Translations under genes and position numbers: made by a program | Part shown: positions 1 through 64,000 of the stretch, piece after piece | How the letters are laid out: the number at the start of each line of letters is the position of its first letter | How positions within the stretch are numbered: the stretch's first letter is position 1 | Notes under the pieces: generated by a model | What the model was told of the DNA's origin: nothing | What the model saw: only the letters and a program-made list of their open reading frames with translations | Database searches by the model: none | DNA from: Streptomyces sp. NBC_01717 | Lineage (GTDB): Bacteria; Actinomycetota; Actinomycetes; Streptomycetales; Streptomycetaceae | Reading direction: 5' to 3' | Assembly (NCBI RefSeq): GCF_036248255.1 | Contig: NZ_CP109178.1 | Location: 1,302,001-1,366,000 of the forward strand | DNA length: 64,000 nucleotides

Positions 1-809
1 AGCGCGATGACGGGCTCCACGATGCCGGCGGGCGCGTCGACCAGTCCGAGCGCGGCGAGCATGAAGGTCACCGAGTGCGCCAGGGTGAAACTCGTTGCCA
101 CGAGCACGATCTCGCGCAGGCGCCGTGACCCGGCGATGAGTGCCAGCAGGAACAGGATGTGGTCGATCCCGGACAGCAGATGCTCGGCGCCCAGGCGAAA
201 GAACTCCCAGAACCGTTCGTACCAGGCCTGACCGATCGAGAAGGACGGGTGACCCGCGTCGAGTGCGGCACTGCCGGAGCGGCCGTCGAGCTCGTAGGTG
301 ACGATCGTCTTGGTGCCCTTGACGTACGTCTCGCCGTCGGGGAACAGCCCGCTGCGCACCTCCAGGTCGTCGCCCCGCTCGGAACACGCCCAGTCGAGCA
401 GCAGACCGGCGTACGGCACGCCCTCCCGCCGGCCGATCGTGAAGTCGCCGACCCGTGTCGGCGTGCACGCCCTGCCGTCCGAGGTGACCGAGAAGCGCTC
501 GGTCACGTATCTGACGGCCGACTCCGCATGGGCGTTGAGCGCCTCGGACTGTTCCTTGGCGCCACCGGTTTCGAACGCGGCGTTTCCGGTCTTGAAGAGG
601 GGGTCGTCGTCCTCGTAGTCGGCGGCGGATACGATGAAGAGGTCGTACTCGAGCCCCAGTTTCGTCCGTATATGACCCTCGTTGCCCTCGGCGACGTCGA
701 CGTACGCGGTCGACGTGAACCCGTGGGCGGACGCCGGCTGTCCGGCGCTCAGGAAAGCGATCACGGCCGCGGTGATCCCGACGATGGTGCGGCGGACCCG
801 TTGTGACAT
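1..809 (-). CDS. HupE/UreJ-family membrane protein (3' end outside window)
   Basis: The gene begins at ATG 809 behind a GAAGGAG ribosome site and runs off the left edge, so 269 residues are visible. It opens with a Sec signal peptide that should be cut after the ASA at residues 26-28, leaving an N-terminal His. A soluble extracytoplasmic domain of about 170 residues follows. The motif GIDHILFLLAL near residue 211 begins the membrane part and is the hallmark of the HupE_UreJ_2 family. HupE/UreJ proteins are implicated in nickel or cobalt handling, but the substrate here is unknown. The family assignment is firm; the metal role is inference, mildly encouraged by the cobalt genes 7 kb away. Confidence 0.8.
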   Translation of the reverse strand, partial: MSQRVRRTIVGITAAVIAFLSAGQPASAHGFTSTAYVDVAEGNEGHIRTKLGLEYDLFIVSAADYEDDDPLFKTGNAAFETGGAKEQSEALNAHAESAVRYVTERFSVTSDGRACTPTRVGDFTIGRREGVPYAGLLLDWACSERGDDLEVRSGLFPDGETYVKGTKTIVTYELDGRSGSAALDAGHPSFSIGQAWYERFWEFFRLGAEHLLSGIDHILFLLALIAGSRRLREIVLVATSFTLAHSVTFMLAALGLVDAPAGIVEPVIA

Positions 810-981
810 GTTGCTCCTTCAGGTTGCCAGTGCACGGTGCGCGTCACGGGTGAACACGGCCCGGGCGGCCGGCGAACTGTGGAACAACAAACGCGATGAC
901 GACACCTGCGGAGGAAGACGGCACCAACCGGGATAGCAGGATGTAGACGCACCATCCGCCACCACTCGGAGGACGATCGCC

Positions 982-1665
982 TTGCGCTCCCTGCTTCGGG
1001 CCGCTGCCGCGCTGGCCGCGGCCGCCGCGCTGGTCACCGGATGCAGTTCCGGCGACGACTGGTCACAGCCGCACCCCGACCCCACTGCCGTGGGCACGCT
1101 CGGTCCGGGGTTCGTCGACCCCTCTTCCCCACCCATCCCGGAGGGGACCGCCACGCCGCGGCCCGGCTCCTGGACCGGGGTCCACCCACCGAAGGACTAC
1201 CGGGTGGTCCTGCTCACCTCGGGTGACGAGCGCCCGACCAAGAAGCTCGTGACGGCGGTCCAGGACTGGGCCGGGGACGAACACGTCGATCTCAGAACGA
1301 TGACCGCCGACGGTCCGTCCGACCTCGTTCCCAGCGTCACCAGGGCCCTCGAGATGGGCCCGGACCTTGTCGTCAGCGCAGGCAACGACCTCGTCGACCC
1401 CCTCGCGGTGGTCACCCCGAACCACCTGTCCCAGCAGTTCCTCGTCGTGGGCGCGGAGCTTGCCGAGCCCACCCACAACGTCACGGCGGTCGACTGGTCC
1501 GGTGCGTCGTTCCGTGGCGAAGGGCTCGGCATGTCCTCGACGTACGACCCCGGCTCGTTCTCCACCGAGCGCTGCGCTGCCGCCATCAGGGCAGGCGTCG
1601 CGTCCGTGCTCAACGACCTGACCGGGATTGTGATCTGGCTCGACGCCCCCTCTGCCCCGCGCTGA
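982..1665 (+). CDS. Secreted lipoprotein, weakly BMP-like, unknown function
   Basis: A 227-residue protein that starts at TTG 982, chosen because GGAGGA lies 8 bases upstream. Residues 1-21 form a lipoprotein signal ending in the lipobox LVTGC, so Cys21 should be lipidated and the protein tethered outside the membrane. A Pro/Gly-rich linker follows, then an alpha/beta region whose PDLVVSAGND-type segment recalls the basic membrane protein (BMP) substrate-binding fold. It is much shorter than a full BMP protein, and no transporter genes lie next to it. It diverges from the HupE gene across about 170 bases. I do not recognise a specific function. Confidence 0.7.
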   Translation: MRSLLRAAAALAAAAALVTGCSSGDDWSQPHPDPTAVGTLGPGFVDPSSPPIPEGTATPRPGSWTGVHPPKDYRVVLLTSGDERPTKKLVTAVQDWAGDEHVDLRTMTADGPSDLVPSVTRALEMGPDLVVSAGNDLVDPLAVVTPNHLSQQFLVVGAELAEPTHNVTAVDWSGASFRGEGLGMSSTYDPGSFSTERCAAAIRAGVASVLNDLTGIVIWLDAPSAPR

Positions 1666-1997
1666 GGGTCGCGGCCTGCTGCGAAACTGCCGGTCGAACC
1701 CACACCTTGGATTTGGCCGGGCGAGGTCAGCACGGGTGGGGTCAGGAGAGGGTCGCGCCGCGGTTGGAAAGCAGCGCGAGCTCACTGTGGAGGGCGAAGT
1801 GGTTAGCCCTTGGCGGGGAGGCCGGCGTGGTAGCGGCCGGGGGGGGGCGCTGCCCGGTTTCGACCCGCTCACCCGGACGTGCCGGCGACGGTCGCCGAGA
1901 CGAAGTGGCGCCCTACCGACGATCGCTCCATGGGATCGGTATCGTCCGCCCCGATGCCCCGGTCCGCGGCTCAGCGGCCGGCACGAGGAGGAGCAGC
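1666..1997. other. Intergenic leader of kup, 332 bases, no gene seen
   Basis: No frame here looks coding. The stretch contains a run of nine G at 1839-1847, which could be a slippage site. I looked for the ydaO-type c-di-AMP aptamer known upstream of some potassium transporter genes and could not find its conserved blocks. The kup promoter must lie here but I cannot place -35/-10 boxes with confidence. Confidence 0.5.
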
Positions 1998-3968
1998 ATG
2001 GCCGATCGCCGGCAGGAACCCGCGTCGGATGACGGATCCGCATCGCGGACGCTGGACACCCGTCGGGTGAGCGCGCGCGACACGGTGCGCCTGGCGGTGG
2101 TCATCGGTGCTCTCGGCGTGGTCTTCGGTGACATCGGGACCAGCCCGATCTACACCCTCCAAACGGTGTTCAACCCCGACGACCCGCACCCCGTCCCGGT
2201 CAGCACGGAGAACGTGTACGGGGTGGTGTCGCTGGTTTTCTGGTCGGTGATGATCATCGTCACGGTCACCTACGTGCTGCTCGCGATGCGCGCCGACAAC
2301 GACGGCGAGGGCGGCATCATGGCGCTCATCACCCTGCTGCGACGGTGGAGTTCGCAGCGCGGGCGTCGGGCCGCCGTCGTCCTGGCCGCGCTCGGCATCT
2401 TCGGGGCGTCGCTGTTCTTCGGTGACAGCATGATCACCCCGGCGATCTCGGTGCTGTCCGCGGTCGAAGGACTCAAGGTCGTCGAGCCGTCCCTGGAGGA
2501 CGCGGTCGTGCCCATCACCGCGGTGATCATCGTAATCCTGTTCCTGGTGCAGCGCCGGGGAACCGCGGCGGTGGGCCGGGTGTTCGGGCCGGTCATGATC
2601 GCCTGGTTCGTGGCCATCGGTGCGTGCGGCGTCGTCGGCATCGCCGACCACCCGGACATCCTCAAGGCCCTGTCACCGACGTACGCGTTGGGCTTCCTGT
2701 TCGGCCACTGGGGTACGGCCTTCTTCGCCCTGGCCGCGATCGTGCTCGCAGTCACCGGCGCCGAGGCGCTCTACGCCGACATGGGGCACTTCGGCCGACG
2801 GGCGATCACCCGAGGCTGGCTGTTCCTCGTACTGCCCGCCTGCGTCCTGAGCTACCTGGGCCAAGGCGCGCTGATCCTCGACGATCCGGACAACATCAGC
2901 AGCCCGTTCTTCCTGCTCGTGCCCGACTGGGGACGCTGGCCGATGGTCATCCTGGCGACGGCGGCGACCGTGATCGCCTCCCAGGCGGTGATCACCGGCG
3001 CGTACTCGGTCGCCTCCCAGGCGGCCCAGCTGGGCTATCTGCCGAGGCTGCGCATCGCGCACACCTCCGAATCCACCATCGGTCAGATCTACGTCCCCTG
3101 GATCAACTGGCTGCTCATGGTCTCGGTCCTCACCCTGGTCTTCGCCTTCCGCAGCTCCGCGGCGCTGGCCTACGCGTTCGGCATGGCGGTCACCGGCACC
3201 ATCACCATCACCACCCTGCTCTTCTTCTACGTCGCCCGCGCCAAGTGGGGCACGCCCCGGTGGCTGCTCGGCATCGGCGCGGGCGTGCTTCTCTTCGTGG
3301 ACCTGCTGTTCGTGGCGGCCAACCTGACCAAGCTCGTCCACGGCGCGTGGCTGCCGCTGCTGATCGGCCTCACGGCGTTCACCGTCATGACGACCTGGCA
3401 GCGGGGCCGCGAGCTGGTCACCGCGGAACGAGCTCGCGCCGAGGGGCCGTTGCCCGAGTTCGTCGACGGCCTCCGCACGGGGCAGGAGCCGACGCTCCGG
3501 GCGCCCGGCACGGCCGTCTTCCTGAACCGGGGCAAGGAGACCACGCCGCTGGCCATGCGGGCCAACGTCGAGCACAACCATGTCCGGCACGAGCAGGTCG
3601 TGATCCTCGCCCTGCAGACCGAGCCGGTGCCCCGTGTCCCGGCCGACCAGCGGGTCGTCGTGGACGACCTCGGCTACGCCGACGACGGGATCATCCACGT
3701 CACCGCCCGGTTCGGCTACATGGAAACACCGGACGTGCCCGGCCTGCTGGCCATGCTCGACCCGGCCGTAACCGAAGGGCCGTTGCAGCTCGACCAGGCG
3801 TCCTACTTCCTGTCGAAGATCGAGCTCCGGCGCGGGAAAGCCCCGACGATGGCGCCCTGGCGCAAGCGGCTGTTCATCGCCACCTCCTACATCACGGCCG
3901 ACGCCGCCGAGTACTTCAGCCTGCCCCGCGACCGCACGGTCATCATGGGCTCGCACATCGAGGTATAG
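1998..3968 (+). CDS. kup: KUP-family potassium uptake transporter
   Basis: A 656-residue integral membrane protein; KUP/HAK/KT transporters are typically about 630 residues and import K+ with protons. The diagnostic VFGDIGTSPIYTLQTVF motif occupies residues 42-58, followed by roughly twelve hydrophobic segments up to about residue 470 and a hydrophilic cytoplasmic C-terminal domain. The frame is open far upstream, but ATG 1998 has GAGGAG 6 bases before it and places the first conserved residues correctly. The gene stands alone: an unrelated lipoprotein gene lies upstream and a 540-base gap downstream. Family assignment is secure; affinity and regulation cannot be read from the sequence. Confidence 0.93.
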   Translation: MADRRQEPASDDGSASRTLDTRRVSARDTVRLAVVIGALGVVFGDIGTSPIYTLQTVFNPDDPHPVPVSTENVYGVVSLVFWSVMIIVTVTYVLLAMRADNDGEGGIMALITLLRRWSSQRGRRAAVVLAALGIFGASLFFGDSMITPAISVLSAVEGLKVVEPSLEDAVVPITAVIIVILFLVQRRGTAAVGRVFGPVMIAWFVAIGACGVVGIADHPDILKALSPTYALGFLFGHWGTAFFALAAIVLAVTGAEALYADMGHFGRRAITRGWLFLVLPACVLSYLGQGALILDDPDNISSPFFLLVPDWGRWPMVILATAATVIASQAVITGAYSVASQAAQLGYLPRLRIAHTSESTIGQIYVPWINWLLMVSVLTLVFAFRSSAALAYAFGMAVTGTITITTLLFFYVARAKWGTPRWLLGIGAGVLLFVDLLFVAANLTKLVHGAWLPLLIGLTAFTVMTTWQRGRELVTAERARAEGPLPEFVDGLRTGQEPTLRAPGTAVFLNRGKETTPLAMRANVEHNHVRHEQVVILALQTEPVPRVPADQRVVVDDLGYADDGIIHVTARFGYMETPDVPGLLAMLDPAVTEGPLQLDQASYFLSKIELRRGKAPTMAPWRKRLFIATSYITADAAEYFSLPRDRTVIMGSHIEV

Positions 3969-4510
3969 GCGCGCACCGCGGGGAGCCGGGCCCGTTCGGC
4001 CTGCGTGGGCGGTCAGTTGCAGCGGGCACAGCCAGGGCCGCGCCCGCACGCGTCGTCCGCCTCGCCATCGACCGTCGACACCGCGGCGGCCACAGGCCCG
4101 CGGCCCCCTACCCTGCCACGCGTCGCGCCCCTCCTCGACGGCGATGGCGGCGATGACGAGGGCCGGCGAGGGAACGCTGACCTCGCCGGTGCCGGTGAAT
4201 CAAGGGCACTGCCCCGCGAGAGCCTCGCCACACAATCGTTAATACTTAATATGTCCCTTTTATTGGTCAGGTTGCCCTTCAAGGGTTACATCGACACTTA
4301 ATGGGTATATCCAAGCATTGCGTGCCTACAAGGGCATTAGCCTTCCCCTCCGTTCGAGAGGAACGCGACTGCGACTGATGCCGCCTCGACGATGCCCTCC
4401 AGCAACTTTCGGAAATCAACGACCGGGGACCCGCCCCACAGGCCCACCGCATCCTTGAGCCGTTGCCTTTCCCACCCCGACCTGCCGCGACCAGAGCTTA
4501 CGGAGGCGTG
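3969..4510. other. Long intergenic stretch with an AT-rich island
   Basis: No convincing gene lies in these 542 bases. Bases 4232-4345 are strikingly AT-rich for this genome, with GTTAATACTTAATATG at 4238-4253, a small CCCTTCAAGGG hairpin and the near-palindrome TGGGTATATCCA at 4302-4313. This is probably the promoter and operator region of the downstream HAD phosphatase gene, or a scar of transferred DNA. An open frame across 4005-4301 has no ribosome site and an unlikely composition. Confidence 0.45.
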
Positions 4511-5314
4511 ATGCCAACCCGACCGATCCGCCTACTTCTTGCCGACGTCGACGGCACGTTGGTCACGAGCGACAAGCTCCTCACCGACCGCGCCATCCAG
4601 GCGGTCCACAAGCTGCACGACGCCGGCGTCCTCTTCGCGGTGACCAGCGGGAGGCCACCCCGCGGCATGTCCATGATCATCGAGCCCCTGGCGCTGACCA
4701 CTGAACTCGCCGCCTTCAACGGTGGTCTCATCGTCAACCCGGACATGACCGTTGTCGAACAGCAGGTGATTCCCACGGAGGTGGTGGCCCCGGCCGTCGC
4801 GCTGATGGAATCGTTCGGCCTCAGCGTCTGGATCTACCGGGGCGCCGACTGGTACGTCCGCGATCTCAAGGGGCCGCACGTTGATCGCGAGAGCTGGACG
4901 GTGCAGTTCTCGCCCACGCTCGTTCCCGATTTCGACGGGCTCGAGCAAGGCGCCGCCAAGGTCGTCGGGGTCAGCGATGACCACCAGGTCGTAGAGGCGG
5001 CCGCGGTCGCAACTCGCGCGCAGTTCGGCGAGCATGTCTCGGCCGCCCGCTCGCAGCCCTACTACCTCGATGTGACCCATCCGCAGGCCAACAAGGGCGG
5101 TGTCGTCAAGTACTGGTCCGCCAAGCTCCGGATTTCCCCCGAACAGATCGCCACGATCGGCGACATGCCCAACGACGTGCTGATGTTCGCCCACTCGGGA
5201 CTGTCCATCGCGATGGGAAACGCCAGCCACGAGGTCCAGCGCGCGGCGAGGCGGGTTACGACGAGCAACGAGGAGGAGGGTTTCGCGAACGCGGTCGAGC
5301 AGTTCATCCTATGA
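4511..5314 (+). CDS. Cof-type HAD superfamily phosphatase
   Basis: A 267-residue protein starting at ATG 4511, 5 bases after GGAGG. HAD motif I is present as DVDGT at residues 12-16, giving the nucleophile and acid/base aspartates, and motif IV appears as GDMPNDVLMF around residue 217. The roughly 100-residue insertion between them is the C2-type cap of the Cof/YbiV group, which dephosphorylates sugar phosphates and other small metabolites. Length and motif spacing match intact family members. The true substrate is unknown. It converges on the pirin gene, with a short terminator hairpin between. Confidence 0.88.
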   Translation: MPTRPIRLLLADVDGTLVTSDKLLTDRAIQAVHKLHDAGVLFAVTSGRPPRGMSMIIEPLALTTELAAFNGGLIVNPDMTVVEQQVIPTEVVAPAVALMESFGLSVWIYRGADWYVRDLKGPHVDRESWTVQFSPTLVPDFDGLEQGAAKVVGVSDDHQVVEAAAVATRAQFGEHVSAARSQPYYLDVTHPQANKGGVVKYWSAKLRISPEQIATIGDMPNDVLMFAHSGLSIAMGNASHEVQRAARRVTTSNEEEGFANAVEQFIL

Positions 5315-5347
5315 CCCGCGGCACCGCATGACCGCGTCTGCCGCCTC

Positions 5348-5366
5348 AGGCCCGGATCACGGGCCT
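5348..5366. terminator. Short hairpin between convergent genes
   Basis: AGGCCCG, a five-base loop, then CGGGCCT. It lies 34 bases past the HAD gene stop and between convergent genes, so it may serve both directions. The stem is only 7 bp. Confidence 0.45.
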
Positions 5367-5457
5367 TCAGCCACCAGCCCACCGCCAAGGGGTACCGCAG
5401 CCGCCGACCCCGGACGGACACCAGCTCGACCCGTCCGATGCCGGCGCCCCACACAGT

Positions 5458-6423
5458 TCAACGCACCCGGCCCCGCGGCTTCAGCGCCACAGGCGGCAGT
5501 GCGGGGGCGGCCAGCCGGTCGCCGTCGTAGCCCTTCACCTCGCCGAAGCGGGAGCTCTCCATCCAGCCCCTCCGGGCCTCCTCGATTTCCTCATGGGAAC
5601 GCCCGATGAAGTTCCACCACATGACGATCTCTTCCTCGAACGGCTCGCCACCCAGGAGCATGAGGCCGGCGTCGGAGGTGGCGCGCAGGGGGAGTTCGCT
5701 GCGGCCGCAGCCGAGGTAGAGCATCGATCCCGGCTGCAGCGGCACACCGTCGACCTCCGCCTCGCCGGACATCGACAGCACTGCGTACTCGAAGTCGGGG
5801 TCGAGCGGCAGTCGCGCCTCGGCGCCGCCCGCCAGGGCGACGTCCGCGCCGACGATCGGGGTGTAGGCCGTGCCCGGTGACGTGGCACCGTCGAGTTCGC
5901 CGAGGATCACCGTGGCGGTGAGGCCGGGGGCGGTGACGGTGGGCAGCTCGGTGTGGTGCTGAAAGTGCGGCTCGACCTGCCGGTGCGCGTCGGGCAGGGC
6001 CACCCAGAGCTGGGCGCCGTGCAGAAAACGGGCGTGTGACTTCGGGCTCTCCTCGGAGTGGCTGATCGCCCGGCCGGAGGTCATCAGCCCCAGTTCGCGC
6101 GGGCGCACCGTCTGCAGACTGCCGAGGCTGTCGCGGTGCAGCACCTCACCCTCGTGAAGCCAGCTGACCGTCTGAAGACCCATGTGGGGGTGCGGCGGGA
6201 CCTGCATCCCGGGCTCGTCGGCAATGTCGTCAGGGCCGTAATGATCCACGAAGGCCCAGGCGCCGACCATGCGCCGGCCGAGATTGGGCAGCAGCCGGCG
6301 GACCTCCGTGGACTCGCCGAGCTGGACGTGGCGCGGGGCGAGAAGTTCACGTACCGGCTCAGCGACGACGAAACCCCGCCCTCCGCAGACGGAGAGTGCG
6401 GCCTGGCGATCGAGATTGCTCAT
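5458..6423 (-). CDS. Pirin-family bicupin protein
   Basis: A 321-residue bicupin. The N-terminal cupin carries HPHMGLQTV at residues 78-86 and SHSEES at 121-126, so the pirin metal ligands (His78, His80, His122, Glu124 in this numbering) are all present; pirins usually bind Fe(II). The C-terminal cupin extends past residue 200 and ends with a WWNFIGRS block typical of the family. ATG 6423 is preferred over upstream frame-open starts because it gives the standard N-terminus. Some pirins have quercetinase activity or act as redox-sensing regulators; which applies here is unknown. Confidence 0.9.
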   Translation of the reverse strand: MSNLDRQAALSVCGGRGFVVAEPVRELLAPRHVQLGESTEVRRLLPNLGRRMVGAWAFVDHYGPDDIADEPGMQVPPHPHMGLQTVSWLHEGEVLHRDSLGSLQTVRPRELGLMTSGRAISHSEESPKSHARFLHGAQLWVALPDAHRQVEPHFQHHTELPTVTAPGLTATVILGELDGATSPGTAYTPIVGADVALAGGAEARLPLDPDFEYAVLSMSGEAEVDGVPLQPGSMLYLGCGRSELPLRATSDAGLMLLGGEPFEEEIVMWWNFIGRSHEEIEEARRGWMESSRFGEVKGYDGDRLAAPALPPVALKPRGRVR

Positions 6424-6589
6424 GGCGCTCAACCTATTCCCGTGCGGGCGCGGGCGGTCGATACCCACGCCGAGATTTTAGTGGAATGTTCAACCATTAT
6501 GCTGTGTTGTCAAGGGCGAACGAACGGCTGGGCGGATGAACGGACGCCCGACCGGCAGGATCCGGGAAGGCCGCGACCGAGGAGGACAA

Positions 6590-6955
6590 GTGAACGACAG
6601 CTACTTCGAGTTCGGTACGGCAGCCGACCGCTGGGACCGCGCCCGGATGTTCTTCGAGGCGAAGGAGTATCTCACCGCGGCCCGGATCCTGGGTGGGCTG
6701 GTCGAGGAAGCGCCGGAGCAGGTCGCCCCGCGGCTGCTGCTGGCCCGCGCCTACTACCACTCGGCCCGACTCGGCAAGGCCGAGACGGAGCTGCGGGCCG
6801 TGCTGGAGCGCGACCCTGTGGAGCACTACGCACGGCTCATGCTCGGTCGCACGTTGGAGCGGCAGGGACGGCAGGCCGAGGCGACACCGCATCTGCGCAT
6901 GGCTGCGGCGATGTCCGGGGCTTTCTGGGACGACGAGGGCGACTCGGACGTCTGA
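6590..6955 (+). CDS. Small tetratricopeptide-repeat protein
   Basis: A 121-residue protein starting at GTG 6590, just after GAGGAGG. Residues 20-95 contain about two and a half TPR-type helical hairpins, visible in the recurring A..Y..A..L and LGR.LE.QG patterns, and the tail is acidic (DDEGDSDV). TPR proteins are protein-binding scaffolds. It is divergent from the pirin gene with a 166-base gap. No partner can be named from the sequence. Confidence 0.8.
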   Translation: MNDSYFEFGTAADRWDRARMFFEAKEYLTAARILGGLVEEAPEQVAPRLLLARAYYHSARLGKAETELRAVLERDPVEHYARLMLGRTLERQGRQAEATPHLRMAAAMSGAFWDDEGDSDV

Positions 6956-7067
6956 GGCGGAGCGCCTTCGGTAGGGCTGCGGGCGTGTTCGGGGGGAGTC
7001 GGCCCTTACGCACGTCGCTACCCCCTCTTCGAGCGGCCAAAATTCCGATGCGTCGAGGCTTGCCGCC

Positions 7068-7673
7068 GTGATAGTCCGACGAGTCATGGAAGCTCTAGTG
7101 ACAACGCGGCTCGTGCTCCACCCTCTGACCCCCGCAGAGGCGGAGTACGTAGTGGAAGGCCGTCCCGGGCCGGACGCCCTCTGGGCACCTGACTATCCCA
7201 ACGACGGCGACCGGGCGGGCGCGCGGCACTTCCTGGAGCACTGCGCGGACACCGGCAATCCCGAGCCGTTCGGCGCGTACGAGATCCGCCTCCGCGAGGA
7301 CGGGCACGCCATCGGCGGAGTCGGCTTCCATGGCGTCCCGGACGACCAGGGGCAGGTCACGATCGGCTACGGCCTGATACCGGCGATGCGCGGCAAGGGG
7401 TACGCCTCCGAGGCTCTGCGCGCGCTGCTGGAGTTCGCCCGTGCCGAGGGTGTCGCGTCGGTCAAGGGCGACGCCGACCTCGACAACGCCGCGTCCCAGC
7501 ACGTCATGGCAGCGGCCGGGATGCGCTTCGTCGGGGAGGACGACCTGCTGAGGCACTACCGGATCGACTGGACGGCCGGATCGGCGGACGAACGCGGGGA
7601 CGGAGCGGCTGCGACGGACGGAGCCGCCGGGTCCGCACCTTCTCCCCAGGTCTCGGCTCGACGTCCGTCATGA
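7068..7673 (+). CDS. GNAT-family N-acetyltransferase
   Basis: A 201-residue GNAT enzyme. It begins with the TTRLVLHPLTPAEAE beta-strand common to RimJ/RimL-type members. The acetyl-CoA loop MRGKGYASEAL near residues 106-116 fits the R/Q-x-x-G-x-G/A motif, and an Asn/Ala-rich helix follows as expected. GTG 7068 is chosen because GAGG sits 9 bases upstream; ATG 7086, six codons in, is an alternative. The last 30 residues are low-complexity. The acetyl acceptor is unknown. Confidence 0.82.
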   Translation: MIVRRVMEALVTTRLVLHPLTPAEAEYVVEGRPGPDALWAPDYPNDGDRAGARHFLEHCADTGNPEPFGAYEIRLREDGHAIGGVGFHGVPDDQGQVTIGYGLIPAMRGKGYASEALRALLEFARAEGVASVKGDADLDNAASQHVMAAAGMRFVGEDDLLRHYRIDWTAGSADERGDGAAATDGAAGSAPSPQVSARRPS

Positions 7674-7704
7674 CGCCGGACACCCGGGCGGCTGGACCCC
7701 TACC

Positions 7705-7745
7705 ACGACCGAACCCGCCAGGCAGCTCCTGGCGGGTTCGGTCGT
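7705..7745. terminator. Strong bidirectional terminator hairpin
   Basis: An 18-bp perfect stem (7705-7722 with 7728-7745) and a five-base loop sit midway between the convergent GNAT and cbtA genes. The position and strength suggest it ends transcription from both sides. Confidence 0.8.
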
Positions 7746-7762
7746 AGTGGTGTTTCGGCCGG

Positions 7763-8536
7763 TCAGCCGGCAGCGGTGGCCGTGCGGGATACCGTGCCAC
7801 CCTCCGCCGGGACCGTGTCCGATCCCGGCACCAGCAGACGCTCGGTCAGATAGCCGAAGAACAGACCGAAAGTGGTCCAGAGCGTGGCCTGAACGGCGAG
7901 GGTGGCGAGGCGGAACTCCCACAGCAGGCCGGCCGGGAAGTCCTTGCCGACCTCGTTGAACGAGGGCAGGAAGACGTAGGCGAGCCCGATGACGAGGACG
8001 TAGGCGGCGGATGCGGCGATCGTCGCGTTCCAGTTGCCCAGGCGAGGAGCCAGCCGCTTGCCGAGAATGACGGCCGCGACGGCGAGCAGCACACTGAGAG
8101 CGACCATGAGGAAGAACATGGCGGTGCGTTGGCCGATCGTGTCGGGGTTGCCGACGGCCGGCGGGTTGGCCGGGTACTTGAGGAACGGCACGACATACAC
8201 GGTCAGCAGGGCGCCGAACGCGATCAGTGCGGCGGTGGCCCGGGGGCCGAACCTGCCGATGCGGCCGAGGGCGTAGCAGAAGACGAGCGCGGCGATGCCG
8301 CCGACGGCCACGCCGAAGACGAGGACACCGGTGGCGAGGCCGGCCGTGGACTGCATGGCACGGCTGACGAGTTCCTCGCCGCCACCGTGGTCGTGGCTGT
8401 GCGCCTCTTCGAGGGCGATCGCCGCGTCGACCCGCGACTCCCCGAGGAAGTAGGCGACGGCAAGTGCGAGCGCGCCCGCGACGAGGCCGGCCAGCATGCC
8501 TCGGATCAGCAGGGCTCTGACAGATATGGAGTTCAT
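7763..8536 (-). CDS. cbtA: CbtA, cobalt transporter subunit
   Basis: A 257-residue membrane protein with about six hydrophobic segments. Residues after the first transmembrane span carry the His-rich stretch EEAHSHDHGGGEE, typical of CbtA and presumably a cobalt ligand site. It lies 28 bases after cbtB on the same strand, behind a cobalamin riboswitch. CbtAB pairs are known as predicted cobalt transporters controlled by B12 riboswitches. The start ATG 8536 gives the usual MN-S-RALLIRGM N-terminus. Confidence 0.88.
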   Translation of the reverse strand: MNSISVRALLIRGMLAGLVAGALALAVAYFLGESRVDAAIALEEAHSHDHGGGEELVSRAMQSTAGLATGVLVFGVAVGGIAALVFCYALGRIGRFGPRATAALIAFGALLTVYVVPFLKYPANPPAVGNPDTIGQRTAMFFLMVALSVLLAVAAVILGKRLAPRLGNWNATIAASAAYVLVIGLAYVFLPSFNEVGKDFPAGLLWEFRLATLAVQATLWTTFGLFFGYLTERLLVPGSDTVPAEGGTVSRTATAAG

Positions 8537-8564
8537 GAGGGGTTCCCCTGGCTTGCGCGGTATG

Positions 8565-8783
8565 TCAGTGGCAGGGGAAACCGAGCAGGTGGCGACCGTC
8601 GTGGACCCACTCGTGGACACCCTCGCCGGAGATGACCGCAGTGGCGCCCTGCTCGGCGCCGACGAAGTACAGCAGGACGAGCATGAGAATGCCGAAGAAG
8701 ACCGCCCACGGGGCAATGGCCTTCAGCGAGATGGGGGTGATGGCGGGTGATGCGACGGCGGCGGGGGCAGCAGTCTGTGCCAT
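8565..8783 (-). CDS. cbtB: CbtB, small cobalt transporter subunit
   Basis: A 72-residue protein with one transmembrane helix at about residues 24-43. The C-terminus reads HEWVHDGRHLLGFPCH, the conserved His/Cys metal-binding tail of CbtB. ATG 8783 follows CCAGGAGG by 6 bases. It is the first gene after the cobalamin riboswitch and is followed by cbtA, so the pair should be shut off when adenosylcobalamin is plentiful. Confidence 0.9.
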   Translation of the reverse strand: MAQTAAPAAVASPAITPISLKAIAPWAVFFGILMLVLLYFVGAEQGATAVISGEGVHEWVHDGRHLLGFPCH

Positions 8784-8819
8784 GGCAGAACCTCCTGGGG
8801 GAACACGCGTCCCGATCGT

Positions 8820-8940
8820 GGTGCCTGAGACGACAGTGCTGGGTCTGACTTCCCGTACGGATACGGGTTCACAGTGGCGCGACCGTGCCGGATTCTCACC
8901 GGACTTCCATCACACCGTCGTCATGTTCGTCGCGACCATA
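8820..8940 (-). promoter_or_regulatory. Cobalamin (B12) riboswitch
   Basis: Read on the minus strand, the leader contains GGAAGTCCGGTGAGAATCC, then a CGGCACGGTC segment, then GCGCCACTGTGAACCC at 8865-8880, the B12 box core of cobalamin aptamers. A downstream GGAAGTCAGACCC element matches the conserved 3' part of the family. It sits 40-150 bases before cbtB, so repression of cobalt import by adenosylcobalamin is the natural reading. The ends are approximate. Confidence 0.92.
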
Positions 8941-9044
8941 CCGCCTGGGAGCACCCCGCCGCCATGGCACCATCTGCCCACCCCACAGCCCTGGATGCCA
9001 TGGTGTGCTTACTGAAGAGGCCACAGTTCAGGGAGTTGACGCGG

Positions 9045-9659
9045 GTGTTCACGGTACGGGTGATGTTGATCTCACCGGCGCTCAACGCGGCGCTGCGCGA
9101 GGCCCGCTTCGACGGCGACGCCCCGCTCGACGCGTCCGGCGTCCGGCGGGCGCGTGCGGCCGCGGCCGCGGTGCCTGCTGCAGACCGCCGGGTGCACGGC
9201 TCGGACGAGCGGTGCAGCGGGACCGCCGAGGCGTTGGGGCTGCGGTCCGAGCCCGAACCTGCCCTTCGGGGCTGGGACTTGGGGCGTTGGCGCGGACAGC
9301 GGCTGGCAGAGGTGAGCCGGGGCGAGCCGGAGGCGGTGTCGACCTGGCTGTCCGACCCCTCGGCCGCCCCGCACGACGGTGAGTCGCTGCTGGAGCTGCA
9401 CGCGCGGGTAGGCGGCTGGCTGGATTCGCTGCATGGGGAGGGTGCCGACGACGGCAGCGTGCTCGCCGTGGTCGAACCCGCGGCGGTACGGGCCGCGATC
9501 GTGCATGCGCTGGGCCTTCCGCCGCAGGCGTTCTGGCGGTTGGACGTCGCCCCGCTGACGCTGTCCGAGCTCAGCGGCCGGTCCGGGCGCTGGAACCTGC
9601 GTTGCGGGCGGCCCCTGAGCACCGGAACCGACGAGATCACCGCGTCGCACGGACGGTAG
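9045..9659 (+). CDS. Histidine-phosphatase-fold protein lacking the catalytic histidines
   Basis: A 204-residue protein from GTG 9045 (GGGAG 9 bases upstream). Its framework follows the phosphoglycerate mutase/CobC family: a first strand, then REARFDGDAPLD as in RxGRFQGDxPL, and the SDERCSGTAEALGL helix that holds the second arginine. But the RHG motif is replaced by SPALN, and the second histidine site reads VVEPAAVRA instead of a THGGV-type motif. Both catalytic histidines are missing, so ordinary phosphohistidine chemistry is unlikely. It is divergent from the cbtBA riboswitch leader. It may be a regulatory or B12-related pseudoenzyme. Confidence 0.75.
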   Translation: MFTVRVMLISPALNAALREARFDGDAPLDASGVRRARAAAAAVPAADRRVHGSDERCSGTAEALGLRSEPEPALRGWDLGRWRGQRLAEVSRGEPEAVSTWLSDPSAAPHDGESLLELHARVGGWLDSLHGEGADDGSVLAVVEPAAVRAAIVHALGLPPQAFWRLDVAPLTLSELSGRSGRWNLRCGRPLSTGTDEITASHGR

Positions 9660-9909
9660 CCGGGGGAGCCGTCTCCGTGATGGATCGCGGAGTCACGTAC
9701 GCCCCCCTCCACCATGGGTCACGACGGACTTCGCCTCCCCTGCCCGGCCGGAGGGCGGGCACCTGAGGCCCCACTCCCCCACAACGACCCGCCCTCCTCC
9801 GCGGCGGCGGGCCCGGCCGCACACCCTTCCACCCGGGCAATGATGACAAATCGTACGTAAAATGGCCAAGGCGATCGAGCCCACCTCCTCTTCGGAAGGG
9901 CGACCGACC

Positions 9910-10419
9910 ATGACCGATCAAACGCAGCTGAGCCGGCCCGAGACCACCCGCCCGGCATCCGAGTCCACGCACGGAGCAGGATCTCAGGGCGAAAGCCGCC
10001 GGGAGAACCGCCGAACGGAATCCGGGGCACGGGGGCGTACCACGATCGCCGACGGCGTGGTGGCGAAGATCGCCGGGCTGGCGGCCCGGAGCGTGCCCGG
10101 AGTCCAGGGCATGGGCGGAGGATTCACCCGCGGTATGGGGACCGTGCGGGAGCGAGTGCCCGGAGCGGGAGGTCGGTCCGTCACCGGCGGTGTCAAGGTC
10201 GAGGTCGGTGAGGTCCAGACCGCGGTCGACCTGTCGCTCATCGTCGAATACGGCTTCCCGATCGTCGAGCTCACGGGCGACGTCCGGACCGAAGTGATCG
10301 CCGCCATCGAGCGGATGACCGGTCTGGAGGTCGTAGAGGTCGACATCACGGTGACCGACGTGAAGCTGCCCGACGAGGAAGAGGAGGAACAGGTGCCGGA
10401 AAGGCGAGTCGTGCAGTGA
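9910..10419 (+). CDS. Asp23/Gls24-family envelope stress protein
   Basis: A 169-residue protein. Residues 1-40 are disordered and polar, and about 45-145 form the Asp23/Gls24 domain: TTIADGVVAKIAGLAARSVPGVQGM, read in two parts, followed by GGVKVEVGEVQTAVDLSLIV and ending TVTDVKLP. The C-terminal tail is highly acidic. Gls24 proteins are abundant membrane-associated stress proteins in Gram-positives. ATG 9910 has GGAAGG 10 bases upstream; an in-frame ATG at 9862 has no ribosome site. Two genes encoding related proteins follow on the same strand, suggesting a functional trio. Confidence 0.85.
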   Translation: MTDQTQLSRPETTRPASESTHGAGSQGESRRENRRTESGARGRTTIADGVVAKIAGLAARSVPGVQGMGGGFTRGMGTVRERVPGAGGRSVTGGVKVEVGEVQTAVDLSLIVEYGFPIVELTGDVRTEVIAAIERMTGLEVVEVDITVTDVKLPDEEEEEQVPERRVVQ

Positions 10420-10581
10420 TTCGCCGGACCGGATCTCGCCTGGCCGCAGGGGGTGACCATCGGCCGTGTCGTCGGCCTGAACCTCGGCTGCCTCCCGAGG
10501 TCCATCGGATTTCCGCCTGACAGGGCCCACTGAGGCAGCCGCGCATGACGGGGATGGGGCCGACCTCGATCGGAGGACCAG

Positions 10582-11136
10582 ATGTCCACAGGAATCATTG
10601 TTGCCATCGTCGTCGTGGTGGTGGTCCTTGTCGCCATCGCGGTGATTGTCCGGCTCGCCGTTCGGCGGCGGCATCTGCGAGAGCGCTTCGGGCCGGAGTA
10701 CGAGCGTGCTGTCGAAACAGGTGACAGCCGCACGGCGGCTGAGCGTGATCTGCGCGACCGCGAGCAACGGCACGACGACCTCGATCTCAAGCCGCTGCCC
10801 TCGACCGCTCGTCAGCAGTACGCGCAGGAGTGGAACAGCGTGCAGGAGCATTTCGTGGACCGCCCGCAAGAGGCGGTCGGTGAGGCGGACCAGCTGGTGA
10901 CCCGGCTCATGACGGAACGTGGCTACCCGACCGAGGGCTACGAGCAGCAGGTGAAGGACCTGTCGGTCGAACACGGGCGCACGCTGGAGCATTACCGCGC
11001 CGCCCACGCAGTCAATGCACGAGCCGGTGGCCAGCAGACGACCACCGAGGAACTGCGGGGAGCGATGGTGCACTACCGCGCACTCTTCGACGACCTGCTC
11101 ACCAACGGCGACAGGCCGGGGCAGCAACACGCTTGA
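10582..11136 (+). CDS. Membrane-anchored partner of Gls24 cluster, unknown family
   Basis: A 184-residue protein starting at ATG 10582 after GGAGG. Residues 5-28 form one very hydrophobic Val/Ile helix followed by RRRHLRER, so it is anchored with its bulk in the cytoplasm. The C-terminal domain includes EWNSVQEHFVDRPQEAVGEA and ends ELRGAMVHYRALFDDLL. The same pattern recurs in the next gene, so this is a paralogous family. I do not recognise a named domain. It lies 162 bases after the Gls24 gene. Confidence 0.78.
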   Translation: MSTGIIVAIVVVVVVLVAIAVIVRLAVRRRHLRERFGPEYERAVETGDSRTAAERDLRDREQRHDDLDLKPLPSTARQQYAQEWNSVQEHFVDRPQEAVGEADQLVTRLMTERGYPTEGYEQQVKDLSVEHGRTLEHYRAAHAVNARAGGQQTTTEELRGAMVHYRALFDDLLTNGDRPGQQHA

Positions 11137-11208
11137 CCCGGCCCCGCGTATACCGGCGGGCCACGGATCGAGAGCCCGTCGACACCCATTCGGACGAGGT
11201 GAACAAGC

Positions 11209-11706
11209 ATGCAGCGCGAACACAGTGGAGCAGGCGACCACAGCAGCGCGACCGACGAGGGACTCAGCACCGAGGATCTCGCCCGGCCTCGGGACGACCG
11301 AGACGCAGATCGTGGAACACCGCCGGCAGCGGCGGCCGCTCCCCCGCCCACTGTGGACGCCGCTGAGGGCTCCCTGTCCACGGAGCACGCCGTGGCGGGT
11401 ACACCACACGCTTCGGCGCCGGAGGAGGGCCAGGAGAACGAGCCGCTTCTCGGTCCCGAGGAAGCCGAGGCCTTCAAGTCCAAATGGCAGGCCGTCCAGA
11501 CAGCCTTCGTCGACGATCCACAGGACGCCGTCCGTACGGCCGACGCCTTGGTCGCCGAGGTCATGCAGACACTGGCCCGGTCGTTCGCATCCCGCAAGGA
11601 AGGCCTCGAAAGCCAGTGGGGCCGGGGCGAGGAGGTCCTCACCGAGGATCTGCGCATAGCGCTTCAGCGCTACCGCTCGTTCTTCAACCGCCTGCTCAGC
11701 GCCTGA
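11209..11706 (+). CDS. Soluble paralogue of the preceding protein, unknown family
   Basis: A 165-residue protein starting at ATG 11209. Residues 1-80 are disordered, acidic and Ala/Pro-rich, with no transmembrane helix. The C-terminal half, KWQAVQTAFVDDPQDAVRTA through DLRIALQRYRSFFNRLLSA, aligns with the end of the preceding protein: W..VQ..FVD.P..AV..AD.LV at the start and LR.A...YR..F..LL at the end. The middle is about 20 residues shorter. It lies 72 bases downstream of its paralogue. The shared domain suggests interaction or redundancy. Confidence 0.78.
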   Translation: MQREHSGAGDHSSATDEGLSTEDLARPRDDRDADRGTPPAAAAAPPPTVDAAEGSLSTEHAVAGTPHASAPEEGQENEPLLGPEEAEAFKSKWQAVQTAFVDDPQDAVRTADALVAEVMQTLARSFASRKEGLESQWGRGEEVLTEDLRIALQRYRSFFNRLLSA

Positions 11707-11785
11707 TCGCGGAGAGCACAGCGACCCCGCCTCTCGCAGGGCCGCTCGGCCACGTCGGGATCCGGCCCTCGCTCACCGTCCGTAC

Positions 11786-13228
11786 TCAGCTGCGGTACGT
11801 CTCCAGCAGGCGCAGCCAGACCTCGCTGATCGTGGGGAAGGAAGGGACCGCGTGCCAGAGCCGGTCGATGGGGACCTCCCCCGCGACCGCGACGGTCGCC
11901 GAATGCAACAGCTCGCCGATGCCCGGCCCTACGAACGTGACGCCGAGCAGGATCTCCCGGTCGAGGTCGACGACCATGCGGGCACGGCCCCGGTAACCGC
12001 TCGCGTAGAGGCCGGAGCCCGAGACCGCGCCGAGGTCGTAGTCGACGGCACGTACCCGGTGGCCGGCCCGCTCCGCCCCGGCGAGGGTGAGACCGACGGA
12101 CGCGGCCTCCGGATCGGTGAAGACCACCTGGGGGACGGCCGCGTGGTCGGCGGTCGCGGTGTGGGCACCCCAACGACCGGTCGCCTCCGGGGCGCCCTGG
12201 GCCCGCGCGGCGATCGCAGCACCCGCGATACGGGCCTGGTACTTGCCCTGATGGGTGAGGAGCGCCCGGTGGTTGACGTCGCCGACGGCGTAGAGCCAGT
12301 GGCTGCCCTCCACCCGGCAGCTGTCGTCGACCGGGAGCCAGGACCCGGGCTTCAGGGCCACCGTCTCCAGCCCGAGGTCGTCGGTGCGCGGGGCGCGGCC
12401 GGTGGCGAAGAGGATCTCGTCGGCCTCGATGGGCTCGCCGTTGTCCAGTTCGACGGTGACGGGTCCGTCCGGGGCTGTGCGGTTGACGGAGGTGGCCGAG
12501 ACGCCGGTACGGATGTCGGCCCCGGCCTCGGTCAGCGCCTCGGCGACCAGCTCACCGGCGAACGGCTCCATCTTCGGCAGCAGGCCGTTGCCACGGATCA
12601 GCATCGTGACCTGGGCACCGAGCGCCTGATAGACGGTGGCCATCTCCACGCCGACGACCCCGCCGCCGACGATCACCAGGCGGCCCGGAACCTCCTTCGC
12701 GCTGGTCGCCTCCCGGCTGGTCCAGGGGCGGGCATCGGCGACTCCGGGCAGGTCGGGAACCACGGCGCGGCTGCCGGTGCAGACGGCGACGGCGTGCCGC
12801 GCGGTGAGCCGCTGTTCGGTGCCGTCGGGGCTGGTGACGGAGACCTGCTTCGTACCGGCCAGACGGCCCTGGCCCCGGTAGAGATCCGCACCGACGCCCT
12901 CCAGCCAGGCGACCTGCCCGTCGTCGTGCCAGTCCGAGACGTACCAGTCACGGTGGGCAAGGACCGCGGCCGTGTCCAGCGGGCCCTGCACGGCTGCGCT
13001 GAGGCCCGGGACCCTGCGCGCGTCGGCACGGGCGACGACCGGGCGCAGCAGGGCCTTGCTGGGAATACAGGCCCAGTACGAGCATTCGCCGCCGACCAGC
13101 TCCGCCTCGACGACCGCCGTACTCAGCCCGGCCGCGCGGGTCCGGTCCGCCACGTTCTCCCCCACCGGCCCCGCACCGATCACCACGACGTCGTATACGG
13201 CGTTCTTCACAGCATCAGCATCTGTCAT
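11786..13228 (-). CDS. FAD-dependent pyridine nucleotide-disulfide oxidoreductase
   Basis: A 480-residue flavoprotein of the dihydrolipoamide/mercuric reductase group. The FAD-binding GAGPVGENVA is at residues 18-27, the redox pair is Cys49-x4-Cys54 in GGECSYWACIPSK, the NAD(P)H fold GGGVVGVEMA lies mid-protein, and a YAVGDVNHRALLTH block binds FAD. At the dimer interface the usual HPTLSE catalytic dyad reads FPTISE, so the base histidine is Phe. It diverges from a thioredoxin gene over 115 bases. The disulfide or dithiol substrate is unknown and the missing His argues against a classical lipoamide or glutathione reductase. Confidence 0.87.
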   Translation of the reverse strand: MTDADAVKNAVYDVVVIGAGPVGENVADRTRAAGLSTAVVEAELVGGECSYWACIPSKALLRPVVARADARRVPGLSAAVQGPLDTAAVLAHRDWYVSDWHDDGQVAWLEGVGADLYRGQGRLAGTKQVSVTSPDGTEQRLTARHAVAVCTGSRAVVPDLPGVADARPWTSREATSAKEVPGRLVIVGGGVVGVEMATVYQALGAQVTMLIRGNGLLPKMEPFAGELVAEALTEAGADIRTGVSATSVNRTAPDGPVTVELDNGEPIEADEILFATGRAPRTDDLGLETVALKPGSWLPVDDSCRVEGSHWLYAVGDVNHRALLTHQGKYQARIAGAAIAARAQGAPEATGRWGAHTATADHAAVPQVVFTDPEAASVGLTLAGAERAGHRVRAVDYDLGAVSGSGLYASGYRGRARMVVDLDREILLGVTFVGPGIGELLHSATVAVAGEVPIDRLWHAVPSFPTISEVWLRLLETYRS

Positions 13229-13274
13229 GGGGACAGTCTGGTGGTGGGTGTGGGCTGCGGCCACATGGGCAGGC

Positions 13275-13300
13275 GGAATAGCGCAAACGAAGCCACCGTT
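13275..13300 (+). promoter_or_regulatory. Sigma-R promoter of the thioredoxin gene
   Basis: GGAAT at 13275-13279, exactly 18 bases, then GTT at 13298-13300. This matches the published sigma-R consensus GGAAT-N18-GTT and lies 43 bases before the thioredoxin start. It predicts induction by disulfide stress through the SigR/RsrA system. Confidence 0.82.
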
Positions 13301-13343
13301 GTCCCGTACAGGTCCGAGCGGGCACAGGAAGAGGTACAGAAGC

Positions 13344-13718
13344 ATGAGCACCGTAGAGCTCACCAAAGAAAACTTCGATCAGGTCGTCAGCGAGAACGAG
13401 TTCATCCTGATCGACTTCTGGGCTTCCTGGTGCGGCCCGTGTCGGCAGTTCGCGCCGGTCTACGACGCGGCGTCCGAGCGCCATGACGACCTGGTCTTCG
13501 CCAAGGTCGATACGGAGGCGCAGCAGGAGCTGGCGGCGGCCTTCGAGATCCAGTCCATTCCGACGCTGATGATCGTCCGGGACAATGTGGCGGTGTTCGC
13601 CCAGCCCGGGGCGCTGCCCGAGGCCGCGCTGGAGGATGTCATCGGACAGGCCCGGAAGCTGGACATGGACGAGGTGCGCAAGTCCATCGAGACCCAGCAG
13701 AAGGAACAGCAGCAGTAG
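13344..13718 (+). CDS. trxC: Thioredoxin
   Basis: A 124-residue thioredoxin with the active site WCGPC at residues 29-33, the buried DFWASWC strand, and the cis-proline region IPTLMI. A short charged tail (ETQQKEQQQ) extends beyond the normal thioredoxin end. It reduces protein disulfides in the cytoplasm. A good sigma-R promoter lies upstream, and S. coelicolor trxC is a known SigR target, so the symbol trxC is offered by that analogy. Its neighbour across the promoter is a flavin disulfide oxidoreductase, and a strong terminator follows. Confidence 0.92.
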   Translation: MSTVELTKENFDQVVSENEFILIDFWASWCGPCRQFAPVYDAASERHDDLVFAKVDTEAQQELAAAFEIQSIPTLMIVRDNVAVFAQPGALPEAALEDVIGQARKLDMDEVRKSIETQQKEQQQ

Positions 13719-13740
13719 CCTGCTCACCCGAACAGCGGAT

Positions 13741-13771
13741 AGGAGGGCCCGGCCATCGGCCGGGCCCTCCT
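13741..13771. terminator. Bidirectional terminator
   Basis: AGGAGGGCCCGGCC at 13741-13754, a three-base loop, then its perfect complement at 13758-13771. The 14-bp stem lies between the convergent thioredoxin and aldehyde dehydrogenase genes. Confidence 0.8.
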
Positions 13772-13788
13772 GGCGTCAGGAGCCGGGG

Positions 13789-15225
13789 CTAGAAGGGGTG
13801 GCCGGCCGGTTCGTGGCGCACGGTCGTCCAGCGCAGCTGGGTGAAGGCCTCCAGGTTGGCCCCGCCGCCGAACCGTGCGCCGGTGCCGGACGCGGCGATG
13901 CCGCCGAAGGGCGCGACCGCCTCGTCGTTCACCGTCTGGTCGTTGATGTGGACGATGCCGGTCGGGATCCGGTCCGCGAGTTCCAGGCCGAGCGCGGTGT
14001 CACGGGTGACGATGCCGAGAGAGAGTCCGTACGGGCTGTCGGCGGCCAGCGCCGCGGCCTCGTCCAGAGTCTCGAAGGACCGCACGGGGGCCACCGGGCC
14101 GAAGACCTCCTCCGTGTAGGCAGGCGTGTGGTCGTCGACGTCGGTGAGCACGGTGGGGCGGTAGAACAGGTCGCGGTGGGTACCACCGGCCGCGAGCTTC
14201 GCGCCGCCCGCGGTGCTCGACTCCACCAGCCGGTGGATCTTGCCGAGCTGGCCGCGGTCGATGATCGGGCCCAGGTGGACCTGCTCACGGTGCGGGTCGC
14301 CGACCGCCAGCGCGTCGGCCTTGGCGACGAGCCGTTCGACGTACTCGTCGAGCAGTGAGGCGTGTACGAGGTGTCGGCCGGTGGTCATGCAGATCTGGCC
14401 CTGGTGGAAGAAAGAGCCCCAACTGGCCTGAGCCACCGCGCCCTCCAGGTCGGCGTCCTCCAGAACGACAAGGGCGGAGTTGCCACCGAGCTCCAGGTGG
14501 GCGCGCTTGAGGAGCCGTCCGGCAGCTTCGCCGACGGCGCGCCCCGCAGCGGTGGAACCGGTGAAGGAGATGACCGGCACGCGCGGTTCGGCGACCAGCG
14601 CCTGTCCCGCCTCGGCGCCGCCGGGCAGGATGTGCAGCAGGTGTTCGTCGAGTCCGGCCTCGGCGAAGACCGCAGCCAGCGCGAGCCCGCCGCAGACGGC
14701 GGTGCGCGGGTCGGGCTTGAGGAGGACCGCGTTGCCCAGGGCGAGTGCGGGGGCGACGGACCGGATGGAGAGGATCAGCGGCGCATTGAACGGGGCGATC
14801 ACGCCGACGACGCCGACCGGGACGCGCCGGGTGTAGGAGAGACGCTCGTCCTCGCTGGGCAGTACCTCACCGGCCGGCCGGGATGCGAGCGCGGCGGCCT
14901 CGTAGCACTCCTGGGCGGCGACGTGGAGCTCGAAGTCGGCCTTGCCGGGGATCGAGCCCGACTCCCGTACGATCCATTCGCGCAGTTCGTCGGCGTGCGC
15001 GGCGAACAGGTCGCCGGCCCGGCGCAGGACCGCGGCGCGGACGAAGTGCGGGGTGCGGGACCAGGCGGCCTGGGCGGCGGCCGCGGACCGGGCGGCCGCG
15101 GCGATGTCCTCGGGTGCGGCGAGGGTGACTCGTCCGAGCACCTCGCCGGTGGCGGGCTCGACGACGTCCGACTCACCTCCCGCAAGCGTGCGGGGCTGCC
15201 AGGCCTTGGGGTCGAGCAGGGACAT
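13789..15225 (-). CDS. NAD(P)-dependent aldehyde dehydrogenase (benzaldehyde/vanillin type)
   Basis: A 478-residue ALDH superfamily enzyme. The general-base Glu lies in LELGGNSALVV and the nucleophile Cys in FHQGQICMTTGR; the SFTGSTAAGRAVGEAA cofactor segment precedes them. FHQGQICM instead of the more common GQ.C is seen in benzaldehyde and salicylaldehyde-type dehydrogenases, so an aromatic aldehyde is plausible. ATG 15225 gives the usual short N-terminus (MSLLDPKAWQ). It converges on trxC. The upstream region holds an operator-like palindrome. Confidence 0.88.
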   Translation of the reverse strand: MSLLDPKAWQPRTLAGGESDVVEPATGEVLGRVTLAAPEDIAAAARSAAAAQAAWSRTPHFVRAAVLRRAGDLFAAHADELREWIVRESGSIPGKADFELHVAAQECYEAAALASRPAGEVLPSEDERLSYTRRVPVGVVGVIAPFNAPLILSIRSVAPALALGNAVLLKPDPRTAVCGGLALAAVFAEAGLDEHLLHILPGGAEAGQALVAEPRVPVISFTGSTAAGRAVGEAAGRLLKRAHLELGGNSALVVLEDADLEGAVAQASWGSFFHQGQICMTTGRHLVHASLLDEYVERLVAKADALAVGDPHREQVHLGPIIDRGQLGKIHRLVESSTAGGAKLAAGGTHRDLFYRPTVLTDVDDHTPAYTEEVFGPVAPVRSFETLDEAAALAADSPYGLSLGIVTRDTALGLELADRIPTGIVHINDQTVNDEAVAPFGGIAASGTGARFGGGANLEAFTQLRWTTVRHEPAGHPF

Positions 15226-15361
15226 GAAGACTCTCCAGTCGATCGGTTCGAGGGGTGGTCCCATGCGGTGGGGCGCGGGGGTGCGGCCGCGGCTTCGCGG
15301 GACGACGCGATCCGGCGCAACCGTGCGAGCTGCGTCCGGCAATCGAACGTGGCCTCGCCCG

Positions 15362-15375
15362 GTTGAACGTGCAAC
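15362..15375. promoter_or_regulatory. Operator-like palindrome upstream of aldehyde dehydrogenase
   Basis: GTTGAACGTGCAAC is a 14-bp palindrome with one mismatched pair, 137 bases before the dehydrogenase start. GAACGTG also occurs at 15345-15351, so a tandem site is possible. The gene-free stretch 15226-15516 holds nothing else I can name; the binding protein is unknown. Confidence 0.35.
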
Positions 15376-15516
15376 ATCGTAGCCACGTGGCACCCACCGA
15401 CAAGGGAATTGATCGAACTGCTGCTCCCTTTTGCGCCCGACGTTCCGTGCTGACCTCACACAGCGACGGCACCCCCCAACTCTCCATCCTTAGAAGGAAG
15501 TTCCCTGTATCCCGGC

Positions 15517-15849
15517 TCAGCCTCGGTTCTTCCGCTCCGAGACCCTGACCGAGAGGCCGTAGTCCAGTTCGGCGCCGTCGATCAGCAGGGCCTCCACGGT
15601 CCGGGTCACCGGATCGATGTCCGCCACCATGCCCTCCCCGGCGTACCGGGGGTAGCCCGAGGCCCCCGTCTCGCCCGTGGCCTCCACGACGGCCGAGCGG
15701 ATGGCGGCGACGGAGTCGGGAGCCTCGGCGTTGTCGGTGTGCTCGGTGTCGTCGGTGGCTTCCGGGCGTTCGGTGGCTTCGGCCGGTCCGGTCGTGGCGT
15801 CGGTGAACCCGGGGACGAGCAGGATCTCGTAACTCTGCGGATAGCTCAT
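15517..15849 (-). CDS. Small hypothetical protein
   Basis: A 110-residue protein (ATG 15849; ATG 15855 two codons upstream is equally possible). Residues 1-10 and 60-110 look ordered, with GYPRYAGEGMVADIDPVTRTVE read as part of a beta-rich C-terminal domain, while residues 15-50 are a Glu/Thr/Asp-rich spacer. No ribosome site is obvious. A 17-bp palindrome and a triplicated 13-mer lie just upstream, which suggests it has its own control. I do not recognise the family. Confidence 0.55.
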   Translation of the reverse strand: MSYPQSYEILLVPGFTDATTGPAEATERPEATDDTEHTDNAEAPDSVAAIRSAVVEATGETGASGYPRYAGEGMVADIDPVTRTVEALLIDGAELDYGLSVRVSERKNRG

Positions 15850-15870
15850 GGTCATGACGCTAGGCAAGCG

Positions 15871-15887
15871 ACGTGCGGCGCGCACGT
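15871..15887. promoter_or_regulatory. Perfect palindrome upstream of hypothetical gene
   Basis: ACGTGCG-GCG-CGCACGT forms a 7+7 inverted repeat, 22 bases before the ATG at 15849. It could be an operator or the terminator of the LacI gene, which ends at 15996 on the same strand. Confidence 0.4.
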
Positions 15888-15896
15888 TGCCGCGCT

Positions 15897-15935
15897 GCCG
15901 TGTTGCGGTGCCGTGTTGCGGTGCCGTGTTGCGGT
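15897..15935. repeat. Three perfect tandem copies of a 13-mer
   Basis: GCCGTGTTGCGGT is repeated head to tail three times at 15897-15909, 15910-15922 and 15923-15935, with no mismatch. It lies in the 146-base gap between the LacI gene and the hypothetical gene. Perfect identity suggests recent slippage or functional constraint. Confidence 0.85.
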
Positions 15936-15995
15936 GCGGGGCAAGCCCACCCCGGGTGCTGCCGTCGGTGAGCCCGGCGACCGGGCCCCGCCGCC

Positions 15996-17018
15996 TCAGC
16001 TCGACTCGCGGGGGATCGCCCGCGCACTCAGCAGGTCGTGACGCTCGGGCTCGCCCCCCGGGTTCCGCACCAGCCGGTCGACGAGATCGGCCAGCGGCTG
16101 CGCCGTCGCCAGTTCCATCCGCACACTGCTCAACCGGGGCCTCAGCAGCCTGCCCAGCATCAGATCCTCGGCTCCGATCACGGCGGTCTCGCCGGGCACG
16201 TCGATGCCCGCGTCCTGGAGCGCCCGCATCAGAAGCATCGCGTAGTCGTCGTTGTACGCGAACACGGCGTCGAGTCCGAGCGTGCGCCACCGCGCGGCGA
16301 GGGCGGCGGCCGACTCCTCCTCGTACCGCAGGGGCAGCGGTTCGATACGGGCTCCGCCACCGGCCGCGGCCCGCCGGGCTCCGGCCAGCCGGGGTTCGGC
16401 GAACACGCCCACGCCCCGTTCCTCGGGCATGACCACGCCGATCCGGCGACGGCCGCGCTCCAGAAGATGCGTGGTGGCGCAACTGCCCACCTCCCGCTCG
16501 TCCATGACCAGGGCGTGGGCACCGTCGACCGGCTGCGGGCCGAGGGTGATCACCGCCCTGGCCCCGGAACGCCGGAGCACGGCGATGCCCTGCGGGGTGA
16601 GGGCGATCCCGCCGGGTGCGACGACGGCGACGGGGCGGAGCTCGGCCCAGGCACGGGCGGCCTCCTCGGCGTCCAGGCCGAGACTGCCGTGCTGGACCAC
16701 GGTGTAGTCGAGGCGGCGCAGGCCGGACTCGAGCTCATGGAAGAACTGGTGGTGGAGCGGTCCGGCCGGATGGTTGCCGGTGGGAAGCAGCACCATCCGG
16801 GTGTGTCCGGCGCGCAGACTCCGGGCCGCCGCGTGCGGCACGTAGCCGAGTTCGCCTGCTGCTTCCCTGACCCGACGGCGGGTCGGATCGCTGATCCGCA
16901 CCGTCGAGTTGTTGTTGAGTACGTACGACACGGTGGCCCGGGAGACGCCTGCGAGTCGCGCCACGTCGGCGCTCGTCGGGACCGGCCCTTCGGAGGGCTG
17001 CTTGGGTAACTGGCTCAT
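15996..17018 (-). CDS. LacI-family transcriptional regulator with TTA codon
   Basis: A 340-residue LacI/GalR regulator. The helix-turn-helix at residues 16-38 reads TSADVARLAGVSRATVSYVL, with the hinge AAARSLRAGHTR, and a periplasmic-binding-like effector domain follows. Codon 4 is TTA (complement of 17007-17009), the rare leucine codon read only by bldA tRNA in Streptomyces; no alternative start avoids it. It diverges from the NfeD-like/flotillin genes over only 49 bases, so it may control them or itself. The effector is unknown, and no sugar genes are adjacent. Confidence 0.88.
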   Translation of the reverse strand: MSQLPKQPSEGPVPTSADVARLAGVSRATVSYVLNNNSTVRISDPTRRRVREAAGELGYVPHAAARSLRAGHTRMVLLPTGNHPAGPLHHQFFHELESGLRRLDYTVVQHGSLGLDAEEAARAWAELRPVAVVAPGGIALTPQGIAVLRRSGARAVITLGPQPVDGAHALVMDEREVGSCATTHLLERGRRRIGVVMPEERGVGVFAEPRLAGARRAAAGGGARIEPLPLRYEEESAAALAARWRTLGLDAVFAYNDDYAMLLMRALQDAGIDVPGETAVIGAEDLMLGRLLRPRLSSVRMELATAQPLADLVDRLVRNPGGEPERHDLLSARAIPRESS

Positions 17019-17067
17019 GGCGTCGGGCAGTCTTCCAGACCGGTCCTGCGTGGGTACGCTCCGGGGC

Positions 17068-17286
17068 ATGGATGACTCGTCGATGGTGGGACTGCTCGGC
17101 CGGGTGACCGGGACGGTGGGGCCGGGGTTGGTCGGCGAGGTGATCGTACGGATTCGCGGGGGCGCCGAGCACTTCCTCGCGTACCCGTCCTCACCGAAGG
17201 ACCGCATGGAGCCGGGGACGGTGGTGTCGGTGATCGAGTATCTTCCCCCGCGCACGGTGTATGTGGCGCGTGCGTACGACAGCTGA
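17068..17286 (+). CDS. NfeD-like OB-fold mini-protein
   Basis: A 72-residue protein starting at ATG 17068. Its beta-rich sequence (GRVTGTVGPGLVGEVIVRI, later EPGTVVSVIEYLPPRTVYV) matches the OB-fold C-terminal domain of NfeD proteins, without the membrane segments found in full NfeD. NfeD proteins are the usual partners of flotillins, and a flotillin gene follows 160 bases downstream. This supports a joint role in membrane microdomain organisation. Assignment rests on pattern and context. Confidence 0.65.
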   Translation: MDDSSMVGLLGRVTGTVGPGLVGEVIVRIRGGAEHFLAYPSSPKDRMEPGTVVSVIEYLPPRTVYVARAYDS

Positions 17287-17369
17287 CGTGCACGCGCAGG
17301 ACAGTTGAGGTGTGTGACGCACAGGCGTCGGGTCCGCTCCAGTCAAGAATGCGGCAAGGTTTTGCACAC

Positions 17370-17433
17370 GTCTTCTCCACCGTCGCTCGCAGGAGAAGAC
17401 TCCGTCTGTTCAGCAGTGCCGACGGGGCACTGC
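17370..17433 (+). promoter_or_regulatory. Two hairpins in the flotillin leader
   Basis: GTCTTCTCC (17370-17378) pairs with GGAGAAGAC (17392-17400), and GCAGTGCC (17413-17420) pairs with GGCACTGC (17426-17433). The second hairpin ends 4 bases before the AAGGGGG ribosome site of flotillin. They may be a weak terminator followed by a translational control element. Confidence 0.4.
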
Positions 17434-17446
17434 GATAAGGGGGCGC

Positions 17447-18976
17447 ATGCCGATGGTCATCGGCGTCATGGCGGGGCTGGTTCTCGCCGCCATCATTGTG
17501 TTGATCGGCCTGTTCAAACTGATGTGGCGAGTGGCCGAGCCGAACGAAGCACTGGTCATCTCGGGCTCCAAGCACAAGACCGAAGGTCTTGGGCAGGGCA
17601 TGGGGTTCCGTATCGTCACCGGGCACGGCACGCTCGTCCTGCCCGGTGTGCAGGCGGTACGGAAGATGTCTCTCGACCTCAACGAGACGGAACTGTCCGT
17701 CGATTGCGTCACGCATCAGGGGATTCCCCTGCGGGTGCGCGGTGTTGTCATCTTCAAGGTGGGCGACGACTTCGTGTCGATCGCCAATGCGGCCCGCCGC
17801 TTCCTCGACCAGCAGAAGATGATGGCGGAGCGGGTTCACAACGTGTTCGCGGGTCATCTCCGTTCCATCGTGGGTGGGTTGACCGTCGAGGACATGATCC
17901 GGGACCGGGAGAAGCTCACCGGTCAGACCCGGTCGGCGTGCGGCAGCGAGATGGAGAAGCTCGGGCTGATCGTCGATTCGCTGCAGATCCATGAGATCGA
18001 GGACCCGACCGGGTACATAAAGAATCTCGCCATGCCGCATGCCGCCGCCGTACAGCGGGATGCCCGGATCGCGCAGGCCGAGGCCAACCGGCGGGCGACC
18101 GAAGCGGAGCAGCAGGCCGCCGCCCGGATGTCGGAGGCGACCCGCGACAGCGAGATCCTGCAGGCCGGCTACCAGGCCGAGCGGGACAAGGCCGCGGCCA
18201 AGTCGCGGCAGGCAGGTCCGCTCGCCGACGCAGCGGCCCGGCAGGAGGTCGTGGTCCAGGAGACCCGGGTCGCCGAGCTGGAGGCCCAGCGGCGCGAGCA
18301 GCAGCTGCAGGTCGACGTACGGAAGCCCGCCGATGCCCAGGCCTACGAGAAGCGCACGCTGGCGGAGGGCGAGCGCGACGCCCGGATCTCGGCCGCCGAG
18401 GCTCATGCGAAGGAGACGGAGCTCGCCGCCATCGCCGAGGCCAACCGGGTGAAGACGGCGGCGATCGCCGAGGCCGAGGCGACCAAGGCGCGTGGCGCCG
18501 CCGCCGCTTCGGCGACCCGGGCGACCGGTGAGGCGGAGGCAGCAGCGGCGCAGGCCAAGGGGCTCGCGCTGGCCGAGTCGACCCGGGCGAAGGGTCTGGC
18601 CGAGGCCGAGGCGATCAAGGCACGGGCCGCGGCCCTGGCCGAGAATCAGGAGGCCGTGGTCGCACAGCAGTTGGCGGAGAAGTGGCCGGAGATCGTCGAG
18701 GCCGGCGCAGGCGCCTTCAGCAGCGTCGATCACATGGTGCTGCTGAACGGGGCAGACGGCATGTCGGAGATGTTCGCGAAGGCGCTGACGATGGGTGGTA
18801 CGGGGCTGGGCCTGGCCCGCCAGCTCCTGTCCACGATGAGCCAGGGCGACGGCCGGAGCAACGGCGGGACGGAGGCTGCACCCCCGGTCAACGGTGTCGC
18901 GCCCGCCGTCCCGCCCACGCCGCGCAAGGAGCACATTCCGGTGACAGGTGGTCAGGAGGGCGGCACACCTTCCTGA
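17447..18976 (+). CDS. Flotillin-family membrane scaffold protein
   Basis: A 509-residue flotillin. Residues 5-27 are a membrane helix, about 28-190 form the SPFH/PHB domain (VAEPNEALVISG, later RGVVIFKVGDD), and about 210-430 are a long Ala/Glu/Lys-rich coiled coil with repeated AEA, AKA and EA.K blocks. The tail (430-509) is Gly/Pro-rich and disordered. Flotillins oligomerise at the inner membrane and organise lipid microdomains. The NfeD-like gene upstream supports the call. The long inverted repeat just after the gene may terminate it. Confidence 0.9.
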   Translation: MPMVIGVMAGLVLAAIIVLIGLFKLMWRVAEPNEALVISGSKHKTEGLGQGMGFRIVTGHGTLVLPGVQAVRKMSLDLNETELSVDCVTHQGIPLRVRGVVIFKVGDDFVSIANAARRFLDQQKMMAERVHNVFAGHLRSIVGGLTVEDMIRDREKLTGQTRSACGSEMEKLGLIVDSLQIHEIEDPTGYIKNLAMPHAAAVQRDARIAQAEANRRATEAEQQAAARMSEATRDSEILQAGYQAERDKAAAKSRQAGPLADAAARQEVVVQETRVAELEAQRREQQLQVDVRKPADAQAYEKRTLAEGERDARISAAEAHAKETELAAIAEANRVKTAAIAEAEATKARGAAAASATRATGEAEAAAAQAKGLALAESTRAKGLAEAEAIKARAAALAENQEAVVAQQLAEKWPEIVEAGAGAFSSVDHMVLLNGADGMSEMFAKALTMGGTGLGLARQLLSTMSQGDGRSNGGTEAAPPVNGVAPAVPPTPRKEHIPVTGGQEGGTPS

Positions 18977-18990
18977 CCGGTCGTGGCCGC

Positions 18991-19035
18991 TGTGGCCGGT
19001 TCCTGTCCGTCAACCACGGGCGAGTACCGGCCACA
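18991..19035 (+). terminator. Inverted repeat after flotillin gene
   Basis: TGTGGCCGGT at 18991-19000 and its exact complement ACCGGCCACA at 19026-19035, separated by 25 bases. It begins 14 bases after the flotillin stop. The large loop makes it a moderate terminator candidate. Confidence 0.5.
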
Positions 19036-19182
19036 GCTATGTGCTGTCCCGTCCATGTCCCGTCGAGCGGCACGGCGCGCCCGGTGCCCTTCGCAGCGCA
19101 TCGGCGTCGTCCATCCCGGTCCGCTGCGTGTCCGGCGGACCCGGCTCCCCGGAATGGGTCGTACACGTTCTACGGTGTCGGG

Positions 19183-19668
19183 ATGACGATCCCTCACCGT
19201 TCAGTCGGCACATTCAGCATGATCAGCACCGACGGCTCGGCCGACTTCCCCGGCCGTTCCGGTCCGACAGCCACCGCCGAGGCCGACCCGCACGATGTGG
19301 GCCAGGTCCGCACCTCGTACGCCCCCGACCGTGACGGCGATCCCGATCCCGGCGAGATCGTCTGGACCTGGGTGCCGTTCGAGGAGAGCGACGGCCGGGG
19401 CAAGGACCGCCCGGTGCTCGTGGTGGCGCGCGAGGCGGCGGGCACGCTGCTCGCCGTGCAACTCTCCAGCAAGCAGCACGACCGGGAGCGTGAGTGGGTG
19501 GCCCTCGGCGCCGGGCCGTGGGACAGCTCGGGCCGGCCGTCCTGGGTCGATCTCGACCGGGTGCTGCGGGTGCACGAGGACGGGATGCGCCGCGAGGCGT
19601 GCGCGCTGGACCGGGACCGGTTCGATCTGGTCGTCGGGCGGCTGCGGGAGCGCTACGGCTGGAGCTGA
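19183..19668 (+). CDS. PemK/MazF-like protein without linked antitoxin
   Basis: A 161-residue protein. Residues 1-55 are a polar extension, and the C-terminal 105 residues match PemK/MazF-type proteins: GEIVWTWVPFEESDGRGKDR, then RPVLVV, and the PSWVDLDRVLRV strand. MazF toxins are endoribonucleases of about 110 residues, so the extension is unusual. No antitoxin-like frame lies in the 206 bases upstream. ATG 19183 has GGTGTCGGG before it; ATG 19219 is an alternative start. It converges on a macrodomain gene across a repeat array. Toxicity is unproven. Confidence 0.72.
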   Translation: MTIPHRSVGTFSMISTDGSADFPGRSGPTATAEADPHDVGQVRTSYAPDRDGDPDPGEIVWTWVPFEESDGRGKDRPVLVVAREAAGTLLAVQLSSKQHDREREWVALGAGPWDSSGRPSWVDLDRVLRVHEDGMRREACALDRDRFDLVVGRLRERYGWS

Positions 19669-19711
19669 CCGACGGGGCCGGGCCCACCGGCTGTGGCGGC
19701 TGCGGTCGACC

Positions 19712-19939
19712 TCTCCGGCTCGGCACCGTCACGGCCGGCGCCCATCCCTCCAGCTCGACCTGACCGTTACGGTCGGCGCCTGCCCCGACGTCCCGACGTA
19801 TCCGTCACGGTAGATGCCCACAACACCGTCCGACGTCGGCCGTCACGGCCGGTGAACACTCCTTCGGCTCAACGTGACCGTTACGGTCGGCCGCCACTCC
19901 TCCGGCTCAACGTCACGCTCACGTCTGCGCTTCACGGCC
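19712..19939. repeat. Six-unit 38-bp array with central CCGTYACGG palindrome
   Basis: The palindrome CCGTYACGG occurs at 19726, 19764, 19802, 19840 and 19878, exactly 38 bases apart each time, and a degraded sixth copy lies at 19916. Flanks are also conserved: a CTCGACGTGA-like arm before and TCGGCGCC-like arm after, best seen in units 2 and 5. The period is not a multiple of three and no frame is coding, so this is DNA or RNA structure. The array fills the gap between convergent genes and its last unit enters the end of the macrodomain gene. Confidence 0.9.
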
Positions 19940-20755
19940 GAACGTCCGGGCGAACGCGTTACGGGTCTCCGCTGTGCGGCTGCGGTCGAGGATGCCGAAG
20001 ACGATCTGCTCGAAGTGGCCGTCGAACCGGCCCCCGTCGGCGAGCAGCGCCCGGAACGCGCCTGCCACCTGCGCCGGATCGTTCATGAACACGCCGCAGC
20101 CCCAGGCCCCGAGCACGAGCCTGCGGTACCCGCGCACGGCGGCGACCTCGAGCACCCGCTCGGCGCGGGACGCGAGCACCGCGGGGATGCGGTGGGCGTC
20201 CTCGGGCGTCCGGCTGCGGATGACTCCGGCGTTGGGCGCCGGCGAGGTGAGGAAGCCGACGGTGTACGGGGTGTCCAACAGCTGCCCCCGGTCGTCACGG
20301 AACACCGGCACGCCGGGCGAGTGGATCACTCGATCGGTGTAGAAGGCGCTGCGTTCGGCCCGGTGGTGGGCGTAGTAGTCGGGGGCCCGCAGCAGGGTGG
20401 CGTACAGCGCGGAACCGCGGCACAGGGCCTCCTCCTGGGCCTGCGCGCCGTTGAGGTAGCCACCCCCGGGGTTACGGGCGGAGGCGTAGTTCAGGACGGC
20501 GATCCTGCCGGGCCCTTCGCCGGTCATCCGGCGCGCCGCCTGCAGGCTGCTCTCGCCGGTCACCTCGATGACCGCGGTGCGGTCGGTGTCGAGCGCGGCG
20601 ACGGGCACCGGGTCGGGACCGTACAGCCGGGTCCCGGAGAGCGCGGCAGCCAGAGTGCGCTCAATACTGATCTCACGCCCCTCGGGCGTGCGGTAGAGCC
20701 CGGCTTCGACGATGGACTCGGTCTCTGTCGCGATGGCGCGCAGCCGTGCGCTCAT
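19919..20755 (-). CDS. PARG-type macrodomain protein (TIGR02452 family)
   Basis: A 278-residue protein with a macrodomain fold. The catalytic loop of bacterial poly(ADP-ribose) glycohydrolases, GGG-x(6-8)-QEE, is present as NPGGGYLNGAQAQEEALCR, and a later GAWGCGVF motif binds the ADP-ribose diphosphate. Such enzymes remove ADP-ribose from proteins or degrade poly(ADP-ribose). ATG 20755 follows GGGGAG. It is divergent from egtA and convergent with the MazF-like gene. No partner ADP-ribosyltransferase is visible nearby. Confidence 0.85.
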   Translation of the reverse strand: MSARLRAIATETESIVEAGLYRTPEGREISIERTLAAALSGTRLYGPDPVPVAALDTDRTAVIEVTGESSLQAARRMTGEGPGRIAVLNYASARNPGGGYLNGAQAQEEALCRGSALYATLLRAPDYYAHHRAERSAFYTDRVIHSPGVPVFRDDRGQLLDTPYTVGFLTSPAPNAGVIRSRTPEDAHRIPAVLASRAERVLEVAAVRGYRRLVLGAWGCGVFMNDPAQVAGAFRALLADGGRFDGHFEQIVFGILDRSRTAETRNAFARTFGREAQT

Positions 20756-20830
20756 CGGCACTCCCCCGTGTGATGCATAGGGGGCATGATCGACGCTCCT
20801 GCGCTCCCTGCGCAACGGGATTATGTGCCG

Positions 20831-20886
20831 CGCAAGGGCACCCTTGTGCGATCTCCCTGCAAGGGTTTGGGTGGTACGGACGTACC
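20831..20886 (+). promoter_or_regulatory. Inverted repeats in the egtA leader
   Basis: CGCAAGGG-CA-CCCTTGTG at 20831-20848 and GGTAC-GGAC-GTACC at 20873-20886 lie in the 149-base gap between the divergent macrodomain and egtA genes. The second ends 4 bases before the AAGGAGG ribosome site, so it could affect translation or bind a repressor. Confidence 0.4.
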
Positions 20887-20904
20887 GAAAAAGGAGGCCC
20901 CGGC

Positions 20905-22239
20905 ATGTCACCGGACGCACCCGTCGGCCACGGTCCGACCGATTACGACCGCCCTCTCGGTGAGGGCGAGGCGGAGGATTTACTGCGATGCATCTGCTTC
21001 AAGACCGGCCCGCCCCGGACGGTCGGTGTCGAGCTCGAATGGCTCATTCACGACCGTGACCGGCCCCGTACGCCGGTCGCCCACGACCGTATCGACGCGG
21101 CCGTCGCCGCCGTGGGCGCGCTGCCACTGAGTGCTGCGCTCACGTTCGAACCCGGCGGACAGCTGGAGCTCAGCTCGCAGCCGGCGGACTCCCTGATGGC
21201 CTGTATCGAGGCCATGGCCACCGACCTGGCCGCCGTACGTGCCGCGCTCGGCCGGCTGGACCTCGTACCGGTCGGTCTCGGCGTCGATCCGTGGCATCCC
21301 CCGCGTCGTCTGCTGCACGAGCCCCGCTACGACGCCCTGGAGGCCTCGCTGGACCGGTCGGGACCGGCGGGTCGCGCCATGATGTGCTCCACCGCGTCCG
21401 TCCAGGTCTGTCTGGACGCCGGCGAGGAGGAGCCGGGGCCGCTCGGCTACGGGCGGCGCTGGCAGCTGGTGCATCTGCTGGGTGCGGTGCTGGTGGCGGC
21501 GTTCGCCAACTCGCCGTACCGGGAGGGCCGGCCGACGGGATGGCGGTCCACCCGCCAGTCGCTGTGGGCCGACCTCGATCCGGTACGGAGCCTGGCACCG
21601 CCGGGCCGTTCCGCCCCGCGCGACGACTGGGCCACGCATGTGCTCGACGCCCCGGTGATGTGCATCCGGAGCGACGAGGCGCCGTGGGCCGTGCCGGTCG
21701 GTCTGACCTTCCGGGACTGGATCCGTACGGGTGCGCCGCGGCCGCCGACGCGCGCCGATCTCGACTACCACATGACCACGCTGTTCCCGCCGGCTCGCCC
21801 GCGCGGACATCTCGAACTGCGCATGATCGACGCACAGTTCGGTGACGACGGATGGCTCGTGCCGCTCGCCGTCACCACCGCCCTGTTCGACGACCCGGAG
21901 GCTGCCGAGACCGTGTACCGCACCGTCAAACCTCTGGCCGAGATAGCAGGCGCGCGGTCCGCTCCGCGCAATCCGCTCTGGGTCGGCGCCGCCCGTGACG
22001 GCCTGGCCGACCCGGAACTGCGGGTGACAGCCGCAACCTGCTTCGAAGTGGCGCTGGAGGCTCTGCCCCGACTGGGTGCGTCCGAGGCGGTCCAGCAGGC
22101 GGTGGCGGTCTTCCACGACCGTTTCGTCGCCCGGGGCCGATGTCCGGCCGACGATCTGCCCGAACTTCTCGCGATGCCCTCGGTGCATGCGGCGCGCCCG
22201 GCGCTCCGTCCGGATGAGGGAAGGAAAGCCCGCTCATGA
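20905..22239 (+). CDS. egtA: EgtA, glutamate-cysteine ligase of ergothioneine synthesis
   Basis: A 444-residue GCS2-type ligase that makes gamma-glutamylcysteine, the thiol donor for ergothioneine. The ATP-grasp-like core begins TVGVELEWLIHD and includes TFEPGGQLELSSQP, both family hallmarks. ATG 20905 follows AAGGAGG by 7 bases. Codon 26 is TTA (20980-20982), so translation should need bldA tRNA and may be limited to late growth. The gene overlaps egtB by 4 bases (ATGA) and heads the egtABCD operon. Confidence 0.93.
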   Translation: MSPDAPVGHGPTDYDRPLGEGEAEDLLRCICFKTGPPRTVGVELEWLIHDRDRPRTPVAHDRIDAAVAAVGALPLSAALTFEPGGQLELSSQPADSLMACIEAMATDLAAVRAALGRLDLVPVGLGVDPWHPPRRLLHEPRYDALEASLDRSGPAGRAMMCSTASVQVCLDAGEEEPGPLGYGRRWQLVHLLGAVLVAAFANSPYREGRPTGWRSTRQSLWADLDPVRSLAPPGRSAPRDDWATHVLDAPVMCIRSDEAPWAVPVGLTFRDWIRTGAPRPPTRADLDYHMTTLFPPARPRGHLELRMIDAQFGDDGWLVPLAVTTALFDDPEAAETVYRTVKPLAEIAGARSAPRNPLWVGAARDGLADPELRVTAATCFEVALEALPRLGASEAVQQAVAVFHDRFVARGRCPADDLPELLAMPSVHAARPALRPDEGRKARS

Positions 22240-23588
22240 CTGAATCCCGCGCAACCCCGACGCCCGATCTCGATGCGGAGGCGCTCCGGCAGCGCGCTCT
22301 CGCGGCGCTCCTCACCGCCCGGGAACGCACCACGCTCCTCACCGACAGCGTCGACGACCGTGAACTGACGGCCCAGCACTCGCCGTTGATGTCGCCCCTG
22401 GTCTGGGACCTCGCGCACATCGGCAATCAGGAGGAGTTGTGGCTGCTGCGTGGCGTCGCCGGGCGTGAGGCGATGCGCCCCGAGATCGACGGGCTGTACG
22501 ACGCCTTCGAGCATCCGCGGGCCAGCCGTCCCTCTCTTCCGCTGCTGCCGCCCGCCGAGGCCCGCTCGTATGCCGCGGAGGTGCGCGGAAGGGCCCTGGA
22601 CGTCCTGGAGAGCACCGCACTGATCGGTGACCGCCCGCTCGTGGAGGCCGGCTTCGCCTTCGGGATGATCGCCCAGCACGAGCAGCAGCACGACGAAACG
22701 ATGCTGATCACCCATCAACTGCGATCCGGTCCGGCCGTGCTCACCGCACCGGAGCCGCCGCGGCCCACCGACGCGGCCTCCCTGCCCGCCGAAGTCATGG
22801 TTCCCGGTGGCCCGTTCACCATGGGTACGTCGACCGAGCCGTGGGCGCTCGACAACGAGCGTCCCGCCCATGTGCGTGAGGTGCCGGGATTCTTCATCGA
22901 CACGGCGCCGGTCACCTGCGGCACGTACGAGCGCTTCATCGAGGACGGTGGCTACACCGATCAGCGCTGGTGGGCCCCCGAGGGCTGGGCGATGGTCCGT
23001 GAGCACCGGCTGACCGCCCCGCAGTTCTGGCACCGGGACGGAGGCCAGTGGCTGCGCCGCCGTTTCGGGGTGACCGAGCCCGTGCCCGCCGACGAGCCGG
23101 TGCTCCATGTCAGCTGGTACGAGGCGGACGCGTATGCCCGCTGGTCGGGGCGCAGGCTTCCCACCGAGGCCGAGTGGGAGAAGGCGGCGCGTCACGACCC
23201 GGATTCGGGGCGTTCGCGGCGCTATCCGTGGGGCGACGAGGACCCGTCCCCCGAGCGGGCCAACCTGGGCCAGCGCCATCTGCGGCCCGCACCGGCCGGC
23301 GCCTATGCGGCGGGCCGGTCACCGCTCGGAGTGCGGCAGTTGATCGGCGACGTGTGGGAGTGGACGTCGAGCGACTTCCTCCCCTATCCGGGCTTCTCGG
23401 CATTCCCCTACCGCGAGTACTCGGAGGTCTTCTTCGGGCCCGCCCACAAGGTGCTGCGCGGCGGCTCGTTCGCCGTGGACACGGTGGCCTGCCGGGGCAC
23501 GTTCCGGAACTGGGACCTTCCGGTGCGGCGCCAGATCTTCTCCGGATTCCGCACCGCGAGGGATCTCCATACCGCGAAGGATCTCTGA
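22236..23588 (+). CDS. egtB: EgtB, hercynine-cysteine sulfoxide synthase
   Basis: A 450-residue non-haem iron enzyme that joins gamma-glutamylcysteine to hercynine. Residues 1-160 are the DinB_2-type domain with the iron ligands, visible as WDLAHIGNQEE and the HEQQHDET motif. About 180-450 form the formylglycine-enzyme-like domain, with VPGGPFTMGT, then SWYEADAYARW and the final LRGGSFA and SGFRTA blocks. Length is standard. It starts inside the egtA stop and ends inside the egtC start, so translation is coupled. Confidence 0.95.
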   Translation: MTESRATPTPDLDAEALRQRALAALLTARERTTLLTDSVDDRELTAQHSPLMSPLVWDLAHIGNQEELWLLRGVAGREAMRPEIDGLYDAFEHPRASRPSLPLLPPAEARSYAAEVRGRALDVLESTALIGDRPLVEAGFAFGMIAQHEQQHDETMLITHQLRSGPAVLTAPEPPRPTDAASLPAEVMVPGGPFTMGTSTEPWALDNERPAHVREVPGFFIDTAPVTCGTYERFIEDGGYTDQRWWAPEGWAMVREHRLTAPQFWHRDGGQWLRRRFGVTEPVPADEPVLHVSWYEADAYARWSGRRLPTEAEWEKAARHDPDSGRSRRYPWGDEDPSPERANLGQRHLRPAPAGAYAAGRSPLGVRQLIGDVWEWTSSDFLPYPGFSAFPYREYSEVFFGPAHKVLRGGSFAVDTVACRGTFRNWDLPVRRQIFSGFRTARDLHTAKDL

Positions 23589-24343
23589 TGTGCCGCCATA
23601 TCGCCTATCTGGGGCCGCCCGTGGCGCTCGGTGAGCTGCTGACCCGGCCGCCCCACGCGTTGGTCCGCCAGTCCTGGGAGCCACGCCGGCAGAAGTACGG
23701 AACGGTCAACGCGGACGGCTTCGGCGTGGGCTGGTACGCGGACGGCGACCCGGTCCCGGGACGCTACCGGCGCCAGGGACCCATCTGGGCCGACCAGTCG
23801 TTCGACGATCTGGCCAGAGTCGTACGCAGCACTGCGCTGCTCGCCGCCGTCCGGGACGCCACCGAGAGGGACGCGGACGGTGAGGCCGCGGCTGCGCCGT
23901 TCGCCGCGGGGCGGCTGCTGTTCAGCCACAACGGCGCGGTGAAGGGCTGGCCCGGATCGCTGGCGCCGCTCGCCGCCACGCTGCCCCCGGCCGAGCTCCT
24001 CGCCCTTGCCGCCCGCTGCGACTCGGCCCTGATCTGGGCGCTGGTGCGGCACCGGGTCGCGGATGGCGACGACGTGCCCCAGGCGGTCGCCGACACGGTG
24101 CGCGAGGTCGCGGAGGCGGCGCCCGGCTCACGGCTCAATCTGCTGCTCACCGACGGTACGACGATCGTGGCGACGGCCTGGGGCGACACCCTGTGGTATC
24201 TGGCCGAGCCGGGCCACCGAACGGTGGTGGCCTCGGAACCCTACGACGACGATCCGCACTGGCGCGAGGTCCCCGACCGCACTCTGCTGGTGGCGACCCG
24301 CGCCGACGTTCTGCTCACCCCGCTCAAGGAGCCCACCGAGTGA
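23588..24343 (+). CDS. egtC: EgtC, class II glutamine amidotransferase-like hydrolase
   Basis: A 251-residue Ntn-fold enzyme that removes the gamma-glutamyl group from the EgtB product. The N-terminus is MCRHIAYLG, so Met removal exposes the Cys2 nucleophile. NADGFGVGWY and LLFSHNGAV are the usual class II amidotransferase motifs. Its ATG shares one base with the egtB stop (TGATG) and its own stop overlaps the egtD start. Confidence 0.95.
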   Translation: MCRHIAYLGPPVALGELLTRPPHALVRQSWEPRRQKYGTVNADGFGVGWYADGDPVPGRYRRQGPIWADQSFDDLARVVRSTALLAAVRDATERDADGEAAAAPFAAGRLLFSHNGAVKGWPGSLAPLAATLPPAELLALAARCDSALIWALVRHRVADGDDVPQAVADTVREVAEAAPGSRLNLLLTDGTTIVATAWGDTLWYLAEPGHRTVVASEPYDDDPHWREVPDRTLLVATRADVLLTPLKEPTE

Positions 24344-25302
24344 GTCCCTTTCTGCTGACCCGCACCCTGCCGGTGGACGCGACGGACGCGGCGCTGCGCG
24401 CCGATGTGCTGCACGGTCTGACCAGGCACCCGAAGACGCTGCCGCCCAAGTGGTTCTACGACGCGCACGGCAGCGAGCTGTTCGAGGAGATCACCCGGCT
24501 CCCCGAGTACTACCCGACCCGCGCCGAGCGGGAGATCCTGGTCGCCCGCGCGCCGGAGATCGCCGCGGCGTCCGGGGCGAAGACCCTGATCGAGCTGGGT
24601 TCCGGCTCGTCGGAGAAGACCCGGCATCTGCTCGACGCACTGCCCGGACTCCACAGCTACGTGCCGGTGGATGTGAGCGAGAGCGCGCTGCGAGGCGCGG
24701 CCGAGGCGCTGCTCGTGGAACGGCCGGACCTCTCGGTCCACGCCCTGATCGCCGACTTCACGGGCGAGCTCGTGCTGCCCGACACGCCGGGACCGCGACT
24801 CGTCGCGTTTCTGGGCGGCACGATCGGCAACCTGCTGCCGGACGAGCGGGCGGTGTTCCTGAAGTCCGTGAGGTCGCTGCTCTCGCCTGGCGACGCGCTG
24901 CTGCTCGGCACGGATCTGGTGAAGGACGAGGAGGTGCTGGTCGCGGCGTACGACGATGCGGCCGGAGTGACGGCGGCGTTCAACAAGAACGTACTGACCG
25001 TCGTCGACCGGGAGCTGGGCGCGGACTTCGACCCGGCCGACTTCGACCATGTGGCGCTGTGGGACCGGCGGCAGGAGTGGATCGAGATGCGCCTGCGGGC
25101 CCGCAGAGCGCTGACGGTGAAGATCCCCGGACTGGATCTGGTGGTTCCGTTCGAGGCCGGCGAGGGCCTTCGCACGGAGGTGTCGGCGAAGTTCCGCAAG
25201 GAGGGGATCCGTGGCGAGCTCGCCACGGCGGGGCTGAGGCTGACTCAGTGGTGGACGGATTCCGCGGACCGCTTCGCACTGTCGCTGGCCACGGCGGTCT
25301 GA
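24340..25302 (+). CDS. egtD: EgtD, histidine N-alpha-trimethyltransferase
   Basis: A 320-residue SAM methyltransferase that converts histidine to hercynine, the first ergothioneine step. The SAM loop reads ELGSGSSEKTRHLL, and FLGGTIGNLLPDE and the FNKNVLTVVDREL block are characteristic of EgtD. GTG 24340 overlaps the egtC stop. The 3' end overlaps the convergent olsA gene by 58 bases. No EgtE lyase gene is in the window; in many Streptomyces that step is unlinked. Confidence 0.95.
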   Translation: MSPFLLTRTLPVDATDAALRADVLHGLTRHPKTLPPKWFYDAHGSELFEEITRLPEYYPTRAEREILVARAPEIAAASGAKTLIELGSGSSEKTRHLLDALPGLHSYVPVDVSESALRGAAEALLVERPDLSVHALIADFTGELVLPDTPGPRLVAFLGGTIGNLLPDERAVFLKSVRSLLSPGDALLLGTDLVKDEEVLVAAYDDAAGVTAAFNKNVLTVVDRELGADFDPADFDHVALWDRRQEWIEMRLRARRALTVKIPGLDLVVPFEAGEGLRTEVSAKFRKEGIRGELATAGLRLTQWWTDSADRFALSLATAV

Positions 25303-26093
25303 GCGGCACGGGCGAGCGCACGGCGGCCGGGCATCGTGCCCGCGGGGATCGGCGGCAGGACGTGGATCTCTGCGGTCAGTCCGGCCGCCGTGACCACGCG
25401 CCACAGTGAGGCGGTGAGCGGATCGTCCCCGACGAAGGCGGCGGCGCCGGCCGCCGGCTCGTCCGGCCGCGCGGTGCGGTAGGTGATACGTACCGGGCGG
25501 ACATCGACGTGCGCGTCGAGCGCGGCCTGGAACGCGGCGGGCCGGAACCGGCCGCCGGTTCCGCGACCGCACCAGGTGCTGCCTTCGGGGAAGACCACCA
25601 CCCGGGAACCGCCGCGCAGCGCCCCCGCGATGTCGCGCACGGTCGTGGGCAGAGCCCGCAGCCGGTCGCGGTCGACGAACAGCGTGCCGCCGAGGGCGGC
25701 GAGCGTGCCGAGCACCGGCCAGCGCCGGATCTCGCTCTTGGCGAGCATCCGGCCCGGGATCACGGCGGCGACGAGCGGTATGTCCAGCCACGAGATGTGG
25801 TTCGCGACAACGAGTGCGCCGGCGCGCGCCTCTCCGGCCGACGGCTGCGGCCGGCCGATCACCCGTACCCGTACGCCGAACGCACGCACCACCCCGTACG
25901 CCCACCACCGGATCAACCGGTCCCGCGGGGCCTGGCCGAGCAGCAGCACGGCCGGGAAGCACACCACGCCCACGAGGACGAAGGTGCATCCCGCGACCAG
26001 CAGGGCCGAGGCCAGGAGCCGGCCGCGCACGGGGCCGGTGTGACCGGCGCAGGTGTGCGGGGTGCAGGGTGCCGTGGGCAGCCAGACGCTCAT
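25245..26093 (-). CDS. olsA: OlsA-type lyso-lipid acyltransferase
   Basis: A 282-residue PlsC-family O-acyltransferase. A hydrophobic helix at about 27-52 anchors it, the catalytic H-x4-D is NHISWLD, and VFPEGSTWCG forms the acyl-acceptor motif. Its ATG overlaps the stop of the upstream OlsB-like gene (ATGA). In the ornithine lipid pathway OlsA adds the second acyl chain to lyso-ornithine lipid. Without the OlsB neighbour it would be called a generic 1-acylglycerol-3-phosphate acyltransferase, so the symbol depends on context. Confidence 0.82.
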   Translation of the reverse strand: MSVWLPTAPCTPHTCAGHTGPVRGRLLASALLVAGCTFVLVGVVCFPAVLLLGQAPRDRLIRWWAYGVVRAFGVRVRVIGRPQPSAGEARAGALVVANHISWLDIPLVAAVIPGRMLAKSEIRRWPVLGTLAALGGTLFVDRDRLRALPTTVRDIAGALRGGSRVVVFPEGSTWCGRGTGGRFRPAAFQAALDAHVDVRPVRITYRTARPDEPAAGAAAFVGDDPLTASLWRVVTAAGLTAEIHVLPPIPAGTMPGRRALARAAQTAVASDSAKRSAESVHH

Positions 26094-26989
26094 GTCAGCG
26101 GAGCGAGTGACAGGAAGTGGCGCAGATAGCGCGGGTCGGTGCGGCGCAGCGACAGCAGTACGTAGAGGTCGGCGACGTTGAAGTCCGGGTCGTGCGCGGG
26201 CGCACCGCAGACCCAGGCGCCGAGCCGCAGGTAGCCGCGGAGCAGCGGCGGGAGGGCGGCGAGCCCGGTGCGCGATGTGGTACCACCGGCAGCACCCACG
26301 GCTCCGGTGGGGCGGGTGGCGACGGTGGGCTGCCAGAGGCGGTGCGGGGTGACCCAGTACTCCTCGGGGGCCAGGTACTTCGTCCGTACCGTGTCCCAGG
26401 AGTCGGCGGCCAGCACACCGCCGTCTGCCAGGGGAATCGAGCAGCAGCCGGCCAGCCAGTTGTGCCCGCTGCGCTCCATGTAGCGGGCGAGGCCCGCCCA
26501 GATGAGGGCGATGACGGCGCCGTCCCGGTGGGCCGGGTGGACGCAGGAGCGGCCGACCTCGATCAGGTCGTCGCGGATCGGGCCGAGCCGGCCGAGATCG
26601 AATTCGCTCTCCGCGTAGAGACGGCCGGCGATCCGGGCCCGCTCGGGCGGCAGGAGCCGGTACGTGGCGATGACGTCGCCGCTCGCCGCCTCCCGTACCA
26701 GCAGGTGGTCGCAGTACGCGTCGAAGGCGTCGCTGTCCAGGCCGGGTTCGGGGCCGTCGAGCCGGGCGCCGAGTTCACCGGCGAAGACCTGGTGACGCAG
26801 CCGCTGTGCGGCGCGCACGTCTTCCTGGCTGACGGCGAGGGAGACCCGGTAGAGCGGCGGGGCCGGGCGGTCGGACGGGACCGGGGCCTCGGACAGCGCC
26901 GGGGTGGACGGCGTCGGGGTGGGCTGCTGCGGTACGGAGGGGGTGGTGAGCGGTCCGGCGACGAGTGGTGGGGTGGGCAGCGCGTTCAT
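26090..26989 (-). CDS. olsB: OlsB-type ornithine N-alpha-acyltransferase
   Basis: A 299-residue protein of the acetyltransferase_5 (OlsB) group. A Pro/Thr-rich N-terminal tail of about 45 residues precedes the domain. It includes AQRLRHQVFAGELGA, then ATYRLLPPERA and the EVGRSCVHPAHRDG motif typical of autoinducer-synthase-like GNAT folds. OlsB forms lyso-ornithine lipid from ornithine and an acyl-ACP. It is the promoter-proximal gene of a two-gene operon with olsA. Ornithine lipids are phosphate-free membrane lipids known in Streptomyces. Confidence 0.83.
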   Translation of the reverse strand: MNALPTPPLVAGPLTTPSVPQQPTPTPSTPALSEAPVPSDRPAPPLYRVSLAVSQEDVRAAQRLRHQVFAGELGARLDGPEPGLDSDAFDAYCDHLLVREAASGDVIATYRLLPPERARIAGRLYAESEFDLGRLGPIRDDLIEVGRSCVHPAHRDGAVIALIWAGLARYMERSGHNWLAGCCSIPLADGGVLAADSWDTVRTKYLAPEEYWVTPHRLWQPTVATRPTGAVGAAGGTTSRTGLAALPPLLRGYLRLGAWVCGAPAHDPDFNVADLYVLLSLRRTDPRYLRHFLSLAPLT

Positions 26990-27150
26990 GACGGTCTCCG
27001 GGGACGGATCGGCAAGGGCGGCTGCCGGGCTGCCGCACTGCTGCGACGGCCCGGCCCCTTACTTCTTCCGTGACCGGCTGGATTCGACGTGACCGCTGTG
27101 GAGAGCCTGGATGTGCGACGGCTGAATCCCGAGGTGTCGGGCGGCGGACC

Positions 27151-27181
27151 GGGCAGCTGCCGTACACGGATCGAGCTGCCC
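27151..27181 (-). terminator. Hairpin after the sugar-binding lipoprotein gene
   Basis: GGGCAGCT at 27151-27158 pairs with AGCTGCCC at 27174-27181, directly past the stop of the minus-strand gene. The 15-base loop makes it a moderate candidate. Confidence 0.5.
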
Positions 27182-27182
27182 C

Positions 27183-28439
27183 TCAGCTGCCCGCGAGCTC
27201 GGCGGTGATCCGTTCCGAAGCGGATTTGGCCTCTTCCAGCGGGTCGCCGCCCTGCAGGACAGCCGTCATGTACGGCTTGATCGGGTTTTCGGCCTCGACC
27301 GCCGCCCACTGGGGCGAGCTGGGGGTGGCACGCCCACGCCTGGCGCCCTCGGCCATGGCGGCGGTGCCCTCCTGGCCCTCGATGACATGGGCGAGGGTCG
27401 GCTTGTTCGGTACGTAGCTCATCGTCCTGGCGAGGTCCTGCTGCCACTTCTCGCCCGCGAGCGCCTTGACCACGTCTATACCGGCGGTGCGCTCGGCCGC
27501 CTTGTCCGGAACGATCAGATCGGAGCCGCCGGTGAATACGGAGCCGGGGTTCTTCGCGGTCTTGCCGGGGATCGGGAAGTATCCGAGTTTCCCCTTCAGT
27601 TCGGGGTTCTTCTGCTCGATGAGCTTTGCGCTGCCCGGCACGGAGATGATCTGCGCGACATCGCCCTTGGCGAACACGTCTGTCTGCGGGGGCTTTTCCT
27701 CGTCGGCGTCCTTGGGGCCGTTGCCGTACGACTGGAGTTCCTTGTAGAAGGCCATGCCCTTGAGCGCGGCGGGAGTGTCCAGGGCGCCCTCCCATTCGCC
27801 GCCGTTGTCGTTGGCCAGGTCGCCGCCCTCGTCCCAGATGAACCCGGCGAGTACGTACCAGTTCTGGCCCGCGAGATACATGCCCTGGTTGCCCTCCCGA
27901 TTGAGCGACCGGCTGTCCTCGATCCACTCCTGCCGGGTCTTCGGCGGATTCTTGATGCCTGCCTGCTCGAAGAGGTCCTTGTTGTAGATCACCACACGGT
28001 TGGCCGCGTACCACGGGATGCCGTACTGAATGCCCTCGATGCTGCCCGGCTCGGCGAGACCGGGCAGCCAGTCGTCGCTGCCGAGGTCACGCATCGATTC
28101 GAGAGTGAGGTCGCGCAGACCGCCGCTCTCCGCGTACTGGGCGATCTGGGTGTTTCCGACTTCGATGACGTCAGGGGTGTCCTCGCCCTTGAGGGCCGCG
28201 GTGACCTTGGGGCCGATTCCACTCCAGCTCTGAATCTTGAACTCCAGTTCGATGGAGGGGTGTTCGTCCTCGTACGACTTCGTGAAGCGGTCCAGGAAAT
28301 CGGCGGAAACGCTGTCCTTCATCAGCCAGATCGTGACCTTCTTGTCGCCGGACCCACCCGAGCCTGGGAGATAGCCGCAGCCACCCAGTACAACGGTGGA
28401 CACGAGCGCGACGGCGCCGATGAGTACGCGGTTCTTCAC
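27183..28439 (-). CDS. Extracellular sugar-binding lipoprotein, orphan
   Basis: A 418-residue family 1 solute-binding protein. GTG 28439 follows GAAGGTG by 7 bases and gives a lipoprotein signal ending in VLGGC. The mature part begins KKVTIWLMKDS and contains PWYAANRVVIYNKDLFEQAGI, read in two parts, which is typical of carbohydrate-binding members. No permease genes flank it, so its transporter must lie elsewhere. A DasR-like site upstream suggests a ligand such as N-acetylglucosamine or chitobiose; this is inference. Confidence 0.88.
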   Translation of the reverse strand: MKNRVLIGAVALVSTVVLGGCGYLPGSGGSGDKKVTIWLMKDSVSADFLDRFTKSYEDEHPSIELEFKIQSWSGIGPKVTAALKGEDTPDVIEVGNTQIAQYAESGGLRDLTLESMRDLGSDDWLPGLAEPGSIEGIQYGIPWYAANRVVIYNKDLFEQAGIKNPPKTRQEWIEDSRSLNREGNQGMYLAGQNWYVLAGFIWDEGGDLANDNGGEWEGALDTPAALKGMAFYKELQSYGNGPKDADEEKPPQTDVFAKGDVAQIISVPGSAKLIEQKNPELKGKLGYFPIPGKTAKNPGSVFTGGSDLIVPDKAAERTAGIDVVKALAGEKWQQDLARTMSYVPNKPTLAHVIEGQEGTAAMAEGARRGRATPSSPQWAAVEAENPIKPYMTAVLQGGDPLEEAKSASERITAELAGS

Positions 28440-28528
28440 AGGGGTCACCTTCTGCGAAACAGCACGACTGATACAGGACCCGATGTGGGGGGACTGCGGG
28501 CGGTGCTCGCACGGGTGTGGCTGGATTT

Positions 28529-28540
28529 TGGTATGGACCA
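28529..28540. promoter_or_regulatory. Candidate DasR (dre) operator
   Basis: TGGTATGGACCA matches the dre core TGGTCTAGACCA at 10 of 12 positions, with both half-sites intact. A further ATTGGTCA half-site follows at 28545-28552, forming GACCA-N6-TGGTC. It lies 90-100 bases before the sugar-binding gene. Confidence 0.55.
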
Positions 28541-28640
28541 TTCAATTGGTCAAGGCCAGTTCACGACACGTTCCCCACCCCGACCCCTCGCGCACCAGGG
28601 CCGGATGGGGCACCGTGGTAAGGACGAAAGGAGACACACG

Positions 28641-28856
28641 ATGTCAAGCCACACCTATCGGGTCACCGAAATCGTAGGAACCTCCCACGAAGGGGTCGAT
28701 GACGCCATCCGCAGGGGCGTCGCAAGGGCTTCGGAAACATTGCACAATCTCGACTGGTTCGAGATCACCCAGGTGCGCGGGCAGATCGTGGATGGCCGAA
28801 TCGAGCACTACCAGGTAGGCCTGAAGGTGGGCTTCCGGCTCGACGGGACCAGCTGA
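28641..28856 (+). CDS. Dodecin, flavin-binding dodecamer subunit
   Basis: A 71-residue dodecin. The sequence YRVTEIVGTSHEGVDDAI, then LDWFEITQVRG and a final HYQVGLKVGFRL strand, is the full beta-alpha-beta-beta dodecin fold, including the Trp that stacks on flavin. ATG 28641 follows GAAAGGAGA. Bacterial dodecins store FMN or riboflavin in hollow 12-mers and limit photochemistry. It stands alone, divergent from the sugar-binding gene. Confidence 0.93.
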   Translation: MSSHTYRVTEIVGTSHEGVDDAIRRGVARASETLHNLDWFEITQVRGQIVDGRIEHYQVGLKVGFRLDGTS

Positions 28857-28920
28857 GCCGGCGCAACGCGCACAGCCGAGCCGGCGCGACGTGACAGCCG
28901 AGCCGACTCGACGGCGTCAC
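28855..28920. repeat. Three imperfect 21-23-bp tandem repeats
   Basis: Units begin at 28855, 28878 and 28900 with GAGCCGGCGCAACG, GAGCCGGCGCGACG and GAGCCGACTCGACG; the first two end CACAGCC and GACAGCC. They occupy the gap between the convergent dodecin and HAD genes. Confidence 0.7.
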
Positions 28921-29402
28921 GTACGCCCTTCGCGCTCCTGCGCGTCCCGCATCGAAGGCGAGGTCACCGCCCAGCGGGCCCGCACCACGGCGAACCCGGC
29001 CTGCTCGGCCGCGTCACAGACCAGCTCGTCGTCATCGACCAGCATCCGCACGTCACGCTCCCGGCCCAGCCGCTTCAGGATCTCCAGCTTGGTGTGGCGG
29101 GCCGGCCGGCGGTCGTCGTTGCGGCGCATGTACACCCGCCCCTCGGGCAGGCCCTGTTCCGCCAGCCAGGCCACGGTGTCGCGGCGGCAGCGCTCGGGCC
29201 GTCCGGTGAGATACCTGATCTCGCACTCCTCGGCGCTGCTCAGCACCAGCCGCACGCCCTCGTCGAGCGGCGGATCGTCGACGGCGGCGGCGAAGAAGCC
29301 GCCCCAGTCACGCCGGGCTCCTTCCAGGAAATGCTGCCGGTGGCCGCTGTCCGCGAGCGTGCCGTCCAGGTCGAATACGGCCAGCGGCCGGGCGTCGTCC
29401 AT
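28917..29402 (-). CDS. HAD-family phosphatase (polynucleotide kinase-phosphatase-like)
   Basis: A 161-residue HAD protein with FDLDGTLADSG near its start (ATG 29402, GGAGG 5 bases upstream), the CEIRYLTGRPERCRRDT motif II region, and a MLVDDDELVCDAAE motif IV. The arrangement resembles the 3'-phosphatase domain of polynucleotide kinases and related secreted acid phosphatases. It lacks a cap domain, which allows large substrates. The true substrate is unknown. Confidence 0.8.
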   Translation of the reverse strand: MDDARPLAVFDLDGTLADSGHRQHFLEGARRDWGGFFAAAVDDPPLDEGVRLVLSSAEECEIRYLTGRPERCRRDTVAWLAEQGLPEGRVYMRRNDDRRPARHTKLEILKRLGRERDVRMLVDDDELVCDAAEQAGFAVVRARWAVTSPSMRDAQEREGRT

Positions 29403-29575
29403 CACGCCTCCAGTGTCCTGGGCGACAAACAACGCGTCCACACCTCCGGGCTCCCGGGTCGCTTCGCACGGCCTGCGGGAGGCCTCCTCTCGGGCCCGGC
29501 CACCATCGACGCCTAGGATCGTGCTGTTTGCCTCAGGTGTCAGCCCTGTCCCGATCCGTACGGAGTCCCGCGCGC

Positions 29576-31999
29576 ATGCCCACCCCCCACGATCGGTACG
29601 TTCGGGTGCGCGGCGCCCGTGAGCACAATCTGCAGGACGTCCAGGTCGACATCCCGCGCGACACCCTCACCGTCTTCACGGGCGTCTCCGGCTCAGGGAA
29701 GTCCTCGCTCGCCTTCGGGACGATCTACGCCGAGGCTCAGCGCCGCTACTTCGAGTCCGTCGCCCCGTACGCCCGCCGGCTGATCCACCAGGTCGGCGCG
29801 CCCCAGGTCGGCGCGATCACCGGGCTGCCGCCCGCCATCTCCCTGGAGCAACGCCGGACCGCGCCCGGCGCCCGGTCCTCCGTGGGCACGGTCACCACGC
29901 TGTCCAACTCGCTGCGGATGCTGTTCTCGCGCGCCGGGGAGTATCCTGCCGGCGCCGAGCGGCTGGACTCCGACGCGTTCTCGCCGAACACCGCCGCCGG
30001 GGCCTGCCCCGAGTGCCACGGGCTGGGCCTGATCCACCGCACCACGGAGGAACTGCTCGTCCCCGACCCGTCGCTGTCGATCCGCGACGGTGCGATCGCG
30101 GCCTGGCCGGGCGCCTGGCAGGGCAAGAACCTGCGCGATGTGCTGGACACGCTGGGATACGACATCGGCCGGCCGTGGCGCGAGCTGGACGCGAACGACC
30201 GGGAATGGATCCTCTTCACCGACGAGCAGCCGGTGGTGACGGTCCATCCGGTGCGTGACGCGGGCCGGATCCAGCGCCCCTACCAGGGCACGTACATGAG
30301 CGCGCGGCGCTATGTGATGCACACCTTCGCCGACTCCAAGAGCCGCACCCTGCGGGCCAAGGCCGAGCGCTTCCTGACCGGTGTCCCCTGCCCGGTCTGC
30401 GGCGGCAGCCGGCTGCGCCCGGAGGCGATGGCCGTCACCTTTGCGGGCCGTACGATCGCCGAGCTGGCCGCCCTTCCCCTCGCGGATCTCGCCGAGGTGC
30501 TGTCGGCCGCGGGCGGCGACGACACCGCGCGGGTGCTGACGGCGGATCTGCTGGCCCGGATCGAGACGGTGACCGAGCTCGGTCTCGGCTATCTCGGCCT
30601 CGACCGTACGGCTCCGACGCTGTCCTCCGGCGAGCTGCAGCGACTGCGGCTCGCCACCCAGCTGCGGTCGGGGCTGTTCGGGGTCGTCTATGTGCTGGAC
30701 GAGCCGTCGGCCGGTCTGCACCCGGCGGACACCGAGTCGCTGCTCGCGGTCCTCGGGCGGCTGAAGGAGGCCGGGAACTCGGTCTTCGTCGTGGAGCACC
30801 AGATGGATGTGGTGCGGCAGGCGGACTGGCTGGTCGATGTGGGGCCACTGGCCGGCGAGCACGGGGGCAGGGTGCTGCACAGCGGGCCCCCGGCCGGGCT
30901 CGCGGACGTGCGGGAGTCGGCGACGCGACGGTTCCTCTTCGACCGGGGTCCGGTGCCGGTGCGGGAGCCGCGTACGCCCTCCGGGTGGCTGAGGCTGATC
31001 GGTGTCGAGCGGCACAATGTGCGCGGAGTCGACGCCGCGTTCCCGCTCGGGGTGTTCACGGCGGTCACCGGTGTCTCCGGCTCGGGTAAATCGACCCTGG
31101 TCGGCCAGGTGCTCGCCGGGGCCCTCGCCGACCGGCAGGCTTCCACCACCGCCGATCTCCCGGCCGAACGGCCCGTGCCGGGGTGCGCATCGGCGCGGGG
31201 GCTGGAGGCGGTGGACCGACTCGTCCAGGTCGACCAGCGGCCGATCGGCCGTACCCCGCGCTCCAACCTGGCCACGTACACCGGTCTTTTCGATGTCGTG
31301 AGGAAGCTGTTCACCGCGACCGACATGGCGCGCGAACGCGGCTACCGGGCGGGGCGGTTCTCGTTCAATGTGGCGGGTGGGCGGTGCGAGACCTGCCAGG
31401 GCGAGGGGTTCGTCTCCGTCGAGCTGCTCTTCCTGCCGAGTACGTATGCGCCCTGCCCGGACTGTCACGGTGCGCGGTACAACCCGCAGACGCTGGAGGT
31501 GACTCTGCGCGGGCTGAACATTGCGCAGGTGCTGGACCTGACGGTGGAGTCGGCAGCCGGGTTCTTCGCGGGGACGCCCGCCGCGGAGCGCAGTCTGCGG
31601 ACGCTGCTCGATGTCGGGCTCGGCTATCTGCGGCTGGGGCAGCCGGCGACGGAGCTGTCCGGTGGTGAGGCGCAGCGGATCAAGCTGGCCACCGAGCTGC
31701 AGCGCACCCGTCGCGGGCACACCCTGTATCTGCTCGACGAGCCGACCACGGGTCTGCACCCGGCCGATGTCGAGGTGCTGATGCGGCAGTTGCACGGGCT
31801 GGTCGACGGGGGCAGCACGGTGGTGGTCGTGGAGCACGACATGGCGGTCGTCGCGGGCGCCGACTGGGTGATCGACCTCGGTCCGGGCGGCGGGGACCGG
31901 GGCGGCCGGATCGTCGCCACGGGACCGCCGACGGAGGTGGCCGGTGCGGCGGACAGCCGGACGGCACCGTACCTGTCGGCGGCGCTGCGACCGGGCTGA
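29576..31999 (+). CDS. Class II UvrA-like ATPase without UvrB-binding domain
   Basis: An 807-residue UvrA paralogue, against about 950-1000 for UvrA. Both ABC modules are intact: [12 protein letters not shown] and [12 protein letters not shown] as Walker [16 protein letters not shown] and [15 protein letters not shown] as signatures, and two DEP(S/T)-GLHP Walker B regions. Zinc modules [15 protein letters not shown] and CETCQGEG with CPDCHGA are present. Between [12 protein letters not shown] and the first zinc module only about 20 residues remain, so the UvrB-binding domain is missing. Class II UvrA proteins are linked to DNA-damage or DNA-binding-drug tolerance. Confidence 0.9.
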
Positions 32000-32010
32000 G
32001 CCTGCGCCCT

Positions 32011-32043
32011 CCGGTCCCGGGAGCGGACGGCTCCCGGGACCGG
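32011..32043 (+). terminator. Terminator after UvrA-like gene
   Basis: CCGGTCCCGGGAGC at 32011-32024 pairs perfectly with 32030-32043 across a five-base loop, starting 11 bases past the stop codon. Confidence 0.8.
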
Positions 32044-32082
32044 GAACGACAAAGAGGCTCCAAGGGCTGGGGCAGCCCCTGA

Positions 32083-32243
32083 GGGCTGTCCCGTGATCCC
32101 TGGCGGGCGCGCGACGACAGCTACGGGCACCTCGCCGCGTTGTCGGAACGCCCGAATACGCCCAGTACGAGGACGCCCCTTCGCCTTGCGATGCACCGCA
32201 TCCGACGCCGCGCGCCGATCCACCAGGGATTACGGGACAGCGC
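32083..32243. mobile_element. 161-bp MITE, IS5-like inverted repeats, inserted at the sdhB stop
   Basis: The ends GGGCTGTCCCGTGATCCCTG (left) and GCGCTGTCCCGTAATCCCTG (right, inverted) match at 21 of 24 terminal positions. They are flanked by TGA (32080-32082) and TCA (32244-32246), consistent with a 3-bp TNA target as used by some IS5-family elements. There is no transposase frame inside. TCA is the complement of the sdhB stop codon, so the element abuts the end of sdhB. Similar TIRs occur in Streptomyces insertion sequences, by recollection. Confidence 0.75.
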
Positions 32244-32986
32244 TCAGCGGTGCACCTTGCGGGTCGCTCGCAGCCACTCCTTGTTCATGGCCGAGATCGA
32301 CGGCAGCGGGATGCCCTTCGGGCAGGCCGTGGCGCACTCCCCGGTGAGCGTGCAGCCGCCGAACCCCTCGCTGTCCATCTGGTCGACCATGTCGAGCACT
32401 CGTGTCTCGCGCTCGGGGGCGCCCTGTGGCAGGACGTTGAGGTGGTTGATCTTCGCCGAGGTGAAGAGCATCGCCGAACCGTTGGGGCAGGCCGCTACGC
32501 AGGCACCGCAGCCGATGCACTCGGCGTGCTCGAACGCGAAGTCGGCGTCGGGCTTGGGAACAGGGGTGGCGTGGGCGTCGGGGGCGGTACCGGTCGGGGC
32601 GGAGATGTAGCCGCCCGCCTGGATGATCCGGTCGAAGGCCGAGCGGTCCACGACCAGGTCCTTGACCACCGGGAAGGCCGAGGCGCGCCACGGTTCGATG
32701 TCGATCGTGTCGCCGTCCTGGAAGGACCGCATGTGGAGCTGGCAGGTGGTCGTGCGTTCCGGGCCGTGGGCGTCGCCGTTGATGACGAGGCTGCAGGCGC
32801 CGCAGATGCCTTCCCGGCAGTCGTGGTCGAAGGCGACGGGGTCGTCGCCGGTGAGGATGAGCTCCTCGTTGAGGGTGTCGAGCATTTCCAGGAACGACAT
32901 GTCCTGCGAGATGCCGTCCACCTGGTAGGTGGACATGGCGCCGGGGGCGTCGGCGTTCTTCTGGCGCCAGACGCGCAGGGTGAGCT

Positions 32987-32990
<4 letters not shown>
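32244..32990 (-). CDS. sdhB: Succinate dehydrogenase/fumarate reductase iron-sulfur subunit
   Basis: A 248-residue SdhB. The [2Fe-2S] cluster ligands are in [11 protein letters not shown] and later CQLHM, and the [4Fe-4S] and [3Fe-4S] ligands in [14 protein letters not shown] and [15 protein letters not shown]. It passes electrons from SdhA to the membrane subunit. Its ATG overlaps the sdhA stop (ATGA). The stop codon abuts a MITE insertion, so the last residues (KVHR) could have been altered. Confidence 0.95.
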
Positions 32991-34936
<1,946 letters not shown>

Positions 34937-34937
34937 G

Positions 34938-35645
34938 TCAGCTCACGACTCCGGTCATGACGGCGACGGGTACGGAGATGAAGCCCAGCGTCAGCACCAG
35001 TGCGAGGGCGTTGGCGATGGTCTTGAGAACACGGTCGCGGGTCGCTCTGCCCGCGCCGAGGGTCTGTGCGGCGCTCCAGAAGCCGTGCTGGACATGGAGT
35101 CCGAGGGCGAGCATGGCGACGATGTAGATGACGTTGCCGTACCAGGTGGAGAAGGTGTCGATGACGTTCTGGTACGGATGCCCGGACTGGAAGCCGCCGG
35201 AGTGCACGGTGCCCGTGGTCAGGTCGAGGAGGTGCCAGACGATGAACAGGGCGAGGATGATCCCGCCCCAGCGCATGGTGCGGGTGGCATAGCTCGCGCG
35301 GGGCCTCTTGTGGACGTACTTGCTGGGGCGCGCCCTGAGGTCGCGACGGCTCAGCTGGTACGCGGAGGTGGCGTGCAGCACGACGGCCGCGACGAGCACC
35401 ACCCGGACGATCCACAGGGCCCACTCGTAGTGCAGGAAGGGCTCGCCCAAGGTCCGCAGCCAGTGGGCGTAGTGGTTGAACTCACCGGACCCGAAGAAGA
35501 TCTTCAGGTTGCCCACCATGTGAACGACCAAGTAGAGGAGCATGATCAGGCCGCTCACGGCCATGATCGCCTTCTTGCCGACGGACGAGTCCCAGAGCGT
35601 GCGCGTCATGGACGGCCGTCGGTCCGTCCGGGTTGCCAATGCCAT
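34938..35645 (-). CDS. sdhC: Succinate dehydrogenase cytochrome b subunit
   Basis: A 235-residue membrane protein with five hydrophobic helices, the size of type B SdhC that binds two haems and reduces menaquinone. Histidines in [33 protein letters not shown] and LHVQHGF are positioned as haem ligands. ATG 35645 is chosen over an upstream frame-open start since the family begins a few residues before the first helix. It is first in the sdhCAB operon and diverges from a LysR gene. Confidence 0.9.
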
Positions 35646-35690
35646 GGACACGACGCTAGGACGGAAGGGCCTCATCAGTCCAAGACATGG

Positions 35691-35707
35691 TATGGCTCAT
35701 ATCCATA
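35691..35707. promoter_or_regulatory. LysR-type operator between sdhC and regulator gene
   Basis: TATGGCTCATATCCATA has TATGG/CCATA arms and fits the T-N11-A dyad logic of LysR sites. It sits in the 95-base gap between divergent sdhC and the LysR gene, so it could control both. Confidence 0.55.
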
Positions 35708-35740
35708 GGCGCGGGCTATCGTGGGGTTTATGCTGCGTGT

Positions 35741-36631
35741 ATGCACTTCCAGCAGCTCACGTATTTCGTGGCCGTCGCCGAGGCGCGGCATTTCACCCGC
35801 GCCGCGGAGGAGGTGCATGTCTCCCAGCCGTCGCTCTCCCAGCAGATCAGGGCCCTGGAGAACGAGCTGGGGGCGGAACTGTTCAGTCGGGCCCGCGGCA
35901 ACATCACGCTCACCGACGCGGGCGAGGCGCTACTGCCGCTCGCCCGCCGGATCCTGGCGGACGCCGACACCGCCCGCCACGAGGTGCAGGAGCTGGCCCA
36001 GCTGCGCCGGGGCCGGGTCAGGCTCGGCGCGACACCCAGCGTCTGCACAGGGCTGCTGCCCGACGTGCTGCGCGCCTTCCACGACCGGCATCCGGGGATC
36101 CAGCTGCTGCTGGAGGAGGGCGGCTCGCACGACCTCGTACGGGAGCTGGCGCGAGGCGCGCTCGATCTCGCACTTGTGGTGCTGCCGCTACCTGCCGCGT
36201 CTCCGGCGCTCACCACGGTGGAGCTGCTCCAGGAGGACCTGGTGGTGGTGTCGGCGACGGAGGCTCCGCGGCCCGGGAAGGGCGGGAGCGTACGGATCGC
36301 GCATCTGGAGGGCGAGCCGCTGGTGATGTTCCGGCACGGCTACGACCTGCGGGAACTGACGGTGGCTGCCTGCCGGGCGGAGGGCTTCGAGCCGTCGTTC
36401 ACGGTGGAGGGCGGCGAGATGGACGCGGTGCTCGGGTTCGTACGGGCGGGGCTCGGGGTGGCAGTGGTGCCGAGCATGGTGGCGACGCGGGCGGGGAGCG
36501 ATCTGCGGACGACACCGTTGGCCCCGCCGGGGTTGCGGCGCACCATCGCGCTCGCGCACCGCAGTGACGTGGCGCCGCCACGGGCGGCGCGGGAGCTGCA
36601 GAAGGTACTGCTGGCCAGCCGGACGGGGTGA
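35741..36631 (+). CDS. LysR-family transcriptional regulator, divergent from sdhCAB
   Basis: A 296-residue LysR regulator. Residues 1-60 carry the winged helix (MHFQQLTYFVAVAEARHFTR, then AAEEVHVSQPSLSQQIRALE), followed by a linker helix and the type 2 periplasmic-binding effector domain. The 95-base shared intergenic region with sdhC and the dyad there imply it regulates the sdh operon, perhaps in response to a C4 acid or redox state. The effector is inference. Confidence 0.9.
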   Translation: MHFQQLTYFVAVAEARHFTRAAEEVHVSQPSLSQQIRALENELGAELFSRARGNITLTDAGEALLPLARRILADADTARHEVQELAQLRRGRVRLGATPSVCTGLLPDVLRAFHDRHPGIQLLLEEGGSHDLVRELARGALDLALVVLPLPAASPALTTVELLQEDLVVVSATEAPRPGKGGSVRIAHLEGEPLVMFRHGYDLRELTVAACRAEGFEPSFTVEGGEMDAVLGFVRAGLGVAVVPSMVATRAGSDLRTTPLAPPGLRRTIALAHRSDVAPPRAARELQKVLLASRTG

Positions 36632-36680
36632 TCGAGCCCGTCCGGCGGCCGGGGACGGAACCGGTGGCCCGTCCCCCCGT

Positions 36681-38855
36681 TCAGACCGCGTCGGCCAGCA
36701 GCAGCGAGTGGATCCGGTCCGGCGCACCGGGCCGCGCGTAGTACCACCCCTGCGCCGTGTCGCAGCCAAGCTTCCGCAGCTGCTCCGCCTGGGCGCCCGT
36801 CTCCACACCCTCCACCGTCACTGCCAGGTCCAGGCTGTGCGCCAGCGACACGATCCCCTCGACGATCTTCAGGTCGACCGGGTCCGCCGGATGCTGCTGC
36901 ATGCCCCGGGTGAAGGAACGATCCAGCTTGAGCACGCTCACCGGCAGCCGACGCAGATTCGCCAGGTTCGAGTACCCCGTGCCGAAGTCGTCGAGCGCTA
37001 TGTCGACGCCCATTTCGGCCAGTTGACGCAGCGGCTTCAGCAGATCGTCGTCCGCACCGATGAGCGCGGACTCGGTGACCTCCAGGCAGAGCGCCCTCGG
37101 CTCCAGCCCCGAACGCTCCAGGACATCGACCGTCTCGGCAACCAGCTGCGGGTGGTGCAGCTGGGTCGGCGACAGGTTGACGTTGATCCGCAGCGGGCCG
37201 CCGTCACTGTGCCGCTCCTGCCAGAAGTTGGCCTGCCGTACGGACTCCTCCAGCACCCAGCGCCCGAGCGGCACGATCAGCCCGGTGTGCTCGGCGAGCG
37301 GGATGAACCGGTCCGGGCCGAGCACGCCGTGCTGCGGGTGGCACCAGCGCACCAGGGCCTCCGCACCGTGCACCGTACCGTCGCCGAGATGCACGAGCGG
37401 CTGGTACTCGATGAAGAACTCACCGCGTTCCAGGGCGGCGGGCAGTGCGGTGGTCAGCCCGTGCCGGGTGATGGCGCGGGCGTCCGCCTCGGCGTCGGCG
37501 AGTTCGAAGCGGTTGCCGCCAGCCGACTTGGCCCGGTACATCGTGATGTCGGCGCTGCGCAGCACTTCGGCGGCGGTGCGTTCGCCCGCCGGTCCTTCGA
37601 CGACGCCGATGGAGCCACGCACCGTCAGTTCGCGGCCGTCGAGCCGGATCGGGGTGGCGAGTACGCCGAGGATCCGGCCGGCCAGTTCATCGACCTCCTC
37701 CTCGGTGCCGGGGCCGGTGGTCAGCGCCACGAACTCGTCGCCTCCGAGCCGCGCCACCATTTCGCCGGGCGCGGTCGCACAGCTCTGCAGCCGGTCGGCC
37801 ACCTCGACGAGCAGCCGGTCCCCTGCCGCGTGGCCCAGGCTGTCGTTGATCGCCTTGAAACCGTCGAGGTCGAGGTAGCAGAGCCCGAAGCGGCTGCCGT
37901 CGTCGGCGGACAGCGCCTTCTCCAGCCGCTCGAAGAACAGCGTCCGGTTGGGCAGGCCGGTGAGCGCGTCGTGGGTGGCCTCGTAGCGCAGCCGCAGATT
38001 GAGCAGCCGGCGCTCCGTAGTGTCCTCCATCAGTGCCAGCTGATACTCCGGCCGCCCCTCGGAGTCGCGGAGCAGCGACACCGTGAGGTTGGTCCACAGC
38101 ACGGTTCCGTCGTTGCGGTAGAACGGCTTCTCGACCCGGTAGTGCTCGCGTTCGCCGCGTACCAGCTCCTCGTAGTACTTCCACACGTACGGCGAGTCCT
38201 CGGGGTGGACCCATTCGTTGACCTTGTGGCTGCGGACATGGTGGTCGAGCCCGCCGAACATCCGGGTCAGGGTGTCGTTGACCTCCAGCACGTTGCCTTC
38301 CAGGTCGGCGATGCCGATGCCGACGGCGGCGTCCTTGAAGACGGCGCGGAAGCGAGCCTCCGTGGCGTGCAGGGCCTGTTCGGCGTGGGAGCGGGCGGTC
38401 AGCGCCGAGCGGGCAATCGCCTCCTGCTCGGCGAGGGTCCGTTCGCGCAGCGCCTGGGTGAAGCCGCCCGCGAGGGCGTGCTGCATCCGGGCGCAGCGGG
38501 CCCGGCTGTCCTCGGTCGACAGCGCCACCGGGCCGTTGCCGCCGCAGTAGAGCACCAGGTACGAGTCGACGACGCCGAGCGTGGAGCTGAGGGCCTCCGG
38601 ATCCGTGCAGTGCGCGTCGACGAGCGCGGCCCCCACCTTGTTCGCGGGCGCCGCGTCGAAGGGCCGGGCGTGCAGGATGTCACTCAGTCTGCGGGCCAGC
38701 GGCAGCAGGTGCTGCTCGAACTCCGGACGGGTCATGGAGGTGGCCGTCGACGGGAAGGTCGCCCGGCTCCAGATCGTCGCGAATCTTCGGAGCCGGTCCT
38801 CGGGACCGTCGGGCTCCGCGTCCGGTGCGTCGGACGCCTGGGCGGGAATGCTCAC
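36681..38855 (-). CDS. rmdA: RmdA-type PAS-GGDEF-EAL cyclic-di-GMP protein
   Basis: A 724-residue cytoplasmic protein: an N-terminal helical region (1-160), a PAS/PAC module (about 163-285), a GGDEF domain with an intact RLGGDEF at 369-375, and an EAL domain starting AEALVRW near 498, with DDFGTGYS later. Both active sites look intact, so it could make and degrade c-di-GMP. The architecture and neighbourhood match RmdA (SCO0928), known to affect development in S. coelicolor. GTG 38855 overlaps the stop of the upstream methyltransferase gene, so the two are translationally coupled. Confidence 0.9.
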   Translation of the reverse strand: MSIPAQASDAPDAEPDGPEDRLRRFATIWSRATFPSTATSMTRPEFEQHLLPLARRLSDILHARPFDAAPANKVGAALVDAHCTDPEALSSTLGVVDSYLVLYCGGNGPVALSTEDSRARCARMQHALAGGFTQALRERTLAEQEAIARSALTARSHAEQALHATEARFRAVFKDAAVGIGIADLEGNVLEVNDTLTRMFGGLDHHVRSHKVNEWVHPEDSPYVWKYYEELVRGEREHYRVEKPFYRNDGTVLWTNLTVSLLRDSEGRPEYQLALMEDTTERRLLNLRLRYEATHDALTGLPNRTLFFERLEKALSADDGSRFGLCYLDLDGFKAINDSLGHAAGDRLLVEVADRLQSCATAPGEMVARLGGDEFVALTTGPGTEEEVDELAGRILGVLATPIRLDGRELTVRGSIGVVEGPAGERTAAEVLRSADITMYRAKSAGGNRFELADAEADARAITRHGLTTALPAALERGEFFIEYQPLVHLGDGTVHGAEALVRWCHPQHGVLGPDRFIPLAEHTGLIVPLGRWVLEESVRQANFWQERHSDGGPLRINVNLSPTQLHHPQLVAETVDVLERSGLEPRALCLEVTESALIGADDDLLKPLRQLAEMGVDIALDDFGTGYSNLANLRRLPVSVLKLDRSFTRGMQQHPADPVDLKIVEGIVSLAHSLDLAVTVEGVETGAQAEQLRKLGCDTAQGWYYARPGAPDRIHSLLLADAV

Positions 38856-39670
38856 GCCTTGCGTCCCACTCCGGCGAAGCCCGAGAACGCATACGGGTCT
38901 TCCTGCTCCTGCGCCGCGGAGGTGTCGGGGCGCCACTCCGGCATCGCCACGAGACCGGGCTCGACCATCTCGTAACCGTCGAAGAACCTGGCGATCTCGT
39001 CGCGCGACCGCATGATCAGCGGGTTACGGATGTTCCGGTAGACGCCGACCGCACCCCCCGCCTCCTCCTGGGTGAGCGGAATGCCCTCGTACGAGGCGTG
39101 GGTGATGATGACGAGGCTGCCGGGTGCGAGCCCCTCGCGCAGTTCGGCGAGGGCCGTCTGCGGGTCGTCGGCGTCCTCGATGAAGTGGAGGACGGCTACG
39201 AGCATCAGCGCCACCGGACGGTCCATGTCGAGGAGTTCGGTGATCTCGCGGCTCTTCAGGATCTCCTGCGGGCTCCGCAGATCGGCGGTGACGATCACCG
39301 CCCGGTCGTTGCCCTCGAGTACGGCCTGGCTGTGCGCGACCGCAACGGGGTCGTGGTCGACGTACGCGACTCGCGCCTCGGGGTCGGCCGCCTGGGCGAT
39401 TTCGTGGACATTGCCGAAGGTCGGTATGCCGGAACCTATGTCCAGGAACTGGGTGATGCCCTCACTCACCGCATGACGCACGGCCCTGCGCATAAAGGCG
39501 CGATTGGCTTGCATGATCTTGGGAAGTCCCGGCATGAACTCCATGGCCTTGCGGGCCGCTTCCCGGTCCACCTCGAAATTGTGCGATCCGCCCAGATAGA
39601 AGTCATACATGCGTGACACGCTCGGCACCGATATGTCAATGCCCTGCGGTGCCCAGGCGGGACGCTCCAT
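38852..39670 (-). CDS. SAM-dependent methyltransferase (DUF574/PF04672)
   Basis: A 272-residue protein of the DUF574 family, expanded in Streptomyces. It begins with GIDISVPSVSRMYDFYLGGS, the signature of this group, then the SAM loop LDIGSGIPT. ATG 39670 is chosen for the GGAGA 6 bases upstream; a TTG 15 bases earlier is possible. The stop overlaps the rmdA start. The methyl acceptor is unknown. Confidence 0.88.
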   Translation of the reverse strand: MERPAWAPQGIDISVPSVSRMYDFYLGGSHNFEVDREAARKAMEFMPGLPKIMQANRAFMRRAVRHAVSEGITQFLDIGSGIPTFGNVHEIAQAADPEARVAYVDHDPVAVAHSQAVLEGNDRAVIVTADLRSPQEILKSREITELLDMDRPVALMLVAVLHFIEDADDPQTALAELREGLAPGSLVIITHASYEGIPLTQEEAGGAVGVYRNIRNPLIMRSRDEIARFFDGYEMVEPGLVAMPEWRPDTSAAQEQEDPYAFSGFAGVGRKA

Positions 39671-39811
39671 CGATGTCTCCAACAAGTCGCCACGGTGATC
39701 CGGCCATGTTCATGGTCAGTGTGGACCAGAGGCTACTGATCGACCGCCAGGAGAGCGAGCGGAAACGGAAATTAGCGGTCCGTTATTGGTCACACACCAG
39801 TGGCATGTGCA

Positions 39812-39852
39812 ACCGGCCCGTCGCTAAGTGTGACATTCAGCGACGGGCCGGT
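39812..39852 (-). terminator. Terminator after the lipoprotein gene
   Basis: ACCGGCCCGTCGCT at 39812-39825 pairs perfectly with 39839-39852 across 13 bases. It lies 21 bases past the stop of the minus-strand lipoprotein gene. Confidence 0.75.
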
Positions 39853-39872
39853 CCGGAACGGCTGTTGTGAGG

Positions 39873-40850
39873 TTACTTCGGGGCGCCGACGAGCTTTGCG
39901 TCGGGCGACACCGCGTACCATGTGCCCCCGACACCTTGTCCGTTGGTGTCCCCGGGCTTCGTGTCACCGGAGAACGTATAGATGGGCCAGCAGTCGATGG
40001 ACTGCTGCTTGAGTCCGTCGGGCCGATTGAAGGTGACAAATCCCTTGGTGGTAACACCCGAGACATCATTCTTGGCCAATGGGGCGACAACCGGCCACTT
40101 CGAGAGGCAAGCCCCGGTGCAGGCCGACTTCATCGGCCAGGCGCTGTCCTTCTTGAACCGGTAGACCGTCATGCCGCGCTTGTCGACAACGATGTTCCCG
40201 AGTTCCGGGTCCTTGCGCACCGAAAGTCCCGCGAGATCAGCCTGCTCGCCACCGGCCGGCCCGTCGGCGTTCACCGCAGCTTTCTTGCCGTCGGGAGCGG
40301 AGGCGAACCAGGTGCCTCCCACCCCCTGCCCATTGGCGTCGCCGGGCTTGGCGTCCTTCGCATACCGGTACATCGGCCATCCCGCAATGGTGAGTTGCTG
40401 GGTGCCGTCCGCGCGGGTGACCTTGCCGATCAGTGCGTCATCGGTACCGGCGGCGGCCGTGACATTGCCCGCTGGGACGACCGGCCAGATCTTCGCGCAG
40501 TCACCTTCGCAATTCGACTTCGGCGGACTCGCGGTGTCCTTGTCGAAGCGGTAGAGCGTGAATCCCTCGCTGTCCGTCAGCACCTTGCCGAGCTTCTTGC
40601 TGTCCCACACCGCGAGCTGTCCGGCCTGCTTCGACTTGGCGGACTGCGCCCCGGAATCGGAGCCGTAGCCGGTGTCGGAGCCGTAGCCGCTGTCCGTGTC
40701 GTAGCCGCTGCCCGCCTGCCCGGCCGGGCTCGCGTTGCCCACGTTCTGCCCGTTGGGGGACTCGGTGCCCTTGTCCTGACCGCACGCCGTCGTCAGCGCC
40801 AACAGGGCCGCCGCGGTCACCGCGAGCGAGGCGTTCCGCCAGGTGTTCAT
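39873..40850 (-). CDS. Secreted lipoprotein with four Lipoprotein_15 (COG4315) repeats
   Basis: A 325-residue lipoprotein with the lipobox LTTAC (Cys23). A Gly/Ser/Tyr-rich linker to about residue 75 is followed by two copies of a two-part module. In each, LYRFDKD or VYRFKKD and a C-x3-C pair end in WPVV, then WPMYRY or WPIYTF and GQGVGGTW follow. This tandem COG4315/PF03640 arrangement is conserved in Streptomyces (SCO0930-like). The function is not established. The ATG at 40850 and the gene order with the proline-rich gene fit that locus. Confidence 0.85.
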   Translation of the reverse strand: MNTWRNASLAVTAAALLALTTACGQDKGTESPNGQNVGNASPAGQAGSGYDTDSGYGSDTGYGSDSGAQSAKSKQAGQLAVWDSKKLGKVLTDSEGFTLYRFDKDTASPPKSNCEGDCAKIWPVVPAGNVTAAAGTDDALIGKVTRADGTQQLTIAGWPMYRYAKDAKPGDANGQGVGGTWFASAPDGKKAAVNADGPAGGEQADLAGLSVRKDPELGNIVVDKRGMTVYRFKKDSAWPMKSACTGACLSKWPVVAPLAKNDVSGVTTKGFVTFNRPDGLKQQSIDCWPIYTFSGDTKPGDTNGQGVGGTWYAVSPDAKLVGAPK

Positions 40851-41042
40851 GTCAACTCCCGTAATTCTTCCGCCAGTTGCGACGCAAGTCCGCGTCGTTC
40901 ATGGCCCTAGGTACGGGCAGCGGGTGCTTCTTTGTTCAACGCGTCCGCAGAATTTTCCCGAGCCGCAAACCCCCAGCGCCCCAGGTCCGCTCCATCAGGG
41001 GAATCCTGGCCGCGGTCCGCGTGTGGTCCTACCAGCCGGAAC

Positions 41043-41531
41043 ATGCTCCCCGTCGTGTACGGATCACTCGTGGGGCGGCTCACCGCAGCCCTCGCACTCA
41101 TCTGGCTCCTGGCCGCCCCGGTGCCCGCGGCGGCCGACAACTGCTCGTACGCCTCGATCGGGGACGGCGGCGGGAACGCGGCGGTCGCCACGACAGGCGA
41201 CGGGCACTGCGAGGCGGGCCCAGCGCCCAAGCCGACTCCCCGGCCCGAGCCACCACCCCCGCCACCGCCACCACCCCCTCCTCCCCCACCTCCACCGCCT
41301 CCACCGCCACCGCCACCGCCCGCACCGGATCCGGAGCCCGCGCCGCCACCTCCGCCGCCCCCTCCCTCCGCACGCCCCACGCCGCCCCCACCCAGGCCGG
41401 TGGCGCTCCCCGACTACCGCAGGCCGCCGCGCAAGGTCCCGCAGCGCGGCCCCTCCCTGGTCACTCTCACCCTGCTGATCACCGCCCCCGCGGTGTTCGC
41501 CGTCGCCGTGCTACGTCCCCGCTCCCGATGA
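41043..41531 (+). CDS. Secreted polyproline surface protein
   Basis: A 162-residue protein with a signal peptide at about 1-31 (ALALIWLLAAPVPAAA). A very long proline run, over 20 residues, is broken by Ala/Asp/Glu and more proline blocks at residues 60-120, and a C-terminal hydrophobic helix ends in RPRSR. This looks like a wall-spanning stalk anchored at the C-terminus. The ribosome site for ATG 41043 is weak. It overlaps no gene and is followed 15 bases later by a DUF4239 gene, suggesting co-transcription. Long proline runs require EF-P to translate. Confidence 0.65.
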   Translation: MLPVVYGSLVGRLTAALALIWLLAAPVPAAADNCSYASIGDGGGNAAVATTGDGHCEAGPAPKPTPRPEPPPPPPPPPPPPPPPPPPPPPPPPAPDPEPAPPPPPPPPSARPTPPPPRPVALPDYRRPPRKVPQRGPSLVTLTLLITAPAVFAVAVLRPRSR

Positions 41532-41546
41532 CCCACGGAGAAGCCC

Positions 41547-42323
41547 ATGTCGGAATGGCTTGTTCTCACCCTCGCCATGGCCGCGGCCTGCGCCGTCGTG
41601 TTGACCATCGCCGTCCTCAACAACCGCCGGATCGCGGAGGACGACGACCCGTCAGAGACCCCTGACGTCATCGAGTACATGACGATGATGATCGGCGTGG
41701 TGTACGCGATCGTGCTCGGCCTCGCCATCGCGGGCGTCTGGGAGGGCCGCAGCGCCGCCCAGGAGTACGTACGCCAGGAGGCCCAGGCCCTGCACGAGGT
41801 GAACGTCCGCTCCTCGGTCTACCCGGCCGAGGTGCGCGCCCGGATCCGCGCCGACGTCGACGCGTACGTCAGCTATGTCGTCCACGACGAGTGGCAGGCC
41901 ATGAGCGAGCACGGAGATCTCACCGATCGGGGCGCGGAACTCCTCGGCCGGGTACGTGCCGATGTCACCGAATACCGGCCGAAGACCGACCATGAGGGGC
42001 AGGCCTATCAGCCACTGGTCGACCAGGTCGCCGCGGCCGACGACGCACGCAGCGCCCGCGGGCAGAGCGCCGGCGCCACCATGCCGGGCGTCGTCTGGTT
42101 CGGTCTGATCACCGGGGCGCTGGTGACCGTCGGACTGATCTTCACCCTGCAGATCCGCAGAACGTTCCGAGAGCTGCTGCTGGCCGGGCTGTTCAGCGTG
42201 CTCATCGCCTTCCTGCTCTTCCTGATCTGGGACTTCGACTCCCCGTTCGGCCGCGGCATTTCCGCCACCGCGGCGCCGTTCCTCGACCTGTTCCCCAACG
42301 CGGGGGGCGGGCCGTCGTCCTGA
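41547..42323 (+). CDS. DUF4239 (bestrophin-like) membrane protein
   Basis: A 258-residue membrane protein with two N-terminal helices (about 5-25 and 44-66), a soluble middle, and two C-terminal helices (about 178-198 and 208-225). The layout and the GVWEGRSAAQEYVRQEAQAL stretch match DUF4239, distantly related to bestrophin anion channels. ATG 41547 follows GGAGAAG. The function is not known. It lies 15 bases after the polyproline gene. Confidence 0.82.
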   Translation: MSEWLVLTLAMAAACAVVLTIAVLNNRRIAEDDDPSETPDVIEYMTMMIGVVYAIVLGLAIAGVWEGRSAAQEYVRQEAQALHEVNVRSSVYPAEVRARIRADVDAYVSYVVHDEWQAMSEHGDLTDRGAELLGRVRADVTEYRPKTDHEGQAYQPLVDQVAAADDARSARGQSAGATMPGVVWFGLITGALVTVGLIFTLQIRRTFRELLLAGLFSVLIAFLLFLIWDFDSPFGRGISATAAPFLDLFPNAGGGPSS

Positions 42324-42486
42324 CGGCATGGCGGTGCGCCGCCCGAGGGACACCCGTGCCCCATTCGCCGGACCCCGATCGCGCATGATATGCGGCACTT
42401 CTAGCGTTTCTCCCATCGAGGTGCATATCTGACGCTTTGTGGGAAATCGTTCCGCAGCTGCTCCTCGGGGACTCGGAGGAATCATC

Positions 42487-43017
42487 ATGCGCCCCATAGG
42501 TGTCGCACCCGTCGCCCTGCTGGGCGCCACCGCTCTCGCTCTGACCGCTCCGGCCGCGACCGCGCATGCCGCGATGTCCAAGGAGGCGCCCAGCGCGACC
42601 CGACCCATCGTCGCCCCGTCGGTGGTCGCGCCGGGAGGCCAGGTCACCCTGGCCGCCCGGGGGTGCTCAAAAGCAGCGACGGCCAGTTCGGGCGTCTTCG
42701 ACAGCATCACCATTCCCAGCGGGGGCACCGCCGCGGCCACGGTCGACTGGGATGCCAAACCTGGCGCTGCCTATGAAGTGACGTTCATCTGCAATACGTC
42801 CCCTACGTCCACGGCGAAGATCCGCCTCACGATCTCCGCCGGCAATCCCACACCCACCGGGTCCACGACGATCGCGCCGCGCAGCGTGCAGGGTGGCCTC
42901 GGCGGCATCGGCCGGATGAGTTCCGCGGAGGTGGTCGGCGGTACCGCACTCGCGGTGGTCGCAACCACCGGCACCCTCTTCGTGGTGCGCCGGCGGAAGG
43001 AGAGCCGCCACCACTGA
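42487..43017 (+). CDS. Small secreted or wall-attached protein, possible sortase client
   Basis: A 176-residue protein starting at ATG 42487 after GGAGGAATC. Residues 1-29 are a signal peptide ending ATAHA. An Ig-like beta region with Cys at about 59 and 99 follows, then a hydrophobic helix and the tail RRRKESRHH. This resembles a sortase substrate but has no clear LPxTG-type motif before the helix. A class F sortase gene lies downstream. I do not recognise the family. Confidence 0.7.
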   Translation: MRPIGVAPVALLGATALALTAPAATAHAAMSKEAPSATRPIVAPSVVAPGGQVTLAARGCSKAATASSGVFDSITIPSGGTAAATVDWDAKPGAAYEVTFICNTSPTSTAKIRLTISAGNPTPTGSTTIAPRSVQGGLGGIGRMSSAEVVGGTALAVVATTGTLFVVRRRKESRHH

Positions 43018-43040
43018 ACGGCGCGAGCCGACGGTGGAAC

Positions 43041-43083
43041 GCGCGTCGCCCCGGGTCCTGATCCAGGACCCGGGGCGACGCGC
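43041..43083 (+). terminator. Very strong terminator hairpin
   Basis: A 20-bp perfect stem (43041-43060 with 43064-43083) with a three-base loop, 23 bases after the stop of the surface protein gene. Confidence 0.85.
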
Positions 43084-43284
43084 ACATCGGACCGATGATC
43101 CGACACATCCCGTCGGCATTCACTGATCTGACGGGACCACATGTAATGGATGGACAGAATCGTCACCCGGTCCCGGCTCCGATGAGGACGGCCTCTCGGC
43201 CGGCCACCCATTCGCTCTTCCCTGATCGCCGCCCGGGCGCCGCGCGCCTAGTGTTCCCAGCATCGTCGCGACGAAGGGAGAACC

Positions 43285-44121
43285 GTGACTCCTCCCCCTC
43301 GTAAACGAGGCGGCTTCTCACCTGACCCCACGGGGTCTCATGACGGCCAAGCCCTGACCGCTGCCGAAGCAGGATCGCAGGCTACTACGCAGCTTCGCGG
43401 CTCCGAATCTCAAGATGCGTTTCCCGCCCGGCCTGAAGGCCGGAATTCCCACCCGAGATCAGGGATGGGCCGGGACCACTGGCACGTCGAGCGGACCAGA
43501 TACTCGCCCTGGGGTGCGCTCGCCCTGGTACTGCTCACCGGCCTCGCCCTGGTGCGGAACGGTCCGGACCCCTCGCCGGCCCCGCCCCAGCCGGTCGCCG
43601 TCGCCTCGGCCCACCGCCATCAGGACGCCGCCGGTGCGCCTCCGGCGGTCGTCACGGTGCTGCCGCTGGCCTACGCCCCCGCCGCGCGCGCGGTCATCCC
43701 CGCGATCCGGGTCGATGCGCCGCTCGTCGATGTGGACCTGGAGCCGGACGGCTCGCTCGGGACACCCCCTCCGGAGGATCCTCAGCTCGCCGGGTGGTAC
43801 CGCGACGGTGTCGCACCGGGTCAGCTGGGCACGTCGGTTCTCGTCGGCCATGTCGACACCATGGCGGGACCTGCCGTGTTCCACGACCTCGGTTCGCTGA
43901 GGGAGGGCAACCGGATCGAGGTGCCAAGGGACGATGACCGGGTCGCGGTGTTCGAGGTCTACCGGGTCGAGGTGCTCTCCACAGACGACTTCCCCGGCGA
44001 CCGGGTGTACCGCGACACCGGCAGGGCGGAGCTGCGGCTCATCACCCACGGCGGCTGCACGACAGCCGACGGCCACGACGCCGGTGTCGTCGTCTTCGCC
44101 CGCCTGGTCGCGACCCTCTGA
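43285..44121 (+). CDS. Class F sortase-like protein with displaced cysteine
   Basis: A 278-residue protein from GTG 43285, after AAGGGAG. Residues 1-60 are odd and derive from a hairpin-rich DNA segment. A membrane helix follows at about 75-90 and the sortase fold at about 130-278. The catalytic His is in VGHVDTMAGPAVF. Where class F sortases normally read LITCGG, this one reads LITHGGC, so the nucleophile position is His and a Cys lies three residues later. Activity is therefore uncertain. ATG 43465 would give a normal-length protein but has no ribosome site. Confidence 0.75.
   Translation: MTPPPRKRGGFSPDPTGSHDGQALTAAEAGSQATTQLRGSESQDAFPARPEGRNSHPRSGMGRDHWHVERTRYSPWGALALVLLTGLALVRNGPDPSPAPPQPVAVASAHRHQDAAGAPPAVVTVLPLAYAPAARAVIPAIRVDAPLVDVDLEPDGSLGTPPPEDPQLAGWYRDGVAPGQLGTSVLVGHVDTMAGPAVFHDLGSLREGNRIEVPRDDDRVAVFEVYRVEVLSTDDFPGDRVYRDTGRAELRLITHGGCTTADGHDAGVVVFARLVATL
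43297..43450 (+). mobile_element. Hairpin-rich segment, possible IS200/IS605-type end relic
   Basis: Small stems occur in tandem: CCTCG-TAAA-CGAGG (43297-43310), GACCCC-AC-GGGGTC (43324-43337) and CCGGCCT-GA-AGGCCGG (43428-43443), the last preceded by GAATCTCAAGATGCG. The style recalls the right end of IS1341/TnpB elements, whose RNA acts as guide scaffold. It lies inside the sortase coding frame. No transposase remains, and the link is my pattern judgement only. Confidence 0.3.
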
Positions 44122-44323
44122 TCCGGGGCGGACCAATCGCAGCCGCGCGCTCAGCCGCGGTGCGGCACCGTGATCCGGCAGCCGTCGTCGGGAGCGGCAT
44201 CCTTCGCTCCGGGGCGCTTTGCACCCAATGGAGGGAGTGCGCCCGAGGTAACCGGCGACTCCGGACCCGGCAGTGGGGCAGCCCGGGTCAAGGGTGGCGG
44301 CGGGAGCGGCTAACCTCACTGCC

Positions 44324-44785
44324 GTGACAGACCAGCAGCCCCACCAGTTCGAACGTGGCACAGACGGTCCGAAGGTGATCGTCGCGGGCCTCGACGGGTC
44401 CGATTCCTCGATGCGCGCCGCCGCGTACGCTGCCGGGCTGGCCCGCCGGCAGCACGCCCTGCTCGCCCTCGTCTATGTGCAGCCCGTGATGGCTGCGGGT
44501 GCCGCGCTCGGAGCACCGGTCGCCGACGCGACCGGCGAGGTCGCGGAGGGTCTGGTGAGCGAGATCCGTGCGGCGACCGAGCGGCTGAAGGACATATGGG
44601 ATGTGCGCTGGGAGTTCCACACCTTCCGTGGTGATCCGTACAACGGGCTGGTCACCGCGGCCGACGAACTGAGGGCGGACGCCGTCGTGGTGGGCGCGTC
44701 GGAGTCGGCGGGGCACCGGTTCATCGGCTCGGTGGCGATCCGGCTGGTGAAGGCGGGGCGCTGGCCCGTCACCGTCGTTCCGTAA
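44324..44785 (+). CDS. Universal stress protein (UspA family)
   Basis: A 153-residue single-domain Usp. It opens with VIVAGLDGSDSSMRAAAYA, and the ATP-binding loop appears as VGASESAGHRFIGSVAIRL, close to G-x2-G-x9-G-S. ATP-binding Usps are stress and stationary-phase proteins. GTG 44324 is chosen by alignment with the family; no strong ribosome site precedes it. It stands alone between the sortase and a convergent sugar transport operon. Confidence 0.88.
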   Translation: MTDQQPHQFERGTDGPKVIVAGLDGSDSSMRAAAYAAGLARRQHALLALVYVQPVMAAGAALGAPVADATGEVAEGLVSEIRAATERLKDIWDVRWEFHTFRGDPYNGLVTAADELRADAVVVGASESAGHRFIGSVAIRLVKAGRWPVTVVP

Positions 44786-44825
44786 CCGGCCGACGGTGTC
44801 GTGGCGGGCCCCGCCTGCCGGGCCG

Positions 44826-46466
44826 TCAGGCGTTCTTCTCGATGGACTTCTGGAACTCCCGGGCCATCTGGTCCAGCCCCTTGGAGCGCCACTCGGTCCA
44901 GAACGGCTTCCACTCTCCGATCTTCTTGCGGCCACTGACGATGTCGTTGACCAGGTCCGTGGCCTCGGTCGACATGCGCCCGTAGTGCTCGGTGTACGCG
45001 TCGGAGTAGTGGCCCACCGTCGGGTTGGCGATGGCGGTCCCGATGAGCTTCTGCTCGACGGCGTACGTCGCTTTCACGTCCTCGGGGCCGTGGGTACCGG
45101 GGAAGGCCGAGGGCAGCAGTGCGAACGGTGCGGTCGTCGCGGTCGCCAGTCCGCTGTAGAACCCCTCGACCTGCTGCTTCCCCTTCTTGGTGCGCTGCGG
45201 GAAGCCCTGCTCGTCGTACGTGAAGTCAGCTCCCTCGGTGCCGAACTCCAGCAGCTCGCGCTCCTTGCTGCCGAACGGTGCAGCGAGGTAGTTCAGCACC
45301 CCGAGCAGCATCCGTACCCGCTTCTCGCTGCCCTTCTTGATGGCGGTGTAGCCGATCGTGCCCAGGTGGTAGTGGTGGTTCGGCTGCCGGCCGCCCGCGG
45401 CGAACGGGATCAGGACCTCCGCCGCGAGCGATGGGTCGTTGGTACGGAGGTTGGCACGGCCGCCGGACGGATTGGCGAACACCGTGGCGCCGATGGATCC
45501 CTGCGCCATCTTCAGATAGGCGTCGGCCATCTTCGGGTCGCCCGGGTAGAAGACGCCGGCCTGCTTGAGCTTGAGCACGAAGTCCAGTGCCGCCAGGTAC
45601 TCGTCGGTCTCCTGCCAGAAGGTGAGCGATCCGTCCTTGTTCTGCCGCCACTTGTTCGGGGTGCCGAAGCACTGGCTCAGCACGCTGACGGCATTGACAT
45701 AGATCGGTTCCAGGGCCCATACCTTGCCGCCGGTGACCTCCTTGCACTTGGCCAGGAACTCGTCGGGGCTGCTCGCGGACAGGCCGCCCGCCTTCTCCCA
45801 GACCTCGGGGTTGCCGGCGTAGACCTGGCCGAACGCAGGGTAGGGGCTCGGCGCACCCCAGATCTTGCCGTTGACCACGGCGGTCTTCCAGTGTGCGGGG
45901 GTCATCGCGGCGAGGTTCGGGTAGTCCTTGACCGCGTCACCCGAGACGTAGTCGGTGATGTCGGCGCACTTCGATTCCAGCAGCTCGGCAATGTGCTGGA
46001 TGCCCTGGTTGGGCGGTATCCACATCAGGTCGGGCAGGTCCCCGCCGGCGACGGTGGCGGAGAACTTCTCCTCATACCCGGGATCCGTGCCCAGGATCGC
46101 GGAGAGGTCGACGCCGAGCTCCTGGTTGATCTTCTGCCAGTGCTCGTTGGATCCCTTGGGGAGCGGCGGCTGGGTCCAGATCTCGGTGAGCAGGGTGACC
46201 TTCGAGCCGTCGCCGGGGGCCTTGGGGACGCTCCGGATCAGCTCCTTGGGGTATGAGAGATAGCCCGCGGAGAGGCCCTTCGCGTTGGCCGGCAGATCGG
46301 GCGTGACCTTGGTGAAGGGGACGTACGCGGGAAGCTTCACCTTTGCCGAGGCGGCTTCGGTCCGGTGGCCGGTGGACGAACCGCAGCCGGTGAGCGCGGT
46401 GGCGGCGGCGCCCGCCGCGACGGCGGTGCTCAGGCCCAGAAATGTGCGTCGGGACATGCCGGTCAT
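44826..46466 (-). CDS. Tat-exported sugar-binding lipoprotein (LipO/LplA type)
   Basis: A 546-residue binding protein. The signal has twin arginines (SRRTFLGL) and a lipobox LTGC, so it is likely a Tat-exported lipoprotein, as is common in Streptomyces. The large size and domains resemble LipO/LplA-type oligosaccharide-binding proteins. ATG 46466 follows GGAG by 7 bases. It is third in an operon after two permeases (52-base gap). There is no ATPase gene, so the shared MsiK-type ATPase is probably used. The ligand is likely the glycan attacked by the nearby hydrolase. Confidence 0.88.
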   Translation of the reverse strand: MTGMSRRTFLGLSTAVAAGAAATALTGCGSSTGHRTEAASAKVKLPAYVPFTKVTPDLPANAKGLSAGYLSYPKELIRSVPKAPGDGSKVTLLTEIWTQPPLPKGSNEHWQKINQELGVDLSAILGTDPGYEEKFSATVAGGDLPDLMWIPPNQGIQHIAELLESKCADITDYVSGDAVKDYPNLAAMTPAHWKTAVVNGKIWGAPSPYPAFGQVYAGNPEVWEKAGGLSASSPDEFLAKCKEVTGGKVWALEPIYVNAVSVLSQCFGTPNKWRQNKDGSLTFWQETDEYLAALDFVLKLKQAGVFYPGDPKMADAYLKMAQGSIGATVFANPSGGRANLRTNDPSLAAEVLIPFAAGGRQPNHHYHLGTIGYTAIKKGSEKRVRMLLGVLNYLAAPFGSKERELLEFGTEGADFTYDEQGFPQRTKKGKQQVEGFYSGLATATTAPFALLPSAFPGTHGPEDVKATYAVEQKLIGTAIANPTVGHYSDAYTEHYGRMSTEATDLVNDIVSGRKKIGEWKPFWTEWRSKGLDQMAREFQKSIEKNA

Positions 46467-46518
46467 GGAAATCTCCGCAACAGGGTGAGAGGGGGGACGG
46501 GTGAGGAGCGGGCTCGGG

Positions 46519-47439
46519 TCAGCCCTTGATCGCGCCGGTGAGCACGCCCTTGGTGAAGTACTTCTGGAGGAACGGGTAGAGCAGCAGGATCGGGATCAGC
46601 GCGATCATGACGACCGCCATGGAGATCGACTGCTGAGGCGGCAGATGGGCCACGCCGAGCTGGTCGGCCGCCATCTGCTTGTTCTGCACCACATAGGTCC
46701 GCAGCAGCAGCTGGACCGGCCACTTCCCGGAGTCGTTGAGGTAGAGCATCGCGTTGAAGAACGCGTTCCAGTACGTCACCGCATAGAAGAGCCCGACGAC
46801 GGCGATGACGCCTTTCGAGAGCGGCAGCACGATCCGGGTGAGGATCCGCCAGTCGCCCGCACCGTCGATCCGGGCCGCCTGGTAGAGCTCGTCGGGGATG
46901 TTCATGAAGAACGCCCGCATCACCACCAGGTTGAAGGCGTTGACCAGGCCCGGCAGGATCAGCGCCCAGTAGGAATCGAGCAGACCGAGCTCCCTGACCA
47001 GGACGTACATCGGGATCATGCCGGGGGCGAAGAGCAGCGTGAACAGGACGAGCAGCAGGACGGGTTTGCTGCCGGGGACGCCTCGCTTGCTCAGCGCGTA
47101 GGCCAGGGCGATGGTCGTCAGGAGGGAGAGTGCCGTGCCGACGCCGGTGATCAGGACGCTGACCGTGACGGCGCGGGTGACCAGCCCGCCGGACAGGATC
47201 GTGCGGTAGGCCTGAAGGGTCGGCTCGGTCGGGAAGAGGACATACCCGCCGGCGGCCGTGATCTCCTCACGGGAGGCGAGGCTGGTGGAGAGCACGATGA
47301 GGAACGGCACCGTCATCACAGCGACGATGACCGTGATCACGACGGCCTTGGCGGCCGAGCCGAGCCGGGTGGGCGGCTCCTCCCAGGCGGCCCGGCGGTC
47401 CGCGGTCCGGGGCTTCGACAAGGGAAGTCCGATGCTCAT
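46519..47439 (-). CDS. Carbohydrate ABC permease, LplC type
   Basis: A 306-residue permease with about six helices. The cytoplasmic EAA loop reads ELYQAARIDGAGDWRILTRI, the standard MalG-type permease motif. Its ATG overlaps the upstream permease stop (ATGA). The N-terminal pattern and the final LTGAIKG match LplC-like proteins that pair with an LplB-like partner and a large LipO-type binding protein. Confidence 0.92.
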   Translation of the reverse strand: MSIGLPLSKPRTADRRAAWEEPPTRLGSAAKAVVITVIVAVMTVPFLIVLSTSLASREEITAAGGYVLFPTEPTLQAYRTILSGGLVTRAVTVSVLITGVGTALSLLTTIALAYALSKRGVPGSKPVLLLVLFTLLFAPGMIPMYVLVRELGLLDSYWALILPGLVNAFNLVVMRAFFMNIPDELYQAARIDGAGDWRILTRIVLPLSKGVIAVVGLFYAVTYWNAFFNAMLYLNDSGKWPVQLLLRTYVVQNKQMAADQLGVAHLPPQQSISMAVVMIALIPILLLYPFLQKYFTKGVLTGAIKG

Positions 47440-48428
47440 CTGCTGTACACCCCTTGCTCTCCGAATGCGTGGGCCAGCCGGTTGGCGCCCCAGATCATCA
47501 GTGCACCGACCACGCCCTTGACCAGGCCGGCGGCGGCGCCGATGCCCCAGTCGCCGTAGACCACGCCGTGGTAGTAGACGTAGGTGTCGAGAACCTCTGC
47601 GGCCCGGGCGCCGACCGCGTCGCGCTGAAGAAGGAACTGCTCGAAGCCGACGGACAGTACGTCGCCGAGGCGCAGCACCAGCAGCATGATCGTGACTCCG
47701 CGGACGGCGGGCAGCGTGACATGCCACATGCGCCGCCAGGGTCCGGCACCGTCCACGGCGGCCGATTCGTACAGGCTCTGGTCGACGTTCGCGAGCGCCG
47801 CCAGATAAATGATCATGCCCCAGCCGATGTCCTTCCAGATCACCTGCGCGGTGATCAGCATGGGGAAGGTGCCGGGGTCGGTCATCACGTCGAGGGCCGA
47901 AAGACCGTGGTCACGAAGGAAGTTGCTGATCAGTCCGGCGCCGCCGACCACTTGCTGGAAGAGGGCGACGACCAGCACCCAGGAGATGAAGTGCGGAAGG
48001 TAGACGACGCTCTGCACGAACCTCTTGACGCGGCTGCTGACCAGGCTGTTGATGAGCAGGGCGAGGGCGAGCGGGGCCGGAAAGAAGAAGATCAGCTGCA
48101 GCGCGGCAAAGGCAAGGGTGTTGCGTACGGACTCCCAGAACGCCGGATCCGCGAACATTTCCTGGAAGTTGGCCAGGCCCACCAGGGGGCTGTCCTTGAA
48201 GCCGATGAACGGCTGGTAGTCCTGGAAGGCGACGATGTTGCCCAGCATCGGCACGTAGAAGAAGACGGCGAAGAAGAGCAGGCCCGGGGCCATCAGGGCG
48301 AGCATCACCCAGTTGTTGCGCAGCCGGACCCGCAGCGGTACGCGCCGCAGCGGGGGACGGCCGCTCTCGGCCCTGGGCTCGGGTGGGGACGCGGCCCGTG
48401 GGCTGCGCGCTGTTGCAGCGGATGTCAC
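47436..48428 (-). CDS. Carbohydrate ABC permease, LplB type
   Basis: A 330-residue permease. GTG 48428 follows AGGGAG by 5 bases; an upstream ATG in frame lacks a ribosome site. A polar N-terminal tail of about 40 residues precedes six helices, and the EAA loop reads LYESAAVDGAGPWRRMWHV. It is first in the three-gene transport operon, and an operator-like motif at 48461-48480 lies just upstream. Confidence 0.9.
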   Translation of the reverse strand: MTSAATARSPRAASPPEPRAESGRPPLRRVPLRVRLRNNWVMLALMAPGLLFFAVFFYVPMLGNIVAFQDYQPFIGFKDSPLVGLANFQEMFADPAFWESVRNTLAFAALQLIFFFPAPLALALLINSLVSSRVKRFVQSVVYLPHFISWVLVVALFQQVVGGAGLISNFLRDHGLSALDVMTDPGTFPMLITAQVIWKDIGWGMIIYLAALANVDQSLYESAAVDGAGPWRRMWHVTLPAVRGVTIMLLVLRLGDVLSVGFEQFLLQRDAVGARAAEVLDTYVYYHGVVYGDWGIGAAAGLVKGVVGALMIWGANRLAHAFGEQGVYSR

Positions 48429-48460
48429 ACGTACTCCCTGGCCTGGCGGCTCGACGAATT

Positions 48461-48480
48461 TAGAAACCAACTTTCCGAAA
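48461..48480. promoter_or_regulatory. Operator-like site before the ABC permease operon
   Basis: TAGAAACCAACTTTCCGAAA is an imperfect inverted repeat (TTTAGAAA versus TTTCCGAAA around CCAAC). Its CAACTTTCCGAA core matches CAACTTACCTAA before the hydrolase and ROK genes at 10 of 12 positions. It lies 33-52 bases before the permease start. Confidence 0.55.
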
Positions 48481-48527
48481 AGAGTGGCCACATCATCGAA
48501 GCGTCGAACCGGTAGGTCAACAGCCAA

Positions 48528-49667
48528 TTAGTCCTCGGCAGTTGGACTTTTCTGCACGGCGTGATCGATGTGTTCCAATGCCATCCGGGCTGCCCCGATT
48601 GCAGTTGATTCCTCGCCCAGTGCGGAGTTCCGCACGGATGGCGCATTCGGGCAGCGGCCCGCGAGTTCCGCGGCGAACGGCTCGCTGAGCAGCGCGCCGG
48701 CCCGGGAGATGCCGCCGCCGAGCACCACCAGTTCCGGATCGAGCGCGGCAACGTGGGGCGCCAGGCATTCGGCGAGCGACTCGGCGAAGGCGCGCAGGGC
48801 GTACCGTGCGCCGCCGTCCCCGGCGGCCGCGGCCTCGACCACGGCGCGGGCGGCGCTGTTCCGGGTGGGCAGCTCATCGCCCTGGTGTCCGGCGGCCCAG
48901 TCGAGCAGCCGCCGGTATGCCGCCGACCAGCCGTCCGGGGGCAGCAGTTCGCCGGCTGCGCCGCCGTTGCCCCGGTGCAGCCGGCCGTGCAGCCACAGAC
49001 CGATGCCGGGGCGGTTGCCGACGTACAGGTAGATGGCGTCCCGTACGCCGACGGCCACTCCCCCGGCGCATTCGGCGAGCGTCGCGAGCTGGATGTCGTT
49101 GCCGACCAGGACCGGCCCCGGCGCGCAGTCGGCGAGCTCATGGCCCAGGTCGAGTCCGGTCCAGCCGGGCAGCGCGGTGCTCCGCACCACCCGGCCCGCC
49201 AGATCCACCATGCCGCTGGTGCCGATCCCGGTGGCCAGGGGGCGCACCCCGGCGGCCTCGGGCTTGGCCAGGCAGGCCTCGATCGCCCCGCGGACGGCCT
49301 TGAGCCGTCGCCGAGCGGTCATGGCGGGAGTGACCACGACGCGCTGCGCGGCAACCGTGCGGCCGAGCAGGTCCACGGCGTGGACCAGCACCTTGTGCGC
49401 TCCGATGTCCACGCCGACGACATGGCCCGCCTCGGCCCGGAAGCGGAACCGGCGGGCCGGGCGGCCGACGGCGCCGCTGCTGGCCTCCAGCTCCACCAGC
49501 CTGCCCTCGCGCAGCAGCTGTGCCGTGAGGTCCTGGGCGGTCGGCCGGGACACTCCGATCAGCCCGGCGAGCTCCGGCACGGTGACCTCGTCGCGTGCCC
49601 GCATCACCCGTAGCGCGGCGGCCGTGTTCAGTCGGCGCAGCAGCGAGGCGTCCCCACCCCGGTCCAT
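48528..49667 (-). CDS. ROK-family transcriptional regulator
   Basis: A 379-residue ROK repressor. The winged helix at about 18-60 (VTVPELAGLIGVSRPTAQDL) precedes a ROK domain with GVDIGAHKVLVHAVDLLG and GTSGMVDLAGRVV. The Cys-rich zinc site of sugar-kinase ROK members is absent, so it is a regulator rather than a kinase. ATG 49667 follows AAGGGAG. It sits between the ABC operon and the divergent hydrolase, both of which carry the same operator-like motif. Confidence 0.9.
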   Translation of the reverse strand: MDRGGDASLLRRLNTAAALRVMRARDEVTVPELAGLIGVSRPTAQDLTAQLLREGRLVELEASSGAVGRPARRFRFRAEAGHVVGVDIGAHKVLVHAVDLLGRTVAAQRVVVTPAMTARRRLKAVRGAIEACLAKPEAAGVRPLATGIGTSGMVDLAGRVVRSTALPGWTGLDLGHELADCAPGPVLVGNDIQLATLAECAGGVAVGVRDAIYLYVGNRPGIGLWLHGRLHRGNGGAAGELLPPDGWSAAYRRLLDWAAGHQGDELPTRNSAARAVVEAAAAGDGGARYALRAFAESLAECLAPHVAALDPELVVLGGGISRAGALLSEPFAAELAGRCPNAPSVRNSALGEESTAIGAARMALEHIDHAVQKSPTAED

Positions 49668-49720
49668 GGCCTCTCCCTTGACAGCGTGATCGAAGTCTCT
49701 CCATGGTGGCCCATGGCGAT

Positions 49721-49736
49721 TGAGCAACTTACCTAA
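49721..49736. promoter_or_regulatory. Operator-like site between ROK and hydrolase genes
   Basis: TGAGCAACTTACCTAA in the 97-base divergent gap. Its CAACTTACCTAA core repeats the motif found at 48468-48479. It lies 28-40 bases before the hydrolase start, in a locally AT-rich stretch. Confidence 0.55.
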
Positions 49737-49764
49737 TAAATAGCGCCCTTGAGGGAGTGCGGAC

Positions 49765-52665
49765 ATGGGTGAGCAGGGCCATCCCGAGCTGGAGTGCGGG
49801 CTCGGATCATGGGACAGCGACATGTACGGCAACCACCGGATCCTGGTACGCGCCCCTTCGGGCGGCCCGGTGTTCGGGGCCGAACTGCCATGGCGTCGCA
49901 GGGATCCGGACCCCGCGGCGGTGGACGTCATCGTGCTCGCGCCATCCGGTCGGCGGGTGCGGAACACGGTGCCGATCGAGGTGACGGCCGGGCACGGCCG
50001 GATCGCCTTCGAGCCGGTGGAGGGCGAGGGTGACTACGCCGTGCACTACCTGCCGTACGCGCATACCGGCCGGCCGTACTATCCGCAGGCCGCGTACCGG
50101 CAGCCGACACCGACCGCCGACCCCGGCTGGGTGCATCGCTGCGGGCTGCACCGGCCGGAGCGGGTCTGGGCGACGCTGCCTCGCGCGGAGGCGTTCCGGT
50201 ACGAGGCCGTGAGCGCCGTCGACTCCTTCGCCCCGATGGGGTTCGCGGCCACCGCCGGCGAGTGCGCGGCGCTGACCGCGGCCCACCCGGACGAGCCGTT
50301 GCTGCTGTTCGGCGAGGACCGCGACCGTCCGCTCGGCCGGTACGACGGGCTGCCCGCCCGCTGGGCGGACGCCGTGCCGTTCGCGCCGTTCTCGGGTTCG
50401 GCGGCGCGGGGCGAGTTCTATGTGCTGCAGACCGGGGTGTACGCAGTGCGGGGGCTGGCGGAGGTCCGTACCGAGGTCCGCGGGCTGCCTTTTCCGGTCC
50501 GGTCGCTCACCGCCGGCGGCACCGATGCACGCGGGCTGCCGTTCGAGAATCAAATCGGCATCGACGCGGGTCGCGTACACGTGCTCTGGTTCGGCCTGGA
50601 CGTTCCGGAGGACGCGGAGCCCGGTATGTACGAGGGCGAGATCGCTGTACGCGCCGACGGCGCCGGCGAGCGGGTGCTGCCGCTGCGGATCACCGTGGAT
50701 CCGCGGACCGTCACCGACCACGGCGCCGGGGATCCGGCACGGCTGGCCCGGCTGCGCTGGCTGGACTCGACGCTCGGCCAGGACGACGAGGTCGTCCCGC
50801 CGTTCACCCCGGTGAAGGTGGCTGGACGCCGGCTGGAAATCCTCGGCCGGGCGGTCGAGATCGGCCCCGACGGGCTGCCGCAGCGGCTCACCTCCTCGTT
50901 CACCTCGGCGGTGACCGGCACGGACGGACCGGAGCGCGATCTGCTGGCCGGGCCGGTGACGCTCACGGTCGGCCGCCCGCTCGACCGGGTTCCGCTGAAG
51001 CTGGAACGTACCGGACCGGCTCGGGTGCACTGGTCCACCGAAGCCACCGGTCCCGGGCTCCGACTCGTCACCGAGGGCGAGTTGGAGGCCGACGGTTTCC
51101 TTGTCGTACGGGCCACCGTCGAGGCGGTCGACGAACTCGCCCTGGACGTACGGCTCGATGTGCCGGTCGTCGCCGAGATCGCCCGGTACACGATGGGGCT
51201 CGGACTGCCGGGGCAGATCTGCCCGGAGACGTACGACTGGCAGTGGGACACCCCCACGCGCAATCAGGACTCCCTCTGGCTCGGCTCCCCCTCGGCCGGC
51301 ATCCAGGTGTCGCTGCGCGACGAGCACTATGCACGTCCGCTGAACACCAACTACTACCGCGAGAAGCCCCTCGTCGCGCCGCGTTCCTGGGCGGGGGACG
51401 GGCACGGCGGCATCCGGCTGCGCACCGCGGACGGGGTGCGGACGGTGACCGCGTACAGCGGCCCGCTGAGGATCGCCGCCGGGGAGCGCCACTGCTTCGA
51501 ACTGCGTCTCCTGCTCACTCCGTTCAAGCCGATCCGGGTGCGACGCCACCTCGCCGAGCGCTACTTCCACGCATACGCCTCCCCCGCCGAGATCGCCGCC
51601 TACGGCGCGAACGTCGTCAACCTCCACCACGCCACCCCGCCCAACCCGTACCTGAACGACCCTCTGCTCGCCGCCGACGTGCTCGAGGAGTACACAGCCG
51701 AGGCGCACCGGCTCGGCATCCGCGTCAAGGTGTACGACACGGTGCGCGAACTCACGCGTCACAACCCGGAGTTGCCCGTCCTGGCATCCCTCGGAAGCGA
51801 AGTGCTGGCACCGGGGCCCGGCGGTGGACACGCCTGGCTGCACGAGCATCTGGGCACGGACTACGTCCCCGGCTGGGTGGCACCCGATGTCGCCGATGTG
51901 GCCGTCGTGACCTCGGGCGACTCGCGGTGGCACAACTCCTATGTGTGCGGTATCGACCGGCTGCGTCGCCGGATCGGGGTCGACGGCCTCTATCTCGACG
52001 ACGTGGCGTACGACCGGACCACCATGAAGCGCGTACGCAAGACCCTGGCGCGCTCCGGGGAGACGGCACCCCTGATCGATCTGCACTCCTGCAACCAGTA
52101 CCGGGAGCCGGACGGCTTCGCGTCCAGCGCCAATCTGTACGCGGAACTGATGCCCTACACCGACCGGCTCTGGCTGGGCGAGCTGTTCGACTACGAGGGG
52201 AGCGATCCGGCGTACTGGCTGGTGGAGCTGTCAGGGATCCCGTTCGGGCTGATGGGCGAGATGCTGGAGGGGGGCGGCAACCCGTGGCGGGGCCTGGTCT
52301 TCGGGATGACGGCGCGTGCCCCGATGACCGATGTGCGGCCGATATGGCGGGCTTTCGACGAACTTCGCCTCACTGAATCCGAGTTCACCGGCTGGTGGTC
52401 GGACGAACCTCCTGTGTCCACCGGCCGTGACGATGTCCTCGCCTCCACCTGGGAGGGACCCGGCGGGACGGTGACCGCGGTCGCGTCATGGGCTGCGGAA
52501 CCGGTGGGGTGTGTCCTGACGGACGCCGACGGCCCGGTGGCGGCGTACGCGCCCGCGATCGAGGGCTTCCAGCCGGAACGCTCCTTCGCGGCGGGTGAGC
52601 GGGTACCGGTGGCGCCGGGACGCGGCTGGCTGCTGTCCGTACGACCGGCTCCGGTGCCATGCTGA
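49765..52665 (+). CDS. Large putative glycoside hydrolase (DUF6067/GH123-like)
   Basis: A 966-residue protein. Beta-rich domains fill about 1-560, and a TIM-barrel-like region spans about 570-880. The barrel contains YGANVVNLHHATPPNPYLND, later RLGIRVKVYDT and GVDGLYLDDVAYDR, whose paired Asp residues are candidate catalytic acids. A beta sandwich ends the protein. There is no signal peptide, so it acts in the cytoplasm on imported oligosaccharide. The DUF6067/GH123-like placement is tentative. ATG 49765 follows GAGGGAG. It is divergent from the ROK gene and ends at a strong terminator. Confidence 0.75.
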   Translation: MGEQGHPELECGLGSWDSDMYGNHRILVRAPSGGPVFGAELPWRRRDPDPAAVDVIVLAPSGRRVRNTVPIEVTAGHGRIAFEPVEGEGDYAVHYLPYAHTGRPYYPQAAYRQPTPTADPGWVHRCGLHRPERVWATLPRAEAFRYEAVSAVDSFAPMGFAATAGECAALTAAHPDEPLLLFGEDRDRPLGRYDGLPARWADAVPFAPFSGSAARGEFYVLQTGVYAVRGLAEVRTEVRGLPFPVRSLTAGGTDARGLPFENQIGIDAGRVHVLWFGLDVPEDAEPGMYEGEIAVRADGAGERVLPLRITVDPRTVTDHGAGDPARLARLRWLDSTLGQDDEVVPPFTPVKVAGRRLEILGRAVEIGPDGLPQRLTSSFTSAVTGTDGPERDLLAGPVTLTVGRPLDRVPLKLERTGPARVHWSTEATGPGLRLVTEGELEADGFLVVRATVEAVDELALDVRLDVPVVAEIARYTMGLGLPGQICPETYDWQWDTPTRNQDSLWLGSPSAGIQVSLRDEHYARPLNTNYYREKPLVAPRSWAGDGHGGIRLRTADGVRTVTAYSGPLRIAAGERHCFELRLLLTPFKPIRVRRHLAERYFHAYASPAEIAAYGANVVNLHHATPPNPYLNDPLLAADVLEEYTAEAHRLGIRVKVYDTVRELTRHNPELPVLASLGSEVLAPGPGGGHAWLHEHLGTDYVPGWVAPDVADVAVVTSGDSRWHNSYVCGIDRLRRRIGVDGLYLDDVAYDRTTMKRVRKTLARSGETAPLIDLHSCNQYREPDGFASSANLYAELMPYTDRLWLGELFDYEGSDPAYWLVELSGIPFGLMGEMLEGGGNPWRGLVFGMTARAPMTDVRPIWRAFDELRLTESEFTGWWSDEPPVSTGRDDVLASTWEGPGGTVTAVASWAAEPVGCVLTDADGPVAAYAPAIEGFQPERSFAAGERVPVAPGRGWLLSVRPAPVPC

Positions 52666-52704
52666 CCGGCCCGTCCTCGGCCGCGGCGGCCGAGGACGGG
52701 CCGG
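52666..52704 (+). terminator. Strong terminator after the hydrolase gene
   Basis: An 18-bp perfect stem (52666-52683 with 52687-52704) and a three-base loop begin at the hydrolase stop codon. Confidence 0.85.
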
Positions 52705-52892
52705 GGGCCTGCCGCACAAGTCCCTGAGCCCGATCGGCGTCCGCCCGACCGTTCACCGCACCATTCGCCGCTCTGTGCGACCGCTCGTCGCACGCCTCGG
52801 TGCATCTCCTGTTCGTCTCGGCGCGAATGCGTTCGTATACGGCGCAGGCAGCGGCGCGGCGGCAAGGGCCTCCGCGGGGAAGGGCGTGCACG

Positions 52893-53465
52893 ATGACCAC
52901 GACGACGACCGATGAGCAGGCCCTCGCGAAGTTGCAACGCGAACACGGTCCCGCGCTCCTGCACTTCCTGCTCGGTCTGACCTTCGGCGACCGGCAGCGG
53001 GCCGAGGACCTCCTCCAGGAGACGCTGGTACGGGCCTGGCAGCACCCGGAGGCGTTCGACGGTCCGTACGACTCGATGCGGCCCTGGCTCTTCACCGTCG
53101 CGCGGCGCCTCGCGATCGACGCGCGCAGGTCCCGGCAGGCCCGGCCGACCGAGGTCGGCGACGTCGCGCTGGAGAGCGCCCCGGACCGGGAGGACTCCAC
53201 GGAGTCCACCGTCGCCGCACTCGATGTACGCGAGGCGGTGCGCACGCTCAGCCCCGAGCACCGTGCGGTGCTGGTGCAGATATATTTCCGCGGGCTGAGC
53301 GTGGGCGAGACGGCGCAGGTGCTCGGCATTCCGGCGGGCACGGTCAAGTCCCGCTCCTACTACGCGCTGCGCCTGCTCTCCCGTAATCTGCCCGGCTACT
53401 CCCCGAGCAGGTCCTCCTCGCTGACCAGGCCGAGCAGGGCCGCGGCCTCCGCGATCTCCACATAG
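52893..53465 (+). CDS. ECF-type RNA polymerase sigma factor
   Basis: A 190-residue sigma factor. Region 2 reads FGDRQRAEDLLQETLVRAWQ, then RPWLFTVARRLAIDARRS, and region 4 reads RTLSPEHRAVLVQIYFRGLS with GIPAGTVKSR. ATG 52893 follows GGGGAAGGG. The last 24 residues, after LLSRNLPGY, are Ser/Arg-rich and are antisense to a zinc-finger anti-sigma gene that overlaps by 70 bases. Target promoters are unknown. Confidence 0.9.
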   Translation: MTTTTTDEQALAKLQREHGPALLHFLLGLTFGDRQRAEDLLQETLVRAWQHPEAFDGPYDSMRPWLFTVARRLAIDARRSRQARPTEVGDVALESAPDREDSTESTVAALDVREAVRTLSPEHRAVLVQIYFRGLSVGETAQVLGIPAGTVKSRSYYALRLLSRNLPGYSPSRSSSLTRPSRAAASAIST

Positions 53466-53596
53466 TCGGCGATGCAGCCGTCGCAGTCCCGGAGATGGCG
53501 GCAGACGCGGCGGGTCTCCCCGGGCGTGAGTGCGTCGAGAACATAGGCACCGAGCAACTGCCGTACATGCGGGCCCTCCCCGGGATCGGCGGTCAT
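53396..53596 (-). CDS. Miniature zinc-finger anti-sigma factor
   Basis: A 66-residue protein. The H-x3-C-x2-C motif of ZAS anti-sigma factors appears as HLRDCDGC, with an upstream His in GPHVRQLLGAYVLDALTPGE. The usual transmembrane and extracytoplasmic parts are missing, so it would be a soluble, possibly redox-sensing, partner. ATG 53596 follows GAGG by 6 bases. It is tail to tail with the sigma gene and overlaps it by 70 bases, unlike the usual same-strand coupling. Confidence 0.8.
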   Translation of the reverse strand: MTADPGEGPHVRQLLGAYVLDALTPGETRRVCRHLRDCDGCIADYVEIAEAAALLGLVSEEDLLGE

Positions 53597-53725
53597 CGCA
53601 ACCTCATGTCTGTTCTGTGACGGATCCGGTCCGACGGATCCTGTCCTTCTGGCCACGCGGGGCGCGCTCCCCCGGTTCAATGCTGCGTGTAGCCCGGTGC
53701 CGAGAAGAGAAAGAGGCGAGACGGG

Positions 53726-54256
53726 ATGCGTCCGGAACGTACGGATGGAACCAGTGGGGGCGGGCTGCTGGTCCCGATGGCCTGGATGTACGCCGAGTAC
53801 ATCGCCGATGAGCTGCTGCGGACCGGCGAGCTGATGGAGCCGTCGACGCTGGAGTACCGCGCGGGGCGCGATGCGCTCGCCCTGACCATCTTTCTCTCCG
53901 ACGGAGGCGTGGCCGATGCCCTGCCCGCCACCCGGATGGACGAGCTGCGGCTGCTGACCGCGTACGGGACGGCCTGGCGCAGATGGGTCTGCGAACGGCT
54001 CGACGCACTGGCGGCGGCTCCGGTGCCGGACGGGCGGGGCCGACCGGACCCCGATCTGGCGCTGGCCCGCGTCGCGTGGCGATGGCTGGAGGAGACCGAG
54101 CTGCTCGCGGCCGACCTCGATGCGATCGGTCCGGCGCCCTGGGAACCGGTCGATGTCGAGGAGGACCTGGAGTGGCCGCAGGAGATGGCCCAGGTGTGGA
54201 CGCCGGCCTGGCAGCTGGGACTGCCGCTGGGGCATCTGGCGATCCACCTGTACTGA
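53726..54256 (+). CDS. Hypothetical helical protein
   Basis: A 176-residue, Leu/Ala-rich, mostly helical protein with a Trp-rich C-terminus (DLEWPQEMAQVWTPAWQLG). It has no signal peptide, membrane helix or recognised motif. ATG 53726 lies a few bases after a GAGGCGAGACGGG purine stretch. It converges on the histidine kinase gene and is divergent from the anti-sigma gene by 129 bases. Confidence 0.65.
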   Translation: MRPERTDGTSGGGLLVPMAWMYAEYIADELLRTGELMEPSTLEYRAGRDALALTIFLSDGGVADALPATRMDELRLLTAYGTAWRRWVCERLDALAAAPVPDGRGRPDPDLALARVAWRWLEETELLAADLDAIGPAPWEPVDVEEDLEWPQEMAQVWTPAWQLGLPLGHLAIHLY

Positions 54257-54293
54257 CCGCTGCCCGCCCGGCGGGTGTCGCTCGTGGCGTCGG

Positions 54294-55523
54294 TCACGAA
54301 CCGTGCACCCCGGCGCGGTACTTCGGCAGACGCACGGTGATCTTCATCCCTGCGCCGATCCCCGTCTCGATGACGAGCCCGTAGTCGTCGCCGTACACCT
54401 GACGCAGCCGCTCGTCGACGTTGAGCAGGCCGATGCCGGTGGAGGTGCCGCCCTCGCCGCGCAGGATCTGCCGGAGCCGTTCGGGATCCATGCCGGTGCC
54501 GTCGTCCTCGATGACGACCACCGCCTCGGAGCCCGCGTCCAGGGCGCTGATGGAGATGCGGATCGGGGTCTCCCCAGCTCGAGCGGAGTTGAGATCTCGG
54601 GGAAGGGCGACGGCGCCTTCGAGGCCGTGCTTGACCGCGTTCTCGACGAGTGGCTGGAGACAGAGGAACGGCAGGGCGACGGGCAGCACTTCGGGGGCGA
54701 CCTGGAGCCTGACCGAGAGTCGCTTGCCGAAGCGGGCCCGTACGAGCGCCAGATACTGATCGATGGAGTGCAGCTCGTCGGCGAGGGTCGTGAAGTCGCC
54801 GTGGCTGCGGAACGAGTAGCGGGTGAAGTCGGCGAACTCCAGCAGCAACTCACGCGCCTGCTCGGGATCGGTGCGGACGAACGACGCGATGGCAGCCAGG
54901 GAGTTGAAGATGAAGTGCGGGGATATCTGGGCGCGCAGGGCCCTGATCTCGGCCTCGATGAGCTGGGTCCGGGACCGGTCGAGTTCGGCGAGTTCCAGCT
55001 GTACACAGACCCAGCGGGCGACCTCTCCGGCCGCCCTGGCCAGCACCGCGGACTCGCGCGGGGCGTAGGCGATCAGGCTGCCGAGGACCCGGTGGTCGAC
55101 GGTCAGGGGCACGGCGACGGCCCAGCGCAGCGGGCAGTCGAGGTCGTCGCAGTCGCTGTGGAAGGCGGTGTCGCGACCGCTCGCGAGGAGGCCCCGCACC
55201 TGGTCCATGACGTGCTTGCCGTGGTGGTCGCCCTCGCCGTCCCAGACGAGCACCCGGTCCCGGTCGGTGAGGCAGAGCGCGTCGGTGCCGAGCAGGGAGC
55301 GCAGCCTGCGGGCGGACTTGCGGGCGCTCTCCTCGGTGAGCCCGGCGCGCAGCGGGGGCGCGGCGAGCGAGGCGGTGTGCAGGGTCTCGAAGGTGGCGTG
55401 CTCGACGGGGGTGCCGACGTCGCTGGTGCGAACGGGGCGGGCGGTACGGCGGCCGAGCAGAAAGCCGCCGCCGAACAGCAGGAGTACGAGCAGGACGAGT
55501 ACGGCGTATCCGGCCCCGGTCAT
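54294..55523 (-). CDS. LytS-type sensor histidine kinase
   Basis: A 409-residue kinase with one N-terminal membrane helix (about 4-24), a GAF domain (about 60-170), and a His_kinase module with ALRAQISPHFIFNSLAAIAS, where the PHF.FN His is the phosphorylation site. The ATPase domain has ENAVKHGLEGA and DDGTGMDPERL boxes. It lies 62 bases after a symporter gene and belongs to a LytTR/symporter cluster. The GAF domain suggests an intracellular ligand, as there is no extracytoplasmic sensor. Confidence 0.92.
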   Translation of the reverse strand: MTGAGYAVLVLLVLLLFGGGFLLGRRTARPVRTSDVGTPVEHATFETLHTASLAAPPLRAGLTEESARKSARRLRSLLGTDALCLTDRDRVLVWDGEGDHHGKHVMDQVRGLLASGRDTAFHSDCDDLDCPLRWAVAVPLTVDHRVLGSLIAYAPRESAVLARAAGEVARWVCVQLELAELDRSRTQLIEAEIRALRAQISPHFIFNSLAAIASFVRTDPEQARELLLEFADFTRYSFRSHGDFTTLADELHSIDQYLALVRARFGKRLSVRLQVAPEVLPVALPFLCLQPLVENAVKHGLEGAVALPRDLNSARAGETPIRISISALDAGSEAVVVIEDDGTGMDPERLRQILRGEGGTSTGIGLLNVDERLRQVYGDDYGLVIETGIGAGMKITVRLPKYRAGVHGS

Positions 55524-55585
55524 GGCTGTCCCCCAGTCGTCGAGGCCCCCGGCCCACCACGTTCCTCAGTCATCGAGGCCCCAAG

Positions 55586-57067
55586 TCATCGGTGTCTGCC
55601 GGGCATCAGCGCTTCCGGCAGGTGGAAGCGCGTCATCGCGGCATTCGTCCCGGGCGGGATGCGGCCGGGCGTGGCCAGCGACACCAGAACCATCGCGAGG
55701 AAGCCGACCGGGACCGACCATACGGCGGGCCAGGCGAGCAGCGTGTGCGGCCATCCCGGCGGACGCACGGCACCGCTGACGGTGATGGCGACGGACAGGA
55801 ACGCCGAGCCGCCGCCGAGCAGCAGTCCGGCGATCGCGCCGGGCGGGGTGAGCCGCCGCCACCAGATGCCGAGGATCAGCAGCGGGCAGAACGACGACGC
55901 CGACACGGCGAACGCCATCCCCACCGAGTCGGCCACCGGCACCCGGCTGACCATCAGCGAACCGGCCAGCGGGACACACATGGCGAGCACGGTGGCCAGC
56001 CGGAAGTGCCGTACCCCGCGCGACGGCAGGACATCCTGGGTAATGACTCCCGCGACGGCCATGGTGAGTCCGGAGGCGGTCGACAGGAACGCGGCGAACG
56101 CGCCGCCCGCGATGAGCGCGCCGAGCAGATCCCCGCCGAGCCCGCCGATGACCCGCTCGGGCAGCAGCAGCACCGCCGCGTCCGCATCCCCGCCGTGGAT
56201 GAGCTCGGGGGCGTACACCCTGCCGAGCGCTCCGTAGACGGGCGGCAGGAGATAGAACGTGCCGATGAGGGCGAGCACGACGACGGTGGTGCGGCGGGCG
56301 TCGCGGCCGTTGGGGCTGGTGTAGAAGCGGACGACGACGTGCGGCAGCCCCATGGTGCCGAGAAACGTCGCGATGATCAGCCCGTACGTGGCGTACAGGG
56401 GGTGGTCGGCGCGGAAGACGGACAGTTGCTCGTCGAAGGTGCCCCGGGGGTGCCCGCTGCCGTGCCAGGCCAGCACCAGGAAGATCGCGGGGACCAGGAG
56501 CGCGGTCAGCTTCAGCCAGTACTGGAATACCTGCACGAAGGTGATGGACCGCATGCCGCCCGCGGCGACCGCCGTCACGACGACCGCCGCGACGAGCACA
56601 TCGCCGAGCCAGCCGGGCGCCCCGGTCAGGATTTTCAGGGTGAGCCCGGCGCCCTGGAGCTGCGGTACGAGATACAGCCAGCCCGCCCCGACGACGAGGA
56701 CGCTCACCAGCCTGCGCACCTGCCGCGATTCGAGCCTCCCCTCGGCGAAGTCGGGCAGGGTGTACGCCCCGGAGCGGCGCAGCGGCGCGGCGACGAACAC
56801 CAGCAGCAGCAGATAGCCGGCGGTGTAGCCGACCGGGTACCAGAGCATGTCGGGGCCGTGCACGAGCACCAGGCCCGCGATGCCGAGGAAGGAGGCGGCG
56901 GAGAGGTATTCGCCGCTGATCGCAGCGGCGTTGAGCCGGGGTCGGACGGTGCGGGAGGCGACGTAGAAGTCCGAGGTGGTGCGGGAGATGCGCAGCCCGA
57001 AACCGCCGACGAGAAGGGTGGTGAGAACGACGGCGGCCACGGCCGCCACCGCGTATGTCCGGCTCAC
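55586..57067 (-). CDS. Sodium/solute symporter (SSS family; acetate/pyruvate type)
   Basis: A 493-residue SSS transporter with about 13 helices. It begins ISRTTSDFYVASRTVRPRLN, then NAAAISGEYLSAASFLGIAG, hallmarks of ActP/MctP-type members. GTG 57067 overlaps the stop of the upstream DUF485 gene, as is common for these pairs. Substrates are short monocarboxylates in characterised relatives; acetate or pyruvate is inference. Confidence 0.88.
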   Translation of the reverse strand: MSRTYAVAAVAAVVLTTLLVGGFGLRISRTTSDFYVASRTVRPRLNAAAISGEYLSAASFLGIAGLVLVHGPDMLWYPVGYTAGYLLLLVFVAAPLRRSGAYTLPDFAEGRLESRQVRRLVSVLVVGAGWLYLVPQLQGAGLTLKILTGAPGWLGDVLVAAVVVTAVAAGGMRSITFVQVFQYWLKLTALLVPAIFLVLAWHGSGHPRGTFDEQLSVFRADHPLYATYGLIIATFLGTMGLPHVVVRFYTSPNGRDARRTTVVVLALIGTFYLLPPVYGALGRVYAPELIHGGDADAAVLLLPERVIGGLGGDLLGALIAGGAFAAFLSTASGLTMAVAGVITQDVLPSRGVRHFRLATVLAMCVPLAGSLMVSRVPVADSVGMAFAVSASSFCPLLILGIWWRRLTPPGAIAGLLLGGGSAFLSVAITVSGAVRPPGWPHTLLAWPAVWSVPVGFLAMVLVSLATPGRIPPGTNAAMTRFHLPEALMPGRHR

Positions 57068-57426
57068 TGCGCGGGGCGGCCTTCCACGAGCCGGGCGAAG
57101 TCGCGCTCGTTGCGCTCGGCCCGCCGCACGTACCACCAGGCGATCAGGGTCAGTGGCGGATAGGCGGCGAAGCCGAGGACCGCCCATACGACGGCGGCGC
57201 TGTGCAGGGCCTCGAAGACCAGCGGGAGCGTACCGACGACCACGGCGAGCACGCTGAAGGCGGTGAGTCCGGCGCGCAGCTGACTGCGCATCAACGAACG
57301 GACATAGGCGCCACCGAGAGCGGTCTGCTCGTCGATCTCCGACTGGGTGCGGTAGCGCGGAAGCGGGCGCACCCGCCGGGGCTCCCCCGTCACCACTTCA
57401 CGCCGGGGCGTCGACTCTGCGGACAT
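57064..57426 (-). CDS. DUF485 small membrane protein
   Basis: A 120-residue protein with two helices (about 54-74 and 80-100) and a charged N-terminus. The family usually precedes SSS acetate symporters and may be an accessory subunit. Its stop overlaps the symporter start, supporting co-translation. It follows the response regulator by 62 bases. Confidence 0.85.
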   Translation of the reverse strand: MSAESTPRREVVTGEPRRVRPLPRYRTQSEIDEQTALGGAYVRSLMRSQLRAGLTAFSVLAVVVGTLPLVFEALHSAAVVWAVLGFAAYPPLTLIAWWYVRRAERNERDFARLVEGRPAQ

Positions 57427-57488
57427 GGGCCCGGAGTGTACGCAGCCGGGGGCGCTCTGGGAAGGGTTCGAACCCGGGTAGGCCCTGG

Positions 57489-58271
57489 TCAGCGGCCGGT
57501 CCGCCGCATCAGCAGGTCGCGCAACGCGCGGGTGTGACGTCGGCTCACGGCGAGCTCCGCGGTGCCGATACGGACGCTCATGGTGCCCGCGTCGAGCCGC
57601 AGCTCGTCGATGCGGGCGAGGGAGACGAGATGGCGGCGGTGGATGCGCACGAAGCCCCGCGAGCGCCAGCGCTCCTCAAGGGTGGTGAGGGGAATACGGA
57701 CGAGGTGGCTGCCGGTGGCGGTGTACAGCCGCGCGTAGTCGCCCTGCGCTTCGGCGTACGCGATGTCGTCGACCGGGACGAACCGGATGACTCCGCCGAG
57801 TTCGACGGGTATCTGGTCGGCTGCGGTGTCGTGGACGGACGCGGAGTGGACAGGCGTGGGGTGCGCGGGTGCGGAGCGGTCGCCGATCTGTTCCGCGACA
57901 CGGCGCACTGCTTCGGAGAGCCGCTCGCGGCGCACGGGCTTGAGGACGTAGTCGACGGCCTTGAGGTCGAACGCGTGGACGGCAAAGCCTTCGTGGGCGG
58001 TGACGAAGACGATGAGCGGGGGCGCGGCGAACCCGGCCAGCAACTGGGCGACGTCGAGTCCGGTGAGGCCCGCCATGTGGATGTCGAGGAAGACGACATC
58101 GATGGCGGACGGGTCGTCAGGCCCCGCGTCCACGGCGCTGCCGATCCGGCGCAGCGCCTCGGTGGCACCGGTGGCGCCCTCGGCACTGCGTATGCGCGGA
58201 TCGGCGCGTAGGAGGTAGAGCAGCTCCTCCAGGGCGGGTGCTTCGTCGTCGACGGCCAGTACGCGCAGCAT
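57489..58271 (-). CDS. LytTR-family response regulator
   Basis: A 260-residue regulator. The receiver domain has VDDE at 8-11 and the phosphorylation site in VVFLDIHMAGLTG, and the LytTR domain (about 155-255) has YAEAQGDYARLYTATG and RIHRRHLVS. ATG 58271 is supported by the receiver start. It pairs with the LytS kinase two genes downstream and heads the operon. Confidence 0.92.
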   Translation of the reverse strand: MLRVLAVDDEAPALEELLYLLRADPRIRSAEGATGATEALRRIGSAVDAGPDDPSAIDVVFLDIHMAGLTGLDVAQLLAGFAAPPLIVFVTAHEGFAVHAFDLKAVDYVLKPVRRERLSEAVRRVAEQIGDRSAPAHPTPVHSASVHDTAADQIPVELGGVIRFVPVDDIAYAEAQGDYARLYTATGSHLVRIPLTTLEERWRSRGFVRIHRRHLVSLARIDELRLDAGTMSVRIGTAELAVSRRHTRALRDLLMRRTGR

Positions 58272-58343
58272 GAGGCCGGAGTGTAGAGCGTGTCCGGTGG
58301 AGTTGGCTTGAGTGATTCGCGGGCCGGGTCCGTACCAGACGGC

Positions 58344-59003
58344 ATGCGCACCCCGGAACCTCATCGCAATGTCGGCGCCTACGCACTTGGCGTGCTCGGC
58401 GCTGCCGATGCCTTCCGCTTCGAGGAGCATCTGGCCCAGTGCCCCCTGTGCGAAGTCCGGGCGGCGGAGTTCGGTGCGGTGACCGCGGTGCTCGCGGAGC
58501 ATGCGCGGCGGACGCCGCCCGGGGTGGATCCGGCGGTACGGGCGGGCCCGGAGCTGATGCGACGTGCGGTGGGTGCGGTGGTGGCCGCGCGGCGCAGGAG
58601 CCGCAGGCGACGGCTGGCGCTGGTGGCGGCGGCGGTGGTCCTCGCGGTGGGCGGGCCGCTCGTGGTGGTCGGTGAATCGGCCGGGCCGCCGGGGCAGGCG
58701 CAGGTGCAGCGGTGGGCGGCGGCCGACCGGTCGACGGGGCTGGCGGCCGTGGTGACGACCGGGGCGAAGGAGTGGGGCACGGATGTCGGCCTGGAGGTGT
58801 CGCGCGTGCCGTTGGCGGGGGTGTGCGCACTGGTCGCGGTGGGGCGGGACGGCAGCGAGGAGACCGTCACCACCTGGTCGGTGGCCGGCCCGGACGAGAA
58901 TCCGCTGTCGATGCAGGGCGGGGCTGCGTTGCACCCGGCCGCCATCGACCGTTTCGAGATCCGTGCGGCGGACGGACGGCGGCTGCTGCAACTGACCCGC
59001 TGA
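58344..59003 (+). CDS. Membrane anti-sigma factor with zinc-finger
   Basis: A 219-residue anti-sigma factor. Residues 1-60 carry the ZAS motif EEHLAQCPLCEVRAAEF, one transmembrane helix lies at about 88-108, and the extracytoplasmic region (DUF3379/zf-HC2-type) has WAAADRSTGLAAVV and ends RRLLQLTR. No sigma gene is adjacent; the nearest is at 52.9 kb. ATG 58344 has a weak ribosome site, and GTG 58290 is a possible alternative start. It is divergent from the LytTR gene. Confidence 0.85.
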   Translation: MRTPEPHRNVGAYALGVLGAADAFRFEEHLAQCPLCEVRAAEFGAVTAVLAEHARRTPPGVDPAVRAGPELMRRAVGAVVAARRRSRRRRLALVAAAVVLAVGGPLVVVGESAGPPGQAQVQRWAAADRSTGLAAVVTTGAKEWGTDVGLEVSRVPLAGVCALVAVGRDGSEETVTTWSVAGPDENPLSMQGGAALHPAAIDRFEIRAADGRRLLQLTR

Positions 59004-59030
59004 GGGGCCGGCGGTGAGCGCGGCGGCGCG

Positions 59031-59891
59031 CTATTTGAGCAGCTTGGAGAGCCGGCGGTCGGCCAGCGGTTTGCCGCCCGTCTGGCAGGTCGGGCAGTAT
59101 TGCAGCGACGAGTCGCTGAACGAGACCTCCCGGATGGTGTCCCCGCAGACCGGGCAGGGCTCGCCGGCGCGGCCATGGACACGTAGCCCGCTCTTCTTCT
59201 CCGCCTTCAGCTTTCCGGCCGCCACTCCGCTGGAGCGTGCCACGGCATCCTGGAGCGTGGTGCGCAGCGCGGTGTGCAGCCGGGTGGTCTCGTCGTCGGT
59301 GAGGCTCGCGGTCAGTTTGAACGGTGACATCTTCGCGGCGTGCAGGATCTCGTCGCTGTAGGCATTGCCGATGCCCGCGATCAGCGATTGGTCGCGCAGA
59401 GCGCCCTTGATCCGACGGCGTTCCCCGGCAAGCAGCGCGGCGAACGCGTCACGGTCGAAGGCGTCGTCGAGCGGATCGGGCCCCAGTCGGACGATGCCGG
59501 GCACCTCGGCCGGGTCGCGGACCAGATACACGGCGAGGCGTTTGGTGGTGCCCGCCTCGGTGAGGTCGAAGCCGTCGCCACCGGTGAGTACGGTGCGCAG
59601 CGCCAGGGGTCCCTTGCCGGGGCGCGGCGGGGTGGCGGGGAAGCTGTCCCTCCAGTGCAGCCAGCCGGCCCGGGCGAGATGGGTGACCAGATGCAGCGGG
59701 CCGACGCCGATGTCCAGGAACTTGCCGTGCCGGGCGACACCGGTGACGGTGTCGCCCTCCAGGGCGGTGAGCGGTGGATCGTAGGTCTTGAGCACGCTGA
59801 CGGCGAGCGGCAGGACGCGGGCGATCTCCTTGCCGACCAGGTTTTCGTCGAGAAAGACCCGCAGGGCCTCGACCTCCGGTAGTTCGGGCAT
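59031..59891 (-). CDS. Fpg/Nei-family DNA glycosylase
   Basis: A 286-residue glycosylase that excises oxidised bases. The N-terminus MPELPEVEAL provides the catalytic Pro2-Glu3. The helix-two-turn-helix region reads SLIAGIGNAYSDEILH, and the zinc finger is CPVCGDTIREVS with CPTCQ. Length is normal for Fpg/Nei. The specific substrate cannot be told from the sequence. It lies 27 bases from the convergent anti-sigma gene. Confidence 0.92.
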   Translation of the reverse strand: MPELPEVEALRVFLDENLVGKEIARVLPLAVSVLKTYDPPLTALEGDTVTGVARHGKFLDIGVGPLHLVTHLARAGWLHWRDSFPATPPRPGKGPLALRTVLTGGDGFDLTEAGTTKRLAVYLVRDPAEVPGIVRLGPDPLDDAFDRDAFAALLAGERRRIKGALRDQSLIAGIGNAYSDEILHAAKMSPFKLTASLTDDETTRLHTALRTTLQDAVARSSGVAAGKLKAEKKSGLRVHGRAGEPCPVCGDTIREVSFSDSSLQYCPTCQTGGKPLADRRLSKLLK

Positions 59892-59925
59892 GGTTCCCAG
59901 GGTGCCGCACTCGAGGGGGCGGTGC

Positions 59926-60783
59926 CTATCGAAGTCCGTACACCCGCTCGGCGGTGGTCGCGAAGACCGCCGCCCGCTCGTGCTCGGCGAGGTCTTCGGT
60001 GAGGGTGCGGGCCGCGTCGACGACTTCCGCGTAACTCGCCGCGAGCCGGCAGACCGGCCAGTCGGAGCCGAACATCAGCCGGTCGGGCCCGAACGCGTCG
60101 AGAACGGTGTCGGCGTACGGGCGCAGGTCGTCGACCGTCCAGGAACGCAGGTCGGCCTCGGTGACCAGGCCGGAGAGTTTGCAGACGGTGTTGGGGTGGT
60201 CGGCCAGGGCCTCGAGGTCGGCCGCCCAGGGGTGCAGGGTCCGGGTGGCGATGGGCGGCTTGCCGGCATGGTCGAGCACGAAGGTGAGTTCGGGCAGCAG
60301 GGCCGCGGCCGAGACTGTGGCGGGCAGCTGATGGGACTGGACGACCAGGTCGTAGACGAGTCCGGCGGCGGCCACGGCGGACAGCCCGCGACGGACGTCG
60401 GGGCGCAGCAGCCACTCGGGGTCGGGTTCGCCCTGGACCTGGTGGCGGATGGCGACCAGCCGGTCGCCGCCGGGGAGTTCGCGCAGCGCGGCCAGGGTGT
60501 CGGCGATGTCGGGCGCGGTGAGGTCGGCCCAGCCGACGACGCCCGCGACGAGGTCGTTGCCGTCGGCGAGGGCGAGGAACTCGGGGGTCTCCTCGGGGAC
60601 GGTGACGGTCTGGACGAGGACGGTGGCGTACACCCCGGCGGCGCGGGCCTCGGGCTCCAGGTCGGCGAGGGTGAACGTGCGGGCGAGCGGGGCCATTTCG
60701 TCCCCGGTGATCCACTCCTGGTCGCGTACCGCCAGGTCCCATACGTGGTGGTGGGCGTCGACGATCCGTTCCCGGCCGGTCAT
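59926..60783 (-). CDS. Amidohydrolase-family lactonase (fucono/rhamnonolactonase type)
   Basis: A 285-residue amidohydrolase 2 protein. DAHHHVWD near the N-terminus gives metal ligands, then FVLDHAGKP and a MFGSDWPVCRLA block complete the site. The group hydrolyses sugar lactones in L-fucose and L-rhamnose oxidation. It is last in a three-gene operon after a mutarotase and a reductase (1-base gap). The substrate is inferred from context. Confidence 0.86.
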   Translation of the reverse strand: MTGRERIVDAHHHVWDLAVRDQEWITGDEMAPLARTFTLADLEPEARAAGVYATVLVQTVTVPEETPEFLALADGNDLVAGVVGWADLTAPDIADTLAALRELPGGDRLVAIRHQVQGEPDPEWLLRPDVRRGLSAVAAAGLVYDLVVQSHQLPATVSAAALLPELTFVLDHAGKPPIATRTLHPWAADLEALADHPNTVCKLSGLVTEADLRSWTVDDLRPYADTVLDAFGPDRLMFGSDWPVCRLAASYAEVVDAARTLTEDLAEHERAAVFATTAERVYGLR

Positions 60784-60784
60784 G

Positions 60785-61096
60785 TCACAGCTCCCAGGCA
60801 ACGGGGAGACCGGCAGCGGCGCCGTCCGACGAGTAGTCGTGCGCGACATCGAGGAGCTCGTCCATCCGGGCCTGCCAGGCGACGTTGACGGGGAGCTGCT
60901 CCAGCTCCGCGAGGAGCCGGGCGTAGTCCGCGCAGTCGATGACGTGGAAGAGGTCGGTGCCGCTGCGCCAGATCGTCCACGAGGTGGCGCCCGCCGCGCG
61001 GATCGCGGTGGTCAGTTCCGCGGGGACTTCGCGGTGCGCTGCCTCGTACTCCTCGATGCGGTCGGCACGGACCTTGGTGTGCAGGGCGATCCTCAT
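60785..61096 (-). CDS. Sugar mutarotase (L-rhamnose/L-fucose type)
   Basis: A 103-residue protein of the RhaM/FucU-like group: MRIALHTKVRADRIEEYEAA, then SWTIWRSGTDLFHVIDC and a final MDELLDVAHDYS. It interconverts anomers of deoxy sugars. It starts 2 bases after the reductase stop and ends 1 base before the lactonase start, so it is in the same operon. Confidence 0.88.
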   Translation of the reverse strand: MRIALHTKVRADRIEEYEAAHREVPAELTTAIRAAGATSWTIWRSGTDLFHVIDCADYARLLAELEQLPVNVAWQARMDELLDVAHDYSSDGAAAGLPVAWEL

Positions 61097-61098
61097 GA

Positions 61099-62097
61099 TC
61101 AGCGTCCGTCCTCGTCGTGCGGGTCCTCGGTGAGCAGGCCCTCGGCGCGCAGGTCGTCCCAGACGGCGTCCGGGATCTCGCGGGAGAGCAGGTCGGCGGC
61201 GTCGTGCATCTCGTCCGGCGAGCGGGTGCCGACGAGCACCGAGGCGACAGCCGGGTGAGCGAGCGGGTAGCGCAGCGCGGCGGCGCGCAGCGGTACGCCG
61301 TGCGCCTCGGTGACGGCCTTGATGCGCAGGGCCCGGTCGAGCAGGGTCATCGGGGCGGCGGCGTAGTCGTAGGTCGAGCCTGGCCGCGGGTCGGCGAGCA
61401 GCCCGGAGTTGAAGACCCCGCCGATGACGACGGCGCGGCCGCGGGCGGCTGCTTCGGGCAGCAGCTCGGCCAGCGCGGACTGGTCGAGGAGGGTGTAGCG
61501 ACCGGCGCAGAGCACGGTGTCGACGTCGGTGTCGCGCAGGAAGCGGGTGAGCATCGCGGTCTGGTTCATGCCCGCGCCGATGGCGCCGACAACACCTTCG
61601 GCGCGCAGCTTCTCCAGGGCCGGGTAGGCCGTGCGGAAGGCTTCCTCCGCATGGTCGTCCGGGTCGTGCAGATAGGCGACGTCGATCCGGTCGAGGCCGA
61701 GCCGGTCGAGACTGTCCTCGATGCTGCGGCGTACGCCGTCGGCGCTGAAGTCCCATCGCCGTCGGTGGGTGGCCGTTACGGCGAAGCCTTCGGAGAGACC
61801 GTCGTCCGGGGCCGGCTCGCCGGCCGGCAGGGGGTCGAGCACCCGCCCGACCTTGGTGGACACCACGTACGCGTCGCGGGGCCGGTGGCGCAGGGCCTCG
61901 CCGAGCCTGCGTTCGGAGAGGCCGAGCCCGTAGTGCGGTGCCGTGTCGAAGTAGCGGACGCCCTCGTCCCAGGCGGCGTCCACGGCGGCGGCGGCCTGCG
62001 CGGCATCGACCTCGTGGAAGAGATTGCCGATGCCGGCCGCCCCGAAGGACAGCTCGGTGACCTCGACCGCACTGCTTCCCAGCCTGTTTCGCCGCAT
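61099..62097 (-). CDS. Aldo/keto reductase (L-fucose dehydrogenase type)
   Basis: A 332-residue AKR. The catalytic Tyr lies in YFDTAPHYGLG, with Asp and Lys in the flanking strands (TKVGRVL), and a C-terminal NADP-binding region has VLVGTRSPDEM. ATG 62097 follows GGGGAGGG. First in the sugar oxidation operon, it probably oxidises L-fucose or a related sugar to a lactone. The promoter lies just upstream. Confidence 0.87.
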   Translation of the reverse strand: MRRNRLGSSAVEVTELSFGAAGIGNLFHEVDAAQAAAAVDAAWDEGVRYFDTAPHYGLGLSERRLGEALRHRPRDAYVVSTKVGRVLDPLPAGEPAPDDGLSEGFAVTATHRRRWDFSADGVRRSIEDSLDRLGLDRIDVAYLHDPDDHAEEAFRTAYPALEKLRAEGVVGAIGAGMNQTAMLTRFLRDTDVDTVLCAGRYTLLDQSALAELLPEAAARGRAVVIGGVFNSGLLADPRPGSTYDYAAAPMTLLDRALRIKAVTEAHGVPLRAAALRYPLAHPAVASVLVGTRSPDEMHDAADLLSREIPDAVWDDLRAEGLLTEDPHDEDGR

Positions 62098-62139
62098 GCC
62101 GTTGCCGCCCTCCCCGATGATCGCTGTTTCTGCACAACG

Positions 62140-62169
62140 AATATTCATCGGATCACTTGGGCGCGTCAA
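62140..62169 (-). promoter_or_regulatory. Promoter of the fucose-type operon
   Basis: On the minus strand TTGACG (complement of 62164-62169) is followed by 18 bases and AATATT (complement of 62140-62145), a housekeeping-type promoter about 45 bases before the reductase ATG. A CTTGTACGAG near-palindrome at 62193-62202 may be a GntR-type operator. Confidence 0.5.
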
Positions 62170-62217
62170 CTACTTGAACGCCATCACATACGACTTGTAC
62201 GAGGAAATTTGTCCGAC

Positions 62218-63642
62218 CTATAGGCGGACGCCTTCCGGCAGGCGGGCGCCCTGGTCCGCGGGCATCAGGGCGAGCAGCTCGCGCAGCTCGTCCTCGGCGC
62301 AGCGGGCCAGCCGCTCCAGGTCCGGGACCGCCTTGCCGTCGGCAACCAGGCCGATGTGCACCCGGCCGCTGTACGTGGACAGGGCGACGGCCAGGGACTG
62401 GCCGCGGGCCAGCGGCGCCATCGGATAGACGGCCTGCAGCGGGCAACCGCCGAGCGAGAGCGCCGAGCGCGGCAGCGGCACACTGGTGACCAGCACGTCG
62501 AAGAGCATCCGGGCCGCGCTGCCCGCCAGCGGGGCGCCGAAGCGGTGCGCCAGCGAAGGCAGTTGATCGGCGAGTACGGCGACCGCACCCGCGCCCCGCA
62601 GCGGTCCGGCGGCCTTGTTGCGGTCCATGGCCGTACGGACGGCGCGCAGCCGGTTCCACGGGTCGGCCTCGGAGACGGGGAGGCCCAGCAGATAGGCGGA
62701 CAGCCGGTTCCCGGTGGCGCCGGCGGCACCGGGCCTGCGCCGGGAGACGGGGACGAGGGCGCGTGGGTCGGCGTCGGGCAGTTGGTCGCCGCGCTCCAGC
62801 ATCCAGCGGCGGAGTGCCCCGGCGACGACGCCGAGCAGGACGTCATTGGTGGTGCCGCCGACGATCCGGCGGATCCGGCCGACGGCCTCTGCGTCCAGGT
62901 CGGTGGTGGCCAGCTGCCGGGTGCCGCTGGAGGTCGCGGTGAGTGCGGGGGCGCCGCGCAGATCGAGGCGGCTGGCCCGTACGACGGAAGCACCGACACC
63001 GAACGCCCGGCCGAGATCCTCGATCCGGCCCAGCGCGAAGCCGGCCACCTGGCGCGGCCCGGGCATCCAGGAGCGGGGCGGGACCGGGCGCGCCCGGCGG
63101 GTGCTCGCTCCGCCGCGGGCGCGGGCCCCGACCGAGGCGATCTCGTCGAAGATCCCGGCACCGATGGCGACCGCGCGCATTCCGTCGGCGAGCGCGTGAT
63201 GCAGCTTCACGAGCACGGCGAAGGGGCCGTCGTCGGCGCCGCTGACGACGTACATCTGCCAGGGCGGCAGCCCGCGTTCGAGGGGCTGCTCCATCAGCTC
63301 GCCGGCGAGCCGGGTGGCCCCCGCCATGAACCCGCCGCCCGCCTGATCCACCTCGCCCTGGGGCAGCCGCACTCGCTTGACGTGCCGGTACACGTCGAAG
63401 TCCTTGTCTACGGACCAGGCGGCACCGCCCACCGGCAGCAGAACGTCCCGCACCCGCATCCGCAGCCTGGGGATCGCGGCCGCGCGGGTGCCGAGCAGCT
63501 GGAGGACCGCCTCCGCGTCGACACCGGGCGCGGGGGCGGGGGGCGGCGAGAAGACGGCGAGCGCGCCGAGGTGCATCGGGTGCGCATCGGATTCGAGATG
63601 CCAGAACGCCAGATCGAGAGGTGCCAGTAGCTCAGTGCCCAA
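62218..63642 (-). CDS. WS/DGAT wax ester synthase/diacylglycerol acyltransferase
   Basis: A 474-residue acyltransferase. The catalytic HHxxxDG motif is present as HHALADGMRAV, and the family ends with VPLPRSALSLGGCPLQAVYP and a GLVADGKAVPDL block. TTG 63642 follows GAGGA by 6 bases. These enzymes make triacylglycerol or wax esters from acyl-CoA in lipid storage. Upstream are three phased GTTAC repeats. Confidence 0.92.
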   Translation of the reverse strand: MGTELLAPLDLAFWHLESDAHPMHLGALAVFSPPPAPAPGVDAEAVLQLLGTRAAAIPRLRMRVRDVLLPVGGAAWSVDKDFDVYRHVKRVRLPQGEVDQAGGGFMAGATRLAGELMEQPLERGLPPWQMYVVSGADDGPFAVLVKLHHALADGMRAVAIGAGIFDEIASVGARARGGASTRRARPVPPRSWMPGPRQVAGFALGRIEDLGRAFGVGASVVRASRLDLRGAPALTATSSGTRQLATTDLDAEAVGRIRRIVGGTTNDVLLGVVAGALRRWMLERGDQLPDADPRALVPVSRRRPGAAGATGNRLSAYLLGLPVSEADPWNRLRAVRTAMDRNKAAGPLRGAGAVAVLADQLPSLAHRFGAPLAGSAARMLFDVLVTSVPLPRSALSLGGCPLQAVYPMAPLARGQSLAVALSTYSGRVHIGLVADGKAVPDLERLARCAEDELRELLALMPADQGARLPEGVRL

Positions 63643-63718
63643 CGGGTCCTCATGTCATCGAAGACAAAGATTGCCGGAGTCAACGACTGCCGCAGTCGCA
63701 GTCAATCCCCCTCGATCG

Positions 63719-63754
63719 GTTACGGTCAAGTACAGACATGTTACGTTCTGTTAC
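63719..63754. promoter_or_regulatory. Three helically phased GTTAC repeats before WS/DGAT gene
   Basis: GTTAC occurs at 63719, 63740 and 63750, spaced 21 and 10 bases, about two and one helical turns. They lie 77-112 bases before the TTG start, so a cooperative regulator is plausible. The factor is unknown. Confidence 0.5.
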
Positions 63755-63808
63755 TGTCCGGTAGTGTCGCCCGCTCCCTCCACCGGCCCAGCCCCTCCGC
63801 CCGACCCG

Positions 63809-64000
63809 TCATTCGCGCTCCGGAATGATGAATTCACACCAGACGCACTTGCCGGTGCCGCGGGACTCCACGCCCCACGCGTCGGCCAGCCTGTCCACCA
63901 GCATCAGGCCCCGTCCGGACACCCCGGTCTCACCCGCGTCCCGGCGTCGCGGCAGTGCGCTCGACCGGTCCTCGACATCGACCCGCAGCCGCCGACTGGG
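63809..64000 (-). CDS. HATPase-type regulatory protein (5' end outside window)
   Basis: Only the last 63 residues are in the window. They read LRVDVEDRSSALPRRR, then ETGVSGRGLMLVDRLADAWG and end GKCVWCEFIIPERE. This is the G-box and end of the anti-sigma-type HATPase_c domain that is abundant in Streptomyces regulatory proteins. Its full length, and any kinase function, cannot be seen. Confidence 0.82.
   Translation of the reverse strand, partial: PSRRLRVDVEDRSSALPRRRDAGETGVSGRGLMLVDRLADAWGVESRGTGKCVWCEFIIPERE

Follow-up and report, generated by a model that had tools for sequence, protein, structure and literature searches.

What is a row of short palindromes at one fixed spacing doing between two convergent genes of a Streptomyces genome, and from what did it arise? 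In the stretch of 64,000 nucleotides analysed here (the window), the left neighbour of this row is a MazF/PemK-like gene of 161 aa (19183..19668, + strand; Pfam PF02452, E 8.9e-13), for whose product no NCBIfam (E <= 0.001) or PADLOC (E <= 0.01) family was found. The right neighbour is a microbial-type PARG of 278 aa (19919..20755, − strand; PF10021, E 5.8e-52; TIGR02452, E 3.4e-97). The initial annotation placed the array between genes of the MazF-like and PARG kinds, and Pfam agrees for both families; the array is not wholly intergenic, since the PARG stop codon (19919-19921) falls within its sixth, degraded unit. The array is real but a fairly ordinary repeat. With moderate confidence we regard it as a lineage-specific tandem amplification of a terminator-type hairpin at the PARG 3′ end, perhaps still acting as a terminator cluster; the origin is better supported than the part in termination, which we infer.

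The motif CCGTYACGG starts at 19726, 19764, 19802, 19840 and 19878, each step being 38 bp, and the cores of these five copies span 19726-19886; one further CCGTYACGG exists in the window, at 61773. In the 38-bp register the units on the + strand are unit 1 (19714..19751, core 19726-19734), beginning 46 bp past the end of the MazF-like gene, unit 2 (19752..19789, core 19764-19772), unit 3 (19790..19827, core 19802-19810), unit 4 (19828..19865, core 19840-19848), which has the longest local stem in the array, and unit 5 (19866..19903, core 19878-19886). The degraded unit 6 (19904..19941) holds CGCTCACGT at the in-register core position 19916-19924, with 6/9 matches to the core, and overlaps the PARG stop; the array thus takes the position just downstream of a stop codon that is typical of terminators. 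The units stand head to tail, as in VNTR loci and minisatellites. Between 19712 and 19939 the autocorrelation at 38 reaches z = 8.5 with 58 % identity, the top period of the window, and none of 1000 dinucleotide shuffles attains it (maximum 3.9). Masking the core columns leaves 38 at the head of 70 periods (47 %), followed by 76, so that whole units are repeated and not just five motifs. A wider comparison covered 1.664 Mb of the same genome in 81 stretches, the window plus 80 others of 20 kb each, with genes called by a simple codon-score script. Here the periodicity of the array spacer was 7.25 and the next 5.30, the highest for a period that is not a multiple of three among 774 spacers of 60-600 bp. 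The array was not reported by TRF at a score of at least 40, and no Rfam family matched it at gathering scores. These results bear out the claims of five copies exactly 38 bp apart, of a degraded sixth in register and of a non-coding periodic array; a coding repeat was rejected because 38 is not a multiple of three. The word "phased" does not hold in the helical sense, as 38 bp are about 3.6 turns at a helical repeat of 10.5 bp per turn.

The flanks, which had been called conserved, are so only moderately: two units agree at 10-19 of 29 positions, and the mean identity among the five is 48.6 %, against 30.6 % expected at random. The most similar pair is units 2 and 5 (74 %). Invariant columns make up 8/9 of the core versus 4/29 outside it, a concentration in the core that column permutation rates at p 0.002 (0.006 on majority counts), the core having been chosen post hoc. 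This constancy, and a spacing unchanged across five diverged copies while the spacer of relatives ranges from −6 to 249 bp, speak against the leading rival, a neutral minisatellite: the spacer would simply tolerate tandem duplication, and the array would be drifting debris without present function. We take this to be possible, yet clearly not the first choice. That T and A never vary within the core is as compatible with a DNA site as with a loop. An odd palindrome that is invariant including its central T and A, at exact spacing, would also suit binding sites (CCGTYACGG) for a roadblock, nucleoid or partition-type protein. This protein-site reading, one half of the earlier proposal of "binding sites or an RNA repeat", is kept as a rival that we consider distinctly unlikely; for the other half, a role of the hairpins in RNA seems plausible. 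Outer stem pairs are present in units 2, 4 and 5 (A-T in 2 and 5, G-C in 4) and mismatched in 1 and 3, so that within the five array units inspected the stem is extended in these three only. Against protein sites stand the missing helical phasing and the convergence of the two genes, by whose orientation no promoter of theirs is expected here.

Within its own genome the array is alone. Pairs of the form CCGTYACGG-N25-33-CCGTYACGG were found only at this place (4 forward, 0 reverse, 0 in the reversed control), and the only additional match from a DNA search was weak (83 % over about 40 bp, E 3.6e-4); by eye it lies in sequence that resembles coding DNA. In the sampled part of the genome 23 sites of CCGTNACGG lie in 0.315 Mb of non-coding DNA, five of them in the array, compared with 62 in 1.35 Mb called coding. 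This amounts to no clear excess of the motif in non-coding DNA, which again argues against the protein-site reading. Dispersed mobile repeats of the REP/MITE type occur in many copies over a genome, and CRISPR repeats are near-identical, 21 bp or longer and separated by unique spacers. The array resembles both in its short palindromes and regular spacing. However, it is single in the genome apart from the weak 40-bp match, relatives have one copy at the same place, and the conserved block is 9 bp long with semi-conserved "spacers" and the rest 49 % alike; we give an origin as mobile repeat or CRISPR array next to no credence.

The genus gives a similar picture. A model of the unit built on sequence alone was run against 392 Streptomyces genomes; the five units of the source genome were its sole matches with E below 1e-5. 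At E <= 0.01 it matched in 202/392 genomes; these matches are read as background. In the central 600 bp of the best loci from 19 other genomes of this sample no second such array was seen, the best period being a multiple of three in all 19; because of the stricter Infernal filters and the sampling of the genus, a diverged array could have been missed. BLAST matches in 42 of 199 genomes besides the source (E 1e-6 to 1e-3) were likewise judged background. The pair pattern with N25-33 occurred in 72/199 genomes and its reversed control, which contains fewer CG dinucleotides, in 14/199; numerous spacings are divisible by three, which makes coding sequence likely for those. The consensus search called for by the initial annotation thus gave no second array in the 392-genome sample, and a conserved element of its own form is not supported: the array is single among these genomes and relatives carry one copy. 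For protein-binding sites the presence in one genome only is a further point against, and the lack of a second array in the genus sample is in keeping with neutral debris.

Some other loci with the motif are recorded here in their own right. In locus L179 (1184-1305) and locus L180 (1406-1503), from two other Streptomyces, tandem arrays with CCGTYACGG cores lie at an ORF end in another neighbourhood, with TRF periods of 37 and 74 and of 20 and 38, respectively. Their gene context comes from mechanical ORF lists only, and an ORF on the opposite strand leaves the orientation at L180 uncertain; they are possible parallel cases of the window array. Pairs of CCGTYACGG at a repeated spacing of 39 or 36 (one of 37) in three further genomes (G107, G137 and G148; loci L181-L183) are probably coding repeats. 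In the open-licence PMC literature searched, no description of such an array was found: the kind is known, both as intergenic tandem repeat and as small gene-end hairpins, while this instance and its derivation were not found described there.

The orthologous spacer in relatives was reached through PARG. A search of genome contigs gave the best 80 loci among the matches listed, to which one record from a plasmid collection was added, 81 in total. A MazF match reaching residue 155 or beyond was present in 54 of them, and the 27 lacking one were dropped. The MazF-PARG spacers of these 54 relatives measure −6 to 166 bp, further loci extend the range to 249 bp, and the spacer in the window measures 257 bp. 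Three or more copies of CCGTNACGG occurred in 0/54 orthologous spacers (among the PARG matches listed). This count bears on a reading as type III toxin-antitoxin system, in which the repeats would encode an RNA antitoxin of the MazF-like protein as ToxI does for ToxN. Tandem non-coding repeats beside a MazF/PemK-family gene are superficially alike, and both adjoin a gene for an endoribonuclease-type toxin (PMC8860590). However, the array is located downstream of the toxin-like gene, on the wrong side, whereas in ToxIN the repeats are placed between promoter and toxin (PMC8860590). Type III loci have the repeats upstream of the toxin, with a terminator separating the two. The array is also not conserved with that gene, and the toxin belongs to another family. 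PF02452 was the only match in Pfam (E <= 0.001), and no family of the ToxN, CptN or TenpN type was found in Pfam, NCBIfam or PADLOC at the limits used. We consider a type III system very improbable, and the suggested link to the RNA-toxin-like gene is not supported.

The nearest relative among the matches listed, Streptomyces sp. NBC_01669 (locus L072; 86.9 % over 8.6 kb), preserves an intermediate. Its alignments with the window on either side of the array differ in offset by 152 bp, that is 4 x 38, and its spacer has one clear unit, 79 % identical to unit 5; the 16-mer CCCCTCTGGCTCAACG occurs twice there, 38 bp apart. A profile of the five units run against the 81 PARG loci found as best match outside the window this same orthologous spacer, with E 4e-4 for 52-bp units and 0.011 for 38-bp units. 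Against 50 further loci, some from genomes already sampled, the best match was again an orthologous spacer (L298, E 0.0015), the next having 0.5. The L298 spacer holds a single copy of the element, containing GCGTTACGGTCGG. When the 52 bases of this element were compared with the whole window, unit 5 agreed at 36/52 and unit 2 at 33/52, the second-best match on either strand; the next on the + strand reached 28 and the best on the minus strand 31. None of 5000 shuffles reached 36 within 19669-19960. This match to units 5 and 2 links the repeated unit with an element present once at a gene end, and unit 5 is nearest to the single-copy elements of both relatives. By sequence comparison the units are true repeats with single-copy relatives at the same place in other species. 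The exact core is absent from the unit in L072 (CCGTGTCGG) and L298 (GCGTTACGG), relatives that keep the unit, which counts against protein sites; the one clear unit in L072 accords with neutral debris. The conservation of spacing in relatives, on which the initial annotation had partly staked its reading, did not appear: unit number and spacing vary among the relatives seen, the difference in copy number being one between species (L072).

The single element at the PARG 3′ end appears to be a hairpin. Sixteen PARG 3′-end sequences, from 15 relatives and the window, align colinearly, and the stem in relatives has up to 11 pairs, formed by CCCTCACCCT...AGGGTGAGGG in one group and CCCTATGGCT...AGCCTGAGGG in another. 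The 15 relatives were picked by eye for a recognisable hairpin, which biases the covariation count towards pairing. In this chosen set 81.8 % of cells are paired (2/500 shuffles reach this), 8 cells are changed on both sides (4/500) and the covariation score is 0.145 (4/500). Two of the five covariation measures were not above shuffles, namely pairs changed on both sides (71/500) and further pair types (263/500). When the stem partner is slid, every measure drops apart from the number of pair types, which goes up at +1 (7 instead of 5). The comparison suggests that, in the chosen relatives, stem pairing was kept through some changes on both sides. The RNAalifold consensus of the relatives' hairpin is weak (−2.6 kcal/mol), and only 12 spacers contain a hairpin with z below −2, out of the 39 from relatives that are 40 bp or longer; the hairpin and TRF counts left out the shorter spacers of the other 15 among the 54 relatives. 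A profile of the relatives' hairpin ranks 19899-19915 first in the 64 kb, in the syntenic spacer, but as a weak match (E 1.6, or 2.4 without L072). By position, unit 6 is the counterpart of the relatives' single hairpin.

In this genome strong hairpins are commonest between convergent genes. Among 70 sampled convergent spacers of 60-200 bp the mean hairpin z is −3.1 and 53 % lie below −2, compared with −1.7 and 29 % for 70 tandem spacers, −0.4 and 9 % for 70 divergent ones, and 0.1 and 0/60 for coding stretches. The hairpins of convergent spacers in the own genome fit the stem-loop ends lacking U that have been reported in S. clavuligerus (PMC8269248). Several hairpins in a cluster are proposed to be more effective terminators than one alone (PMC8355165). 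The array most likely derives from a bidirectional terminator. In the array spacer itself a strong hairpin is absent: the best 40-nt fold has z +0.75 and the best 44-nt fold −0.3. Folding the array in full gives z −0.76 on the + strand and −1.40 on the − strand, no clear gain over shuffles, and the 25-mers of single units 1-5 give −4.7 to −12.1 kcal/mol. Since it has no stable stem, the array is not placed in the terminator family, but it may work like one. With the I-shaped or U-lacking and clustered-hairpin terminators (PMC8269248; PMC8355165) it shares hairpins at a gene 3′ end, the lack of a U-tract and several hairpins in a row. It differs from them in that its hairpins repeat one unit every 38 bp exactly and are individually weak, none rising above background; its own setting is between convergent genes.

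Amplification of the hairpin, the reading we prefer, would have run as follows. A single stem-loop at the PARG 3′ end, in the short stretch that separates the convergent genes for PARG and the MazF-like protein, would have acted as a bidirectional, U-lacking (I-shaped) transcription terminator or as a 3′-end stabiliser. In one lineage a 38-bp unit would have been amplified in tandem, the copy number changing by whole units through slippage or recombination. The product would be a group of five small stem-loops, each built on a CCG-TYA-CGG core and longer in units 2, 4 and 5, that can be read both ways; the original long stem would have decayed and the array taken over its job. Even now the array may end transcription in both directions, as a group of weak terminators. 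A variant of this course, which we hold to be rather doubtful, adds selection on the 9-bp palindrome after amplification: the regular array would be a DNA roadblock or multi-step terminator that insulates the convergent genes and replaces a single strong terminator. Because no strong hairpin is left in the array, neutral drift and an array of protein sites are still rivals, and the absence of a hairpin excess agrees with the former. The locus offers a traceable case in which a terminator-type hairpin between convergent genes became a tandem array in a GC-rich genome, together with single-copy relatives and an intermediate in the nearest relative. Should the array terminate transcription, it would let one test in a natural setting whether a number of weak hairpins can stand in for a single strong one.

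In other species, too, this spacer has time and again been found to hold tandem repeats, of other kinds. At a TRF score of at least 40 such repeats were found in 11 of the 39 spacers from relatives that are 40 bp or longer, the controls for this set being 1/195 coding stretches (PARG genes of the same loci) and 11/780 shuffled spacers. A second set, without separate controls, gave 6/14. It consisted of 14 of 40 paired loci, 10 of 50 loci lacking one of the two genes, and excluded L155 and L300, where the PARG end looked misplaced, as well as spacers already seen or under 40 bp. In total 17 of 53 other spacers at the locus have tandem repeats, with periods of 7-35 bp, which is a point in favour of neutral duplication. 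These repeats make the window array one outcome of a general tendency of the spacer. By eye their units mostly differ from one another, L077 and L148 being an exception with similar units, and do not resemble the 38-mer; the window array is more diverged than they are, with its core preserved. Intergenic minisatellites and VNTR loci, of which the mycobacterial MIRU are an example, share with the array the head-to-tail intergenic units and a copy number that differs between relatives. VNTR units are usually less diverged than the copies seen here, and the array differs from VNTR and MIRU in being a single locus that stems from a gene-end hairpin.

Three observations concern the spacer and its wider surroundings. 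A more distant relative (L304 in genome G329) has a different array in its 249-bp orthologous spacer, with a TRF period of 22 and 3.9 copies of GGCCGGTGGCACGACGACCGGC. Elsewhere in the window an AdoCbl (cobalamin) riboswitch lies at 8787-8935 on the − strand (54.4 bits), the sole Rfam match of the window at gathering score. Beyond PARG, a GCS2-family gene is followed by three ORFs on the same strand (20905-25302, +), the family search covering the first gene only; in gene order and sequences this region resembles an ergothioneine (egtABCD) cluster.
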